The notes beneath the pieces were generated by a model. The model made no database searches. It was not told the origin of the DNA and saw nothing but the letters and a program-made list of their open reading frames with translations. Positions 1-64,000 of a stretch of DNA of 64,000 nt are shown piece after piece (position 1 is the first letter of the stretch; every line of letters begins with the position of its first letter). This stretch comes from Onthophagus taurus (lineage: Eukaryota > Arthropoda > Insecta > Coleoptera > Scarabaeidae). The position numbers were made by a program, and so were the translations under genes. The DNA lies in contig NC_091971.1 in the NCBI RefSeq assembly GCF_036711975.1, forward strand, positions 27,163,501-27,227,500. The letters run 5' to 3'.

Positions 1-1009
1 AAATAAGTATATGCAACTATGGAACCAACCACCTGATCCACCTCGTGCCCATAGCCTTCAGGTCTTCGACATTCGGTCGGAAGGGAAAATAATAAAATAA
101 TAAATGAAAATACAGAGATATAGAAGAAATCCATGAATACTATCAATAAGTCGCACAGTGATCACTCCAACCTCTGACATCCGTAAACAAAAAAAATAAA
201 ATAATAAAATGGGGGAATAGAAGGGAATAGGGTTAAGGGAGTTTGAAAGTGCTATCCGGATTTATGCCATAGCTCACGTATACGCGACCGGGAAAGCGAA
301 GAATACCACAGGCGGTAGAAAAGGGATATAACACTACGGCTTACAGAGACCAAAACAACCACCATACAACGCAATCAAGCATCACTTCAAACTAAAATCA
401 GTAATATAGAGGAATTCGTGAAGCGAAGACACTCTAAAACAAAAAAAGAAAAACGACTCGACTGGGACTAGAACAAAAATAGGTTTATTACTACAGTTAA
501 AGGATAACAAGCGGAAAAAGGAAAAGAAAATTAAGACAGGTTCGTTGGTCCATACCCACCCCTGAACTAAACTAAAATCACCCCGATAATCTCTTTTTCA
601 AGAACCTAAGATACACTAAACCTACGATCGGTATATCGCTACCTGCGGCGAAAACGTGACAGTTTACAACTGTCACAAAACAAAATGTCAATGGCCAAAC
701 GCCCACGGACTTTGTGGTACTGGCTCTGAAAAATAGGGGAGAACAATGAAATTAAACAACTAGGGATGTACCACACCAAAGGGGAAATCAGTCAGGTAGA
801 CACTATCCATAATATCTATGGAATAGCACTAAACGAAATAACTAGTTGTACCAAACAATCACAACCAATTAGGACAAAACACACTCCGTAAGTTCCCAAG
901 ATGGACAGAACCAAAATAGAAACAGATGTATACGAAACGGAGACAGCCGGTCTTCTGGAGTAGTCTAAGGCCCCTGCCAGGTGAGCCAACAAATCAAACA
1001 AGGAACGAA
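1..1009 (-). other. 3' untranslated region of family A gypsy copy 1
   Basis: There is no coding region here that I can support. The reverse complement near the left edge shares the phrase gggcacgaggtgg and its surroundings with about 21035-21060, in the 3' untranslated region of the intact copy. That identifies the stretch as pol-to-LTR spacer. Short open frames inside it have no family resemblance. Confidence 0.6.
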
Positions 1010-4000
1010 CTAACCCGGGTCAACAAGGTAAGGCCTCAAATCCTTAGCATGCCAAGTTCCAACATTATTACCCTCAACATCCTTCAACTCGTACGTCCAA
1101 CGTGACAAGACTTTATAAACAGAATACGGACCTACAAATTTAGGTGCCAGCTTTGCCGAAAAATATTTAGATGCATTAGACAATACGAAGTTTCTCTTCC
1201 AAACCTTTTGGCCAACCATAAACTTATCGCTTCTCTTCCTCAAATTATACCGCCTCTCATTCACACCAGACGCCTGTGCAATGCGTTTCCTAACATCAGC
1301 AAATACCTTCGACAGATCTTCGTTATCTAAGCTCCACTCACCATCACCCATGACTTTATCATACTGTTTCCCATTCAACACCAACTCTCGACCCATACAT
1401 ATGAAATGAGGTGTTAATTTCGTAACCTCGTGACGAGCGGAATTAATCGCGCAAGTTATTTTAGGAACACTCACATCCCATTTACGTTGATCGTCTTTGC
1501 AATACAAGGACAAAATTCTTTTAAGCGTACGATTCACTCGCTCTACAGGGTTAGCCTGAGGGTGATAATTGGCGTTAAACCTAACAGAAACACCATACTG
1601 TTGAGTTAGTAAGCTCAATTTCCGGGATCTAAATTGAGGACCATTGTCACAAATAAGGGTTTTAGGAACTCCAAATTTAAGAAAGACTTCCGTCTCAAGT
1701 ATCTGCGAAATCTTATCCGCGGTAGCAGTTCTTATGGGATAAGCAAGTACAAATTTACTGAAGTAATCGGATATTACGAAGATAAATTGATTACCTTTTC
1801 TCGAACGAGGAAGAGGGCCAACAAGGTCAATTGATATAAGTTGCCATGGTCTATCACTATCTGGGGTACGAACGAACTTACCAGCTGGTTTAACATTCGG
1901 AATCCTATAAGAAGCGCACAACTCACATCCAGAGATATACCTTACCACGTCTGCCTTCATTTTAGGCCATATATAGAGCTCAGAAATTCTACCAAGAGTC
2001 TTGAAAACACCCATATGACCAGCGGTTTGAGAGTCATGAGAAAGAGCTAAAATCTCTTTACGAAAATCTCTCGGGACAACCCTTTTCCAAGGTTCAGAAT
2101 TTCGTCCCAGAACAGATGACACTACATACTTATAAACCTCGCCATTCTCTACTCTAAATAAGGGGTGTTTAGCGGGAAAATTCAGAACTCTTTCTTTCAG
2201 CCTTCTATACCACACGTCAGAAGTATCAGAGAATTTCAATTCGGTCCTCTCTTGGATCGAATCGACGACCTCGAACGATCTCGAAAGTAAGTCAGGCACA
2301 ACGTTCTCACAGCCTTTACGATGTTTAACGACAAAGTCGAATTGTTGCAATCTAATTGCCCATCTCGCGATACGCCCAGTAGGAACTTTCAACTTTAAAA
2401 GCCAAAGGAGAGAATAATGATCAGTAACCACCGTGAACGGGACTCCCTCAAGATAAGGTTTCAGCCTTTCCGCAGCCCAAATCACTGCCAAACACTCGCG
2501 TTCTGTGGCCGAGTAGTTACGTTCGGCCGGACTTAATGACCTACTCAAGTATACCACCACCTGCTCACCATCCTCACCAGGTTGCAACAACACGGCACCC
2601 AAACCAACACCAGAGGCATCCGTGTGCAACTCAAAAGGCAGCGAATAATCAGGACATCGCAAGATTGGAGCAGATACAAGCTTTTCCTTAATGATTCTAA
2701 AAGATCTTTCACATTCATCCGTCCATTCAACTGGCTTATTCTTTTTCAGTAGGTTCGTAATCGGAGAAATCAAAGTCGAGAATTCGGGAATAAACCGTCT
2801 ATACCATGAAAAGGTACCAAGCATACGTCTAACATCTTTCTGACACCTAGGAACAGGAATCTTAAGCATGGCGTTAACCTTTTCAGGGTCTACGTGAAGT
2901 CCGTATTTATCAACGACGTAGCCAAGGTAACGCAATTCAGATCTGCACAACCTACATTTATCCCAACTGACCCTCAATCCAGCAGCGAGCAATCTCTCAA
3001 ACACACTCGACAGAACCTCAAGATGTTTTTCAAAGGTATCGGTAACAATAACAACGTCGTCCAAATAAACGAACACATTAGGTTCCAACTCAGGACCCAA
3101 GACCCTATCAACAAGCCTTTGCCAAGTGGCAGGAGAATTGTGCAAGCCAAAAGGCATACGTGTAAATTGATATAGCCCTCTACCGGGCACCGTAAAAGCA
3201 GTAAAAGCCTTAGAAGCATCCTCCATGGGGACTTGCCAAAAAGCAGACTTAATGTCCAGGGAAGACAAAAACTTTGCGTTCCTGAGTTTATCAAGAGTTG
3301 CGGAAATATACGGGAGCGGGTAACTATCACGTTCCGACACCGCATTCAGACGACGATAGTCAACACAGAATCGATATGTGTTATCTTTCTTTTTCACTAA
3401 CAGGATTGGGGAAGACCAGGCACTCATTGAGGGCTCGACAACACCCTGCTCTAACATGTTATCAAGTTCCTTATTAATGTGTTGCTGCATAACCGGAGAA
3501 ACGGGATAATAACGTTGTTTAATGGGATCAGCAGAAGTTCTAATTACGTGACTCACCAAGTGAGTACACCCTAAACCGTCACCCATTTTAGCTTTAAAAG
3601 AGTTAACCATGGTTTCTAAAAGTTGCTTATTAGAAGGGGACAAATCATCATCAAGAGAATCTATCTCGAAAACAGTCTCGCGCGCGAAATTCCAAGAGTC
3701 ATTTCTAAGGTCAGGCACTACTCCAACGGACTTGAAAAAATCAACACCCAAAATAAGGGTTTGGGGAAGTGTAGGTATCACCAACATGTCAATAAGGGTA
3801 ATTCTGTCCCTCAAAGTAACCGGAACCGTAACCACACCCAAACTCTCAACCAATTGTCCATTAGCTATTCTGACCGAAGAACTAACGCGACGACAATGAA
3901 ATCCTAAATCGGACACGACTTTCCATCCCACACCTCCTAATATAGTTCTAGAGGCACCAGTGTCTAACAAACCTAGTAACTCTCTACCTAATATCGATAT

Positions 4001-4054
4001 TTTCAGATAAGGTCTTTCATCCTTCTTACAACCATCCAAAACGAACTCCAACAC
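1010..4054 (-). CDS. pol: Gypsy pol polyprotein: protease, reverse transcriptase, RNase H, integrase
   Basis: This is an open frame of about 1014 codons, collinear with the 1030-codon pol at 17196-20288. Domains in order: aspartic protease with LLDTGASRTILGG near residue 30; reverse transcriptase with YLDDVVIV near residue 330; RNase H with LHTDASGVGLGAVLL near residue 475; and integrase with its zinc-binding region near 690, a catalytic core containing SIDLVGPLPRS and ICDNGPQF, and a C-terminal GPY-like tail. The initiating codon is not informative, because expression should be by -1 frameshifting from gag: pol lies in the -1 frame and the slippery heptamer at 4126-4132 is conserved. No stop or frameshift is visible, which is notable because gag and the LTR of this copy are damaged. 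Confidence 0.9.
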   Translation of the reverse strand: MLEFVLDGCKKDERPYLKISILGRELLGLLDTGASRTILGGVGWKVVSDLGFHCRRVSSSVRIANGQLVESLGVVTVPVTLRDRITLIDMLVIPTLPQTLILGVDFFKSVGVVPDLRNDSWNFARETVFEIDSLDDDLSPSNKQLLETMVNSFKAKMGDGLGCTHLVSHVIRTSADPIKQRYYPVSPVMQQHINKELDNMLEQGVVEPSMSAWSSPILLVKKKDNTYRFCVDYRRLNAVSERDSYPLPYISATLDKLRNAKFLSSLDIKSAFWQVPMEDASKAFTAFTVPGRGLYQFTRMPFGLHNSPATWQRLVDRVLGPELEPNVFVYLDDVVIVTDTFEKHLEVLSSVFERLLAAGLRVSWDKCRLCRSELRYLGYVVDKYGLHVDPEKVNAMLKIPVPRCQKDVRRMLGTFSWYRRFIPEFSTLISPITNLLKKNKPVEWTDECERSFRIIKEKLVSAPILRCPDYSLPFELHTDASGVGLGAVLLQPGEDGEQVVVYLSRSLSPAERNYSATERECLAVIWAAERLKPYLEGVPFTVVTDHYSLLWLLKLKVPTGRIARWAIRLQQFDFVVKHRKGCENVVPDLLSRSFEVVDSIQERTELKFSDTSDVWYRRLKERVLNFPAKHPLFRVENGEVYKYVVSSVLGRNSEPWKRVVPRDFRKEILALSHDSQTAGHMGVFKTLGRISELYIWPKMKADVVRYISGCELCASYRIPNVKPAGKFVRTPDSDRPWQLISIDLVGPLPRSRKGNQFIFVISDYFSKFVLAYPIRTATADKISQILETEVFLKFGVPKTLICDNGPQFRSRKLSLLTQQYGVSVRFNANYHPQANPVERVNRTLKRILSLYCKDDQRKWDVSVPKITCAINSARHEVTKLTPHFICMGRELVLNGKQYDKVMGDGEWSLDNEDLSKVFADVRKRIAQASGVNERRYNLRKRSDKFMVGQKVWKRNFVLSNASKYFSAKLAPKFVGPYSVYKVLSRWTYELKDVEGNNVGTWHAKDLRPYLVDPG

Positions 4055-4107
4055 AGAAGAAATCCTATCAGCCGGTTTTTCGTCTTCAATGTCAATTAGC
4101 CGGCGGC

Positions 4108-4647
4108 CTAGTGACGACGATTGGCATTTCCCGAAGACTTCCTATTACCATGGGAACATTTACGACAATTTTTTGTAGTAAAACCCTCATTTCCACACTT
4201 AAAACAATGCAGTCTCCTGGGACTAGGACAACCACGAGCCATGTGACCCAAAATTCCACAATTGAAGCACTTAACAGGACTTGACTCAACCGCAGAAAAA
4301 TCTGAACTTTGGGGGTAGCTCACGCAACCTAAATAAGCAAATTCGGGTTCCAAAGTCTTATTACGAATTTTAGGTGGCTGAAATTCCTTTACCGCGCGCC
4401 TAGACTCCTCCAACTGCTTACACTTGACCTTCAAATCAGAAACCGTATCAATAGTGTGAAGAGCTAGTTGGGTTTGAAAATAAGGTAAGAGGTTCTTACG
4501 GATAAGTTTAACCTTCGCCTCCTCGGAAAGTGGACAAGTGAGTCTACCGAATTTTATATATTCAGTTTTGAAATTGAGATTTTTTGCGAAGCGCATTTCT
4601 AAGTTGTGGCACTTCTTTTTAAACAAGCAAAAGGGCAAACAAAACAC
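4108..4647 (-). pseudogene. gag: Gypsy gag, C-terminal part only
   Basis: The frame encodes the end of gag: the stretch around [14 protein letters not shown] matches LPYFQNQLALHDIV of the intact gag. Two CCHC zinc knuckles follow, [14 protein letters not shown] and [14 protein letters not shown], the second with the histidine lost. The first 55-60 codons or so have no counterpart in the other gag, so the true N-terminal half has been deleted. The frame ends at TAG just after the slippery site. This copy could not make a normal capsid, though the nucleocapsid part is legible. Confidence 0.75.
4126..4132 (-). promoter_or_regulatory. -1 ribosomal frameshift heptamer (gag to pol)
   Basis: On the minus strand the heptamer reads GGGAAAT, positioned in the gag frame as G GGA AAT. 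It sits 5 codons before the gag stop, inside the gag/pol overlap. The intact copy has GGGAAAC at the same place. A possible downstream stem (TCGTC with GACGA) is weaker than in the other copy. Confidence 0.6.
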
Positions 4648-6147
4648 CAGACGATGTCAAGGTTACGTAAAGGTTTACTTACCTCAGCCAGCCTTTAGAC
4701 AGTGGAGACGGCGTGGATTTAAAGTAATATTCAAAGATGTTAATGGGCGCCACGGACTTATATAAAACCTTTACGAACGTACTTGACCACACCCTAATCA
4801 AGTCCAAACTTAGAGTTACAGAAAGGAATGAGAACAAATAACCAACAACCACATTTGGAACTGAAGAAAGAGTATCTATATTATATGTAATCGTAGAAAA
4901 ACATTCATGTATACACATGTAAATATACGTGGGTATATAAAAAATATGTAATGACAATTGGAACAAAGTTCTCAAATTATAAGAATAAAGTTTATACAAC
5001 TTAATCAAAATGTTGCTGTAATCGCATACAAAAAAAGAAAATATAGCACCCCCCTGTATCGTAAGTTACACAATTACGATCCTAACTTTATTTAGAATAA
5101 ATGAACAAAAAAACATTATCGCGAAAACTTTTCAGATTGGCCAATTTGAACAGTAAGGGGATATCAAAAATAATCGATAAAAAAATTATAACCCCAAATG
5201 CAATTACCCTTACAAAAATGTAAATAATAAAAAAAAAATACTTTGAATTATCAAGACAACAAAAAAAGTTAACAATTAATATATCAGATTTTAGAAGTTG
5301 AGTAACTCTAACTTCTCTGATCAAAATTCAGATTTTATACAAAAAAATAATAAAGTTGATGTTCACATAAAACAAAAAAATACAACTTAGCCTTAATCTT
5401 CTACGGGCCCAAACAGCATCCCACGGTTCCAATTCCAATCCAATTCAGAATAATCTTCTCCAAACAGATAACAAAGGTACCAAAATATTGAGGTTATGGA
5501 TGACCCAAATCTGTCATCAACAGATTTCAAATGACTTTCAAACGACTTTCGATGGCGCAGTTTCAAGATGACGTTCTAAAAATTCTTCCACTAAAATTCT
5601 TTACCAAGGGGAAGATGATCTCGTCGATTAAGGGTTGACAATCGTTCAACACGATTAAGACATTCCACGGAGGACCAAAACTACCGTAAACGCCTCCAAT
5701 AAAATAACCTTCGTTGAAACGATGATGGCGTCGCTGTTAACGTACGTGATCCAGTTTTATATCCGCAATTGCGACGTCGAAATTTATCGACTAATAATAG
5801 ATACGGAAGTCCACAAATCCCATCAAATGGTCGAAGAACAATCCCAGTAACAACCAAACTCAATGATTGATTCTTCAAAAGGACTAAACCATTCTAAAAC
5901 TTAACTGAACCACTAACGACAGTGAGACAAGATCTTCTCGAGACCACGACCTTTTCTCGTCTCCCCCAAATCGCGACCGGAAATTTAACGTTCCGCATTC
6001 ATCCGACCAATCAAAAAGAAGCACGCAACAACTCCACTAAAAAAGGCGCGAACTATTAGAATATGAATACGAAAAATAACGATTTAAAGAACGAAATCTA
6101 AGAAATTCAATAACCTCAAACGGAACCGTTACAAAGTGATTAAACAT
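4620..6147 (-). repeat. Probable degenerate 5' LTR of gypsy copy 1
   Basis: The reverse complement around 4740-4810 resembles the U5 side of the intact LTR near 15595-15660: both contain ggactt and then cgtggcgccc in the same order and spacing. The stretch from here to the end of the BEL homology is about 1.5 kb, close to the 1545-bp LTR of the intact copy. No gene is visible in it. The exact ends are uncertain and most of the interior is too diverged to align by eye. Confidence 0.4.
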
Positions 6148-6333
6148 ACGGAGAGCTGGCTGATATGAGATTCCTAATTCTTTAGGAGATTTCTTAAAAG
6201 GAAGGCGAACCATGAATTGACCATTTGACAGACGGATATGAGTTTCATTGAAATGATCTTCACATGCTCGATCTTCAGCAGAAATACATGGAGAATTAAT
6301 TGTATCGGTTTCTTGTTTCCAAAAACTTTTCAA
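6148..6333 (-). pseudogene. BEL/Pao polyprotein scrap, region between protease and reverse transcriptase
   Basis: About 60 codons read FWKQ, then ACEDHFNETHIRL, then GQFMVRLPFK. This is the conserved linker upstream of the reverse transcriptase in BEL/Pao elements. The complete BEL copy in this window has the same block near 29620-29780 (CETHFQNTHRRD, GRFLVTLP). The similarity stops at about 6148, where the gypsy LTR seems to begin, and at the other side at about 6333, where the R1-like element begins. Confidence 0.7.
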
Positions 6334-8376
6334 TATACTTTTAAAATATGTTATACCTGTCTCTCATTTTCATTATCGTCGTATATTCATTAGTTTCCCA
6401 TGCTATATTCCTCTTTTCCCTTTCGAATTCAATTCGGTGGACATTATAATTCTGACAATTCTCAATCATATGGAAAACAGTTTCCACTTCTCCACAAGTA
6501 CATAACGGTGAATTCTCTATTCCCAGCCTATGAAGATTATGTCTGATCGGACCATGTCCACTCAGCACAAAACCCATATTTAATCCTAGTTTCGACCACT
6601 GGGGCCAGTTTAGTTTTACTTTCGGGATGAATTGATATGCAATTCTCCCAGTATCACTGCTATTCCATCTTTCTTGCCACACATTTAGCATCTGTTCACT
6701 TATTACCTCCCTTATTCTTGTTTTCGCCATATTCCATTCACCCCCCCATATTCCCAGCATGTTCACCCCTTTTCTCTTTGGCCCCCAGTACTTGACATAT
6801 CGCGCTGCCATTTCGATGTCCAACGGTACCCAACCAGCCAGGACCTGTAATGAGTCATTAGCAATTGTTCTACATACCGGAAGCATCGCCATCAGGATTA
6901 TTCTTTGTATTGAGATAAGTTTTCGATTGAAATGAGCATTACTCGGTCTATCTCCCCAGACGGGCACGCCATAACCTATAATTTCTAAAAATAGACCCCT
7001 GTACACCGTTGCCCGTGATGACCGACTTAGGTCCCATTCACTTCTCATGATTCCCCTCAATTTATTTACTGCGACAATAATTTTAGTCTTCATGTGCTCT
7101 AAATGTGGCAGGAATGTCCAACCCTCATCTAATATTACTCCTAAATACTTTATCACTTTATTATACTTTATTGCAACTTCATTAACTTTTATTATCGGAT
7201 TTCGTTTTAGTTTCCCCTTTATTAATATCATCTGTGTTTTGTGGGTCGCTATTTTAAATTTGTTTTCTATCAACCAACTGTTAATTTCACTCATAGAATG
7301 ATTTCCTCTTACTTCTAGTTCGTTCCGACTATTCCCCTCAATAAGCACAAAGACATCATCTGCATAAGCCACTATATTTACGCCTTCATATTCATTCTTT
7401 TGCAGATCATCTAGCAAGATGGACCAAAATCGTGGGCCCAATACCGAGCCTTGCGGACATCCTCTTGTTATTGGCGTTGTAATTCTGTTTTCTCCCGCAC
7501 TTATTGTTAATGTTCTTTCCCTAAAATAGTCTGTGATTATGTTATAGATCACTTCTGTAATTTTCGCTTTTTTGAGCCTTTGAAGCACAGAAGGCCACCA
7601 CACATTATCGAATGCACCTGCCACATCGATGCAAATACCTAAAACATATTTAGCATTCGAGTTATTTTTAATAGATCTCACCTTTAGTAGCGCATCCACA
7701 GTTTCTTTTCCGGCCTTAAAGCCGTATTGTCTATGGTTTTGCAAGCCCATTTCCTCATACTTTGTTTCTATTTTGGTCCACAGGATCCGCTCCAACAGTT
7801 TTCCCATCACAGGCAAAAGGGAAATCCTGTAAGCCTTAGGGTCATTTGACATTTTGTTGTGATTTTTGGTTAAAAGCGCCGCTTCAGCTTGTTTCCATTT
7901 AGTTGGAAATTTTTGGGTTTCAATACACTTATTTAACATTGTCTTTATTATTCCAGGCCTATAATTCCAAAGACTCCGAAGATATTCGGGAAAAATCCCA
8001 TCATTCCCCGGCGCCTTTCCCATTTTCATAACTGTCATGGCAGCATTAATTTCACCCATAGTAATCCAATCCTGATCATAATATGTATTGCATTTCATCA
8101 CCTCTCCCAAGACCATATCGTCATTCTCGTTCCCTACAATCAAAGCATCAACAACGCCCCGAGCCATTTCCTCCCAGCCCCTTGTTTCAGTATCATTAAC
8201 TCTGACTGAGTTGTAAAGATTTCCTATCATTATTTTCTTCATAGTTAATCTATAAAGTACCCCCAGGGGTCATTACAGCTATTTTCAACTGATCTTTGTC
8301 AGCAATGCCTTTTCTCTCATATAATCTTTCCCTTATATTCGTTTAGTCGAGTCCTGTACTCCCGCCTCATTCTCAC

Positions 8377-8542
8377 TGTGGAGGTATATATAGTCGACAA
8401 CATAAATAAATATATATTTTAATAAATAATATATGCACAGTACTCGTGTTTATAATAATTTTTTGAATGAATCATGAATAATAACATTTTGTTTAGCAAC
8501 ACGAACTTGATTTTCTACATGTCGTGTGCACAGCATGCTACA
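8377..8542 (-). repeat. TRIM LTR (3' LTR in element orientation)
   Basis: This 166-bp repeat runs TGTGGAGG...GCATGCTACA on the plus strand. I see no difference from the copy at 9432-9597, which implies recent insertion. The purine tract of the element (minus strand) abuts it at 8543-8558. Confidence 0.85.
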
Positions 8543-8853
8543 GCCACTTCCCCTCCTATAAAGATGAATAAAAAGAGGAATATGGTGTTGTGGTGGTCAA
8601 AAAATCCATATTTAAAAATTAATTTTTTTGAATTTTTTGTTGTTTTACACTGTTACACACACTTTTGTGTTTGTTTAAATATTTATCTCGCTGTGGTGAC
8701 GGTTTTGGGGTTAATTGTTGATATTTAATTGGTAGTTGTATCATTTGTTGAGCAGGTTGTTGCATTAATGTATTGATGATTGATATTGAATCGACCGTTG
8801 GGTTAATTGTTGTATTGGTTGTTGGGTTAATTGTTGAATTGGTTGAATTCGCT

Positions 8854-9047
8854 GGTGAGTTAGCGATTGATTTCGCGGGTGAGTTCGCGAGTGGGATCGA
8901 TGGTGAGTTAGCGATTGATTTCACGGGTGAGTTCGTGATTGGGTGCGCTGGTGAGTTAGCGGCTTGTTTCGCGGGTGAGTTCGCGAGTGGGATCGCTGCT
9001 GAGTTAGCGATTGATTTCGCTGGTGAGTTAGCGAGTGAGTTGGCGGT
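8854..9047. repeat. 24-bp tandem repeat inside the TRIM
   Basis: About eight copies of a 24-bp unit beginning ggtgagtt. They alternate between a gattgatttcgc form and a gagtgggatcg form, so the higher-order period is 48 bp. Because 24 is a multiple of three, both strands have long open frames here. These look like a by-product of the repeat, not genes. Confidence 0.7.
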
Positions 9048-9257
9048 TGAGTCACCATCAGCGGGAACCGTTATTTTAATAAAATTGTTAAAAAATGCAC
9101 TTTTATTTGATTTGATTCCTCTTTATATTCTTAGCTCTATAGAAAGATAAATGGCTTACCGGCACACGACTGTAAAATTTTCGAAGTCTTGACGATTGCC
9201 CGACTGGGATAGCGGCTTGTTGCAATTTGACATCTTGTTGTCAATTGATATTTGTCG

Positions 9258-9416
9258 AGGGCAGGTTCAAAAATTCGTTGGCGGCAGGTTCAAAATCATT
9301 TTCGGGTGTAGGTTTAAAATAATCGTTAGGGCAGGTTCAAATATTCGTCGGGGGTAGGTTCAAATCATCTTCGTGTGCAGGTTTTAATTTATTATTGGTT
9401 GCAGGTTCAATAATCT
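9258..9416. repeat. About 30-bp tandem repeat next to the TRIM primer site
   Basis: Roughly six imperfect copies of a unit containing gcaggttcaaa and an attcgt or atcttcg segment. They run directly up to the tRNA-Trp primer-binding site, so they occupy the packaging/leader position of the element. Confidence 0.6.
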
Positions 9417-9428
9417 TCGGGGTCACCA
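9417..9428 (-). promoter_or_regulatory. TRIM primer-binding site, tRNA-Trp
   Basis: The minus strand reads TGGTGACCCCGA, 3 nt inside the LTR. It complements the last 12 nt of insect tRNA-Trp including CCA. The CsRn1-type element in this window uses the same primer at 35373-35385. Confidence 0.75.
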
Positions 9429-9431
9429 AAT

Positions 9432-9597
9432 TGTGGAGGTATATATAGTCGACAACATAAATAAATATATATTTTAATAAATAATATATGCACAGTACTC
9501 GTGTTTATAATAATTTTTTGAATGAATCATGAATAATAACATTTTGTTTAGCAACACGAACTTGATTTTCTACATGTCGTGTGCACAGCATGCTACA
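9432..9597 (-). repeat. TRIM LTR (5' LTR in element orientation)
   Basis: Second 166-bp repeat, same sequence as 8377-8542, next to the primer-binding site and followed by the CTCAC duplication at 9598-9602. Confidence 0.85.
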
Positions 9598-10571
9598 CTC
9601 ACTATCACCTCCTCGTCCGCGCCCTCAGATATTTTATTTCTTAATTCCTTTCGTACTCTTTTCACGATTCTTTTATCACTCTCTAATTCTCTGTTCCACC
9701 ATCTATTTTTACTAATACTTTGACGACCTTTGCTTGGAAGTGTAACACTCATTACGTGATTCATTGATTCATTTATCATATTAACCATCTCATTTACATC
9801 TGTCAATCTATTTAACTTCCAGACAAACGGGTTGTTAAAGACACTTCTCAATTCCTCCTCCACCCTATCCCATTTAACCTTTCTAATATTACCACCTTCA
9901 TTAGTCATATTAATCATATTTTCTGTTTCAGATTGAAGACCCGATTGGACGTCACAGAGAAGGCTACGGTGATCAGAGGCAGTCGTGGACAGGACCTTCC
10001 ATTCGGAAATCATAGACAGCGCCGGACCTGACACCATCGTAACATCGATAGCAGAATGCCCATTTACAGTCTCGAAAGTAGGTAAGTTCCCAGGTTTATT
10101 TATTATATATAAGTCCCTGGACAAAACACAATCCTGCAGTATTTCCCCCCTATAATCTAATATGCAGTCGTGCCACATTGGTGATCTGGCGTTTACATCC
10201 GCCCCTATTACAACGGGAATACCCTGAAACACATTAATTATTGTCTCTAATTTATGTAAATACCTGTCTATGTCCTCGTTGTATTTGCAATACATTGAAA
10301 CAAATACTGTAATTTTTGAGCCATTTTCCACGGTTATAACCACACAATTTCCATCCGTCAGACCTAGACGTTCAGGTCTAGAATTGCGGCCCCTATTTCA
10401 CCAGAATCATTTCTTATAACTCGGCCCAGCCTATTATGCCACATCGGTCTACCGCTCGGTAAGTATGGTTCCTGCAACAAGAAAATATCCGTGTTCCCCT
10501 GCGAAGCAAGGTACTCTACCTCCCCCATTACAGCCCTGGCGTTCTGGCAGTTTAGTTGCATAATTCTTAAC

Positions 10572-11912
10572 TTAAACATAGTTTGTCTTTTCACGTCTTA
10601 ACGATACTTGCCGCAAAAATTCTGGGCACGTAGTGGAAGTTGGGGAGTGGTTATATTGTTTGTTTCGGTTCTGGCAGATTTTGCAAGTGGCTTCCTTTTG
10701 TTTATCCGGGCAGTTATTATTAGTATGTCCCGTTTTCGAACAATGTCGGCACGTATCTTCACCCTTGCATACTTTTGATATATGACCATACTCCAGGCAC
10801 CTGGTTACAAGAACATAATCCATTACTCTACAGGATCGTGGTCCTATGTACACACGCCCTAAATTCGTTAATACTTTCCAGACGTTAGTTGGTACTTCGA
10901 AAATTATATTTGATTCGCTTTCTCGTTTCGCAACTCTTGTTATTATTTTACAACCATTTTTGAAAGATTCGTACGTTATGCCTTCTTTGCCTTCGATATT
11001 TCGGTTATATATATTATCTATTCAATTCTCTTCTGTTACTTCATTAGGGACGCCAAACATTTGTACTGCCGGTCTCAAGCTTTTTGGTGTTTCAACTTTT
11101 AAGCCAACTTCTTGCAATTTTGCACAATTCCTTACTTTTTGAACCTCTTGTTCATCCGCCAACTCCACAACTACACCCGAATTGCGTATAGTTCTTATCT
11201 TATCGATCTTAACGTTGTTCAATTCCTTCTGTATTATTTTGCATACCTTTTCCTTTACAATTTAACTACTTACACCTTCCTCTTGGGTATTATTTTTAAT
11301 CAAGACTTTTTTCTTTTTTTCGGGTATTCGGACATCATTAAGTTTTGCCACACCGCCTGTTTTCGCCATCGCACCAGCTCCAGCCACCACCTTCGCGAAG
11401 GGTCGGGTCTGCACCGATGGACCAGGAATCTGATCAGGTAAGTTACTCTTTATTTCATTAAGTATCTTTAGATATTTATTCTGTTCCCTCAGCTTTATAT
11501 TTTCTACTATAACTTCCCTCAAGTCGTCCTCAAGGGAGTTTAATTTTTCAAGAATAACTACAGAGGCTTCTTTAGATATTTTGGACGCACTCGACAAAAG
11601 ATAAGCCTGCAAAGCAGATCTTTCTTTCTTAATATGTTCTATCTTATCTTCTTCTCTTTCTTTCTGTTTATTTATGTCTTCATCTTCCTCATTATCTTTA
11701 CGGCGTCTTTTATTCGAAGTCACAGAAGACACGGACGACGCCCGGCTTCTGGACTCTTCAACCTCCATCGACTCACCAGCCGAAGTGGCGACCTCTTTAG
11801 CTGTACTTTTTGTCTGTACACTTGTGGGCGGACTTCTCATCACTTTACTGTTCCTTCTCTGGAACACATTTGCTAACTCATCAAACGTGTCACCATCCCC
11901 TCCTCCCCCCAT
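10572..11912 (-). pseudogene. R1-like ORF1, gag-like protein with two nonsense codons
   Basis: One reading frame runs the whole length, interrupted only by TAA at 11262-11264 and TGA at 11022-11024. The N-terminal part is charged, with SRSRASSVSSVTSNKRRR followed by a coiled coil at about residues 85-150. The middle contains IRTIRNSGVVVELADE, which matches IRTTRNTGILLEAANK-type sequence in the neighbouring R1-like fragment. The C-terminal part has CCHC knuckles (CRHCSKTGHTNNNC and a following C-K-I-C). The first knuckle has lost its CFK triplet: TRCLEYGH here against TRCFKCLEFGH in the neighbour. The ORF2 start codon overlaps the stop. Confidence 0.8.
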
Positions 11913-12330
11913 ATATCCCGCATAGAACTTTCCCTCCTGTCGGCACCCGCGGTCTCCCCTCCCAGTCCCCTTCTGCCGGGGTGGCTTCCGCTGAGCGGTA
12001 CCTTTGGCCGTACAGAGGATACTTACGGCTCTAATCCGCTAGGTTTTGCCTTACCCAACTTGCCGGCCCCCGCTTCGTTTCCGAGGTTACCGTGGGGAGG
12101 TAGGTTGTCCCGCTCAGCTGAGGTGCTACACACACACGTGCTCGCACAATTGCTAGGTCCAATACCCCTAGGACAAACAATAGCGACAAAAACAAAAAAA
12201 AATAAATAAATAAACAGAATAAATAACACTCAGTGTAGATAAACTCTGTAATGTATAAATATATCTATGACAAGCAGTAAATATTTACTCTAAACACACT
12301 AACACACTTAGCACAGATGCAGTAACCCCA
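11913..12330 (-). other. R1-like 5' untranslated region and unassigned spacer
   Basis: Between ORF1 and about 12180 the minus strand carries GC-richer leader sequence with the phrase gggtattggacctagcaatt, as expected upstream of an R1-type ORF1. The 150 bases beyond it are AT-rich. I see nothing in them that I can assign. Confidence 0.45.
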
Positions 12331-13489
12331 TTGGTTACGATACTGCCACTGCGCAAAGTTCATCACCGTCACGTCGATGTTTGATTCTCCGTTGTCGCTG
12401 GAAAACGTCGTCAGTGGCCCCTCCTAATTCGCCAGGTGAAGACGGCTGGACAGCATGAAGTCCTGCAGCTTTTCTCCCTTCTCATCTAGAATCCTGTCGA
12501 ACCAGAGCGGTGACCGCGCGTTCGCGTCCATGGCAACACCGCTCCGTTCCCGAACTCGCGATCAAGATTCTCTAATTTAGTAATGTACTCATCAGTTCTG
12601 TCTCTGTATTGACAGTACATCGACATAAAAATTAACCGCGCTCGCCCGAACTCACAGACTACCGTAATAACATTAGGGCCCCCGTGCAGGCCCAGCACGG
12701 TGACCACGAATGTCTCGTTCAGGATTACGATGGCCGCGCCAGAAGGATCGCCCGCACTCTTGACGAGTCTTCCCACTTTTGTCAAGGAAGCCTCTACCTT
12801 GCGAGAGAAGTAGGGCTCCTGCAACATCAAAACGTCTACCCCCCTCTCCGTCGCGCACTGCACTACCTCCCCCATCACTGCCTTTGAGTTTTCCCCGTGC
12901 TGAACAAAGCTTGCAACGCGCAGGGCGATCCTTGCCGGGACACTCGCTCTCGCTGTGGCCCTTGCCCGCACAGTGCCTACAGGCCACCTCCCCAGTACAC
13001 ATGCGCGCGATGTGGCCAAACTCCAAACATTTAAAGCATCGCGTAACCGGAACGTAATCGACGACTCCTGCACACACGACGGTCGATGTATATGCGCTGC
13101 AGGTTGATCATCTCCCGCCACACGGTCGGTGTCACCTCGAGAACAACGGCGCTGATGTTGGTGCTCTCCTTCTTCCCCAGCGTCGTCACCAGTTTGGTCT
13201 CCCTGTTGAACGCATCCCATCTCATGCCCTTCTCCTCCAGGTTCTTGTTGAAAATGTCCTCTTTTAGTTCATCGTCCTTCAAGTCGAGAGGCACGTCATA
13301 GATCTGGACCGTAGGCATCATCGCCTTCGGCTTCTCAACCCTGTAACCAAGCTCCCCTATTTTCGGGCATGTTAGTATCTTACTTAACTCAGCCTTATTA
13401 GCCGCCTCCAGCAGTATCCCAGTGTTTCTGGTCGTCCGGTATTCCGTATGAATAATCGACGAAGACTGAAGCAAAGAACCCCTAGACAA
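12331..13489 (-). pseudogene. Second R1-like fragment: ORF1 C-terminus joined to endonuclease N-terminus
   Basis: 13031-13489 encodes the ORF1 middle region (ILTCPKIGELGYRVEKPKA, VWREMINLQRIYID). After a frame change come the zinc knuckles CFKCLEFGHIARMC and CRHCAGKGHSESEC. The knuckle region is fused by a short deletion to the endonuclease (AVMGEVVQCATERGVDV, LMLQEPYFSR). The endonuclease then continues in other frames to about 12340, with remains of DANARSPLW-like and IDVTVMN-like motifs. Base composition is clearly more GC-rich than the first R1-like copy, so this is a different family. Both ends are truncated. Confidence 0.75.
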
Positions 13490-14194
13490 TGGATCCTCAA
13501 GAAAGCGGATTGGTCACGTTTTGTTCTTGAACTCCGTCAACCGGCTTTCCGGGGCGACATCATGAACGATGTGGCCGCTTTCACGGAGGCAATTCAGAGC
13601 GCAGCCGAAGCGTCTATGCCACGTACGAGCGGACGCCTAAGAGCGGGATCCGTTCCGTAGTGGAACGCAGATATAGAGGAGGCCATTAAGGAGAAGAAAA
13701 AAGCGTTCAACTGTTTTAAAAATGTACCGACTCGGGAACGTCTCATAGAATAACGAAGCTAACGAACTCCGTGAAGTACGACGACAACTTCCTCGCTATT
13801 AAAATGGCGAAGGAATCGGCGCCCCTTGATTTCGTTGACGAAACGTACAATTTGCCTTTTACAATTGGCGAACTCCAGGAATGCTTTTAAAATACTAAAC
13901 CGTCGTCCACTGGCCCCGACACGATCCCGTACGAATTCGTAAAACATTTTCCCATGATTGGCTGAAGCTGTTGCTAGACCTTTATAACGCTGTGTGGGCT
14001 ACCGGGACGTATCCGGCTTTATGGAAGATTTCGATAATTGTCCCTATTTTAAAGCAGAGTAAGGACCCCACATTGGTGAATAGTTATCGTCCCATAAACT
14101 TAATGTGTTGCCTAGGTAAACTGTTTGAGAAGATGGTGAACACGAGGCTGATGTGGGTTCTTGAAAGCAAGCATCTCCTCTCCGATCATCAGTT
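13451..14194 (+). pseudogene. Jockey-like non-LTR element, endonuclease end and reverse transcriptase start
   Basis: The first 70 codons (WILKKADWSRFVLELRQ, MNDVAAFTEAIQSAAEAS) are the linker after the endonuclease, ended by a TAG where the family normally has tryptophan. After a short deletion the reverse transcriptase begins: SSTGPDTIPYEFVKHF, then YPALWKISIIVPILK, then YRPINLMCCLGKLFEKMV and HLLSDHQF. The next residue is cut by the gypsy insertion at 14195, and the gene resumes at 22862 with GFRRSRSTTDNL. AGTT at 14191-14194 is one copy of the target duplication. Confidence 0.8.
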
Positions 14195-15739
14195 TGTAGC
14201 AGTTTTTATTTTCATTTTTCGTAATTTTATTATTTTCATAATTTAACACCATCTATGGTTGGTTTGACGTAAGATTCGATGCATTTTTAGTGATTTTTAT
14301 TATGTTATGATTGATTGGGGTGGGGGGATTTATTTCCGTTTAGATATTGTTTTCGTGGTTACAAGCGGTTTAACCAGTCGTCTTCGAACCGTTGTGTCTT
14401 TGGGTTCGATTGAGGAGGCGTCTGATTTTTAAATGGGCTGATACCACGTTTTTGAGATAAGAGTGTCTTAGAAGAGTTTTGCATTGGTGTTTTGGCAAGA
14501 TCTTCGTTTGCGGATTTTCCGGATTGGCTCTTATACTCATTTATTTTGGTACCTGTTGGAGTGTTTCGTTGGATAGTTTTTTTCGGATTTATTCGTGGTT
14601 TATTTCACCCATCACGTGAAGCCGTTATAGATCGTCAGGTAAAACGCTTTGTTATTTTCATAATTGGGGTTTTGCATTGTTTATTTTTGGGTTATGGGTT
14701 TTTGTTCATTCATATTTCGGATTTTAATTTTTGTTTTCCCTTTAGGCTTTTTATTTTTGCGTCTTATTATAAACTTTTACTAATATATATATATATTTAT
14801 ATATATATATCTTCGAGCAAGAGGTTTTCCGTCGTAAAGCATCGAATCCAATCTTACGTCAACCAACCATCGTCTTCGTGGAGGTTTCGACCTCGTGGTT
14901 TACATTTCCTGAGAGCAGCCATCTTAATTTCCGTTTTCTACGTCCGGTTCCTTCCGAAGAAAGAGAGAGGGATAGGAAGCTGCGCAAAGGGTCTACGCAA
15001 GTAAAACATAACCAAACATAACCTTTTGGACGTCGGACGCGTCTTGGCGGTCTTGGCGTAATTCAGGATTAGTAACTATGAGAGAAAGATTTAATTCTTA
15101 GTGTTTTTTTTGATTTAACGATTAATTTAACGATAAATATATTTTTTTTTTGTTATTATCACCGATTTAAAATTTATTAAGATAGATATTTTTCTTTTAA
15201 TTTTGTTAACTTATTGCTTGGACGTTACGGGCTTGTTTACCTTTTTTTTGACACTTATTTTGGGTGTCCCACAATTATATTTACATCAGCTGATGATAAT
15301 TTATTGTGTACTAATTTTACTTTCTTTCAGGATTTTATTATTTGTATTTTATTTTTGGTTTCTCGAGTCAAAAGCGATAAGGTTTTTGGAGATTAATTTC
15401 ATATCCTTACTTTTCATTATTAAAGAACATTATTGGTATAATATTAGATATATTATTAATATAATTATTTTGATTAACAAAGTTAGTCAATTTTTCAGAA
15501 CATTTCAATATAGTTATTTGAATCTATTATCTCAACATTACTTTTTTTTTTGTGTATGTTAGTACTTGTTTCTTTTCCTTTGACATTGGATTCGGACTTA
15601 CTGGGTCAAAGGTTTGTATTGATAGGTTTCGGTTTAAGTTCGTGGCGCCCTTATTTAGATCAGAACCCTCCCTTCTTCACTGAGTTACCGGAGCCCGATC
15701 CTATCAATTTGTGTCTTGTTTGGAATTTTCGGCGCTACA
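14195..15739 (+). repeat. 5' LTR of gypsy copy 2
   Basis: 1545 bp, beginning TGTAGCAG and ending GCGCTACA. It is unusually long for a gypsy LTR and T-rich on this strand. It contains an alternating TA run at about 14780-14810. Open frames of 60-180 codons inside it are shared with the 3' LTR but resemble no family, so I treat them as chance. Confidence 0.9.
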
Positions 15740-15743
15740 TTTT

Positions 15744-15761
15744 TGGCGCCCAACGTGGGGC
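15744..15761 (+). promoter_or_regulatory. Primer-binding site, tRNA-Lys
   Basis: TGGCGCCCAACGTGGGGC begins 4 nt after the LTR. It is a perfect 18-nt complement to the 3' end of insect tRNA-Lys(CTT), the primer used by gypsy itself. It is followed by a short degenerate repeat of gcccgatttgt-like units before gag. Confidence 0.88.
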
Positions 15762-15885
15762 CCGATTTGTTGCAGGCTCGATTTGTTGCAGGCCCGATTT
15801 GTCGGAGGCCAGATTTGTTGGAGGCCAATTGGTTTTAGATATCTTTTGTGGTTGTTTACTTTCGAAATTAAATCTTCCTTTGGTT

Positions 15886-17184
15886 ATGGCGTTGAGAGTG
15901 GCTGTAGGTTATCTGTCCAAGGAGGAATTATCGTATGAGTTGGAGTTGAGAGGTGTTGAACCGAGTACCGTAGATGAGATGCGTAGGAGGTTGACACGAT
16001 TGTTGCAGACGGAACGAGTGGACCCAGGTGCTATTGCAGATTATCCCGAGTATCCTTTCACAGGGGAGGAAGATGATGCCGCGGTTGAGAATAAGTTGAA
16101 AGAGGTGCAAACGTTGTTGGAATCATTTGATAGTAAGGATGCTAGACGTGTCGAATCTAAGCTCTGGCATATACTAGGTCGAATTAAACGCATGAGTGAG
16201 GTGTCTGAGAGTCGAGTTACTTTTTTGAAGCGAGCTTTGGTATTGAAAGACCAATTTTCAGCTTCTTTGACTGCTTTGAGTCGACCACCCGATTTAGATG
16301 ATTTGGAGCGTTCGTTGAATGAGTCTTTGACCGTCTCGAATGATGCTGCTTCTACCCCACAGGGTCTACCTTCTGTTTCACAACCGATTTTGTCATTCCC
16401 AGTGAAGAGTATACCAGTGTATAAATGGGACGTAAAGTTTTCTGGAAAGTATGGATGCTCTGTAAGTGCATTTTTGGAGCGAGTGGATGAGTTGTCAGGG
16501 GCTAGAGGTGTTCCTAAGGATCAGATTTTCATTTCAGCTTTAGATTTGTTCGAAGGACCCGCATTATCGTGGTATAGATCGATCCGTAAGTCTGTTTCTA
16601 ATTGGGATGAATTAGAGGTTTTGCTTAGAAAGGAATTCCAGCCTAGTGACTATGGTGATCAACTCCTGGAAGAGATTAAACATCGAACTCAGGGTGATAG
16701 TGAAACTGTTTCGGTTTATTTTGCTAACATGTTAGGGTTATTTAGTCGTCTAACTAATAAAATAACAGATAGAACCATGGTTCAAATTCTTCGTAAGAAT
16801 ATCCTACCTTATTTTCAGAATCAGCTGGCTTTACACGATATTGTGACGGTTGAACAACTTAAGGATCTTTGTAGGAAATTAGAGGAGAGTCGTAGAGTAT
16901 CGGAAAATTTTCAACCCCCTAAAAGAAAAGGTCGCGTGTTAGAACCTGAATTGTCTTGTACTAGTGTAGATCGAGTCTCTCTTACTGAAGACTCAGCCAC
17001 GTCTCCGGGTCCTGTTTGTTATAATTGCGGCCGTCAATGTCATATAGCGCGTGGGTGCTCCGCTCCTCATCGTTTACGTTGTTTTAAGTGTCAAAAGGTG
17101 GGCCATTCTATTCGTACTTGCCCTAACTGTAACCCTTCTTCTTCCCGGACCGATAAACATCAGGGAAACTCCAGGCGTCGTTAG
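15886..17184 (+). CDS. gag: Gypsy gag (capsid and nucleocapsid)
   Basis: The protein is 432 aa from the first ATG downstream of the primer site. The open frame extends further back, but only through the LTR and primer site, so that part cannot be coding in the genomic RNA. The N-terminal 100 residues or so are acidic and SAP-like (LSKEELSYELELRG). The central retrotransposon capsid domain is near residues 180-330 (FLERVDELSGARG, ALSWYRSIRKSVSNW, LPYFQNQLALHD). Two CCHC knuckles close it: CYNCGRQCHIARGC and CFKCQKVGHSIRTC. Gag should assemble the cytoplasmic particle and bind the RNA. Its last codons overlap pol in the -1 frame. Confidence 0.9.
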   Translation: MALRVAVGYLSKEELSYELELRGVEPSTVDEMRRRLTRLLQTERVDPGAIADYPEYPFTGEEDDAAVENKLKEVQTLLESFDSKDARRVESKLWHILGRIKRMSEVSESRVTFLKRALVLKDQFSASLTALSRPPDLDDLERSLNESLTVSNDAASTPQGLPSVSQPILSFPVKSIPVYKWDVKFSGKYGCSVSAFLERVDELSGARGVPKDQIFISALDLFEGPALSWYRSIRKSVSNWDELEVLLRKEFQPSDYGDQLLEEIKHRTQGDSETVSVYFANMLGLFSRLTNKITDRTMVQILRKNILPYFQNQLALHDIVTVEQLKDLCRKLEESRRVSENFQPPKRKGRVLEPELSCTSVDRVSLTEDSATSPGPVCYNCGRQCHIARGCSAPHRLRCFKCQKVGHSIRTCPNCNPSSSRTDKHQGNSRRR

Positions 17185-20100
17185 GAAATGGTCGTTTGAC
17201 TAACACTGACGCCGTACCTCGTTCGACCGAAAGATTTTCGACTATTTTGAATTACATCTTGGATAGCTGTTCACCTGACGAAAGACCTTATCTTAGTGTA
17301 TCTGTTTTTGGTAAAAACATTCTTGGACTCCTAGATACTGGAGCGACTCGTACTATATTGGGTGGTGAGGGATGGAGTTTGATTAGTGGTTTAGGTTTTC
17401 GAATTAAACCCTCACATGTGGTAATACGTGTTGCTAATGGTGATGAATGCATGAGTAAGGGTGCAGTTTTAATTCCCATAGAACTTAAGGGTAGAATTAA
17501 ATTGATAGAAGCATTGGTGGTACCCGATGTGCCGCAAGCTCTTGTACTTGGAGTGGACTTCTTTAAATCGTTTGGTGTCGTACCTGATTTGCGTTGCAAT
17601 AAGTGGAGTTTTCGGTGTGAATCATTGTCATGTTTGGAGTCGTCGGAGAACCTTTTGTCTCCCGAACGAAAGGCAAGGTTAGACGATTTGATTGGGGATT
17701 ATTCTAATAAGATGGGTTCTGGTATTGGTTGTACGCACTTAGCGGTGCATAAAATAAGAACATCTTCCGAACCCGTGAAACAACGTTACTATCCCGTGTC
17801 ACCGATTATTCAACAACATATAAATAAGGAATTGGATGAAATGTTAACTCAGGGTGTTGTGGAGCCTTCTTCTAGTGCTTGGTCTTCTCCTATTTTATTG
17901 GTTAAGAAAAAGGATAAATCGTATAGGTTCTGCGTGGATTTTAGGAGACTTAATGCGGTTACGGAACGCGATAGTTATCCGCTTCCTTATATCTCAGCAA
18001 CCTTAGATAAGCTTAGGAACGCTAAGTTTCTTTCTTCCCTCGATATTAAGTCAGCCTTTTGGCAAGTTCCTATAGAGGACCAATCCAAGCAGTACACTGC
18101 ATTTACAGTTCCAGGTAGGGGACTTTTTCAGTTCACTAGAATGCCCTTCGGTCTTCACAATTCCCCTGCGACGTGGCAACGCTTAATAGACAAGGTGATA
18201 GGTGCTGATTTGGAACCCAATGTCTTTGTTTACCTTGATGACGTAATAATCATTACCGATTCTTTTGAGAAACATATGTTGGTGTTAAAAGAGGTCTTTG
18301 AACGTATTCATAGCGCAGGTCTTCGTTTGAGTTGGGATAAATGCCACTTCTGTCGTGATGAGCTTCGTTATCTGGGGTATGTAGTGGACAGATATGGTCT
18401 TCATGTAGATCCGGAAAAAGTTGAGGCGATGTTACAAATTCCTATCCCCAAAACTCAAAGGGAAGTTCGTCGTGTTGTTGGCACATTTTCATGGTACCGT
18501 AGGTTTATCCCAGAGTTTGCTAAATTAATAACGCCACTTACCAGCTTGTTGAAAAAGGGTGCTAGAGTTGTTTGGGATGAAGCATGTGATCAATCTTTCA
18601 AAACTATAAAAGAAATGTTAGTGTCAGCCCCTATATTATGTTGTCCGGACTATTCCCTTCCTTTCGAACTTCATACTGATGCGTCAGGTGTTGGTTTAGG
18701 TGCGGTATTGTTGCAGCGTGTGGGTGATAGAGAACAAATCATTTCATATATCAGTAGGTCGTTGAATGCTGCTGAGCGTAATTATTCAGCCACTGAGCGT
18801 GAGTGTTTGGCCGTGATTTGGGCGGTAGAGAAATTAAGGCCATATTTAGAGGGTGTTCCGTTCACTGTATTCACCGATCACTATTCTCTCTTATGGTTGT
18901 TGAAACTTAAAGAACCAACAGGTAGAATCGCAAGGTGGGCTATTAGGTTGCAACAATTCGATTTTCAGATTAGACACCGTAAAGGTAGTGAGAATATAGT
19001 ACCGGATATGTTATCTCGTTCGATAGAGGTTATAAATGAACTTAGACTGGAGGATAATGAGATCTGTTTTGCTAATACGACTGACCCTTGGTACATTAAG
19101 TTGAGAGGAATTATATTAGAACATAGTGATAAATACCCGCTTTATCGAGTGGAGAATAACACCATCTATAAACTTGTAGGTTCCCTCAGATTGAGTCATG
19201 TGAGTATTCCTTGGAAATGTGTCGTTCCCAAAGATTTTCGTTTTAAAGTGATTTCTCAGGCTCACGATCCGCCTACCTCAGGACACATGGGAATTTTTAA
19301 AACTTTGGGTAGATTGACAGAAAAGTATGTATGGCCTGGCATGAAGTCTGATGTGGTTAGGTATGTCTCCGGTTGTAAGGTGTGTGCGGCTTATAAAGTT
19401 TCGCCTTCTAAACCTGTAGGTCGTTTTGTGTCTCAGCCACATTGTGATAAACCGTGGCAGATAATTTCAGTTGATTTGGTAGGTCCTTTGCCCAGATCCA
19501 AGAATGGTCATCAATTTATTTTTGTAGTGTCAGATTACTTTAGTAAATTTGTGTTGGCATTCCCTTTAAGAAAGGCTACTGCGAATAAGGTTACTAAACT
19601 TTTGGAAGATGAAGTCTTTTTACGTTATGGTGTTCCACGTACCCTTATTTGTGATAATGGTCCACAGTTTATATCTAGGGAAATGACTGCTTTCACTCAG
19701 AAATTCAGGGTGAATGTGAGATTTAACGCGAATTACCATCCGCAGGCCAATCCCGTTGAAAGAGTTAATAGAACACTAAAAACGATGGTATCCATCTATT
19801 GTGGTAAAGATCAAAGATTATGGGACGCAAATTTGCCAAAGATTGTCTGTGCCATTAATTCTGCTAGGCATGAAGTCACAAAATTAACACCTTATTTCAT
19901 TTGTACCGGTAGAGAGATAGTTTTGGAGGGAACTCAACATGATAGGGTTGATAAAAGGGACTTGAAGGATTTTAGTAACGAAGATCTCTTAAAGATTTTT
20001 GACGACGTAAAACTCCGAATTAGAAAAATGTCCGAAAAGAATAAAGCCCAGTATGACCTTCGTAAACGTCCTGATAGATTTAGAGTGGGTGATTTGGTTT

Positions 20101-20288
20101 GGAAGCGAAATTTTGTGCTTTCTGACGCTATTAAACATTTCTCGAGTAAGTTAGCCCCTAAGTTTGTAGGACCTTTTATAGTAGATCGAATAGTATCACC
20201 GTGGACATATGTTCTTAAAGATGAAAGGGGTAACATGAAAGGTACTTGGCACGCTAAAGATCTCAAACCTTATACTGATCCCTCTTGA
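17157..20288 (+). CDS. pol: Gypsy pol: protease, reverse transcriptase, RNase H, integrase
   Basis: The frame is open from 17157, directly after a TAA. It has no convincing ATG at its head, as expected for a frameshift product. Counting residues from about 17196: aspartic protease LLDTGATRTILGG near 45; reverse transcriptase VEPSSSAWSSPILLVKKKD near 220 with catalytic YLDDVIII near 345; RNase H LHTDASGVGLGAVLL near 490 and FTDHYSLLWLL near 565; integrase zinc region HMGIFKTLGRLTEKYVWP near 705; catalytic core SVDLVGPLPRS, LICDNGPQF and NPVERVNRTLK; and a C-terminal GPF tail (APKFVGPFIVDR). All domains are uninterrupted. Together with gag this would suffice for retrotransposition. Confidence 0.93.
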   Translation, partial: TSGKLQASLGNGRLTNTDAVPRSTERFSTILNYILDSCSPDERPYLSVSVFGKNILGLLDTGATRTILGGEGWSLISGLGFRIKPSHVVIRVANGDECMSKGAVLIPIELKGRIKLIEALVVPDVPQALVLGVDFFKSFGVVPDLRCNKWSFRCESLSCLESSENLLSPERKARLDDLIGDYSNKMGSGIGCTHLAVHKIRTSSEPVKQRYYPVSPIIQQHINKELDEMLTQGVVEPSSSAWSSPILLVKKKDKSYRFCVDFRRLNAVTERDSYPLPYISATLDKLRNAKFLSSLDIKSAFWQVPIEDQSKQYTAFTVPGRGLFQFTRMPFGLHNSPATWQRLIDKVIGADLEPNVFVYLDDVIIITDSFEKHMLVLKEVFERIHSAGLRLSWDKCHFCRDELRYLGYVVDRYGLHVDPEKVEAMLQIPIPKTQREVRRVVGTFSWYRRFIPEFAKLITPLTSLLKKGARVVWDEACDQSFKTIKEMLVSAPILCCPDYSLPFELHTDASGVGLGAVLLQRVGDREQIISYISRSLNAAERNYSATERECLAVIWAVEKLRPYLEGVPFTVFTDHYSLLWLLKLKEPTGRIARWAIRLQQFDFQIRHRKGSENIVPDMLSRSIEVINELRLEDNEICFANTTDPWYIKLRGIILEHSDKYPLYRVENNTIYKLVGSLRLSHVSIPWKCVVPKDFRFKVISQAHDPPTSGHMGIFKTLGRLTEKYVWPGMKSDVVRYVSGCKVCAAYKVSPSKPVGRFVSQPHCDKPWQIISVDLVGPLPRSKNGHQFIFVVSDYFSKFVLAFPLRKATANKVTKLLEDEVFLRYGVPRTLICDNGPQFISREMTAFTQKFRVNVRFNANYHPQANPVERVNRTLKTMVSIYCGKDQRLWDANLPKIVCAINSARHEVTKLTPYFICTGREIVLEGTQHDRVDKRDLKDFSNEDLLKIFDDVKLRIRKMSEKNKAQYDLRKRPDRFRVGDLVWKRNFVLSDAIKHFSSKLAPKFVGPFIVDRIVSPWTYVLKDERGNMKGTWHAKDLKPYTDPS
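17163..17213 (+). promoter_or_regulatory. Gag-pol -1 frameshift signal: GGGAAAC plus hairpin
   Basis: The heptamer GGGAAAC at 17163-17169 sits in the gag frame as G GGA AAC, the canonical X XXY YYZ form. It lies inside the 28-nt window where both frames are open (17157-17184). Four nt later a hairpin can form: GGCGTC (17174-17179) with GACGCC (17208-17213), and GTTAG (17180-17184) with CTAAC (17200-17204). A 3-nt bulge separates the two helices and the loop is 15 nt. The gag stop lies in the stem. The diverged minus-strand copy keeps the heptamer as GGGAAAT. Confidence 0.72.
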
Positions 20289-21274
20289 TAGATACGTTTA
20301 TTGGCTCTCCTGGTTGGGGCCTTATACTACGCCAGATGTCTGGTTGTTTCCTTCCCGTTTAATATCTTTTGGGTAATCAACTCGTTTACACCGTAGAGTT
20401 GATGTTGAAGTGTTTCTTGATAGACGTTGTGTTGTGGGTTGACCGTCTTGTTTCAGGTGTTAGTGACCCGTATGTTGGGGCCATAACACTTTGGGTTTAT
20501 TTTTTTTTTCCGGGTTGGGAACAAAACCCCCTGTCTTTGCTTTCCTCATCCTTTCCTCTTTGCATCCCTTAATTTTAGTGATAAACCTTTTTTTGTTTAG
20601 TCCCGTTAGAGTCATTTTTGCTTTTTGTTTTCAGTGTAGTTTCGCTTCACGAACTACTCTGTTTTATGGATTTGGAATTTGAGATGCGTGGCTTGGAGCG
20701 TCGCGTGGCCGCTCCTCGATCTCTTGTAAGCCGTATTTTTTTCATTATTTTTCATTTTCTTTTCTACCTTCTTTAGGTACTTCTTAGCCTTTACCGGTCT
20801 TGATGACTGCGGTCGATTGTAAATCCGGGTAGGCCTGTTTTGACTGTCCTTTTTCTAACCTTCTCTTTTTATTCTATCTTATTATTTCCATTTATTTAGT
20901 TTACGGACGCAAGAGATTTGAGGGACCGTCGCGTTTACGTAGCCTAGTCCGTGTCGATTTTCCTCATCTTTTGTTTTTATTTTCTTTTATTTTATTATTT
21001 TCCCTCCAGCCGAATGCTGAAGATCTGGCGGCTTAGGGCACGAGGTGGGCCAGATATAGGTTTTGTTGGGTATCGCGTTTGCGTTGGGGTTGGTTTTGTG
21101 TTTTGGGTTTTTGGCCTTTTGGCTTAGTAGGTACTAGGTACTTCCTTTGTGGTAGGTACTAGGCTTTGTAGTTTAGGTCTTCTAGTAGTTTGGACTTAGT
21201 GGTCTATTGTAGTAGGTATCTTCTGCCAGTTTAGTGTAAGTTTACGGAGTAAACTTCTTGAACTTGGGGGGGAT
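20289..21274 (+). other. 3' untranslated region and polypurine tract of gypsy copy 2
   Basis: About 985 bases without a supportable gene and without env homology. The polypurine tract GGGGGGGA at 21266-21273 lies one base before the 3' LTR. The segment around 21000-21060 matches the left edge of the window in reverse complement, so a conserved untranslated block exists in the family. Confidence 0.7.
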
Positions 21275-22857
21275 TGTAGCAGTTTTTATTTTCATTTTTC
21301 GTAATTTTATTATTTTCATAATTTAACACCATCTATGGTTGGTTTGACGTAAGATTCGATGCATTTTTAGTGATTTTTATTATGTTATGATTGATTGGGG
21401 TGGGGGGATTTATTTCCGTTTAGATATTGTTTTCGTGGTTACAAGCGGTTTAACCAGTCGTCTTCCAACCGTTGTGTCTTTGGGTTCGATTGAGGAGGCG
21501 TCTGATTTTTAAATGGGGTGATACCACGTTTTTGAGATAAGAGTGTCTTAGAAGAGTTTTGCATTGGTGTTTTGGCAAGATCTTCGTTTGCGGATTTTCC
21601 GGATTGGCACTTATACTCATTTATTTTGGCACCTGTTGGAGTGTTTCATCGGATAGTTTTTTTCGGATTTATTCGTGGTTTATTTCACCCATCACGTGAA
21701 GCCGTTATAGATCGTCAGGTAAAACGCTTTGTTATTTTCATAATTGGGGTTTTGCATTGTTTATTTTTGGGTTATGGGTTTTTGTTCATTCATATTTCGG
21801 ATTTTAATTTTTGTTTTCCCTTTAGGCTTTTTATTTTTGCGTCTTATTATAAACTTTTACTAATATATATATATTTATATATATATATATCTTCGAGCAA
21901 GAGGTTTTCCGTCGTAAAGCATCGAATCCAATCTTACGTCAACCAACCATCGTCTTCGTGGAGGTTTCGACCTCGTGGTTTACATTTCCTGAGAGCAGCC
22001 ATCTTAATTTCTGTTTTCTACGTCCGGTTCCTTCCGAAGAAAGAGAGAGGGATAGGAAGCTGCGCAAAGGGTCTACGCAAGTAAAACATAACCAAACATA
22101 ACCTTTTGGACGTCGGACGCGTCTTGGCGGTCTTGGCGTAATTCAGGATTAGTAACTATGAGAGAAAGATTTAATTCTTCGTGTTTTTTTTTGATTTAAC
22201 GATTAATTAATTAATTAATACCTTTTTTTGATTAAGAGTCTTCAGCTTGATATATATATATATTTTTTTTGTTATTATCACCGATTTAAAATTTATTAAG
22301 ATAGATATTTTTCTTTTAATTTTGTTAACTTATTGCTTGGACGTTACGGGCTTGTTTACCTTTTTTTTGACACTTATTTTGGGTGTCCCACAATTATATT
22401 TACATCAGCTGATGATAATTTATTGTGTACTAATTTTACTTTCTTTCAGGATTTTATTATTTGTATTTTATTTTTGGTTTCTCGAGTCAAAAGCGATAAG
22501 GTTTTTGGAGATTAATTTCATATCCTTACTTTTCATTATTAAAGAACATTATTGGTATAATATTAGATATATTATTAATATAATTATTTTGATTAACAAA
22601 GTTAGTCAATTTTTGAGAACATTTCAATATAGTTATTTGAATCTATTATCTCAACATTACTTTTTTTTTGTGTATGTTAGTACTTGTTTCTTTTCCTTTG
22701 ACATTGGATTCGGACTTACTGGGTCAAAGGTTTGTATTGATAGGTTTCGGTTTAAGTTCGTGGCGCCCTTATTTAGATCAGAACCCTCCCTTCTTCACTG
22801 AGTTACCGGAGCCCGATCCTATCAATTTGTGTCTTGTTTGGAATTTTCGGCGCTACA
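21275..22857 (+). repeat. 3' LTR of gypsy copy 2
   Basis: 1583 bp, TGTAGCAG...GCGCTACA. It differs from the 5' LTR by a few substitutions (for example near 21468, 21518, 21608 and 21650) and by an insertion-rich patch at about 22180-22260. The patch accounts for most of the 38-bp length difference and looks like a short tandem repeat change, not general divergence. Confidence 0.9.
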
Positions 22858-24257
22858 AGTTCGGTTTTCGTCGGAGTCGTTCAACCACGGACAATCTGCT
22901 GATTTTGGAGAGGGCAGTGCAGGACGCCTTTTTCAGACGTGCGATGTGGTCGCCGCCTTTTTCGATATCGAAAAAGCGTACGACATGACGTGGCGATACG
23001 GTATATTGAACCAACTCCACCAATGGGGCTTTCGAGGCATCCTCCCGCTGTTTGTCATGTCCTTTTTGGAAGACCGTAATTTTAGAGTGCGAATAGGGGA
23101 CGTTCTGTCCGAAGCAAGGGTCTTAGAACGGCATCCCTCAGGGGTCTACCTTGAGCGTCACTCTATTCTTAGTGGCCATAAACCGTATAACATCCGGACT
23201 TAACCCGGATATCGATCGTTGTAGTTGTGTGGACGGCGTAGCCATATACTGCGGCGGCAGGGATATGGCCGAAGTAACGCAGCGGCTACAATCGTCGATT
23301 GATAAGGTCGTAGACAACGCGTTTTCCTCGGGTTTTAAGCTATCGAGGGAAAATACGAAATACATGCATATCTGCAGATTGCGACGACCACACGCCAAGC
23401 CAAATCTGCGGATATCCAATTCACAGATCGGCTGTGTGGAATCGTTAAGGTTTTTAGGCGTCCTTCTCGATAAAGGCTTAAGATGGTCTGCGCATATAAA
23501 TGAGCTCGTAACCCGAGAAAAAAAGGCCCTTAATGTTATTAGAATGACATCTAATATGAGAAGGGGGAGGATACGACCGTTCTCCTGAAACTATATAGGG
23601 CGTTGGTACTACCTATTTTTGATTACGGGGCCTTTGTTTACTCGTCGGCCAGACATTCCTTGTTAAGGAAGTTGGACGTCGTGCACCACCTGGGGCTCCG
23701 GTACGCCATTGGCGCCTTTCCGACAACTCCCGTTGTGAGCCTTCTCTGCGAGACTGGCGTTCAATCTCTGTGGAAAAGGAGGGAGAGATTTCTCCTTACT
23801 TACGCGACTAAAATTCGCGCTCGCCCGAACCACCCTGTTTACGATAGCCTCTTCGACCAATCGCTACGGTACCCCTCGTGTCCCACTGTTACTCGGCCTT
23901 GCGAGGTAAGAGTAAAAGAGCTTCTTGAGCGAATAGGTTGGGATCTACCGCCCGTTAGAAGGGTCGAGGTCTGCGGAGCAGCGCCTTGGGTTGTCGAAAC
24001 CGCAGGCGCGACAGCCACCGAGCCTGACGATACCTTACCGCCCCCGCAAGAACAATTAATTAAAATTATTAAAGAGGGGGTTATGAGTAGATAGCAATGC
24101 GAGTGGGACGTCGACGGACACCCATATTTCCGTAGCGTAAAGCCGACAGTGGAGGGTTGGAAATTCCCCTCGGGTATTCCCAGGGCGGACCAGGTTCCGT
24201 TCCACAGACTAAAGGTTGGTTACACGGCCCTGACGTCCGCCTACCTACTTAAGGTGC
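22858..24257 (+). pseudogene. Jockey-like reverse transcriptase, remainder after the gypsy insertion
   Basis: The second AGTT copy is at 22858-22861. The coding sequence resumes as GFRRSRSTTDNLLILERAV, then VVAAFFDIEKAYDMTWRYG, then SVTLFLVAINRI. The catalytic box that should read YADD is CVDG (SCVDGVAIYCGG), and several frame changes occur (about 22970, 23140 and 23585). The thumb and C-terminal region follow in 23603-24094 (LVLPIFDYGAFVYSSAR). A last conserved block, HRLKVGYTALTSAYLLK, ends at about 24257, where PIF/Harbinger-related sequence starts. The reverse transcriptase is certainly inactive. Confidence 0.8.
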
Positions 24258-24423
24258 ATACACATCAAGCGAACGAACAGCGAACTCCGAACAACAAACG
24301 TTTGTTCAATATTTGGAAGTTTATACACACTAAGCACACGATTAACAAATCGAACGTTTTCTCCATGTTCGCTGTTTGCACTTACTACTCGGGGCATAAT
24401 AAATAGGTTTTAAAATTGTAGCT

Positions 24424-24737
24424 ATGTCGGATGAAGTAGTCATTGCCGCTGCTTGTTGTGTTGTCCTTAGTGGGTTAAAAAATTGGCCTAAACAATATTT
24501 AGGCCAATTTCATAATTTCTGAAGGATGTCAGCAAGTGATTTCGAATTTTTAGTAAATAAAGTTGGTCCAAAAATTGTAAAGAAAAGTACAAATTTTCGA
24601 CAAGCTTTCGCTTTCTGGCAACTGGGGATTCATATTCAAGTTTTATGTATCTCTTTAAAGTTTCAAAACAGTTGATTTCAAAGATTGTTCCAGAAGTGTG
24701 TGCAGCTATAATAGAAGAATTACAGGAATTTATTAAG
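24424..24737 (+). pseudogene. PIF/Harbinger transposase, N-terminal fragment
   Basis: The ATG at 24424 opens 32 codons (KNWPKQYLGQF) ended by TGA at 24520-24522. The next frame reads MSASDFEFLVNKVGPKIVKK and FRQAFAF. After a further frame change come YLFKVSKQLISKIVPEVCAA and IIEELQEFIK. These are the consecutive N-terminal blocks of HARBI1-type transposases. The catalytic DDE region is absent. The likely left end of the element is near 24258. Confidence 0.75.
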
Positions 24738-24910
24738 GTAAGAATAGCGATATTTCTAGGTTAATTTATTTATTTAAAATAGTTATCAAAATACATGCAT
24801 TAAATAAAAATTATTTTTCTTTAAAAGTACTTATCAATTCAATAATATCTGTTGGAGTTTCTTGATTATATAAGGAATCTGTTATTAAAGATGTGTGTGG
24901 CAGCTGCTCG

Positions 24911-25308
24911 TTATTGTATGGCAGCTGCTCGGCTATATGATGATAATGTAGACGTATGGGGAGATGATACTGACATATGCGTATTGGCTAAGTATGCATG
25001 ATGTGGATGTGTCAAATTGCCCATATCCGCTTCAAATAAAATATTATTTACATGATGTTCCACAATACTTCTGGTATGTTGATCATATTTGCGATGTTTA
25101 TTAGCTACATGTTCACCAAATACAGTACTTTCGTCTCTCGTTAATTTGTTTCGAAAATTTGTTGTTTCAATCGTAGATTTCAAAATGTCATAAGCTTCAT
25201 TCATTCTAGGATCCTCGTTGTTCTTCCTCCTTTTTTGATTTTGTGAAGAGAAAGATCTTGCTGTAGTCACTGCTTCTTTTAAGTTTTCCGATATTACCCA
25301 GATAGCTA
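24911..25308 (-). pseudogene. Harbinger accessory (MADF/BESS-like) protein, C-terminal fragment
   Basis: About 120 codons read leftward, with FGEHVANKHRKYDQHTRSIV followed by EHHVNNILFEADMG. This resembles the BESS-like C-terminus of the DNA-binding protein encoded beside the transposase in animal Harbinger elements. The opposing orientation to the transposase fragment fits that layout. There is no N-terminal MADF/Myb domain. The fragment stops where the BEL LTR begins. Confidence 0.55.
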
Positions 25309-25544
25309 TGTTATGAACAGCAAATCTGCTTTAAAGATGTCGGCCACGTTGTAGACCACACAATATGAACTGAACTTGCATCTTTATTGAATGATTTTTA
25401 TATGCTATAAGTATTTTCGTACAAAACCACACCTCAATACATCTATTGCCATATTACGGTTTTTAACGGTTACATCAAGGTCAACAGTGTTACCAACATA
25501 AAACATTAAAAAAAAAAACAACTTAAGAAACTAAAACCCCAACA
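25309..25544 (-). repeat. 3' LTR of the BEL/Pao element
   Basis: 236 bp with matching ends (TGTTATG...CCCAACA on the plus strand, hence TGTTGGGG...ATAACA in element orientation). It contains a polyadenylation signal (attcaataaag on the minus strand). It is preceded by the purine-rich ggcggccgg just past the integrase stop. The partner LTR is absent, so the boundaries rest on end structure alone. Confidence 0.6.
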
Positions 25545-25639
25545 TACCGGCCGCCTTGACATATCCATGTCAAAAAAATCAAACAAAATCAATATCAAAT
25601 ATTAAACTAAAGTCTTACGATCAGTTTGTTTTTTTTTAT

Positions 25640-28600
25640 TCACTCTTAGGTAAAAAGCACACCTTTTTCACACCACGTTTCACCTCACCCCGATTAGTGC
25701 GAACACTCACCACTCGTATTGCTCCATCATTGCCAGGATGCAACTCGGTCACTAGTCCTAAAGGCCAAAATAGTGTAACAAACCGCCCTGTATATTAAAT
25801 TGCGTTTTGTATAATTATTTTGCTTAAGTCAGCTTTATCGCGTGAGGCGTTGATGCGCCACCCAGTTCGACACCAACAGGAGTCGAGTACCAACTACCAA
25901 GGTAGATAGAAGCTACAGTCTTCCCCTTGAGTTCGCTCCATTTCATTTTATTTTTAATTTCAATTCTCAATACTAAATTCGGAATGGCTTCTAAATACCC
26001 TGGTGGTTTGTGCTGGGTAATTTGCTAGAGAAATCGAATCCTCAGATCGAAATTGTGCCTTGAAGCCAGTTCCTGAAGCGTCCGAATCCTGGTGGAAGAG
26101 CGTCGTCGTGGCGTAGAATAAGTAAGCATAATTAATTACTATTGTTCTTGAAACTCATACTCATCGCTAGTATTTGTATCCATAATTAACGTTCCGTTAT
26201 CCAAAATTTGTTCAATTCGTTTTTTTTTCTTCTTTAATATTTTAACTTAATTTTTCTATTTTTTTTTTATATTTTAATTTCCTTAATTTAATATATTAAT
26301 ATTTTTTTATATAAATTCTTGTTTCGTATTATTTCAATTTCAACACAAGGGCTACGATCGTCCCTCCTTTTACTCATTAACTTCTTAAACCGTTCGGCCA
26401 AGTACGTAACTTGCCTGGTGGCAGCATCTTAAAAATCTTCTATAATTTTTTCTCTCTTTCTGTAAGTACACGCTACCGTACTTCTATCTTTTCCCGTCCG
26501 CATAACGTTGGTGGAGGTGTTCCTTCCCTCCGCCTACATTACATTGGTGGCGGTGGTGTTCTTCCCCATCTATATTACATTGGCGGCAGCGCCCGTTACA
26601 TTGGTGGCGGGTGTCCCTTTCTTCCTCTAATATTACAGTAGCGGAGGAATGTTGTCCTCCTTAAGTAGTACCAAGTCACCTATTCGGATACCTTCTGGAA
26701 CGTCGATTCGCCATTTGTTGCGTTGTTGGACAGTATGTAAATACTCTGAAGACCATTTTTTCCAAAAATTTTGGCACATTTGTTGTAATTGTTGAAAATT
26801 ATTTAATCTATTGGTTGGTATTTCCGTAACGTTTCGTTGAGGTAGGGTAGTCAATGACTCACCAATCAAGAAATGCCCCGGTGTAAGTGCTTGTAAGTCA
26901 TAAGGATCTTGGGATAAAGGGCACAATGGTCTGGAATTTAGGATTGATTCGATTTGGACTAATAAAGTATAAAAAGATTCGTAAGTCAATCGCGCATTTT
27001 GTACAATTCTTTTTAGATGATACTTCGCCGATTTCACCGCTGCCTCCCAAAGACCTCCGAAATGTGGTGTACGAGCTGGGATGAATTGCCATTTTATTTG
27101 CTTTACCTCAAAATAATTTATCAGTTTTTCATCCTTCTGTAACTCGGTTACAATCTTAAACAATCCGTTATTAGCTCCCTTAAAATTAGTCGCGTTATCA
27201 GAGTATATAGTTCCGCATACGCCGCGTCTACCAATAAATCTCTTCAAACAATTTAAAAATGCGTCCGTCGACAAGTCAGTCACCAATTCTAAGTGTACTG
27301 CTTTCGTCACAAAACATACAAATATACAGAAGGCTTTACGAATTTGCGATTTCTCAAATGACTATTCTTCATTAAAAATGAACCTGAATAGTCTATACCC
27401 GTTATGTAAAAGGGTCTAACCGGTACGGTTCTGTCTCGAGGCAATTCGCCCATTTTTGGATTTGAAAAATTTGTCGGATTTGCTCTAAAACATATGATGC
27501 ATTCTCTTAAAACCTTTTTTATTATGTTTTTACCATTTATCGGCCAAAATTCTTGACGAATGATCGTTAAAAGGGTTTGAGTTCCAGCATGTAGATGTTG
27601 TAAATGTTTTTGTTTTATCAACAGGTATGTAAATCTGTGCTGTGGCAAAATAGTAGGGTGTTTTTGATTAAAATCTATTGGTGCGTTTTTGAGTCTACCA
27701 TCTACACGTAATATACCGTTTTCATCTAAATAAGGATCCAAAGAAATTAACTTGCTACTTCGATGTACAGTTCTGCCATTCTCCAAATCGCTTATTTCTC
27801 TTTTGTATACCGTTTTTTGCACAATTTTGATTAAAATGTCAAATCCAGTATTATATTCTGTTAGTGACAATGTATCTAATTTACGATCTGCTTTAGAAAT
27901 CTTGCAGTTGTTGGAAAATCTGAAGCATAAAACCGTTACGTGCACCAATGTGCGAAGAGAAGAGAATCTCTCGAAAAGATCGAAGTCGAAATCTTGATGA
28001 GTTACTTTGAAAGATCTTATATCCGGTAGGCTTTCGTGTTGTATTCTATCATACTTTGTATTTGGCCATTCGTGTTCCATTAACTTCAACCAACGAGGAC
28101 CTGTCCACCACAAATCAGATTCCTCTAGGTCGGTAGTAGAGATTCCTCTAGAAATAATGTCAGCAGGATTCTCTTTGGTCGATATGTGTCTCCAATGACT
28201 TACATTTGAAGATTGAATTTTAGAGACTCGATTAGCGACAAATGTTTTTAGTTTATTTGGTTGCATGCTTAACCAAGACAATACTATGGTGGAATCTGTC
28301 CAACACCATATGTCGTCGAATTTCATGTTTAAAGCTTTTATTGAACTGGTGATCAACTTTGTCAGCAATTCAGCTGCACATAGTTCAAGTCGAGGAATAG
28401 ATATTACCTTTAATGGTAATAAATGCTACTCGCGATTTTGCCGTCAGCAGACGTACTATAATTTTTCCTTTAGAATCGATGCTTCTTACGTAAACACAGG
28501 CTCCATACGCTAGACTGGATGCATCACAAAAACCGTGTATCTGAACATGAACGCTATCTAACACCAATACATGTCGTGGTACACTAATTTTATTAACAAT

Positions 28601-30392
28601 TTTTAAGTCGTCAAAAAGTGTAAAAGATTCGTTATGAATGTCTGGTGGTACTGTTTCATCCCATGACATTTTTAACAGCCATAATTTTTGAAGCAATATT
28701 TTGGCTCTAATGATGATTGGACCGATTAAACCCAGTGGATCAAAAATTTGAGATGTAATAGACAATATAGTTCTTTTCGTAATACGTTTATTCTTAACAT
28801 CTAAATCCACTGCATACGCAAATTGATCTATTTCAGCCTTCCATATAATTCCAAGCGTTTTTGTCTCTATTAAACAAACGTCATTCGCAAATCTGCTCTT
28901 TATAATTTCATTGCTATTAGAATTAAATTTTCTAAGTTCAAATTTTCCTTTATGTAAAATGGAAATTATATCATCAGCCAATTTTATTGCATTTTCAATT
29001 GAATTTGATCCCGTCAACAGGTCATCCATGTAAAAATCCTCCTCAATAGCGCATGCTGCTGCTGGGTATGATTGTTTATTTTCAATGGATAGCTGTTTCA
29101 GACAACGTGTACTCAAAAATGAAGCCGGACCTGTTCCGTAAGTTAAAGTGTTTAAAGCATAATATTCAATCTCGTTATCCGGATCTGTGCGCCATACAAT
29201 TCGTTGTAAATGAGTTTGTTCCCGTTGTATTTTTATCTGTCTATACATTTTTGTTAAATCTCCAGTGACCACGTAATTGTGTTTTCGAAATCTTAATAAA
29301 ATTGAACAAAGATCATCTTGGATGACTGGTCCTGTATGTAAAACATCATTTAGTGATACACCATTGGTCGTTTTTGCTGATGCGTCAAACACTACCCTCA
29401 ATTTAGTAGTTGTACTACTTGGTTTCAACACACAATGATGTGGTAAATAATTGTTATTGCATTGCTACATTCGGGTGTTCAAGGAGTGTCATATGGCCCA
29501 ACCTTTTATATTCGTCCAAAAACTTTACGTATTCATTCCTTAACGATTCATTTTTTGTAAATTTTCTTTCCATTGCGTATAAACGTTTTGCTGCATTTTC
29601 CAGTGATTCGCCTAATTGAACCTTCTTTGTTTTTGTCGGCAATGTTACCAAAAATCTACCATCTTCATCACGTCGATGAGTGTTTTGAAAATGAGTTTCG
29701 CAGTATTGTTCGTCTTCTGATAAAAGTTTCTCATGTGTTCTTACCTCTTCGAGTTGCCAAAATTTTTCAATACTATTTTGAATCTCCTGATTTACACTTA
29801 AATGGCAGTGGTTATTATTAAAATTATCATTGAATAATCCTCCTGATATTAACCATCCTAACTTAGTTTTCTGAAGCATCGGTTTGTTATGACCTAGCTT
29901 TATTTGACCTACACATAATAAATCAAAAAATATACCAACTCCTAATAATACCTCTATGGTATCAGGGTTATAAAATTCTGGATCCGCCATCGCTATATTT
30001 TGAGGGATACGCCAATCAGATATATCTAAGTTTTGTTGGAGCAATCGATCAGTGATTTTATCAATAATTAGGAAAGATAGTTTCTTCTTATAATTTTCAT
30101 TTGTTGAGCTTATCTGAGCTTGAGTCATATGGGATATCTTGGCAGATGATTCGTTTATACCTACAACTGGTATGGACATGTTAGATTTTTTCAGTTTTAA
30201 CTTTAAAAATAGATCCTTTGTTATGAAATTAGATTGAGAACCAGAATCTATTAGTGCACGACACTTTATCGGTTGATTATTAATATCTTTTATAATTATA
30301 ATTGCTGTCGACAATAAAACATATTCGAACCTTTTGCACATTGTATGTCCGCTTACTACTGACGACTCAGCCGGTTTTTCAATTGGTTTCTC
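25640..30392 (-). pseudogene. pol: BEL/Pao pol: protease, reverse transcriptase, RNase H, integrase (several breaks)
   Basis: 30341-29454 carries the A17-type protease (CRALIDSGSQSNFITKDLF) and the linker CETHFQNTHRRD. 29431-28385 carries the reverse transcriptase (TTKLRVVFDASAKTTNG, catalytic FYMDDLLTG). 28368-27307 carries RNase H (WCWTDSTIVLSWL, ISTKENPADIISRG) and the integrase zinc region (HAGTQTLLTIIRQEFWP, ECIICFRANPTN). 27310-26633 carries the integrase core (TKAVHLELVTDLSTDAF, YSDNATNFKG, TPHFGGLWEAAVK). The last domain resumes after the solo LTR at 25770-25640 (WPLGLVTELHPGNDG, VKKVCFLPKSE). Frame changes near 29440, 28376 and 27308 inactivate it. Confidence 0.85.
25774..26637. repeat. 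Solo LTR (864 bp) inside the BEL integrase
   Basis: The sequence TGTAACAA...TAATATTACA has perfect TGTAA/TTACA ends. It interrupts the integrase tail between the PPLL and WPLG motifs. The flanks are ATAG and GTAG, a 4-bp duplication with one change. If one copy is discounted the integrase frame is continuous across the site, which fixes the boundaries. No primer site, purine tract or coding sequence accompanies it. Near its right end a unit containing tacattggtggcgg recurs three to four times (about 26505-26610). Confidence 0.75.
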
Positions 30393-30990
30393 CTATATTT
30401 TATTAACAACGTCTTCAAAATGCAATAATGTATTATGTGGTTTATTACACTTTTTACATGTACTTGCTTTACAATCTTTGGTTACGTGATTGGGTTTTAA
30501 ACAATTTATGCATAACTTTAATTTTTTTATCGTTTCAAGTCTCGCCTTTATTGATAATTTTAAATATTTATCACATCTATAAAGAAAATGATTTTCCTTG
30601 CATAAATAACAATTAGAATTTGTTGTTGATAAACACGAATTTATGTTTTGCTTTGATGTGGCTTTGCCCTTATCTAAAGTTTCCAGCAAAATGCATTGTT
30701 TAATTAAAAAATCCAAAAGTTGTTTTAATGTTGGCAATTCTGTGGTTGTTATTGAACATTCCCATGCTCTTTTAGTTTTATTATCTAGCTTAGAAACTAT
30801 TAAATGAAGCAAAATTGTGTCCCAACTATTGGTTGGTTGACCCAAACTGTCAAGCTCGTAAGTGTTTTCGAAAATGGTCGACTAATCTTCTTAAATGCGT
30901 ATGTGATTCTTGGTTTAAAACATTTAATTCAAACAATTCCCTTACGTAAGTATGCACGATGATACGTTTGTTTTCATTCTTAGATTCTGA
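30393..30990 (-). pseudogene. gag: BEL/Pao gag, C-terminal part
   Basis: From about 30985 the frame reads the DUF1759-type region (VRELFELNVLNQESHTHLRR). After a frame change near 30848 it continues as PTNSWDTILLHLIVSKLD, and then the zinc region CYLCKENHFLYRC and CINCLKPNHVTKDC. It ends at TAG 30393-30395. The protease frame downstream is the same frame, so this single nonsense codon separates gag from pol, which BEL elements normally encode as one polyprotein. Confidence 0.75.
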
Positions 30991-31047
30991 CGCTATCATA
31001 CGCGACGGCGGACGCATAATATTCTCTGATGTTTCATACAATCAAAA

Positions 31048-32071
31048 ACACCAAGCAATCATTCGTTTACTGAGCTGGTTATCGCATAAGAACATAAAAG
31101 AACACTTAATGCTGGAATGACAAACACTCTAGCACATATCAGACGAAAATTCGGGCCCTTAAATGGCAGAAAATTAGTAAAGGCTCACATAAATAAATGT
31201 TTAACATGTTTTAGAGCTCAACTCAAGTCTGAACAAACCAAAATGGAGGTCATAAAGGCGATCATAAAGGCTTATATTGGCACAATTGTATGTCTTGCTA
31301 CTAAAGCTGTACACTTAGAATTGATATCAGATATAACGAGTGATGGTTTTTTAGCTGTGTTAAAACGATTTATTGCTAGAAGAGGAATCTGCTCAGATAT
31401 CTATTCAGACAATGCTACAAATTTCGTTGGGGCAAACAATAAATTAAAATAAATTTACAAATTTATTGAATCAAGCGCATTCCAGAAACATCGTAATGAA
31501 TGTAAAATCAAATGGCATTTCATACCACCTAAATCAAATAAATGTAAACGTCAGCTTAAACGAGTTTTAAACGGCATACCTTTAACCTACGAAGAATTTT
31601 ATACTTTATTGACCCAAGTAGAAGCGACTCAATTCCCGACGAAACTATTCCACTAACTTCCGATCCAAACGACCTTGACGCTTTCACACCTGCCCATTTT
31701 TTAATTGGGCAATCACTCACGGCCATGCCAGAAGATAATTTATTAGACACCGCATCAACTTTACGAAGAGGTACTTGCACTTGAAACGAATTAGACAACA
31801 TTTATGGTCACGATGGCATAAGGAATATCTACATAGCCTGCAGCAGCGCACTAAATGGCAATTCCAAAAGGAGCCCCATCTACACATCGGAGCTTTGGTG
31901 CTACTCAAGGAGCACAACTTGCCACCATTACATTGGCCACTAGGCAGAGTTGTGCATGATTTTCCTGGACAAGACTTAATAGTGCGCGTAGTGAATGTGA
32001 AAACAAAAGGTGGAATATTTAAAAGAGCAGTGGCTAAAGTCTGTATTTTACCGAATGAACAAAACATGTAT
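31048..32071 (+). pseudogene. BEL/Pao integrase fragment, opposite orientation
   Basis: From about 31048 the plus strand encodes a BEL-type integrase with breaks: LAHIRRKFGPLNGRKLV and CLTCFRAQLKSEQ (zinc region), then TKAVHLELISDITSDGF and YSDNATNFVGANN (core). A degraded stretch follows at 31453-31770. The C-terminal tail is at 31775-32071 (LWSRWHKEYLHSLQQRTKW, LPPLHWPLGRVVHDF). It is related to but distinct from the minus-strand BEL element next to it; the two meet head to head at about 31030-31048. Confidence 0.8.
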
Positions 32072-32410
32072 TAAAATTAGAATGTATGTATTTTGAAAGC
32101 CCAGCCTTGTAAGAGCGGGAATTATGTATAATATTATATACAGAGTTGTCGGCTTGGTTGCCTACATTACGGTTCATAAAGTTTGCTGGACCTCGTGCTC
32201 GACTTGAGGTCAAGAACGAGTTCCAGTCGCTTACAAGACTCTGACCTGTTTACGTCACAGTCAAAAATTAAATTAGATTTTATACGTAATAGTTTATAAG
32301 TACATTAAATAAAACGTTACAATTCATCAAAAAGTAATTCATTCCATTTCAAACGAAATAAAGTAAGAAAATTGAATCAACATGGTGTTTGTATTGAAAA
32401 CAAGCTAGCA
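32072..32410 (+). other. Probable 3' LTR of the plus-strand BEL fragment
   Basis: No gene. TGTAAGAGCGGGA at 32108 lies about 35 bases after the integrase stop, where a BEL LTR would start. The segment contains a TATA-like atatatacag and aataaaa signals. There is no second copy to define it, so the end near 32340-32410 is a guess. Confidence 0.35.
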
Positions 32411-32833
32411 AACAAAAGACAGGTTGCTATATAAGGAATATTATAATAAGACATCAAAAAATTTAAAAGATTTAGATGTGGGTGATAATGTTTTGATGAA
32501 TACTGATATATCACAAAATAAACAATGGCAAGGTGGTCGTATTATAGGTAAAGCATTTGAGCCAAGGTCATACATTATTCAAAGTGACAATGGTAGAATA
32601 GTGAGAAGAAATAGAGAGCATTTAAGAAAAACGCGCAAATAAAAATAAATCTAAAAGAGAAGGTACATCAGGATGATAATGGTAATAAAGAGAATGCTGA
32701 GAATAATACTGTAATTGTTGAACAGGAAAATAAAGAAAATGGCAGAATGGAAAATATTGTGTCACCGCCGCCACGTTTAAGTACCAGGCAACGAAAATTA
32801 CCCGAAAGACTTAAAGATTATGTAGTTGGTTAA
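32410..32833 (+). pseudogene. Gypsy (mag-like) integrase C-terminal fragment
   Basis: 32424-32642 reads YYNKTSKNLKDLDVGDNVL, then KQWQGGRIIGKAFEPRSYI and NGRIVRRNREHLRKT, the end of a mag-lineage gypsy integrase. After a stop, the next segment ends in PPPRLSTRQRKLPERLKDYV, the usual extreme tail of such polyproteins, with a stop at 32831-32833. A purine tract (gaagaaaaaggaaga) and TGTAACATT follow at about 32868, suggesting the start of its 3' LTR, which the next element interrupts at 32931. Confidence 0.65.
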
Positions 32834-32981
32834 AATATATATGAAGAAAAAGGAAGATGTAACATTAATGTTAATGTTAGTTTCATTAAATATTTTATAA
32901 GCTCGCAATAACCTACGTAGTATATTGGTAGTGTAGTGTGCCATGCACCACACAAAGTGTGCCATGAAAAGTTGTTTTTAA

Positions 32982-35217
32982 CACTATGCCGTCCGGCGAC
33001 ACCACAGTGGTGTCGCGCGAAAAATATCGCTCAACGGCCGGCGTCACCACATTACGGCCCGCTTACGGATGGATCTACTATCCGTGCAAAAAGTCAAGAC
33101 CCCTCACTTTAGAGATCGATATCTTCGCAACCGATCGATGAAAAAAATTGCGACAAAGTTTGTTGTAATCACTGAACATTTCTACGTAACATATGTTAAT
33201 TTGAAAATGTTCGGATCCGCGGTTCTCTTTTTATCGCGAGTTAAATGAAAAAAGTACCCGATTTTTGAGTGTGCCGGCAACTTTGTCAACTTTGCGATTT
33301 TTTTTCTCGAAAACTATTTGACGAAAAAATTTCAAATTTGAACTGGTGGTAAACCGATGTGTTCTTAATGTGGGGCATAGTTTATTTTTTCAATATTCCA
33401 TATAGTTTCGCGGAAAATCGCGGTTTAGTAGGATGCGGTTATTTCGGAAACGACCTGGCGGATTTCAACGCGGTTTTTACCAAAATATGTCAAATCATGT
33501 CGGTTGTCGAATTCCGTTATCAGTTTTTCAAAATTAGGGCCCCCTATTTTGTTAAGGACGATTTAATGGAATTACAAATCAAAGAGAAACAGAAGTAAGC
33601 CATGCGGGGAGGGGTGGGATTCCGGCCAATCGGAACAGAGTTGAAGAGATGTTGCTGGCATGCGCTTCGGACGGGCCGTGGCGAATAATATTTAAAATTT
33701 TAGATAAAATTATTTTATTTCAAATTCAATAAATATGTTTCATTTTTGTATACAAGACATGAATAATGCATATAAATTTAAACAAAATAGCTTGGCACTA
33801 TTTTCTTCAAAATTTTTAATTTTGTTTTTGACATAATATATCACTTATACATGGACAATTACTACAATTGTGTAGAACTTGCGGAGAATTTACTTACAAA
33901 GAAAATTCTAGTCTGTGAAACGATGCGACAACATAGAGGATTTCCAGAAAAATTAAACTTCGTAAACGAAGAAGATGCCGTGTTTGTTCCAAAAACAAAA
34001 AAAGAAGGACAACGAATTTAATGTGCAAGTCTTGTGGAGTTGCGTTACATCTTGGGGATCGTTTTGCTTCATATCATCAAAAAGAGAAACACTAAGTAGG
34101 TACCAATGAAAATATAAATCAAGAAACATATATGCCAAAATACGTATTTATTTGTTGTGTGGTTTACGTATTAGTTTATTGTTTATTGTTATTCTTACTA
34201 TTGTTTTGTTGTATTTATTTTGTGGTTTCAATAAAAGTACATTATTATTATTATTATATAAAACATACAAATTTTACATTTATTTACATTTATTCGAAAT
34301 TTCGTGAAAATAGCTAGACAGGATTGAAAATCAGGAGAACTAGCAATAAGATTAATATAACATAATAAAAATAAAATAATAATAATAATTATTAATATTC
34401 TTGAATATGTTAAAAACAAAATAAAAAATTTTGAAGAAAATAGTGCCACGCTATTTTGTTTAAATTTATATGCATTATTCATGTCTTATATACAAAAATG
34501 AAACATACTTATTGAATTTGAAATAAAATAATTTTATCTAAAATTTTAAATATGATTCTCCACGGCCCGTCCGAAGCACACGCCAGCAATATCTCTTCAA
34601 CTCTGTTCCGATTGGCCGGAACCCCCATGGCATATTTCTGTTTCTCTTTAATTTGTAATTCCATTAAATCGCCCTTAAAAAATTAGGGAGCCCTAATTAT
34701 GAAAAACTGATAACGAAATTCGACAACCGACATGATTTGACATATTTTGGTAAAAACCGCGTAGAAATCCGCCAGGTCGTTTCCGAAATAACCGCATCCT
34801 ACTAAACCGCGATTTTCCGCGAAACTATATGGAATATCGAAAAAATAAGATATGCACCACATTAAGAACACATCGGTTTACCACCAGTTCAAATTTGAAA
34901 TTTTTTCGTCAAATAGTTTTCGAGAAAAAAAATCGCAAAGTTGACAAAGTTGCCGGCACACTCAAAAATCGGGTACTTTTTTCATTTAACTCGCGATAAA
35001 AAGAAAACCGCGGATCCGAAAATTTTCAAATTAATATAGGTTACGTAGGAATGTTCAGTGATTACAACAAACTTTGTCGCAATTTTTTTCATCGATCGGT
35101 TGCGAAGATATCGATCTCTAAAGTGAAGGGCCTTGACTTTTTGCACGGATAAGTAATCTGAATATTCTGCCGGCGCCGAGCGAATAAATTTTTGCGAAAC
35201 GTGCGGACGGCAAAGTG
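32982..35217. mobile_element. piggyBac-like element with long inverted arms, 2236 bp
   Basis: It is flanked by TTAA at 32978-32981 and 35218-35221. The intact 3' LTR has a single TTAA at the same point. The ends CACTATGCCGTCCG and CGGACGGCAAAGTG are imperfect inverted repeats. Most of each half is also inverted: about 33070-33840 and about 34420-35160 form arms of roughly 750-800 bp, with around 580 bp between. Each arm holds the same 60-codon open frame (PYSFAENRGLVGCGYFGNDL). It has no known relatives that I recognise and may simply be arm sequence. The centre keeps the 3' part of a piggyBac transposase. Confidence 0.85.
33851..34095 (+). pseudogene. piggyBac transposase remnant (last catalytic block and cysteine-rich tail)
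   Basis: 33851-34020 reads MDNYYNCVELAENLLTKK, then ETMRQHRGFP, the region around the last conserved aspartate of piggyBac transposases, ended by TAA. The overlapping frame at 34021-34095 reads CKSCGVALHLGDRFASYH, the C-terminal cysteine/histidine-rich domain. Everything upstream is replaced by the inverted arm. Confidence 0.75.
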
Positions 35218-35372
35218 TTAATAAAATGATTTGTTATATAATTTACAAAAAACAAAAAATAGATTAAAAAAATAAATTATCCATTAACAACCTAAAATGT
35301 GGTAGAATAAAAATAATTTTTAAAATTCAATAAAAATATTGTACATGATATTGAACATCATCGTACAATATT

Positions 35373-35385
35373 TGGTGACCCCGAC
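35373..35385 (+). promoter_or_regulatory. Primer-binding site, tRNA-Trp
   Basis: TGGTGACCCCGAC begins 5 nt after the 5' LTR and complements the last 13 nt of tRNA-Trp. This primer is characteristic of CsRn1-clade gypsy elements. Confidence 0.8.
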
Positions 35386-35453
35386 AGAAACACTGCAAAG
35401 TTGAGAATTGTTTGTCAAGAATTCTAAAATTGGACACAAGTCAACCCAAACCA

Positions 35454-35868
35454 AGTAGGTATAAAACAAGGCTATCTCTGACGTCAGAGGTAGCCGTAGT
35501 CAAGGACACCCTTCCCCCTCCACCTCCCGGCTTCCAGCCGACAAGGTTGCCCTCTAGCGGCGGGTAGCTGAACTACACGCACGTCATCAACGCCGCCGTC
35601 GCCGCCGCCGTCGCCGCCGCCGTCGCCGCCGCCGTACCGACGCCGCTGGCGCGCGGGTTCGCGGTGCCGGATGGGCTGGTGCCGCGCGGAACGGGTTGGG
35701 CGGGTGCGGGGCGGTTGGTTGCCATACTAAATTTTTTGTTTATATAAATATAAACAACTGACGTCGTTGACCGCAAAGATTGTGTTATTGCATAATAAGG
35801 AACTGTTGCGGTTACGCCAATGATAATAATAATCTACAAAGAATTTCCGATCGTTTGTTCGGATGCGG
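35454..35868. repeat. Left terminal inverted repeat of the Polinton
   Basis: It matches the reverse complement of 51727-52139 with very few differences as far as about 35868. Recognisably similar but diverged sequence continues for another 100 bases or so. The middle part is strongly GC-rich and carries a gccgccgtc trinucleotide tract at about 35588-35635, unlike anything else in the element. It contains a 67-codon frame repeated in both copies, which I do not consider a gene. Confidence 0.9.
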
Positions 35869-36012
35869 TGTCATTAAGTGAGACAAAAACATCGTTGGAG
35901 AGTAGTGTACGCATGCCTGAACATGAAGAAGGATTTTGTTTGTAGGATATTCAGTGAATAAAGGAAAAAAAGAATTAGTTTGTTGATTAACGTTCAATAC
36001 GTCGGTAGTACA

Positions 36013-36750
36013 ATGGAACATGAAGCGTTGGAATCATCAAATTTTATAAGTAATTTGCTTATGGATTTCGAGCGACAAATAGCGGAAGAGTATGAATTAA
36101 TAAATGAAAAGCGATATGATCTCCCTCATTCGTTGAGTATTGGTACGGGTATCAGTTTAGCGCGCGGTGGATATCCTGTTGTGAAAATAGCTGCAAACAG
36201 TAAAAGAAAATGCATTCAATTGACATCGTACGAATGGGATAAATTTTGGGAAATACATGAATCTAAGGCAGATCAACATTTACTTCAAAGAAAAAAGTGT
36301 TCTTCATGTAGTGATGTAATCGAGCAAACTGATTGTAAAGAAGTGCAATTAAGCACTTACTTAAATATATTTTATGGTTGCAAAAACACTAACCTTAAAA
36401 ATCATAGAAAAATTATAAGGATACAATCTCATGGAACGGAATTAGTACTTCATTCAACAAGTTATAAAAATCTTAAGCAACTTCGTGAAACAATTACTAT
36501 GCGATTACAAAGACTACATTTGATGAATTTCCCTATATATTACACTAATTTAATACAATCTATCCTAACCAATCAATTTCAAGGCGAGAGTATGGCGGAC
36601 TATATAAAAAGAATGTCAAGTCTTACTCCCTCACTCACTCCTTTTGAGGAATTGGAGTATCGAGAGTGTGCGCTCGAGATAATTACGCTAGTTCCGGATC
36701 AAATAAAGTCTGCTATAGGTGCTTTGAAAGCGGGTGATGTTTTCAAATGA
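36013..36750 (+). CDS. Uncharacterised Polinton protein next to the left repeat
   Basis: The protein is 245 aa from the first ATG in frame; the open frame reaches back a further 11 codons without one. No domain is recognised. Visible features: an acidic N-terminus (MEHEALESSNFISNLLMDFE), a four-cysteine motif with CSSCSDVIEQTDC near residue 98, and a predicted helical C-terminal half. A second frame (36737-36976) overlaps its end by 14 nt in the +1 frame and reads as a natural continuation. The two could therefore be one ancestral protein separated by a single-base change. Function unknown. Confidence 0.6.
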   Translation: MEHEALESSNFISNLLMDFERQIAEEYELINEKRYDLPHSLSIGTGISLARGGYPVVKIAANSKRKCIQLTSYEWDKFWEIHESKADQHLLQRKKCSSCSDVIEQTDCKEVQLSTYLNIFYGCKNTNLKNHRKIIRIQSHGTELVLHSTSYKNLKQLRETITMRLQRLHLMNFPIYYTNLIQSILTNQFQGESMADYIKRMSSLTPSLTPFEELEYRECALEIITLVPDQIKSAIGALKAGDVFK

Positions 36751-36976
36751 AGACTTCGTCTATATCATAGATAAGAAACATAATTTTGTAACATGTAAGG
36801 AATTGGAGAGCATTTGGTGTAAACTTTCACCAGAGAAGCAAGAAAAATTGAAATATCATTTACCCTGTTACAAACATTATAATGTTGGTGGTGGGGGTGA
36901 TGAAATAGACGGACCTCCAATCTCTATAACAAAGTGTAGTGTATGTGTTGAGAAGTGTGATATATGCACATATTAA
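36737..36976 (+). CDS. Small Polinton protein overlapping the first gene
   Basis: About 80 aa: FVYIIDKKHNFVTCKELESI, then SPEKQEKLKYHLPCYKHYNV, a glycine patch, and CSVCVEKCDIC at the C-terminus (a possible metal site). It lies in the +1 frame relative to the preceding gene and overlaps it by 14 nt. Either it is a separate small gene or the detached C-terminus of its neighbour. I see no canonical +1 frameshift site at the junction. Confidence 0.45.
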   Translation: MFSNEDFVYIIDKKHNFVTCKELESIWCKLSPEKQEKLKYHLPCYKHYNVGGGGDEIDGPPISITKCSVCVEKCDICTY

Positions 36977-37004
36977 TTGTTTGAACGTTGTCGCGAGAAG
37001 AATA

Positions 37005-37430
37005 ATGAATTTCACCATATTTTACACAGTAATGCAAAGTACACTACTCATCAAAGCACCTCAAACTACAAAAGAGGTATCAATTAGTTTCGATCCGGAT
37101 TACACAAGAAAAGATCTAGATATAAAGTGGTTACCCATGAAGCAGATGATGGAGGAAGATGTATTTTCTATTATACCAAATTGTTCGCGTGAATCCATTA
37201 TTACATTTAAAGCCAAATTCACTTTGGAAGATAATAGTATTATAACCAGTAAATGGATTTCGGTATTATACGATATAGATTTAATTTCAATATGTTATAA
37301 TAATATTGCGATAGTTATATTTGCTTCAATAATAATATTAATAGGAATTACATATAGTTGCATACTTTTATTTAATAATATTTATGAAAGTTGTATACAA
37401 TTTGGTGTGATAATATTAAGCTGTGTATAA
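37005..37430 (+). CDS. Uncharacterised Polinton membrane protein
   Basis: 141 aa from the first ATG of the frame. The N-terminal 95 residues or so are soluble-looking, with a beta-rich pattern (EVSISFDPDYTRKDLDIKWL, ESIITFKAKFTLEDNSI). They are followed by a strong transmembrane segment at about residues 100-128 (IAIVIFASIIILIGI, YSCILLF). No signal peptide is obvious. A single C-terminal anchor suggests an envelope- or membrane-associated role, but I recognise no family. It ends 64 bases from the convergent integrase gene. Confidence 0.55.
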   Translation: MNFTIFYTVMQSTLLIKAPQTTKEVSISFDPDYTRKDLDIKWLPMKQMMEEDVFSIIPNCSRESIITFKAKFTLEDNSIITSKWISVLYDIDLISICYNNIAIVIFASIIILIGITYSCILLFNNIYESCIQFGVIILSCV

Positions 37431-37494
37431 AAAGTAGGATAAATAAAGAACTTGATGAAAATTATCATATTTTATTTTATTGTTTTCGATTTAA

Positions 37495-38427
37495 TTACAC
37501 AACATCATTTTTATTAATCCAGCTATTATGTGAAGAAGGAAACCCTAACCATTTAACGTAGGCTTTATTTTTCGATCGTTTAAGTATTCGTTCAATAAGA
37601 TACACGTCCTTGAACTTAGTAGCTTGAAGTTCATGTTCATAAAAAGCACCCAAAATGGGATTATTTTCCATATCATTAAGCAGATAAGTAGGAGGATTTG
37701 TCATTTGAACTTTTCTTATTTTAAATAATTCCATACTCCAATTAGCTGTATACCCTTTTTCAAATAAAGATTTATGTTTACTAATACGAACCACCTGACC
37801 TACAATAAATTTCCCCACCCCAGCAATCTTTAGTTGAGTATATGCGCTATTTAACACTCGATCTACGTTTTCCCTGTTAACTTTAGAAGGAGCTAGACCT
37901 ATGGTTCGATGCTTTGTATTGTTGTAGTGCTTAGTCACGTCTTGAAGTATATTAATCCAAACTTGGTTGCCCCTATACAGAAACGTTTTCTGTAATTTTT
38001 CTTTGAGCGTTCTAATGACTCGTTCAGCCATTGCTGCTTTCATGGTGGTAAATGTGGAATAATGGTTTATGTTATGTTTATCAAGCAATTTTTTTAGTTC
38101 TACATTATAGAATTCTTTTCCTGCATCAGTTTGAAAATTTTTCGGAATCCTTTTATCTTCAGAAAAAATGCTGCTTAATGCTATTCGTACATCTTTACCT
38201 GTCTTAGTCTTTAAAGCTCTAGTCCAGAGATATTTTGAAAAACAATCAACAACAATCAATATATATTTATGGTTCTTATTGCTCTTAGCATGTGCTGACA
38301 TGTCAGCCAAATCCGCTTGCCATAAATCATCTAATCCTTTAACAATTGTTCGTCGTCTTGGAAAACGTTTCCTGGATGGTTTATGTAACTCTTCGATTAT
38401 TTGCTTTCTTATGTCGATCTCATTCAT
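37495..38427 (-). CDS. Polinton retroviral-type integrase with chromodomain
   Basis: 310 aa. Catalytic core: first aspartate in LWQADLADMSAHAKS (about residue 39), second in FQTDAGKEF (about 100), glutamate in AERVIRTLKEKLQ (about 134). A C-terminal chromodomain follows at about 272-310 (VYLIERILKRSKNKAYVKWL, SWINKNDVV). It joins the linear DNA to the host chromosome; the 6-bp duplication is its footprint. The length and domain order are those of Polinton integrases, and the frame is intact. It is last in the leftward block ATPase, 359-aa protein, fibre-like protein, integrase. Confidence 0.93.
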   Translation of the reverse strand: MNEIDIRKQIIEELHKPSRKRFPRRRTIVKGLDDLWQADLADMSAHAKSNKNHKYILIVVDCFSKYLWTRALKTKTGKDVRIALSSIFSEDKRIPKNFQTDAGKEFYNVELKKLLDKHNINHYSTFTTMKAAMAERVIRTLKEKLQKTFLYRGNQVWINILQDVTKHYNNTKHRTIGLAPSKVNRENVDRVLNSAYTQLKIAGVGKFIVGQVVRISKHKSLFEKGYTANWSMELFKIRKVQMTNPPTYLLNDMENNPILGAFYEHELQATKFKDVYLIERILKRSKNKAYVKWLGFPSSHNSWINKNDVV

Positions 38428-38513
38428 GTTAATACAATAAAAGTACTTAATATAATGATAATTTTGTTAAATAAGCAGCCTTTTTTATTCGATTAGGTTA
38501 TATTTCAATCAAT

Positions 38514-39095
38514 CTAAATTATTAAATTAAGTTCGGTAGCTATGAGTGAAAAAGATTTTTCCATGCGTAATTTTAATTCATTGGTTGTATTTGAAATATT
38601 TTTAAGTTCATAGGCTACGTCTGATATTTTCGAAATAACATCAAGCATTTTATCATCCTGTTTATCTTTTATATATTCTTGAATAGAGGGTTCGCTATCT
38701 TTCAAATTCTGCTTCAATGTATTCGTTAGATTCGAAATAGTCTTTCCCATATCTAATTTTAATTGATTATGTTTTTCTGTTAACTCATTTATTTTCACAA
38801 TTTCTTCATTGAGAAAATCAGTAGCTTTATTTAAATCACGAAAACCATTATCGTATATACGAAATACGTTATTGCAACGGGAAATTTCGCTTTTAAGACG
38901 ATAATTTACTTTTCGAGCAAGTTTATCAACATAATCTTTTGTTGCAACATCATTCTCGTTAAGAGGATTGGATACATTACATATACGTTTGTTTTCTCCG
39001 TTTACATCTCCATCGTTCGTAATACCCATATGAAATCCTACATTGTGATATACAATTTGTACAGTGTTTTCATGAAAGTTTCCGAATTTATCCAT
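38514..39095 (-). CDS. Coiled-coil, fibre-like Polinton protein
   Basis: 193 aa. The N-terminal part contains ICNVSNPLNENDVATKDYVD. Its N-P-x-N-x-x-D-V/A-A-T-K-x-Y-V-D pattern is the repeat found at the shaft of phage tail-fibre and other trimeric attachment proteins. The rest is almost entirely heptad-like coiled coil (about residues 55-190). The start codon follows the stop of the upstream gene by one base, so the two are likely expressed together. A capsid-attached fibre or spike is my inference; no receptor-binding head is visible. Confidence 0.6.
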   Translation of the reverse strand: MDKFGNFHENTVQIVYHNVGFHMGITNDGDVNGENKRICNVSNPLNENDVATKDYVDKLARKVNYRLKSEISRCNNVFRIYDNGFRDLNKATDFLNEEIVKINELTEKHNQLKLDMGKTISNLTNTLKQNLKDSEPSIQEYIKDKQDDKMLDVISKISDVAYELKNISNTTNELKLRMEKSFSLIATELNLII

Positions 39096-39096
39096 T

Positions 39097-40176
39097 TCAA
39101 TAAATGATGTTTGCTTCTTTTAGTTCTTCTATTATAGATACAATTTCGTTATTATGAGATGTATTACCAGCTTGTTGAGAACTAACTAATAATCGCAGTC
39201 TATCTACAAGTTCATTTATATCATCAAAATATACGTATTGATAGGGTCTAGTATCTCCAGCTATTAAATTTAAAGATGAGGAGCTATGTCCGAATCCAAT
39301 TCGTGAACTGATTGCTGTTGCCGTCGACTTAGTTCTTTTACGAGAAGTGCGAGGCGTGCTGTCTCCTCCTTGACTATCAATCATCCGCTTTATAATGTTT
39401 CTATATTTAAATGATTTGTTACCCTTTATTTGCTCATTAGGATTATTATTACGTTTATGAGCATTTGTATCATTCAATATCTCTTGGTATTTATTCATAT
39501 CATTTTCGCTATACTCCATAGGAATTTTTTTAAACAGCAATTCATATAGACCAGCAGTTCCTTTGTATTTCTTTTTAGTGGTATCAATAATTATATCGCC
39601 ATTAGCATCAAACGTAACATTACTATTTCCAATGCTCCATGACTCAACGACCGGATCATGTACAATACCAAATGTTGGATCATGAAAGTCTTCCTTCCCT
39701 GTTAATAAACCATGTATATACTTTCTAGGTAGTTCATGATATTGTTCAAGATATTCATTCGTTGATTCATGCGATATTTTCATTGGCTCCTCTTGTTTTC
39801 TTTCATCTGTTGAAGATAAGAAATATTCGGGTTCGTACGTGAATATTTCATCGCTCGCTTGAAGAGGTGAAATTGTCGGTTGAGTTTTATTTTGATTCAA
39901 CGGTTCTGTTTTAAGTGGTAGCGGCTTAACGTCCTTCGTTTCAGTTGGCTCCGTTTTAGGATGTTTTTTAAGCGTTTCAATTAACGTATCCAGAGGTTTA
40001 ACTATTGGTTTATTGATACGTTCTAATTCTTTTTCTTGTCCTTCTTTACCAACTTTAATGGCTAAATATTTACGTCGAATAGCATCGCTGAGATGAATTA
40101 TATCTGAATTCAATTTATCAGATTTTTTTGTTTTTAATGTCCTTTTAGGATGTAGCCGTTTCGTAGGTTTTTCCAT
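39097..40176 (-). CDS. Polinton protein with a DUF8207-like region
   Basis: 359 aa. The N-terminus is basic, with a long disordered, lysine/proline-rich linker (about residues 1-130). Next comes a conserved block near 165-230 (SWSIGNSNVTFDANGDIIID, YKGTAGLYELLFKKIP), a second basic stretch (TPRTSRKRTKSTATA), and the C-terminal YVYFDDINELVDRLRLLVSS ending in IEELKEANII. This combination is common in insect Polinton-borne proteins and, to my knowledge, is catalogued only as a domain of unknown function. Its place between the ATPase and the fibre-like gene suggests a virion role. Confidence 0.65.
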   Translation of the reverse strand: MEKPTKRLHPKRTLKTKKSDKLNSDIIHLSDAIRRKYLAIKVGKEGQEKELERINKPIVKPLDTLIETLKKHPKTEPTETKDVKPLPLKTEPLNQNKTQPTISPLQASDEIFTYEPEYFLSSTDERKQEEPMKISHESTNEYLEQYHELPRKYIHGLLTGKEDFHDPTFGIVHDPVVESWSIGNSNVTFDANGDIIIDTTKKKYKGTAGLYELLFKKIPMEYSENDMNKYQEILNDTNAHKRNNNPNEQIKGNKSFKYRNIIKRMIDSQGGDSTPRTSRKRTKSTATAISSRIGFGHSSSSLNLIAGDTRPYQYVYFDDINELVDRLRLLVSSQQAGNTSHNNEIVSIIEELKEANIIY

Positions 40177-40197
40177 GACTACACGAGCTATTTTTAT

Positions 40198-40893
40198 TTA
40201 TAACAATATATACTCATCGAATTTGAATTTATAGCGTCCGTCTTTTATATCTCTATCTTTATCGATAACGAGAAATCCGTATTTATTTTTCCAGCATAGA
40301 TTACACATGGAATGAAAATCTTCAAATCTCATATCCGGATCAACGTGATTAAGGAATACATGTTTAAGATTGCAGGCGTCTTGTTTAAATAAAATCATTA
40401 AATTAACATTATCTCGAATTAATTGTTTAGGTACTTTGGAATACGATTGAGCTAAATAAAAACTATCAACAGAGTTATGTCTCCCCATGGAATAGAACTG
40501 TTGAATTATTTTCTGGTTGCTAAGGGAAACATCATCGAAAATAAAGACTGAATTAGGTAACGCCTTATTCGGTTCAATTACTTCATCATTCTCTTTATAG
40601 GGAAAGTATCTTACGCCTTTCACTGCATTTAAAATATGTTCCAAAAACTTATACTTTGGTTGATATAGCGATTTTGAATAAACGTATACATTTTCAAACT
40701 TTAAACCATTAGGATCGAAAAGAAGGGATAGCATTACATTAGTTTTTCCACAATTACTAGGTCCTGCTATTATCGCTCGTATAGTGTTCGGTAACTGTTC
40801 TCCGTGACGTCTAGCTAACAACGAATTTTTTACTACTACTCGATCATCGATGTCGTGTACTTCAATTTTGTTTTTTACTTTTATAAGGCGCAT
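40198..40893 (-). CDS. Genome-packaging ATPase (A32-like, FtsK/HerA superfamily)
   Basis: 231 aa. The Walker A motif is AGPSNCGKTNVM at about residues 43-54. Walker B is SVFIFDDVSL near 117-126, followed by the conserved MGRHNSVDSFYLAQSYSKVP. Length and motif spacing match the packaging ATPases of Polintons and adintovirus-like elements, which pump DNA into preformed capsids. It is the first gene of the leftward block. A TATA-like catataaag lies immediately upstream of the ATG, and only 48 bases separate it from the divergent PLA2-like gene. Confidence 0.93.
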   Translation of the reverse strand: MRLIKVKNKIEVHDIDDRVVVKNSLLARRHGEQLPNTIRAIIAGPSNCGKTNVMLSLLFDPNGLKFENVYVYSKSLYQPKYKFLEHILNAVKGVRYFPYKENDEVIEPNKALPNSVFIFDDVSLSNQKIIQQFYSMGRHNSVDSFYLAQSYSKVPKQLIRDNVNLMILFKQDACNLKHVFLNHVDPDMRFEDFHSMCNLCWKNKYGFLVIDKDRDIKDGRYKFKFDEYILL

Positions 40894-40941
40894 CTTTATA
40901 TGGCTACATGAGCTTAGTCACTAGTTGCAGAATAAGAGAAA

Positions 40942-41859
40942 ATGAAATTTATATATGCGTATTACGGTGTTCTTCATGTTAGTATAATGACTAGAGACAT
41001 CGAGGGAGGAGGTGTATTTAATTCCTTTATAAACAAATTACCAATAGAATTACACATTCCGGGTTATCAGTATTGCGGTCCCGGTACAAAACTCGCCAAG
41101 CGATTAACTCGTGGAGATCCCGGAATTAATTCTCTTGATAAAGCTTGCAAAAAACACGATATCGCCTATTCGCAGAATAAAGATTTACATACACGACACG
41201 AAGCCGATAAGATATTAGAAGAGAAAGCGTGGAATAGGGTACTAGATAAAAATTCAAGTGTTGGAGAAAAAATAAGCGCTTGGCTTGTAACTAGCGGTAT
41301 GAAAACAAAAAGGAAATTAGGATTAGGTATGAAGGAGTATAAACGAAGAAGGAGAGGGCTACATAAAAATGGAGGCTCTGTTGCTTTTAATTCAAACGTA
41401 TTGAAACCAATCAAAATTAAATTAAAATCGAAAAATTTCTCTAATGAAAATTTAAATAAGTATGCGAAATATGCATTGGGTATAGCAAAAAAGACGGTAA
41501 AAAATGTTGGTGGTAAGAAAAAGATCCGCACACCTCGTATTATAGCAATTCCCTCCGTCAATGGTAGTGGTATCGCTAGTAAATCAGGAGGTTTTCTACC
41601 ATTTCTCGTACCTTTATTTGCTGGTTTGTCGGCCGCCGGTGCACTCGCATCCGGTGTAAGCAATGTCGTCAAAGCAGTAAAAGATGTGAGAGCAGCTAAA
41701 GAAAAATTTATCGAAGACCGACGGCATAACAAGGAAATGGAAGCGATAGCAATCGGAAAACAAAAATCCGGTCAAGGTCTTTTTCTAAAACCATATCGCA
41801 AAGGATTGGGTTTATTTTTAGGAAACAAAAAATCAAAAAACTCTCGCAGACGCCCTTAA
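40942..41859 (+). CDS. PLA2-like capsid-associated protein (zero-frame product)
   Basis: The frame opens at 40942, but the ATG at 40987 (MTRDIEGGGVFNSF) gives the more usual N-terminus, 290 aa. A phospholipase-A2-like domain follows: calcium-loop motif YQYCGPGTKLAKR and the catalytic pair in CKKHDIAYSQNKD, about 30 residues apart as in parvovirus VP1 and Polinton PLA2 domains. The C-terminal half is very basic (KEYKRRRRG, GGKKKIRTPRI). It has a glycine/alanine-rich hydrophobic segment (FLPFLVPLFAGLSAAGALAS) and an arginine-rich tail. A role in membrane passage during entry is inferred from the family. The last codons contain a -1 frameshift signal into the protease. Confidence 0.85.
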   Translation: MKFIYAYYGVLHVSIMTRDIEGGGVFNSFINKLPIELHIPGYQYCGPGTKLAKRLTRGDPGINSLDKACKKHDIAYSQNKDLHTRHEADKILEEKAWNRVLDKNSSVGEKISAWLVTSGMKTKRKLGLGMKEYKRRRRGLHKNGGSVAFNSNVLKPIKIKLKSKNFSNENLNKYAKYALGIAKKTVKNVGGKKKIRTPRIIAIPSVNGSGIASKSGGFLPFLVPLFAGLSAAGALASGVSNVVKAVKDVRAAKEKFIEDRRHNKEMEAIAIGKQKSGQGLFLKPYRKGLGLFLGNKKSKNSRRRP

Positions 41860-41887
41860 CGGATGATATTATTATGCGTTATGGGCG
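41835..41887 (+). promoter_or_regulatory. Candidate -1 frameshift signal joining PLA2-like protein to protease
   Basis: The heptamer AAAAAAC at 41835-41841 is in register with the zero frame as A AAA AAC. A 9-nt spacer (41842-41850) follows. Then CGCCC (41851-41855) pairs with GGGCG (41883-41887), and TAACG (41857-41861) with CGTTA (41877-41881). One T-T mismatch separates the helices and the loop is 15 nt. The zero-frame TAA (41857-41859) lies within the stem. The -1 frame leads straight into the protease frame, which stays open from the slip site. Confidence 0.65.
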
Positions 41888-42200
41888 AGAAAACATACCT
41901 AATTTTAGAGGAGTGTACATGCGTGATACATTACCTAAAAAACCGCTTAAAAAGGAATGTGCAGTAGTTAATTTAGATTCAATTCAAGGATCTGGCACGC
42001 ATTGGGTTGCATATTATAAGAATAATAATTTAGTGCAATATTTTGATAGTTTTGGTAACCTAACGCCTCCTAAAGAACTTCTAAATTACTTTGGACCCAA
42101 TACAAAACTATTTTATAATCATAAGAGATATCAAAAATTTAATGCAGTCAACTGTGGACATTTATGTTTAGATTTTTTAGAGAAAGTACATTTAAAATAA
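41874..42200 (+). CDS. Adenain-like cysteine protease (capsid maturation)
   Basis: 108 aa from the ATG at 41874. Conserved blocks: IPNFRGVYMRDTLPKKP, then the catalytic histidine in GTHWVAYYKN, the aspartate in YFDSFGNLTPP, and the nucleophile in NCGHLCLDFL. The size is near the family norm (110-130 aa). The residues encoded just upstream in the same frame (PLTDDII) also look like the family's N-terminal helix, yet no ATG precedes them. The protein may therefore be made as a -1 extension of the PLA2-like protein, or start internally. It should cleave capsid precursors. Confidence 0.88.
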   Translation: MRYGRENIPNFRGVYMRDTLPKKPLKKECAVVNLDSIQGSGTHWVAYYKNNNLVQYFDSFGNLTPPKELLNYFGPNTKLFYNHKRYQKFNAVNCGHLCLDFLEKVHLK

Positions 42201-42224
42201 GACCGTGATGAATGATCATTAGTC

Positions 42225-42941
42225 ATGTCTTGTACATTCACGTTGCGAGGCAGGAAGAATATCCTTTCAGCCGATTATTATCCTCCTCTAGAATTGGAGG
42301 AAACATCGGAGTACGCATTAGGCTTGATAGGTCTATTTACGTACAGTAGTATTCCAAATATCGAGACGGGATGTAATAAAATATACTATGGAGGTAAAGG
42401 AGAATTTATCGAAATACCTACAGGTTCATATGAAATAAAAAACATAAATGATTACGTGCGAGAACAATTACTTAAAAAGACTAATAAACAGGATACGGAT
42501 GAAGATCCTTTTATTAGCATTAAACCGAACCATAATACGTTGAAGTGTGTAATTATTTCTAAAACGGAAATAGATTTTACTAAATCAGATAGCATTGGAT
42601 CAATGTTGGGCTTTAGCAGTAAAATAATAAAACCGGGAGTAATGAGCGAGTCTGATCAACCAATACAAATAATCAGAGTATCAAGTATACGCCTCGAGTG
42701 CAATATCATAACGAGTGCTTTTTACGATAACGAGAGATCGCACACCTTGTTCGAATTTTCACCTCAAGTTGCTCCAGGTTATGCTATAAATATAGAACCA
42801 AAAAACATTGTTTATTTACCTATAAGCAGTCGTAGAACGATCAGCAACATAACCTTGTCTATTATCGATCAAAACGGTAAACCTGTGAATTTTCGCGGTG
42901 AGGAAATAGTTGTTAGACTTGAATTGAAGCGAATTTTATAA
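42225..42941 (+). CDS. Minor capsid (penton) protein, single jelly roll
   Basis: 238 aa, intact. It begins MSCTFTLRGRKNILSADYYP and has the beta-rich layout of Polinton minor capsid proteins (LEETSEYALGLIGLFTYSS, FIEIPTGSYEIKNINDYV, SIGSMLGFSSKII). It ends ISRRTISN-like followed by VNFRGEEIVVRLEL. The characteristic hydrophobic IEIPTGSYEI and LGFS motifs support the call. It should form the fivefold vertices. It sits 24 bases after the protease and just before the 54-aa gene and the major capsid gene. Confidence 0.85.
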   Translation: MSCTFTLRGRKNILSADYYPPLELEETSEYALGLIGLFTYSSIPNIETGCNKIYYGGKGEFIEIPTGSYEIKNINDYVREQLLKKTNKQDTDEDPFISIKPNHNTLKCVIISKTEIDFTKSDSIGSMLGFSSKIIKPGVMSESDQPIQIIRVSSIRLECNIITSAFYDNERSHTLFEFSPQVAPGYAINIEPKNIVYLPISSRRTISNITLSIIDQNGKPVNFRGEEIVVRLELKRIL

Positions 42942-42949
42942 AAAAGAAA

Positions 42950-43114
42950 ATGGGATTAGTATTCAATTCATCATCTTGCGGATATAAAAACGTGATAAAA
43001 CATCGTGGAACTATAATTGGTGCCGGGTTGTCTACCAAACAACATCAACGTTTAACCAACGAAAATAAATTGTTTTTAAAATCGCTTGGATTTAAAATTA
43101 AAGCCCAAAAATGA
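42950..43114 (+). CDS. 54-aa basic Polinton protein
   Basis: A short gene between the two capsid genes: MGLVFNSSSCGY, then GAGLSTKQHQRLTNENKLFL and KSLGFKIKAQK. It is basic and soluble. The conserved-looking L-T-x-x-N-K-x-F-L-K-x-L-G-F tail recurs, as I recall, in small ORFs of other insect Polintons. Its TGA stop overlaps the start of the major capsid gene (ATGA at 43111-43114), so translation of the two may be coupled. Confidence 0.6.
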   Translation: MGLVFNSSSCGYKNVIKHRGTIIGAGLSTKQHQRLTNENKLFLKSLGFKIKAQK

Positions 43115-44340
43115 GTGCCGAAATTTTAAATGTGTACGATGCAGCAATATTTGATGATAGTTTATCGAGTGAAGAATATCATACATATCTACCTCGCATA
43201 CAATCATTCAATGCGAGTGATGAAATTAGAATACCAATAAACCATCAAGATATATACACATATCCCCACGATAGCTATATTTTTATTCAGGGGAAAATAG
43301 AAGAAACGCCTGCTGTTGGAGGAACTGGAGATGTTCAACTAGTTAACAATGCTTTTTTATTTCTATTCGATGAAATACGATACGAGATAAATGGTGTTGA
43401 AATAGATAGAAACATAAAACCAGGAATTACATCAACGATAAAGGGATACATTTCCTATAGCGATAATGAAAGTAAAGCGCTGCAATCAGCAGGATGGATT
43501 CCTAAACCGCAAAATAAACAACCAACGTTTATTACTCCTCATTTCACTGCTTGTATACCTTTAAACTTTATCTTAGGATTTGCTGAAGATTATAAAAAAA
43601 TCATTATTAATGCTAGACAGGAGCTAGTATTATTAAGAGCTCGAAATGATGATAATTGCTATAAAAATAGTTTAAAAAATGGTACGAAAGAAATGAAAAT
43701 ATACCTCACCAATGTCTATTGGAGAATACGACATATAACTGTAAATGATAAACATCGTTTACAATTATTAAATGCTCTTAATAAGGATATGCCTATATTG
43801 TTACCGTTCCGAAAATGGGAATTGTTTGAATTACCTTCTCTACGTCCTACAAAGAAAGATATTTGGTCTGTAAAATCGAGTACTAGCTTGGAAAGACCTC
43901 GATATGTTATAATTGCATTTCAATCTAAAACAAAAGACGATGCTACTTTTGATTCATCCGATTTTCAGCATGCCAACATGAATAATATTAAATTACACCT
44001 AAACTCTTCTCATTATCCATACGATAATTTGAATTTATCCATGATTCAAAAACGTTATGGAAACGCCTACAATATGTATACAAGCTTCAGAAAAAGCTAT
44101 TATGGGGGAAATAAAATTGGAGAACCACTACTGGATTTTAATCAATTTCATGATATACCGCTTTTCGTTATAGATTGCTCCAAACAACTGGAAAGTATAA
44201 AATCCTCTACAGTTGACATTAAACTAGATTTGGAGAGCGATGTTGCATTTAATGATAATATTTCTGCGTTCTGTCTCATAATTCATGATACTATCATACA
44301 GTATAGACCGTTAACAGGTTTAGTACAAAAAATTATTTAG
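43111..44340 (+). CDS. Major capsid protein, double jelly roll
   Basis: 409 aa, no interruption. The N-terminus MSAEILNVYDAAIFDD and the stretch YLPRIQSFNASDEIRIPI are typical of insect Polinton major capsids. Further hallmarks are FLFDEIRYEINGVEIDRN, HFTACIPLNFILGFAEDYKK, VYWRIRHITVND, and the C-terminal IPLFVIDCSKQLESIK with a final strand ending FCLIIHDTIIQY. It should form trimeric capsomers of an icosahedral shell. The open capsid genes contrast with the damaged polymerase. Confidence 0.92.
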   Translation: MSAEILNVYDAAIFDDSLSSEEYHTYLPRIQSFNASDEIRIPINHQDIYTYPHDSYIFIQGKIEETPAVGGTGDVQLVNNAFLFLFDEIRYEINGVEIDRNIKPGITSTIKGYISYSDNESKALQSAGWIPKPQNKQPTFITPHFTACIPLNFILGFAEDYKKIIINARQELVLLRARNDDNCYKNSLKNGTKEMKIYLTNVYWRIRHITVNDKHRLQLLNALNKDMPILLPFRKWELFELPSLRPTKKDIWSVKSSTSLERPRYVIIAFQSKTKDDATFDSSDFQHANMNNIKLHLNSSHYPYDNLNLSMIQKRYGNAYNMYTSFRKSYYGGNKIGEPLLDFNQFHDIPLFVIDCSKQLESIKSSTVDIKLDLESDVAFNDNISAFCLIIHDTIIQYRPLTGLVQKII

Positions 44341-44344
44341 AAAA

Positions 44345-45160
44345 ATGATTATTAAATTTTTATTATGTATCTGCTGCTACTGGTGCTACATTCACGCTGA
44401 ACATTTTAATCTAACTTACTTTAAAAATGGATCTAGTTCGCTTACTCATAATGTTCGAAACCGCAACAGTCAGATTCAACTGGAAGTAGCACCATTTTCC
44501 AGTGAAATGCTTAATTTAAAAACGGTAAAAAAAAAGAAAAAAAATCCTGTCAACATCGGTGAGAATAATTCATTAACTTCAATAACTTTAAAGCCTACGG
44601 AAACACCGATAACGACAATATTTCCATTAACTTTAAAACCCTACAAAACAACGCTAACAGGTTTAAAACCTTCTGCAACTGTAATATCTCATAAAACGGA
44701 AGCTAATGAAAGCGTGAACTGCATGAATGATTTAAAAGATTGTAAATTATGGAATAAGGACCTGGATGCGAGATATGTAAGATTATCGTTAATGGCTCAT
44801 AGAGATCTTACAGATTTAGAAGAATGTCGTGAGAATGTAAAAAATTTGGATTCAATTCAGAAAATAGCAACATTAAAAGAAGCGCTCGATGAAAAGTTGC
44901 AGGAAATTATTGAAATAAGACAAGATTTGGCAAATTGTATGGCTCAAAATTCAGGTTTACGGTTGGAAATATCTATGTGGGCTAGTAAGTGTGAACAAGA
45001 AGTGTTGCCTAAACCGCAACTTCAGGTTGCAGCGAATGCGATATCTACAATTAGCCCTGAATGTAGTTGGCATTGTTCTTCATGCGAACAAGAAACAAGA
45101 AGGCTAAAATCTAAATTAAATACATGTAATTCAATAATTTTAAGAGAAGGAGGGAAATGA
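44345..45160 (+). CDS. Secreted coiled-coil protein, uncharacterised
   Basis: 271 aa. A hydrophobic N-terminus (MIIKFLLCICCYWCYIHA) looks like a signal peptide with cleavage near residue 18. A threonine-rich stretch follows at about 75-118 (TLKPTETPITTIFPLTL), which could be heavily O-glycosylated. Next are an even coiled coil at about 150-205 and cysteines at the C-terminus (CSWHCSSCEQETRRL). I recognise no family. A secreted or virion-surface protein encoded directly after the major capsid is unusual for a Polinton. Its stop overlaps the next start codon (ATGA at 45157-45160). Confidence 0.6.
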   Translation: MIIKFLLCICCYWCYIHAEHFNLTYFKNGSSSLTHNVRNRNSQIQLEVAPFSSEMLNLKTVKKKKKNPVNIGENNSLTSITLKPTETPITTIFPLTLKPYKTTLTGLKPSATVISHKTEANESVNCMNDLKDCKLWNKDLDARYVRLSLMAHRDLTDLEECRENVKNLDSIQKIATLKEALDEKLQEIIEIRQDLANCMAQNSGLRLEISMWASKCEQEVLPKPQLQVAANAISTISPECSWHCSSCEQETRRLKSKLNTCNSIILREGGK

Positions 45161-45825
45161 GTAGGAAGGTCAAGTTTTGTCGAAGTGTAACCGTTCATGA
45201 AATCGAATTAGTTGATATCGAGATTCCTAGCTGGGAACAAGCAGCCAGAGATAGAGCAAGATTTTTGAAGCGAATTAAAGAAACAGAGGAATTGATATCT
45301 CCAATTCTAAAACATTCACATCGTTTGAAAATTATGGCATCACGAAATCCAATAAAAATCATCGATATGCAGGGCTTTACTCTATTATCAGGGTTTCGGG
45401 TAAAAGAATTAGCTATAAGTGATGGTTACTCGATTTCCCATTTCCTTTTTCAAGCGGACGTAGCTCATGAAAAGCTTAATAAACGCGAACGACGACAGAT
45501 TGCTTGGGAACAAAACAACTTACATCATTTAAACTATGACTATGGATATGTAGCCTACAATCGACTTAGAGAAATTCTGCTCGAGCATACATGTGAAGCG
45601 GAGGTGATATTTGTAAAGGGTTCGCAAAAGGAAACGGTGTTACGGGATTTACTACCAGAGACAAAAACTGTAATTATTAATTTACAGGATAATTTAAATT
45701 GTCCATTACTTTCAACATCGCAAAATAGTTGTGTATATCATAATAATTCATTTAGTAATTGCGCAATTGAAAATGTAAAGTTAATTTCAAAATTTTTAAA
45801 ATTAGATTTGAATAAATTAAACTAA
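45157..45825 (+). CDS. Polinton protein, possibly RNase-H-fold exonuclease-like
   Basis: 222 aa. A basic, helical N-terminus leads to IKIIDMQGFTLLSGFRVKEL and YSISHFLFQ, then LNYDYGYVAYNRLREIL and VIFVKGSQKETVLRDLL. The C-terminus has a cysteine-rich pattern: NCPLLSTSQNSCVYHNNS and NCAIENVKLIS. Similar D-x-Q-G-F...K-E...V-K-G...C-A...N-V proteins occur in insect genomes and, as far as I recall, have been compared with DEDD exonucleases. I cannot show a full catalytic set, so the activity is speculative. It overlaps the preceding gene by 4 nt and is convergent with the spliced gene that follows. Confidence 0.55.
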   Translation: MSRKVKFCRSVTVHEIELVDIEIPSWEQAARDRARFLKRIKETEELISPILKHSHRLKIMASRNPIKIIDMQGFTLLSGFRVKELAISDGYSISHFLFQADVAHEKLNKRERRQIAWEQNNLHHLNYDYGYVAYNRLREILLEHTCEAEVIFVKGSQKETVLRDLLPETKTVIINLQDNLNCPLLSTSQNSCVYHNNSFSNCAIENVKLISKFLKLDLNKLN

Positions 45826-45887
45826 GAAGAAATGTTAAAGTGTACATGTAAGTAAATATAATAAAAAACAATAAAAATTAATTTTTT

Positions 45888-46816
45888 TTATTTTTTCTCT
45901 AAAATTTTATACATTTTTTCGTTTAAATCAACGATTTTTTCTAAAATATTGATCATCGTCTTATTTTCCGATAACGATTTTTGGGGGGCTTTTTCCAATC
46001 CTCTAGGGGCATAACAGCGGGAAGATCTGGGTGTTTCCAACGGGATTAGTGTTGGAGGGGGTGCCACTCTTTCATATCGATGGGAATGTCCCCATGCTTG
46101 TCGGGTAGATCTAGGTGTTTCCAACGGGATTAGTGTTGGAGGCGATGCCACTCTTTCGTATCGATGGGGATGTTCCCATGCTTGTTGTATATCCGATATG
46201 CCCCGCGCATAGTCCTCATCATGACCATTAATTGCGATGAGCTCCTCATCATCCATTACCTCACCTTTCGAGCGAGGTGAGGGTGACCTAGGACTATCAC
46301 TCTCCTGCCAAGTTGCTATGAGTAAAAAGCAGAAAATATAATTTATTAAAGAGAAAAGAATTAAAAAAGAAAAAATTAAGTACTTACTTTCAAAAGCATC
46401 GCTGGATTCTTTCGCTACATCTTTCGAGTGAGGTGAGGGCGACTTGAGGTTCTCGTTTTCCTCCCAAGCCACTACGAAAAAAAATAAATAAATAAAAAGG
46501 TAGGAATTAAATAAGAATAAATTAATTACTTTCAAAGCCATCGCCGACTTCTTTCTTCACACCCCCAACATGTTCTTGCGTAGGATGACGGGATTTTTCC
46601 CGTCTCCGTACCATTTCTATGATCTCACACCACTTAACATCGCATTTCGCATCTAATTATGAGACAGTAATAGTAAAACAATAATAAACTCTTAAAAATA
46701 AATAAACATTTACATGTGTACTACTTACCGTCCACCACCTTGCAATCGGAACCGAAAATTTCGATTTCCGTTGCTCCATCATCACGTTCATTAATATAAA
46801 GAATATATTTTGGCAT
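45888..46816 (-). CDS. Four-exon Polinton gene with duplicated exon and duplicated 28-aa block
   Basis: Exons on the minus strand: 46816-46729, 46652-46530, 46471-46388 and 46315-45888. The introns (76, 58 and 72 nt) begin GTAAGT, GTAATT and GTAAGT and end in TAG. All are phase 1, and the spliced frame is open for 240 codons. Exon 1 opens MPKYILYINERDDGATEIEI. The SPSPHSKD part of exon 3 and the SPSPRSKG start of exon 4 are copies of each other, each after a W-x-E motif. Exon 4 then carries two 28-residue repeats (HPHRYERVASPPTLIPLETP and HSHRYERVAPPPTLIPLETP) and ends in a short coiled coil. A TATA-like box lies about 70 nt upstream. Function unknown; the proline/serine-rich repeats suggest a disordered interaction region. 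Confidence 0.65.
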
Positions 46817-46883
46817 TTTGAATCGTTACGGTAGCACAATACGGTAAGAGAACAAACTATGAGAAACGGTAAACGATCAGGCG

Positions 46884-46891
46884 TATTTATA
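46884..46891 (-). promoter_or_regulatory. TATA-like box of the spliced gene
   Basis: TATAAATA on the minus strand, about 68-75 nt upstream of the ATG at 46816. It is well placed for a start site some 40 nt before the codon. Confidence 0.4.
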
Positions 46892-46904
46892 TGAAGTTCA
46901 TATC

Positions 46905-47560
46905 ATTTGAGGTGCAACGGTTTTTTTTTTCAAATAATTTTTTTCTTCACCGCATGAGGAAAATTTGCAACCATCGCGTCTGTGGTTCAACATATTTTTT
47001 TTTAGCAAAACGATAGACATTTCCTCTTCTGCGGTGTCATGTAGGTTTACAAAATCCTTGATAGTTGCTGGCATTACGTAAGAGGAAAATATTTCTTACG
47101 TATCTATCACGTATGTGGTTCAACGATTTTTTTAAAAACGATTGAAACTTCCACTTTTGTGGTGTCTTGCATGTTTACAAAATCTTAGATAGGTGCAATC
47201 GTTTTTCCTCGCCACGGTTTTCCGCTTTAACATAATTACACAAACGAAAAATGTTTTTTTCCAACAACCGTGCGGTTCAACAGATTTTTAAAACGATAGA
47301 AATTTCCTATTTTACAAAAAGATTAATTTCTAATTAATTCGAAAAAATTTTGTTATATGTGGTCCAACGGATTTTTTTTTAAACAATAGAAACTTCCTCT
47401 TCTGCGGTGTCATGCAAGTTTACAAAATCTTTGATAGTTGCTATCATTTTTTCTTGCCACACTCTTCCGTTTTAATTCAATTATCCCAACAAATTTTTTT
47501 TGCGTGTGCGGTCCAACGGATTTTGAATCGCAAAATGAGGTTTTTTAAATTAGAACTATC
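46905..47560. repeat. Noncoding repeat block between two Polinton genes
   Basis: About 650 bases without a supportable gene. A unit recurs at roughly 46985, 47110, 47270 and 47360. It contains the ordered motifs gtggttcaac, an A/T run, aacgatagaaa, cttcctcttctgcggtgtcatg and gtttacaaaatc. The copies are diverged and unevenly spaced. Position and composition suit a control region for the two divergent genes on either side; an origin is also conceivable. Confidence 0.5.
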
Positions 47561-47577
47561 TAATCCAAATAATTTCC

Positions 47578-47585
47578 TATATAAA
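47578..47585 (+). promoter_or_regulatory. TATA-like box before the 162-aa gene
   Basis: TATATAAA, about 75 nt upstream of the ATG at 47657, mirroring the arrangement of the divergent spliced gene. Confidence 0.35.
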
Positions 47586-47656
47586 CGCTGCAGCCTAGAG
47601 GATTTATCATTTGTCGAATATCACTACACGAGTTCACATTACAAATATTATTCACG

Positions 47657-48145
47657 ATGCCTAAATTTTTAAAAAAAAAAACTTCGTTAGTTCCTACATC
47701 TTTTCCTACTAAAACAGTTAAAAAGTGTAAAACCAAGCATCCCCTTTCGGGAAGCGATAAGGAAGACGAAAAAGAATTGGCTATCTCCGACAGCAGTTCA
47801 AGCTCCTCTTCAACTAGAGATAACATATTTGATGCAGAATTAAAAGCTGCTAACGTGTCGGTTTACGAAAGGAAGCCAAAAATATCGTGTATGGAATTCA
47901 AGATTGGGGAAATACATCCAATAGTTACTTTAAAGCAATTGTTTAATGCAAAATATCCGACTCTATTGGCGGAGCTGAACGAGAACATTGTCTTTCTTCC
48001 GGAAAGGTATTTATATCAAGTCAGCAATCAGTTTGTTGAGATGGTTAATTCGGGGGAACATCCCCAAATTGGTTTGACGTTAGTCAATCGTAAATTTGTA
48101 GGGAAAGACATGCTTTTACATGAATTTGAATTCATAAAAGTTTAA
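47657..48145 (+). CDS. Uncharacterised 162-aa Polinton protein
   Basis: The N-terminal third is basic then acidic and disordered (KKKTSLVPTSFPTKTVKKCK, DKEDEKELAISDSSSSSSST), a possible phosphorylated linker. Residues 75-162 look folded: ISCMEFKIGEIHPIVTLKQL, LPERYLYQVSNQFVEMVN, NRKFVGKDMLLHEFEFI. I do not recognise the family. It is read in the same direction as, and 83 bases before, the polymerase gene, so a role in replication, such as a terminal or accessory protein, is possible but unsupported. Confidence 0.5.
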   Translation: MPKFLKKKTSLVPTSFPTKTVKKCKTKHPLSGSDKEDEKELAISDSSSSSSSTRDNIFDAELKAANVSVYERKPKISCMEFKIGEIHPIVTLKQLFNAKYPTLLAELNENIVFLPERYLYQVSNQFVEMVNSGEHPQIGLTLVNRKFVGKDMLLHEFEFIKV

Positions 48146-48228
48146 AAATTTTTTTTAACTTAGGTATATTTAGATGCTTAAATTAGAATAGATTAATAGA
48201 GTTTACACCTAGATATAGTTAGATCATA

Positions 48229-51200
48229 ATGGAAATTGTAACAATTGAAACTGTTAAAACAACTAGAAAGTTATTGAATCTCTGTAGATCTGAGGATGAA
48301 TTTAAAAGATTACAAAAATTAAACAGAGGAAATATTCGATTACTAACTAAGCTTTTACGTACTAAAAATGGAGGAATAGGGGTTAAGAGGCATTATCAAT
48401 CAATCTTATGCGATCTACAACAAATACACTTAAAAATTGTAAATAGTTTAAAAGTAGTGAAAGGGGTTAAATATGGGAAAGGATTACATAAGAAACGCAG
48501 CGATCGGATTAGATGGCAAGACATAACTTCCGCTTTTCAATCTCGTGTTCGAACTGGAGCTATCATCAATTTAGTGCACAAAGAGCCCAAAACATTTTTA
48601 GATGATTGCATATTTCTTATAAAATCCAGAGTACAAAATGTATTAAAACGTGAAATGTCCGGGATAAAGATGAACTTAGAACTTTCCGCTAATTTCATCA
48701 TTCCTACAAGCGGAGAAGAAGATGTTAAATATTTTAATACATCCAACGCTGTAGTATTGCAGTCTTCTTCCATTACTACTATATTGAAGGGTTTCAATGA
48801 GGATATATGTAATCAGGCAAGTACTTTTTACATTTCTAAACATTCATCTATTTATTTTTTATTTATTTCTTCTTTGTAATTATTTAGATGGGGGAGTTCG
48901 CTGAACGCAATTCCGGATGGTCATTCGTTTCAATTAACTATTTATTGGTATGTATCAATAAATATTCTCCGTTACTAGCAGGAACCTATATTCCACTACC
49001 TCCGAAATTATCAACACGGAAAAAAGGCGTCATTCTCAATATACGTAATAATGATAATCTATGCTTCATATATTGTATACTGGCGGGTTTGTATAAAATG
49101 TATTCATGCGAAATGAATTCTTATTCGAATTTTAATATCGAAAAAATGTTTAATCTAAACGGAATTGAATTTCCGATTACATTAACAGATATTTCTAAGT
49201 TCGAAAAACTAAATCCAACAATTTCTGTTAACGTTTTTGGATTCAATGATGAACTAGATTTAATAGGCCCCTATTTTCATACAAAACAGGTAAAAGAAAA
49301 TCATTTTAATTTATTAATTCTAGAAAGTAACAGCTTACATCATTATTGTTTAATACATGATTTATCTGCTCTATTATATAAAAAAATTACTAAAGATAAG
49401 ACTAAACTATATATATATGTGATCGTTGTCTTAATCATTTTAATAAACAAATTCTATTGGAAAAACATTCCTTAAATTGTATGAATCATAAAGTTGTCAA
49501 GATTACTCTCCCTGAGAAACGTATTTTACAATTTCAAAATTTTACGGCACTAATCGGCACAAATTTTAAGGCACTAATCAGAAAGCCATTCGTAATATAC
49601 GCAGATTTTGAATCATTACTCAAAAAAATTGATGGTTGTCCTAATACAGATACAAAATCATATACGTTGAATTATCAATTACATGAAGCTTGCAGTGTAG
49701 CATTTAATATCGTTTGTTCATATAATAATAGCTACAATAGCTTTAAATTGTATCGAGGAAAAAATCCTCAAATATGGTTTATAGATCAATTAGAGCAACT
49801 TAGCCGAGAACTTCATTTAATTTTAAAAGCTAGTACTACAAATATCATAAAGAAACTGACTCCAACTGAAATATCTATATATCATTCCACATATAACTAT
49901 CCTGTATGCCATTGCGAATTTTCCGTTGCAAATCCTAAAGTTCGACATCATGATCATTTCACAGGAAATTTCATTTCTCCTCTTTGTATGAACTGTAACT
50001 TACAAATTAAACTGGATTATAGTATACCGATTTTTTTTCATAATTTTAGTGGTTACGATATACATCTCTTCGTTTTAGATCTTGTTGAAAAGTATGATGT
50101 CAGCATTATTCCGATCAATCATGAAACATACATTTCTTTATCGGTTAAAATCAATCAAATTAAATTTATATTTCTAGATAGTTATAGATTTATGGCAGCC
50201 TCATTAAATGAGCTTGTATCCAATCTCAAACCGGAGCAATTAATTCATAGCAAATTTCATTTCCCTAATCCCGATCTATTCAAGTTAATTACACGCAAAG
50301 GTATTTATCCTTATGATTATATTGATCATTTCGATAAATTTAAAGAAACTTGCTTGCCTGAAAAACAACATTTCTTTTCATTACTCACAAAGGAGAGCAT
50401 ATCTGACGATAACTATTCACATGCAATCAACGTTTGGAATTCATTCAATTGTGAAACATTAGGTGATTATTCAGACATATATTTAAAAACGGATGTTCTT
50501 CTTCTATCGGATGTATTCGAAAATTTTAGGAATTTAACAATGACTCATTATGGATTAGATGCCGCTGCGTTTTATACCGCTCCAGGTTTAAGTTGGGCTG
50601 CTTCTTTGAAATATACTCATGTACAATTAGAACTGCTTCAAGATATAGATATGATTTTATTTATAGAAAAGGGAATTAGAGGAGGCATCACTCAATCTAT
50701 TCATCGATATGCAAAAGCAAACAACCCTTACGTTCCTAATAGTTACGATGGAGATCCCTTTCATACATATTTAATGTATTGGGATGCAACTAATTTGTAT
50801 GGCTGGGCACAGAGTCAATATATACCGATTAATGAATTTAGCTGGGTAAGCGATATGAATTTTGATGTGTTAAATGTCTCCAACGATTCTGAATATGGCT
50901 ATATCGTAGAAGCAGATTTAATTGTACCCAGAGAATTGCATGACTTCTATAGTGACTTTCCGCTACTATCTGAACATATGAAACCTCCGAATTCCTCGGT
51001 TTTGAAACTACTTTGCACTCTTTATAATAAAACTTCTTACATCATTCATTACATAAATTTAAAACAAGCAGTAAATTTAGGTATTAAACTAGGTAAAATA
51101 CATCGTATTTTAAAATTCAAACAATCTCCATGGTTAAAAAAATTTATTGATTTAAATACCGACTTACGAATGAAGGCGAATAATGAATTTGATAAAAGCT

Positions 51201-51565
51201 TTTTTAAATTAATTATTAATGCTCATTTTGGGAAAACTATGGAAATCGTTTTTAATAAGCCTATTTACATAGGCTATTAAAAGGCTATTTACATAGGCTT
51301 ATTACGTAAGGTGAAAGGTATTGGTAAAGTTGCTTCGAATACTTTGACTTTTAATGATTTTGTAGATGTACTTTTTAATGATGAAGTAAAATTAGCTAAT
51401 TTTAATACAATTCGAACTAAAAATCATAAATTATATTCTATGAATGTGAATAAAATTGCATTAAACAGTAATGATGATAAGCGCTACATATCCCCCGATT
51501 CCTCCATAGTTACGCGACCATGGGGACATTTTAAAAATAATGAGAATATGTATTTTAACTCGTAA
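48229..51565 (+). pseudogene. polB: Protein-primed DNA polymerase B, broken, with one GC-AG intron
   Basis: 48229-48816 is the N-terminal part (WQDITSAFQSRVRTGAIIN). An intron at 48817-48887 with donor CAG/GCAAGT keeps the frame into 48888 (FAERNSGWSFVSINYLLV, NNDNLCFIYCILAGL). A 2-nt length change in the TA run at about 49405-49420 shifts the frame. From 49430 onward the exonuclease motifs are legible: YADFESLL, HNFSGYDIHLF and YSDIYLKTD. So are a zinc/HNH-like insert (CHCEFSVANP, RHHDHFTG, CMNCN), motif A (DATNLYGWAQSQ) and motif B (LIINAHFGKTME). After that two internal deletions remove motif C (the YxDTDS box), a TAA follows at 51278-51280, and only the C-terminal block remains (VNKIALNSNDDKRYI). 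It cannot be active. Confidence 0.85.
48817..48887 (+). other. GC-AG intron in the polymerase gene
   Basis: 71 nt, CAG|GCAAGT...TTTAG|ATG. The donor is the textbook strong GC form. Splicing here keeps the polymerase frame, whereas the GT at 48821 and the GT at 48809 would not. Confidence 0.6.
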
Positions 51566-51726
51566 TTTGTTTTTCATTTTATCAATATATTATATTAATT
51601 AAAACTAATTCTTTCTTTCTTTATTTAATGAATATCCTGCAAACAAAAATCCTTCTCCTTGTTCAAGCATGCGCATATTACTCTCCAATGAATTTTGGAT
51701 TCTCACTTACTCGTTTAATGACGTCG

Positions 51727-52139
51727 CATCCGAACAAACGATCGGAAATTCTTTGTAGATTATTATTATCATTGGCGTAACCGCAACAGTTCCTTATTAT
51801 GCAATAACACAATCTTTGCGGTCAACGACGTCAGTTGTTTATATTTATATAAACAAAAAATTTAGTATGGCAACCAACCGCCCCGCACCCGCCCAACCCG
51901 TTCCGCGCGGCACCAGCCCATCCGGCACCGCGAACCCGCGCGCCAGCGGCGTCGGTACGGCGGCGGCGACGGCGGCGGCGACGGCGGCGGCGACGGCGGC
52001 GTTGATGACGTGCGTGTAGTTCAGCTACCCGCCGCTAGAGGGCAACCTTGTCGGCTGGAAGCCGGGGAGGTGGAGGGGGAAGGGTGTCCTTGACTACGGC
52101 TACCTCTGACGTCAGAGATAGCCTTGTTTTATACCTACT
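51727..52139. repeat. Right terminal inverted repeat of the Polinton
   Basis: Inverted copy of 35454-35868, ending ACCTACT at 52139, followed by the AAACCA duplication. The inner 100 bases or so (51610-51726) continue as a diverged version of the left end, showing that the repeat was once longer. Confidence 0.9.
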
Positions 52140-52235
52140 AAACCAAAAGAAAAAAATTAAAAAGTTCACCAATCAACGATCCCGATATTGAAGCTCGCCA
52201 ATCAATAGTCCTGAAACTCAAGTGTCAACGTCAAC

Positions 52236-52505
52236 ACGTTACTGTGCCAGATCGCTATCCGCTACCTCATATACATGATTTCAACATTCATTTGCACGAA
52301 TTTAAAATCTTTTCTAAAATCGACTTGGTCAGAGCGTATCATCAGATACCCGTAGATGAAGAGGACATACCAAAGACAGCTGTAACAACCCCTTTCGGTC
52401 TTTTCGAATTCGTTCGCATGCCTTTTGGCCTTCGAAATGCAGCGCAAACATTCCAAAGGTTCATCAATGCAGTACTTTCAGAACTAACCTTCATTTTTGT
52501 ATATA
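52236..52505 (+). pseudogene. pol: CsRn1-type reverse transcriptase, first part
   Basis: The frame starts abruptly inside the fingers domain ([14 protein letters not shown]), then [35 protein letters not shown] and ELTFIFVY. The next element is inserted at the catalytic Y-[ILV]-D-D box. Gag, protease and the earlier part of the reverse transcriptase are absent from the whole element. Confidence 0.85.
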
Positions 52506-54649
52506 CCGGGTGTCCCTCAGAAGTGGCTCACCCCCATATTTTTTTTATTATTAGTGATATAAGAAAACCATTTGGAGTGCATAATTAGACCGTTAAAACG
52601 GATTATTACGACATGAAATTATTCTCTTTGTACTTCCGGTTATACCGGATGTGAGTACTAATTTCGCTATTTTTTTAAATCTATAATTTTTTTTTTCTTA
52701 AGTTGGGTAGACAGCATAATTTCACATAACTTTTACTTGAGAAAATTTTCACGATCGCTTATAATTTTTGAAAAAAAAGTTATTTTCGTTGTTTTTCAAC
52801 GTTTTAGTATCTTCCGAAAATGTATTACAACTTTTGGCGCAAAGTAGCTAGGTTAATAGTATAAATTACGTTATGTTCCTCTTGATTTGCTATTTCTCGA
52901 GCAGTGATCACTGCTACGCTTTAGTCAGCGGTTCTTTTTTAATAATGGTGTAAATTAACAGTTGTATTAAATTAGTTTTAACTCGAACAAACAACTAAAT
53001 TTAATTCAATTATTTTTGATCTTTTATTTTTTGTTCTTTTACACTAAATGTTCTGTAGCTGATATGGTTTGGATTGTTTACTTTATTTTGATTAAAACCT
53101 ATTAAGGTGGCTATGGAAAAAAAATTGCTAGCAATTTGATATAACGTAAATTAAGTAACGTAATTAAGTTCATTAGTTGACAAAATTCGTTAATTTCAAT
53201 TTAAATTATGGAAAACTTCACGCAAATCGAAAAAGTAGATATGATATTAATATTTGGAGACTGCAGAAAAAACGCAGTTGCTGCTGCTAGACTTTACGCG
53301 CAGAGATTTCCTGGTCGTCGCCACCCAACAAGGCATTACTTTCCAAAAATTCGTAAGTGACGACACGGATTTCGTTCCGTTTTGGCATATTTCGAAAATA
53401 ACAACAGTGCTTCAGTTAGAGAGATTGCGATACAGTGCGAAATTTTAAAAATATCGGTGTGGAGGATTTTAAAAATACATAAACTTCGTACTTACAAATA
53501 CCAATTACATCAACATTTGTACGAGATTGATTATGAAAGACGACGCCAGTATTGTAATTGGTATTTAGAAAGATACGAAAACGATAACGCATTTCCCTTC
53601 AAAATTCTGTATACAGATGAGAGTCGATTTACTAACTTGGGTATGTTTAATCGAAATAATAAAAAGTATTGGGCACAAGAAAATTTATATTTGATGGAGG
53701 AAGGGAATTTCCAAGAAGGATTTGGTTTTAATTGTTGGATGGAAATCATTGGAGAAAGAGTGGGTCCAATATTTTTTGATGGTTATCTTACAGGGGAAAG
53801 ATACCTCAACTTCCTTAATAATGGAATTGAGGATTTGCTGGAGGACCTGCCAGTTGGAGCTTATAATGGACTAATTTTCCAACAAAACGGCGCCCCACCT
53901 CACAACAGCTTAGGTTACTGATTTTTTAAGCAGAAAGTACAATAACGATTGGATTTGTAATAATGGACCAATAAAGTAGCCACCACGGCGAGAATAAACC
54001 GGTTCTTTCTCACATTTCTCCTTATTCCTATCTTTTTACCTTCCAGATCACCTGACCTCATACCTTTAGATTTTTTTTAAACGTGTTAGAAACTGTATTA
54101 CCCAAATATCTCCGCAGGAATTACTTCGAGTTGTTAGATCGACAATACGGAAGATACAATTATGTCAAAATTGAGAGAAAATTTAGAAAATTAGTTTTTT
54201 TGTACTTATAATAATTGAATTAAATTTACTTGTTGTTTCGAGTTTTTCTTTTAAAACTAATTTAATACAACTGTTAATTTACACCATTATTAAAAAAGAA
54301 CCACTGACTACAGCAGTGATCACTGCTAATCACTGCTCGAGAAATAGCAAATCAAGAGGAACATAACATATAAATCTTAATTTGCAACTAATTTATAATA
54401 TCCCAAAAATTTTTTCATGTAAACATTATGTGAAATAATGCTGTCTGCCCAACTGAAGAAAAAAAAATTATAGATTAAAAAAAAATAGCGAAATTAGTAC
54501 TCACTTCCGGTATAACCGGAAGCACAAAGAAAATGATTTCCTGTCGTAATAATCCGTTTTAACGGCCTAATTATGCATTCCATATGGTTTTCTTATATCA
54601 CTAATAATAAAAAAAATATGGGGGTGAGCCATTTTTGAGGGACACCCGG
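52506..54649 (+). mobile_element. Tc1/mariner (IS630-type) element with long inverted repeats, 2144 bp
   Basis: The ends CCGGGTGTCCCTCA and TGAGGGACACCCGG are flanked by a TA duplication (52504-52505 and 54650-54651). Inverted similarity continues inward for roughly 450-500 bp on each side with indels, far longer than usual in this superfamily. The target reverse transcriptase reads through its YIDD box once the insert and one TA are discounted, which confirms the boundaries. The transposase inside is broken. Confidence 0.88.
53208..53921 (+). pseudogene. IS630/mariner-type transposase, broken
   Basis: The ATG at 53208 opens the helix-turn-helix N-terminus (KNAVAAARLYAQRFPGRR), ended early by TGA near 53360. 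The next frame (53382-53921) has VREIAIQCEILKISVWRILK, the first catalytic aspartate in ILYTDESRFTNLG, YFLxG-like FDGYLTGERYLNFL, and the second aspartate position in LIFQQNGAPPHNS (asparagine replaces the usual aspartate). The third box survives further on (SPDLIPLDFF at about 54050). Stops, a frameshift and the D-to-N change make it inactive. Confidence 0.8.
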
Positions 54650-56749
54650 TATAGACGATATTCTTGTAGCAAATCGAAATGAAGAAGAACACATACTTCA
54701 TTTAAAACAATTATTTCACAGATTAACTTCCTACAATATCAATATCCAACCGAAAAAATGCATTTTCGGTGTTAAATCATTGGATTTTCTTAGTCATCAT
54801 GTTTCATCCGATGGCATTCGACCATCGCAATCAAGAATCACAGCCATAACACATTTTCCAAAGCCAACGACTCTAAAAGAGTTACAAAGATTTTTGGGAA
54901 TGTTAAACTTCTACCATAGATTCTTACCTAACATTTCAAATATTTGATCCCTTATACACACTTTCAAAATTACTTCACTATCAAAAACAAAAAACAATTT
55001 GATCAACTCCTTGGACTCTGCAACACGACAACGCTTTTTCTTCAGCCAAAAATCTTCTATCAAAATCTATCTTTCTAAGACATCCCTCTTCACATGCTAT
55101 CCTATCATTGTCAACTGATGCATCTAATACAGGTATGGGAGCTGTTTTAACGCAAACCGTCAATGGAAGGTCTCAACCATTAGCGTTCTTTTCCAAAAAA
55201 TTTAATTCATGCCAAACCAAATATTCCGTTTTTGATAGAGAACTTTTAGCGATCTACTCTGCTATCAAATTTTTCAAACATTCATTACATGGAAATAAAT
55301 TTACAGTATATACAGATCACAAACCCATTGTCGCATCAATTTTTTCGTCCAACTCAAAACAACAAAACTCCTCGACAAACCCGATATCTAAGTTATATTG
55401 CACAATTTACTTCAGATATCAAATACATCAGAGGAAATTCAAATATTGTTGCAGATACTCTATCCAGAACAAACATCGGATCTCTAAATTCATCTTATCC
55501 AGATTTTCTAGCCCTTAGCAACGCTCAACTTGCTGACACAGAATTGGAAAACTTACTAAATAAGCAATTTTCCAACAATCCTTCAAAATCTTATCGTTTA
55601 ATACATCAAACAACATCACAATCCGATATCAAACTGTGGTGTGAAACCTCTTCATCATCTCCAAGAATTTATATTCCGCAACAGTTCAGACAAGCAATTT
55701 TTGACAAAATTCATAGCTTATCTCATCCCGGAATACGTTCCACCAGTCATGCAATCAAAACAAGATTCTTTTGGCCACACATGTCAAAGCAAATTCATGT
55801 TTGGACCAAAACCTGCTTAAAATGTCAACAAGCAAACATTCAAAAACATACAAAATCGCCAATCATCAACATCAAAATTCCTAAAATTAGATTTGATCAT
55901 ATACATATCGACTTGATTGGACCACTCACTCCGTCCCTAGGTTGTACTTATGTACTTACAGTTATCGAGCGCTTCACTCGATGGCCAGAAGCTTTTCCGC
56001 TGAAAGATATCACATCTTCTACTATAGCAAACACACTCTTCCGGCATTATTTTAGTCGATTTGGTATACCTACCACAATAACACATGATCAGGGACGGCA
56101 ATTCGAATCAAACCTCTTTTCAAAATTTAACACATTACTTGGCACACGACAAATACATACATCATCTTTCCATCCCCAAGCAAATGGAATGTTAGAACGA
56201 TTTCATTGATCATTGAAGACGGCTATCATCGCTAAAGGAGACTCTACTAGATGGAACAACAATCTACCCCTCATCCTACTATGATTAAGAACATCACTTA
56301 AGGAAGATCTAGGTTGCACCTCAGCAGAACTGCTTTACGGGCAACCACTAAGACTTCCTGGAGAGTTCTTCATACCTACTAATCCATCTATTGACTATGA
56401 GCCTTTCCTCTCCAGTTTAAGAGACACTTTTTCAAAATTAAAGCCAGTGAATATGTCTTTTCACTCTATTCAAAAACCTTTTATTCATAAAGACTTGCAC
56501 AAATCAAATTTCGTTTTCATTAGAATTGAAGGTTTGAAACCGTCGTTATCTCCGCGATACGAAGGACCTTTCAAAGTTCTGACAAAAGCAACCAAATATT
56601 TCGTAATTCAGAAAGGCAATGATAAAATTATTGTTAATATCGATCGCCTTAAGCCCGCTTTTATCTTTAATGAAAGTATTAAATTTAATAATTCGGAAAT
56701 AGATAAACATGTGTCATCCCCGAATAGAAAAGTACATTTTAACATATAA
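54650..56749 (+). pseudogene. pol: CsRn1-type pol remainder: RT thumb, RNase H, integrase
   Basis: It resumes at the YIDD box with DDILVANRNEEEHIL, then FGVKSLDFLSHHVSSDGI and LGMLNFYHRFLPNIS. A damaged stretch follows (54945-55100). RNase H is in 55108-55400 (LSTDASNTGMGAVLTQT, YTDHKPIV). After a frame change, integrase is in 55400-56209: SHPGIRSTSHAIKTRFFWPH, HIDLIGPLTP, TITHDQGRQFESN and FHPQANGMLERFH, then a stop. The tail is legible to 56749 (LSPRYEGPFKVL, VNIDRLKPAF). Several frame changes and stops; not functional. Confidence 0.85.
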
Positions 56750-56852
56750 TCGTTATTTTTTATTACTACAACATATTACTTTCTTAAGTTGTACAATTGT
56801 TTTACCTTCCTCTTCTTATTAATTTCTTTTTCACGGAAGGGGGAGTGAGTAT

Positions 56853-57045
56853 TGTAGTGTGCCATGCACCACACAAAGTGTGCCATGAAAAGTTGTTTTT
56901 AATAAAATGATTTTTTATATAATTTACAAAAAACAAAAAATAGATTAAAAAAATAAATTATCCATTAAGAACCTAAAATGTGGTAGAATAAAAATAATTT
57001 TTAAAATTCAATAAAAATATTGTACATGATATTGAACATCGTACA
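56853..57045 (+). repeat. 3' LTR of the CsRn1-type element
   Basis: 193 bp, TGTAGTGTGCC...CATCGTACA, preceded by the polypurine tract GGAAGGGGGAGTGAG (56835-56849) and followed by GGTAG. It shows the uninterrupted TTAA where piggyBac entered the other LTR. Confidence 0.9.
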
Positions 57046-57050
57046 GGTAG

Positions 57051-57284
57051 TAACAAAATAACCCTAGATCGGGTGACAAGAAAATGTAAGGTTCGAGGTT
57101 CAAGAACGTGTAACGGTCTTAAGTGTACTGGACGTGTAAAAACAATGAAAGAAGAAGAAATCGTTTACTAGGAACAAATTCCTTTTTATTTAAACAAATC
57201 AATATAAAACAGAGTTAAGTTTTGTGAGTGGGCTCGATTTCGCCTTTAAGAAAGTCCGTTTTTTTATCAACGTGTTATTTTATG
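57051..57284 (+). other. Flank of the CsRn1 insertion
   Basis: No gene. It should be the continuation of whatever the element inserted into, that is, the presumed mag-like LTR starting near 32868. I cannot confirm that by matching sequence. Confidence 0.25.
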
Positions 57285-57800
57285 ATGAGGCCACATTGCA
57301 CAACAACGGATGCGTCAACAGACATAATTTCTACTATTACGCTACAAAAAATCCAAAAATTATGAGAGAAATAGACTCTCAACATCGTTGGTGAATCAAT
57401 GTATGGGGAGGAATCGTTGGGGAACACGTTGTAGGTCCTTACTTTTTTAATGGTCATCTTACCGGCCAAATGTATTTAGAATTTTTAACAAACGATTTGC
57501 CTGGACTGCTTTTAAATTGACCACTAAATGAACAAAATATGTGGTTACAACAAGATGGAGCTTCCAGCTCATTTTTCCCAAGAGGTCAGAGTTAGTGTCC
57601 TTGTTAGACAACACTTATGAAAATCGTTGGATTGGAAGAGGGAGACCAGTTAGATGGCCTGCAAGATCAGCTGATTTAACGAAACTTGGCTATTTTATGG
57701 GGGTATGTAAAAGATCTTATTTATAAGGAGCGCCCAATAACCGAACAAAATATGCGGCTAAGGATAATCAACGCGTTTGCAACAATTCCTAAAATCACAT
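57285..57800 (+). pseudogene. Mariner/IS630-type transposase fragment
   Basis: Frames with stops spell NNGCVNRHNFYYYATKNPK, then INVWGGIVGEHVVGPYFFNG, HLTGQMYLEFLTNDLPGLL, WLQQDGASS, and after a frame change YVKDLIYKERPITEQNM. This is the catalytic half of a transposase of the same broad family as 53208-53921, from a different subfamily. No terminal repeats were found. Confidence 0.7.
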
Positions 57801-57864
57801 CCAGTAGTGACGGATCGGGGAAAGAACGGTCCTGTAATACCGGGCCGCTGTGTGAACGTACCGT

Positions 57865-58300
57865 AAGGTGTAGCGGTTTCCGAGAAAAAAGATTTGTTAT
57901 TAGACTCTATAGGTATATTGCGCGGCGAGGAATTTGAGGGTGAATTTGACCCCGTTGGGCACCTCCAAAATAGATGAAATTTTATGATAATTTAGAGGAT
58001 GCCTTTAGCGATTTAAATCGACCATCCAAACACCGTAAGGTATAACGGTTTCCGAGAAAAAACATTTGTTATTAGACTCTATAGGTATATTGCGCGGGGC
58101 GGACTTTGGGGGTGAATTTGACCCCCGTTGGGCACCTCCAAACTTGATAAAATTTTAGGATGATTTAGAGGATGCCTTTCGCGATTTAAATCTACCGTCA
58201 AAACACGGTAACCCTTAACGGCTTCAGAGAAAAAAATTTGTTATTAAATTGTACACGTATGTAGAGCAGATAGTAGGTGCCTTTAGCGATTTTAATAGAT
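57865..58300. repeat. Diverged tandem repeat, unit about 165 bp
   Basis: Two and a half copies start near 57869, 58031 and 58203. Shared blocks are ccgtaaggt, cggtttccgagaaaaa, tttgttattagactctatag, gtgaatttgacccc, gttgggcacctcc and gatttagaggatgcctt. The third copy is shortened and more diverged. No coding potential. It looks like a piece of satellite or the subterminal repeats of an unidentified element. Confidence 0.65.
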
Positions 58301-58850
58301 TATGAAAACTGCGAAACTCTTACTATTTCATGGAAAAAATAAATTTTGTTAAGAAAGGTATTTTGTAGTTTTACGGGCTTTTAGTCGTTACTGGCAAAGG
58401 GTAAGAACTCCGCCACGTGCAGTTACTAAAGGCGCAGGTATTAAGGAAAAAATATATCCATATTTTTTGCATTATAAGGGCATTCCGGGAAAATAGTTGC
58501 CGACTTATTCGGTGTTGTTTTAGAGCGTCATACACATTTTTTAGATTTTGCCAGAAGGGTGAGGAGTAAACTTATAAATGTGCTTAAACTATTCTATTGG
58601 GGACGGAGATCACTAGTTGATATATTTTGCTGTAGTTCGCGCTTTATGGATGTTTTATCGTTTCTTTTTAGAATCAATCTGCTTCGATATTTTCGTTAAT
58701 ATTTTTTTGTATATATTGTGTATAAGTGTTGGTATTAAATATACAGGGTGTATCTGAATGACTGCAACAAACTTCAAGGGGTGATTCTTTTGTGAATTTT
58801 AAGGGTACTTTGATATATGAACCATGGGCGCCTTCGGCTCCCCTAAGGAG
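58301..58850. other. No gene recognised
   Basis: AT-rich sequence with no supportable open frame. TACAGGGTGTATCTGAATG near 58740 resembles the end of Tc1/mariner-type miniature elements, but I find no partner end. Confidence 0.3.
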
Positions 58851-59329
58851 TGTTGTGAGTTCGAAGGGGTTGATAAAAACTCAAAACTCCTTAACTAACC
58901 TTTGTTTATTTTACTAACTAGACAATATGTTTACCTGTGTGGTAACTTAAGAATAATAAACGTCGAACAAGTATGAAGTAAAGAGGTTAAATAAAAAGTG
59001 ACCTCTCCTCGCGATCTTTCCCTATTTATAGACAATAGTGGTACGATGTTTCGAAGACGTATTTGACCAATAGAAAATGAAATTGTATGTCACAACTGAC
59101 CAATGAAAAAGAGGATACCAAATTGCTGAAATGGTATCACACGATCTAGGATCGAAACATCGTACGTGATTGTAAATGCGATATCTGCATTTATTTCCTA
59201 AGAATTCGAACAAAGAAAATAGTTCGGATCGCGAGGCATATTTCTAAGAAAAATAAGAGTTTATTATACTAGACTAAAATAAAATAATAAAAGAATAAAG
59301 TAATACTAAAATAACGCTACTACACAACA
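58851..59329 (-). repeat. 3' LTR of the errantivirus
   Basis: It has perfect 7-bp inverted ends (TGTTGTG...CACAACA), with the G-rich purine tract GGGGGGAGG adjoining on the env side. It includes a TATA-like ctatttataga and AATAAA-like signals. The partner LTR is outside the window, so length and ends rest on this structure. Confidence 0.7.
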
Positions 59330-59337
59330 CCTCCCCC

Positions 59338-61284
59338 CTAATTTTGAAAATTGTACCTAGGGTTTGCGGTGTTGGTGCAATTTTCTACATGGGAAGTAGC
59401 TGACGGCTGCGACACGTCTTCCGGCGGACTTAAATCTAAAGTACCAGATGAATAAGTTATATTTGTTAAATCCTTTGGTTTAGATCTATCTTTAATTTTA
59501 ACGATTACTTTATAACTACAAAATCCAATAAAACAAGCAATTACAAGAATAGAAATTACATAACTATAAGTAACATAACTTGATACATTTTCTAGTCTCT
59601 CTGTTTCAATACTCAGGTCAGAAAGCGATTTACTAGCTTCATTTAAAGAAGTTAAATCTAATGGATTTACAAGAGGCGTTGATAAATGATGTGAAATGGA
59701 AAAGTTAAAATTATTGTAAAAGGTTGCATTCAATCGTATATTAGGTATAAAATTTTTATAAACAGAAGAATTTGACTTTTCCGCATAAGCTAAAATAATA
59801 GATTTTAAAAATACTTTGCAGTCACCACCTGCCCGTAAAATGCCTGAACCTTTGATATAAGTGAAAATTGTATTTTCCTTGCAATCAAAATTTACTTTTA
59901 CTTGTTCGGGAGTAACAAATATCCAAGTATGGGTTTGTTCAAGTTGGATAAATAAAGGTTCGTTAACGTTAATGATTCTTATTTGACAAACTTTTGGAAT
60001 AGAGTGTCCATGAGATATGAACAACTCTGATTCGCACGAGGGATGAGAACGAGTTAACAGTAACGGTGTAGTTTGTTTACAAATATAATGATTTTGAATT
60101 TTAAAACAAGACTCTAATTCATTATCAAAAAGAAAATAATATTGGTGCACGTTATCAATTACAAGAAAAGGCTTCTGAGGTGCAATGAACTGGTAAGTAT
60201 TTCTTTTAAGATTAATTATAGAAGGCATTGGAGAGATTTTATATAAATCGTAAATTTTTGACTCTATAATTGGTAAGGTAAGAATGAATGTTATTTTGTC
60301 ATTGAGTACATATATATTTGGTTTCAGCATCTGCATTATGATATGAGCATTTTCCAAGGAAACGTTGAAAGGAAAGGTAGTGCCTATAGGTAAGTAGGAT
60401 TGAATATTTTGTAATTCTTCAATAAGTTTAACAGGATTCATAACAAATGGATTAATAATTCCTTTTTGTGACATTGTAACGATTTGTAATAAATTCAGTT
60501 GCTCTTTAGATACATCATTAAGAACCAATGAAAATAAGTTAACCAAGAGTTGAAATTCATTTAACTTTTCGTATTGACTACCATGAGTAAGATTAATTAA
60601 ATATTCTTTCATTCTTAAAAGTTGGGTTTCAATTAGGTACATTTTATTTCGCATTTCAAACCCTGTTTTATTAAAAGCTTGCATTGACATGTTGAAAACA
60701 GAAGTTTGTTGTTTCATTAATGTCAGCAAATGATTTTGATTTGTGTTTAATGTGCTTATTTGTTTGTCGAAAAATATGGCATCATTTTCATCTAGAGTGC
60801 CAAATAATTGTTTAGAAAGAGATCCTACGATATTGAAATAACCTCGCTTTACACGATTAGTTACTTTAGAATCAACGGTTTCGCTAATGATATTGTCGGT
60901 TTGTATTAATTCAGCACGGATGTTAGAAAGAACAGGTTTTAATGCTTTACATTCGTGTTGGAGAATATCTTTTTCCAACGCTTTTGAACAAAAGAGCATT
61001 AGATGATCGTAATAATCTAAGAATGTTGAAACTAATTGTTTATAATTTTGATAATCGTAATAGGTCATTAAAGTCCATTTAGCATTGTAAATCTTGACCT
61101 GCGCAATTTCTTCGTAATATAAACCGGCGCTGTAGTTGTAATAGGATACGATGTATTCGTGGTCTTGGCCTTCAAAGAAATGTACGTTGCTGAACTTGCA
61201 GAAAATCGCGAAAAGAAGTAGTAATGAGGTCATTATCTGCAGGGCAGAAGAAAAGGAACGAATGATTAATGAATGAATACCCAT
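59338..61284 (-). CDS. env: Errantivirus envelope protein, baculovirus F-like
   Basis: 648 aa and uninterrupted. The hydrophobic N-terminus (IMTSLLLLFAIFCKFSNVHF, about residues 17-36) is a signal peptide. A furin-type site, NRVKRGYF, near residue 146 precedes the hydrophobic N-terminus of the second subunit (NIVGSLSKQLFGTLD), the usual place of the fusion peptide. The ectodomain has paired cysteines and coiled-coil stretches. A transmembrane helix (SYVISILVIACFIGFCSY) lies near 572-589, followed by a cytoplasmic tail. This is the F-protein family of errantiviruses, which in the family mediates membrane fusion. It starts 52 bases after the pol stop and is probably made from a spliced RNA. All landmarks are present, so it may be intact. 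Confidence 0.88.
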   Translation of the reverse strand: MGIHSLIIRSFSSALQIMTSLLLLFAIFCKFSNVHFFEGQDHEYIVSYYNYSAGLYYEEIAQVKIYNAKWTLMTYYDYQNYKQLVSTFLDYYDHLMLFCSKALEKDILQHECKALKPVLSNIRAELIQTDNIISETVDSKVTNRVKRGYFNIVGSLSKQLFGTLDENDAIFFDKQISTLNTNQNHLLTLMKQQTSVFNMSMQAFNKTGFEMRNKMYLIETQLLRMKEYLINLTHGSQYEKLNEFQLLVNLFSLVLNDVSKEQLNLLQIVTMSQKGIINPFVMNPVKLIEELQNIQSYLPIGTTFPFNVSLENAHIIMQMLKPNIYVLNDKITFILTLPIIESKIYDLYKISPMPSIINLKRNTYQFIAPQKPFLVIDNVHQYYFLFDNELESCFKIQNHYICKQTTPLLLTRSHPSCESELFISHGHSIPKVCQIRIINVNEPLFIQLEQTHTWIFVTPEQVKVNFDCKENTIFTYIKGSGILRAGGDCKVFLKSIILAYAEKSNSSVYKNFIPNIRLNATFYNNFNFSISHHLSTPLVNPLDLTSLNEASKSLSDLSIETERLENVSSYVTYSYVISILVIACFIGFCSYKVIVKIKDRSKPKDLTNITYSSGTLDLSPPEDVSQPSATSHVENCTNTANPRYNFQN

Positions 61285-61335
61285 GATTTACCCTAATTCT
61301 AATTTATTAAATTTTATCTATTTACTACAATTATT

Positions 61336-63241
61336 CTATTCATGGTAAAGCTTTAGTCTATTTTTATGAACCTTAACGTGTTTCTTTTTAACTTTTATAG
61401 TGACATTAACGGGTGAATCAATTGATACTACTGGATAAGGTCCTGTAAATAAAGGTGCTAACTTTTTGCTTGTACCGGGCCCAATGGTTTCATTTCGTAA
61501 CCATACTAGGTCTCCTACATTCAATTCTAAATTGTTAATGGACCGGTCATACTGTGATTTAGATATTTCCTTGTTTTTAATAAGAGTTTCTCTAGCTCGA
61601 CTATGACAATTTTGGAGTCTGGATTTTAATTCGTTCGCATAATCATCATAGTTATACGAAATTTCTGGATTTTTAGCAATAGAGGATGGTAAGGAAGCTT
61701 TATGACCATACAAGAGTTCGAACGGTGTAAATTGAGTAGATTGATGAGGTGTAGTGTTGTACGTAAACATAGCGTACGGTATGAATTCCTCCCAATCTGT
61801 TTGATCACTGGAAATAAAATTTCGTAAATATTCTTTTAATGTGCGATGGCTTCTTTCTAAAGCTCCATTCGATTGGGGATGATACGCTGTACATTTTATA
61901 TGATCGACGTGTAATAACTTACAAACATTTTTGAACACTTCGCTACAAAAATTTGTTCCTTGATCAGTAACGAGTGTTTTAGGAATACCATACACACAAA
62001 TTATCTTGGTGACGAATGCTTTGGCAACTGTTTGTGCCTCTTGATTTTGTAAAGGAATTGCTAAGGCGTATTTCGATAGATCATCTTGGAAAGTTAATAG
62101 GTATTTATGCCCAGAATATGTTGTTGTTAAGGGTCCAACGATATCTAGAAAAACTTTTTGGAATGGTTCAGTTGCGGTAGTGGTCACCTGCATAGGACAC
62201 TGTGTCGGTCTCGTTTGTTTGTTTTTCTGACAGAGATCGCACGATTTTATGAAGGTTTTTATATCGGCATACATATTTCGCCATCTATAGTACATCTTGA
62301 TGCGCTTGTACGTTCTTAACACTCCTTCATGACCACCTGTTGGCGTAATGTGTAAATCCTTCATAATTTGTTCAGTTTCTTCCTTTGTGAGTGATTCGAT
62401 GATCTTATTATGGTGAATTTGAACCTTAATGTCGGAACCTTTAAACACATATCTAACGATAGAACGAATGATATCATTTTGTAGCTGATCTTTATGAGAT
62501 GAGAGTTTCGGCAATGCTAAAGATTTTATGTTTTCTTGGATACAAGTTTTCCTTAAATTAAGAAGACATTGGAATATTTGCTCGTATGTGATTTTCTGAT
62601 ATACGCTATCACCAAGTAAAAGATATAGAACTAGACGATTTTTGTTTAGTAAAGGGAGAACGCTATGAAGTGGAAGATCAGTAATTACATTCTCATTCAA
62701 TTTTCCATATGTTGTAAAACACTCTTGAGTAAGTTTACTCGCATTGTGAACATCTCGTGTGATGGGAACAACTGGACTAAATTCCTTAGGAACTCTTAAA
62801 ATAGAAGTATCAACATCGTGTACATTGGAATTGAAAATAATGCCGCTAGATCTATCATTAAGATAATCCTCATATGATTTATTAAATTCATTGGATTCAA
62901 GTGATTCGGGTTGTGTAAGACAAACTTGACGACTAAGTGCGTCGGCTACATTATTAAATCTTCCAGGTTTATATTTTACTTTATATTGATATTCTTCTAA
63001 CTTCAATCTAAACTTGGTTAAACGACTACTAGGATTCTTGATAGAAAAGAGGTAAATGAGGGGACGATGATCTGTATATATTGTGAACTTTTTCCCAAAG
63101 AGATATGGTCGGAAGTGTTCCACTGACCAACAGATTGCTAAAAGCTCTCGTTCAATCGTGGAATAGTTACATTCCGCTTTATTTAACTTCCGGCTGGCAT
63201 AAGCTACAGGGAGGTCATTTCCGATATCTAATTTAGTTAAA
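61336..63241 (-). CDS. pol: Errantivirus pol, RNase H end and integrase (5' partial)
   Basis: The coding frame extends from 63123 back to about 63241 without a break (LDIGNDLPVAYASRKLNKAE), so the fragment begins inside RNase H. Landmarks: TIYTDHRPLIYLF; KYKPGRFNNVADALSRQV; integrase zinc region GGHEGVLRTYKRIKMYYRW and SCDLCQKNK; catalytic core FLDIVGPLTTTY, LVTDQGTNFCSE and NGALERSHRTLKEYL; and the C-terminal LAPLFTGPYPVVSID tail. Protease and reverse transcriptase lie beyond the break. No stop or frameshift in the part present. Confidence 0.88.
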
Positions 63242-64000
63242 GCTTTCCAAGTGTTTGGAATTCAATTTAGGAATCCCGATGAGGACCCCGATTCTGAAAG
63301 TGAAGAATTAGTGTTTCCAGCAATTGAAATTCCAGGAAGTACTGAGGCACAGCCTGTGGAAAGAAATGTTCAGTTATTATTACCACCACATATTCGATGC
63401 GCCACCCACACATTAAATTTACTTGGTACAGCCGACGTGAACAATGCAGTGAACCCCTCCAATACTTTAAAATCTCGTCATATCAGTGTTGTTCATAAAT
63501 GTAACAACCTCTGGAAATTATCATCGAGACCTAAAAGTGCAGAGTTGCTACAAAGTATCCTTGGACATGCACTGAGTTACCCGGCTATTACAAGGTGGAA
63601 CTCTTTTTATGAATCTGTATCTCAAATATTGTCCATTTGCAAGGAAAATATGATGAAAATAGTACGTGAATTTGAAATTCGAGATTCCCTTACTGATGCC
63701 GACATTGTTTATTTAAACGAGTATCGTCAGATCTTAAAACCTATTGCCGAGAGTGTAAACTTTTTGCAAGGGGAGGACAGCACTTATTATGGATATCTTA
63801 TGCCCACCCTGATATCACTCAGAGTGAAGCTTAATAGAATTAAGCAAAACCTGCACAACCAAAACATTTCTTTGAAATACTGTAATCCCATATTAACACA
63901 TTTACTTGAGAGATTGCAAGAACGATTTAAGGATTATTTCATCTTCGACACCAACAACGGAAAATGTGTCACCGCCATTATTGCAGCAGTTACTTGTCCC
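63242..64000 (+). pseudogene. hAT-type transposase fragment, runs off the right edge
   Basis: An open frame of 253 codons with no start and no stop in the window. It reads VFGIQFRNPDEDPDSESEEL, then LLLPPHIRCATHTLNLLGTA (the conserved C-A-x-H-x-L-x-L block of hAT transposases), YPAITRWNSFYESVSQIL (the T-R-W-N block), and helical dimerisation-domain sequence (LKPIAESVNFLQGEDSTYYG). The N-terminal zinc finger and first catalytic region are missing. The junction with the errantivirus is at about 63241. Whether the gene is complete to the right cannot be seen. Confidence 0.75.

Follow-up and report, generated by a model that had tools for sequence, protein, structure and literature searches.

Most familiar examples of programmed ribosomal frameshifting come from RNA viruses and retroelements. 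In the gag-pro arrangement of retroviruses (MMTV, BLV, HTLV), the protease is a −1 extension of a structural protein, and the slippery heptamer A AAA AAC stands closely before the stop codon. The same heptamer is reported to be one of the most shift-prone sequences on mammalian ribosomes (PMC5009743), and the slip site of HIV-1 is described as U UUU UUA (PMC4373837). For adintoviruses, a 2024 preprint contains KnotInFrame predictions of frameshifts at the ends of Penton genes and of potential Hexon-Adenain (Hexain) fusions (PMC11071296). Work on moth Mavericks treats CAP (PLA2) and PRO as two distinct ORFs (PMC5803895). For vertebrate Mavericks, the gene order given has the protease following the major capsid gene (PMC8097293), so the junction discussed below may be an insect-type feature. 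In adenoviruses, the C-terminal peptide of pVI is described as an activator of the protease adenain (PMC8537868).

The window analysed here, a stretch of 64,000 nucleotides from the beetle Onthophagus taurus, contains a Polinton in which a PLA2-like gene and an adenain-like protease gene meet in different frames. We read this junction as a programmed −1 ribosomal frameshift signal, with a probability of roughly 0.9. It behaves as a conserved −1 frameshift signal in every sequence test run in this one genome, and protein-level signs of it appear in other beetles. The first-pass annotation knew of no frameshifting between these two Polinton genes. No description of it was found in the literature searched, which did not extend to the original adintovirus paper of Starrett et al. 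(2021), and the nearest case is that of the predicted Hexon-Adenain fusions in the relevant section of the preprint (PMC11071296).

The Polinton and its junction

The Polinton that carries the junction occupies positions 35454–52139 of the window and is bounded by terminal inverted repeats at 35454–35882 and 51710–52139. It encodes an integrase, a packaging ATPase, a double-jelly-roll capsid protein and DNA polymerase B, the gene content of a Polinton/Maverick (adintovirus-like) element. The DNA polymerase B region (48229–51280, forward strand) is split over several ORFs in this copy, with a DNA_pol_B_2 match only at 49457–51280. The forward-strand ORF 45157–45825 exceeds the Pfam cut-off in its match to PF10488 (E = 2e-6), the binding region for the PP1 catalytic subunit, as in PPP1R15/GADD34-like proteins. 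The reverse-strand ORF 38514–39095 has a weak match to the phage T7 tail fibre N-terminal domain (E = 8.1e-5, below the Pfam cut-off) and perhaps encodes a fibre-like protein.

The zero-frame gene of the junction (40942–41859, forward strand) encodes 305 amino acids, with a PLA2-like domain at residues 36–111 (PF08398, E = 2.2e-14) and a basic C-terminal segment, and ends with TAA at 41857–41859. For this protein, structure prediction reached only low confidence (mean pLDDT 63). Behind the slip site, the −1 frame (41841–42200, forward strand) comprises 119 codons from CTC at 41841–41843 to the stop codon at 42198–42200, and its product is adenain-like by profile and fold. A profile of 30 sequences matched the adenovirus protease 1avp with E = 6.2e-5, and the top Foldseek matches were the adenovirus protease structures 4wx4 and 1nln; the window protease alone scored under the Pfam cut-off for Peptidase C5 (15.8 vs 21.3 bits). 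Residues H55, D70, Q99 and C106 are invariant in the 30 sequences, and we take them to be the catalytic residues, with roles as in adenain. Fold, profile and catalytic residues together indicate an adenain-type cysteine protease (Peptidase C5). The model of the protease (30 sequences, mean pLDDT 93) has a helix at residues 9–19 and the first strand at residues 23–28. The first Met of the window protease is residue 13, in agreement with the earlier suggestion that the residues encoded ahead of the first ATG suit the N-terminal helix of the family; the Met of the FRGVxM motif, the first Met in lineages B and E (see below), is residue 28.

Read from its start at 40942, the PLA2-like ORF passes through the codons TCA (41833), AAA (41836) and AAC (41839), which places the heptamer A AAA AAC at 41835–41841 (forward strand) in phase with the zero frame. 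The −1 frame is without a stop from 41730, 108 nt upstream of 41838, to 42198–42200, and overlaps the zero frame at 41730–41859 (forward strand). Its first ATG, at 41874, lies 17 nt beyond the first base of the zero-frame stop codon. A 9-nt spacer (41842–41850) leads to a hairpin (41851–41887) that contains both this stop codon and the first −1 ATG. In the stem, CGCCC (41851–41855) pairs with GGGCG (41883–41887) and TAACG (41857–41861) with CGTTA (41877–41881), T41856 and T41882 remain unpaired, and the TAA at 41857–41859 sits within the paired region. The first-pass annotation had described a PLA2-like gene ending in this heptamer, a −1 frame open from there into the protease, and a hairpin with one T-T mismatch and the stop codon in its stem after exactly 9 nt; sequence and pairing confirm each of these elements. 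Folding bears out the hairpin as a strong one: 71 nt at the junction fold with −19.5 kcal/mol (z = −4.0; as good in 0 of 200 shuffles), with an extra inner 5-bp helix predicted inside the hairpin.

Over 45 nt, the lineage A junction gives −19.5 with z = −6.6 (100 shuffles), and only 30 of 18,274 sampled 45-nt stretches of the window reach −19.5 or lower. The window contains 29 AAAAAAC sites on both strands; the stretch behind the junction copy folds at −19.5 kcal/mol, and the runner-up reaches −8.3 kcal/mol. Among 1016 X XXY YYZ heptamers in the window, one other comes near, CCCAAAC at 35445 (−19.0), shortly ahead of the left terminal repeat. The zero frame also contains G GGT TTA in phase at 41808–41814 (forward strand); the −1 frame is open from there too, and this heptamer could act instead of A AAA AAC or in addition to it. 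An in-phase A AAA AAC also occurs at 42800–42806 (forward strand), within an ORF 3′ of the protease (42225–42941) that has no match in Pfam; it was rejected as another shift site and is taken as a chance occurrence, since the −1 frame behind it closes after 11 residues.

Copies of the junction in the Onthophagus taurus genome

The DNA-level comparison covered one genome of 290.8 Mb. Among 261 candidates, 150 protease places were scored, and 131 of them were examined together with two more (133 places); the frames of the zero-frame protein and the protease were determined at each place by tblastn with nine lineage queries. The protease lies in the −1 frame relative to the zero frame in 127 of the 133 places, and all nine query lineages show this relation. 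The six exceptions comprise three places with both proteins in the same frame (L050, L063, L070), one with a +1 relation (L047) and two with no frame call (L028, L009). In L063 (the same place as L011), the slip run has one extra A, and the C-terminal segment and the protease form one frame of 231 codons. L047, L050 and L070 contain runs or stops resembling decay, L070 with an in-phase heptamer still at the junction.

As in the window, a strict heptamer stands in phase within the measured overlap of the two frames in 120 of the 127 copies (84 A AAA AAC and 36 T TTT TTA). In five of the other seven (L013, L087, L079, L139, L146), a strict heptamer is found behind an early stop of the upstream frame, giving 125 of 127 if such stops are ignored, and in L046 and L076 the heptamer is lost. 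Copies within a lineage are related and not independent; the set includes 39 distinct 90-nt junctions.

The genome carries several diverged Polinton lineages, and the slip site is not uniform among them, being A AAA AAC in most lineages and T TTT TTA in lineage C. In lineage A, that of the window, 15 nt separate A AAA AAC from the zero-frame stop. In the B group, whose protease is about 52–62% identical to that of the window, A AAA AAC is followed by one codon and then TAA or TAG, and in lineages D and E (56–57% and 48–49% identity, respectively) it stands directly before TAA. In lineage C (48–52% identity), 39–48 nt separate T TTT TTA from the stop. Viral contigs were scanned with the protease, the protease alignment, the PLA2-protein alignment, the capsid protein, the ATPase and a PolB piece, and genome contigs with the protease alignment; neither search returned a relative with the junction. 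The ATPase scan of viral contigs gave one 29% match (L151).

RNA structure was surveyed in 13 representatives at three lengths (39 folds, 100 shuffles each; pseudoknots are outside the model). No stem common to all lineages was found in these folds, and no covarying stem was found among related copies, because the lineage A copies are nearly identical in the hairpin. Lineage E has a different 8-bp stem located 8 nt behind the heptamer, whose two arms are separated by 63 nt (−28.7 over 100 nt, z = −4.6). Values of z = −2.6 over 100 nt were obtained for L075 of the B group and z = −2.5 over 70 nt for L010 of lineage C, where the stem is yet 19 nt away, and the remaining representatives lie between −1.8 and +1.6. 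A structure about 5–9 nt downstream of the slip site is present in the window (9 nt, z = −6.6) and not across all lineages; the strong hairpin is a trait of lineage A, not of the whole family, and structure is weak or absent outside lineages A and E. The comparison of related Polintons proposed in the first-pass annotation speaks in favour of the shift, with the frame offset (127/133) and the heptamer (120/127) kept; a covarying, family-wide hairpin was not found.

The fusion of a PLA2-like protein to the protease, as originally proposed, applies to the window, but PLA2 is not the constant partner. In lineage C the zero-frame protein, counted from its own ATG, is 145 residues long; it aligns to residues 143–304 of the window protein and has no Pfam match to PLA2. 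Since lineage C keeps the frameshift arrangement despite lacking this domain, the partner common to the lineages is the basic C-terminal segment with its RHN and GLYLKPYKKGLG motifs. Close to the shortened gene of lineage C, a PLA2-like stretch is found on the other strand (L010, L012–L015, L017–L020), as if the PLA2 domain had become a separate gene. In the zero-frame protein of lineage E (L077–L079 and others), a C-terminal Lys-Pro-Tyr-Lys motif is repeated before the Lys-Asn end.

The contribution of chance was estimated with a synonymous-codon null, in which the amino acids were kept and codons were drawn from these genes. Under this null, the strict heptamer has P of 0.08–0.16 per lineage, with a product of 1.75e-5 over five deep lineages. 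Any X XXY YYZ has P of 0.26–0.85 per lineage, the tails being rich in Lys, so that a loosely defined heptamer is common by chance and proves nothing. Asn is encoded in these genes by AAT 63 times and by AAC 27 times. Chance as a general cause was rejected on this null, the fold background and the −1 position of the protease at 127 of the 133 places.

Protein ends in other sources and rival explanations

Homologues of the zero-frame protein were represented by the best 120 of 1799, three of which belong to this beetle or the window, leaving 117 from other sources. Among these matches listed, 114 of 117 end in Lys-Asn (KN) plus 0–5 residues: 32 with none, 61 with one, 20 with two and one with five. 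Also among the matches listed, the linker from a GLGLYL-like motif to the KN end measures 1–16 residues, and internal KN occurs at 0.0059 per position. A terminal KN is what AAA AAC near a stop codon would give. The residue (or stop) after KN fits a codon beginning with T in 105 of the 114 listed, versus 30 of 180 after internal KN; such a T codes for Leu in the −1 frame and yields KKL, a sequence seen at the DNA level in lineages B, D and E. Beetle records with KN ends among the matches listed come from Exocentrus (P0159, P0227), Molorchus (P0174), Aromia (P0190) and Ignelater (P0216), and one further listed Exocentrus record (P0173) is without it.

With the lineage C query (best 120 of 612 homologues), a KN end was found in 35 of 38 listed matches with a PLA2 domain vs 36 of 81 without. 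The coding trace that would be expected from T TTT TTA is xFL; among the matches in both lists, it occurs in 37 of 51 proteins without terminal KN vs 41 of the other 185, with p = 5e-11, a value that overstates the case because the listed proteins are related to one another. Neither trace is present in 14 of the 236 listed, including Popillia P0291. Judged by these protein ends, the same frameshift is probably present in other beetles, and terminal KN or xFL may serve as an annotation signature for the upstream protein.

An in-frame fusion as the usual state was rejected, as 0 of the 120 listed zero-frame homologues contain the HW motif of the protease. The single-frame exceptions are L063 and the listed protease prediction P0088, which begins with the C-terminal motif of the zero-frame protein in the same frame. 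Among 119 listed protease predictions from other sources, 77 begin 13–25 residues before FRGV (28 with MLP), 28 later still and 14 further upstream; in four of the last group (P0060, P0062, P0075, P0091), KKL is found shortly before LPxR. Gene callers accept GTG and TTG, so these predicted starts may be non-ATG; an ATG-based separate start of the protease may also exist in other species.

Transcriptional slippage, with an extra base inserted by RNA polymerase within the A or T run so that some mRNAs encode a single-frame fusion, would yield nearly the same product. Runs of 6–7 A or 7 T are present at the site in nearly all copies, and the DNA of L063, with its one more A, does read as such a fusion. 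Polymerase slippage, however, needs neither the codon phase of the heptamer nor the C after the A run, and both are kept, which favours the ribosome. Only six A are found in three lineages, and the KN ending in 114 of 117 listed homologues indicates the same phase. We consider this explanation improbable.

Still less probable, in our estimate, is independent synthesis of the protease through re-initiation, leaky scanning or a non-AUG start codon. The position of the window's ATG at 41874, so soon after the zero-frame stop, suits this explanation, as do the 77 of 119 listed predictions from other sources that begin near LPxRPL. Against it, no ATG precedes FRGV in 86 of 126 copies (the motif was not located in L113); in the 40 copies that have one, it lies inside the first helix region in 39 and at −15 in L013, 5 nt past the T TTT TTA of that copy. 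The first-pass annotation had named an upstream protease ATG in relatives as evidence against a shift, and a −1 ATG upstream of the heptamer occurs in 0 of the 120 copies with a heptamer in the measured overlap. The conserved residues ahead of the first ATG are, moreover, under selection: across 20 alignment columns, reaching from a little ahead of PLT to FRGV, pN/pS is below 1 in 36 of 36 lineage pairs (0.24–0.82). This stretch is therefore translated, and where there is no ATG it can be supplied only by a shift or an unusual start. Separate initiation also leaves the in-phase heptamers and the KN endings without a reason. A conserved arrangement under selection is thus found within one genome, with the protein ends in other sources beside it.

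A decay indel or assembly error separating the two frames of a dead element is hardly credible, for although the DNA polymerase B region of this copy is divided among several ORFs and stops or indels occur in copies such as L046, L047, L048, L050 and L076, the −1 relation recurs at 127 of the 133 places and in all nine query lineages, with 34 places in lineage E alone, and this refutes decay as a general explanation.

Proposed mechanism and known systems

Under programmed −1 frameshifting, most ribosomes would produce the zero-frame minor virion protein (PLA2-like domain and basic C-terminal segment) and stop at the TAA at 41857. A minority would slip by −1 on A AAA AAC, aided in lineage A by the hairpin, and produce a fusion of 300 + 119 residues. 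O. taurus Polintons seem to make the protease only by this one-base slip-back at the end of the minor capsid gene, which would account for a protease ORF without a usable start codon in this genome. From the sequences we infer the slippage itself, its rate, packaging, self-cleavage and the cofactor role, and likewise the tethering of the protease to a membrane-active capsid component. The shift would keep the protease in a constant, low proportion to this component, the protease would enter the particle as its tail, and it would later free itself by self-cleavage. Within the fusion it would sit beside the C-terminal segment, placed where adenovirus pVI has its protease-activating peptide. The frameshift suggests in this way a route of the protease into the particle, held beside a possible activator, and would add a translation-level sign of virion building by these elements.

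For a wider group of hosts, we lean towards a more general view. In beetle, and perhaps most insect, Polintons, the only form of the protease would be a −1 frameshift product attached to a pVI-like minor capsid protein. Such a fusion would be the DNA-virus equivalent of Gag-Pro, metering and packaging the protease with its activating segment in cis. During evolution one slip site would have replaced the other (A AAA AAC close to the stop, T TTT TTA further upstream at the GLGxFL motif), with the frame offset kept. Frameshifting appears in this light as a standing rule in a group of DNA virus-like transposons.

The junctions of lineages B, D and E resemble retroviral gag-pro in having A AAA AAC and then a stop close by, and differ from it in that gag-pro belongs to RNA viruses, with an aspartic protease and unrelated genes. 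HIV-1 gag-pol shares its heptamer with lineage C, U UUU UUA with a stem-loop (PMC4373837); the genes are unrelated, and no strong nearby stem was found in lineage C. The insect Maverick CAP and PRO are the same two genes as here, and the passages describing them do not mention a frameshift between them (PMC5803895). The adintovirus Penton and Hexain predictions concern the same virus group and a −1 shift, in one case involving the protease, but they are one-sentence predictions with other upstream genes, and a PLA2 or C-terminal-segment partner does not appear in that section of the preprint (PMC11071296). By position and character, the C-terminal segment recalls adenovirus pVI, where an adenain-type protease likewise stands beside a minor capsid protein with an activating C-terminal peptide; unlike the arrangement proposed here, the pVI peptide is cut out and joined by a disulfide bond, and the part of the source dealing with it describes no frameshift fusion (PMC8537868). 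The mechanism, −1 frameshifting, is already known, and it is its form at this Polinton junction that is new.
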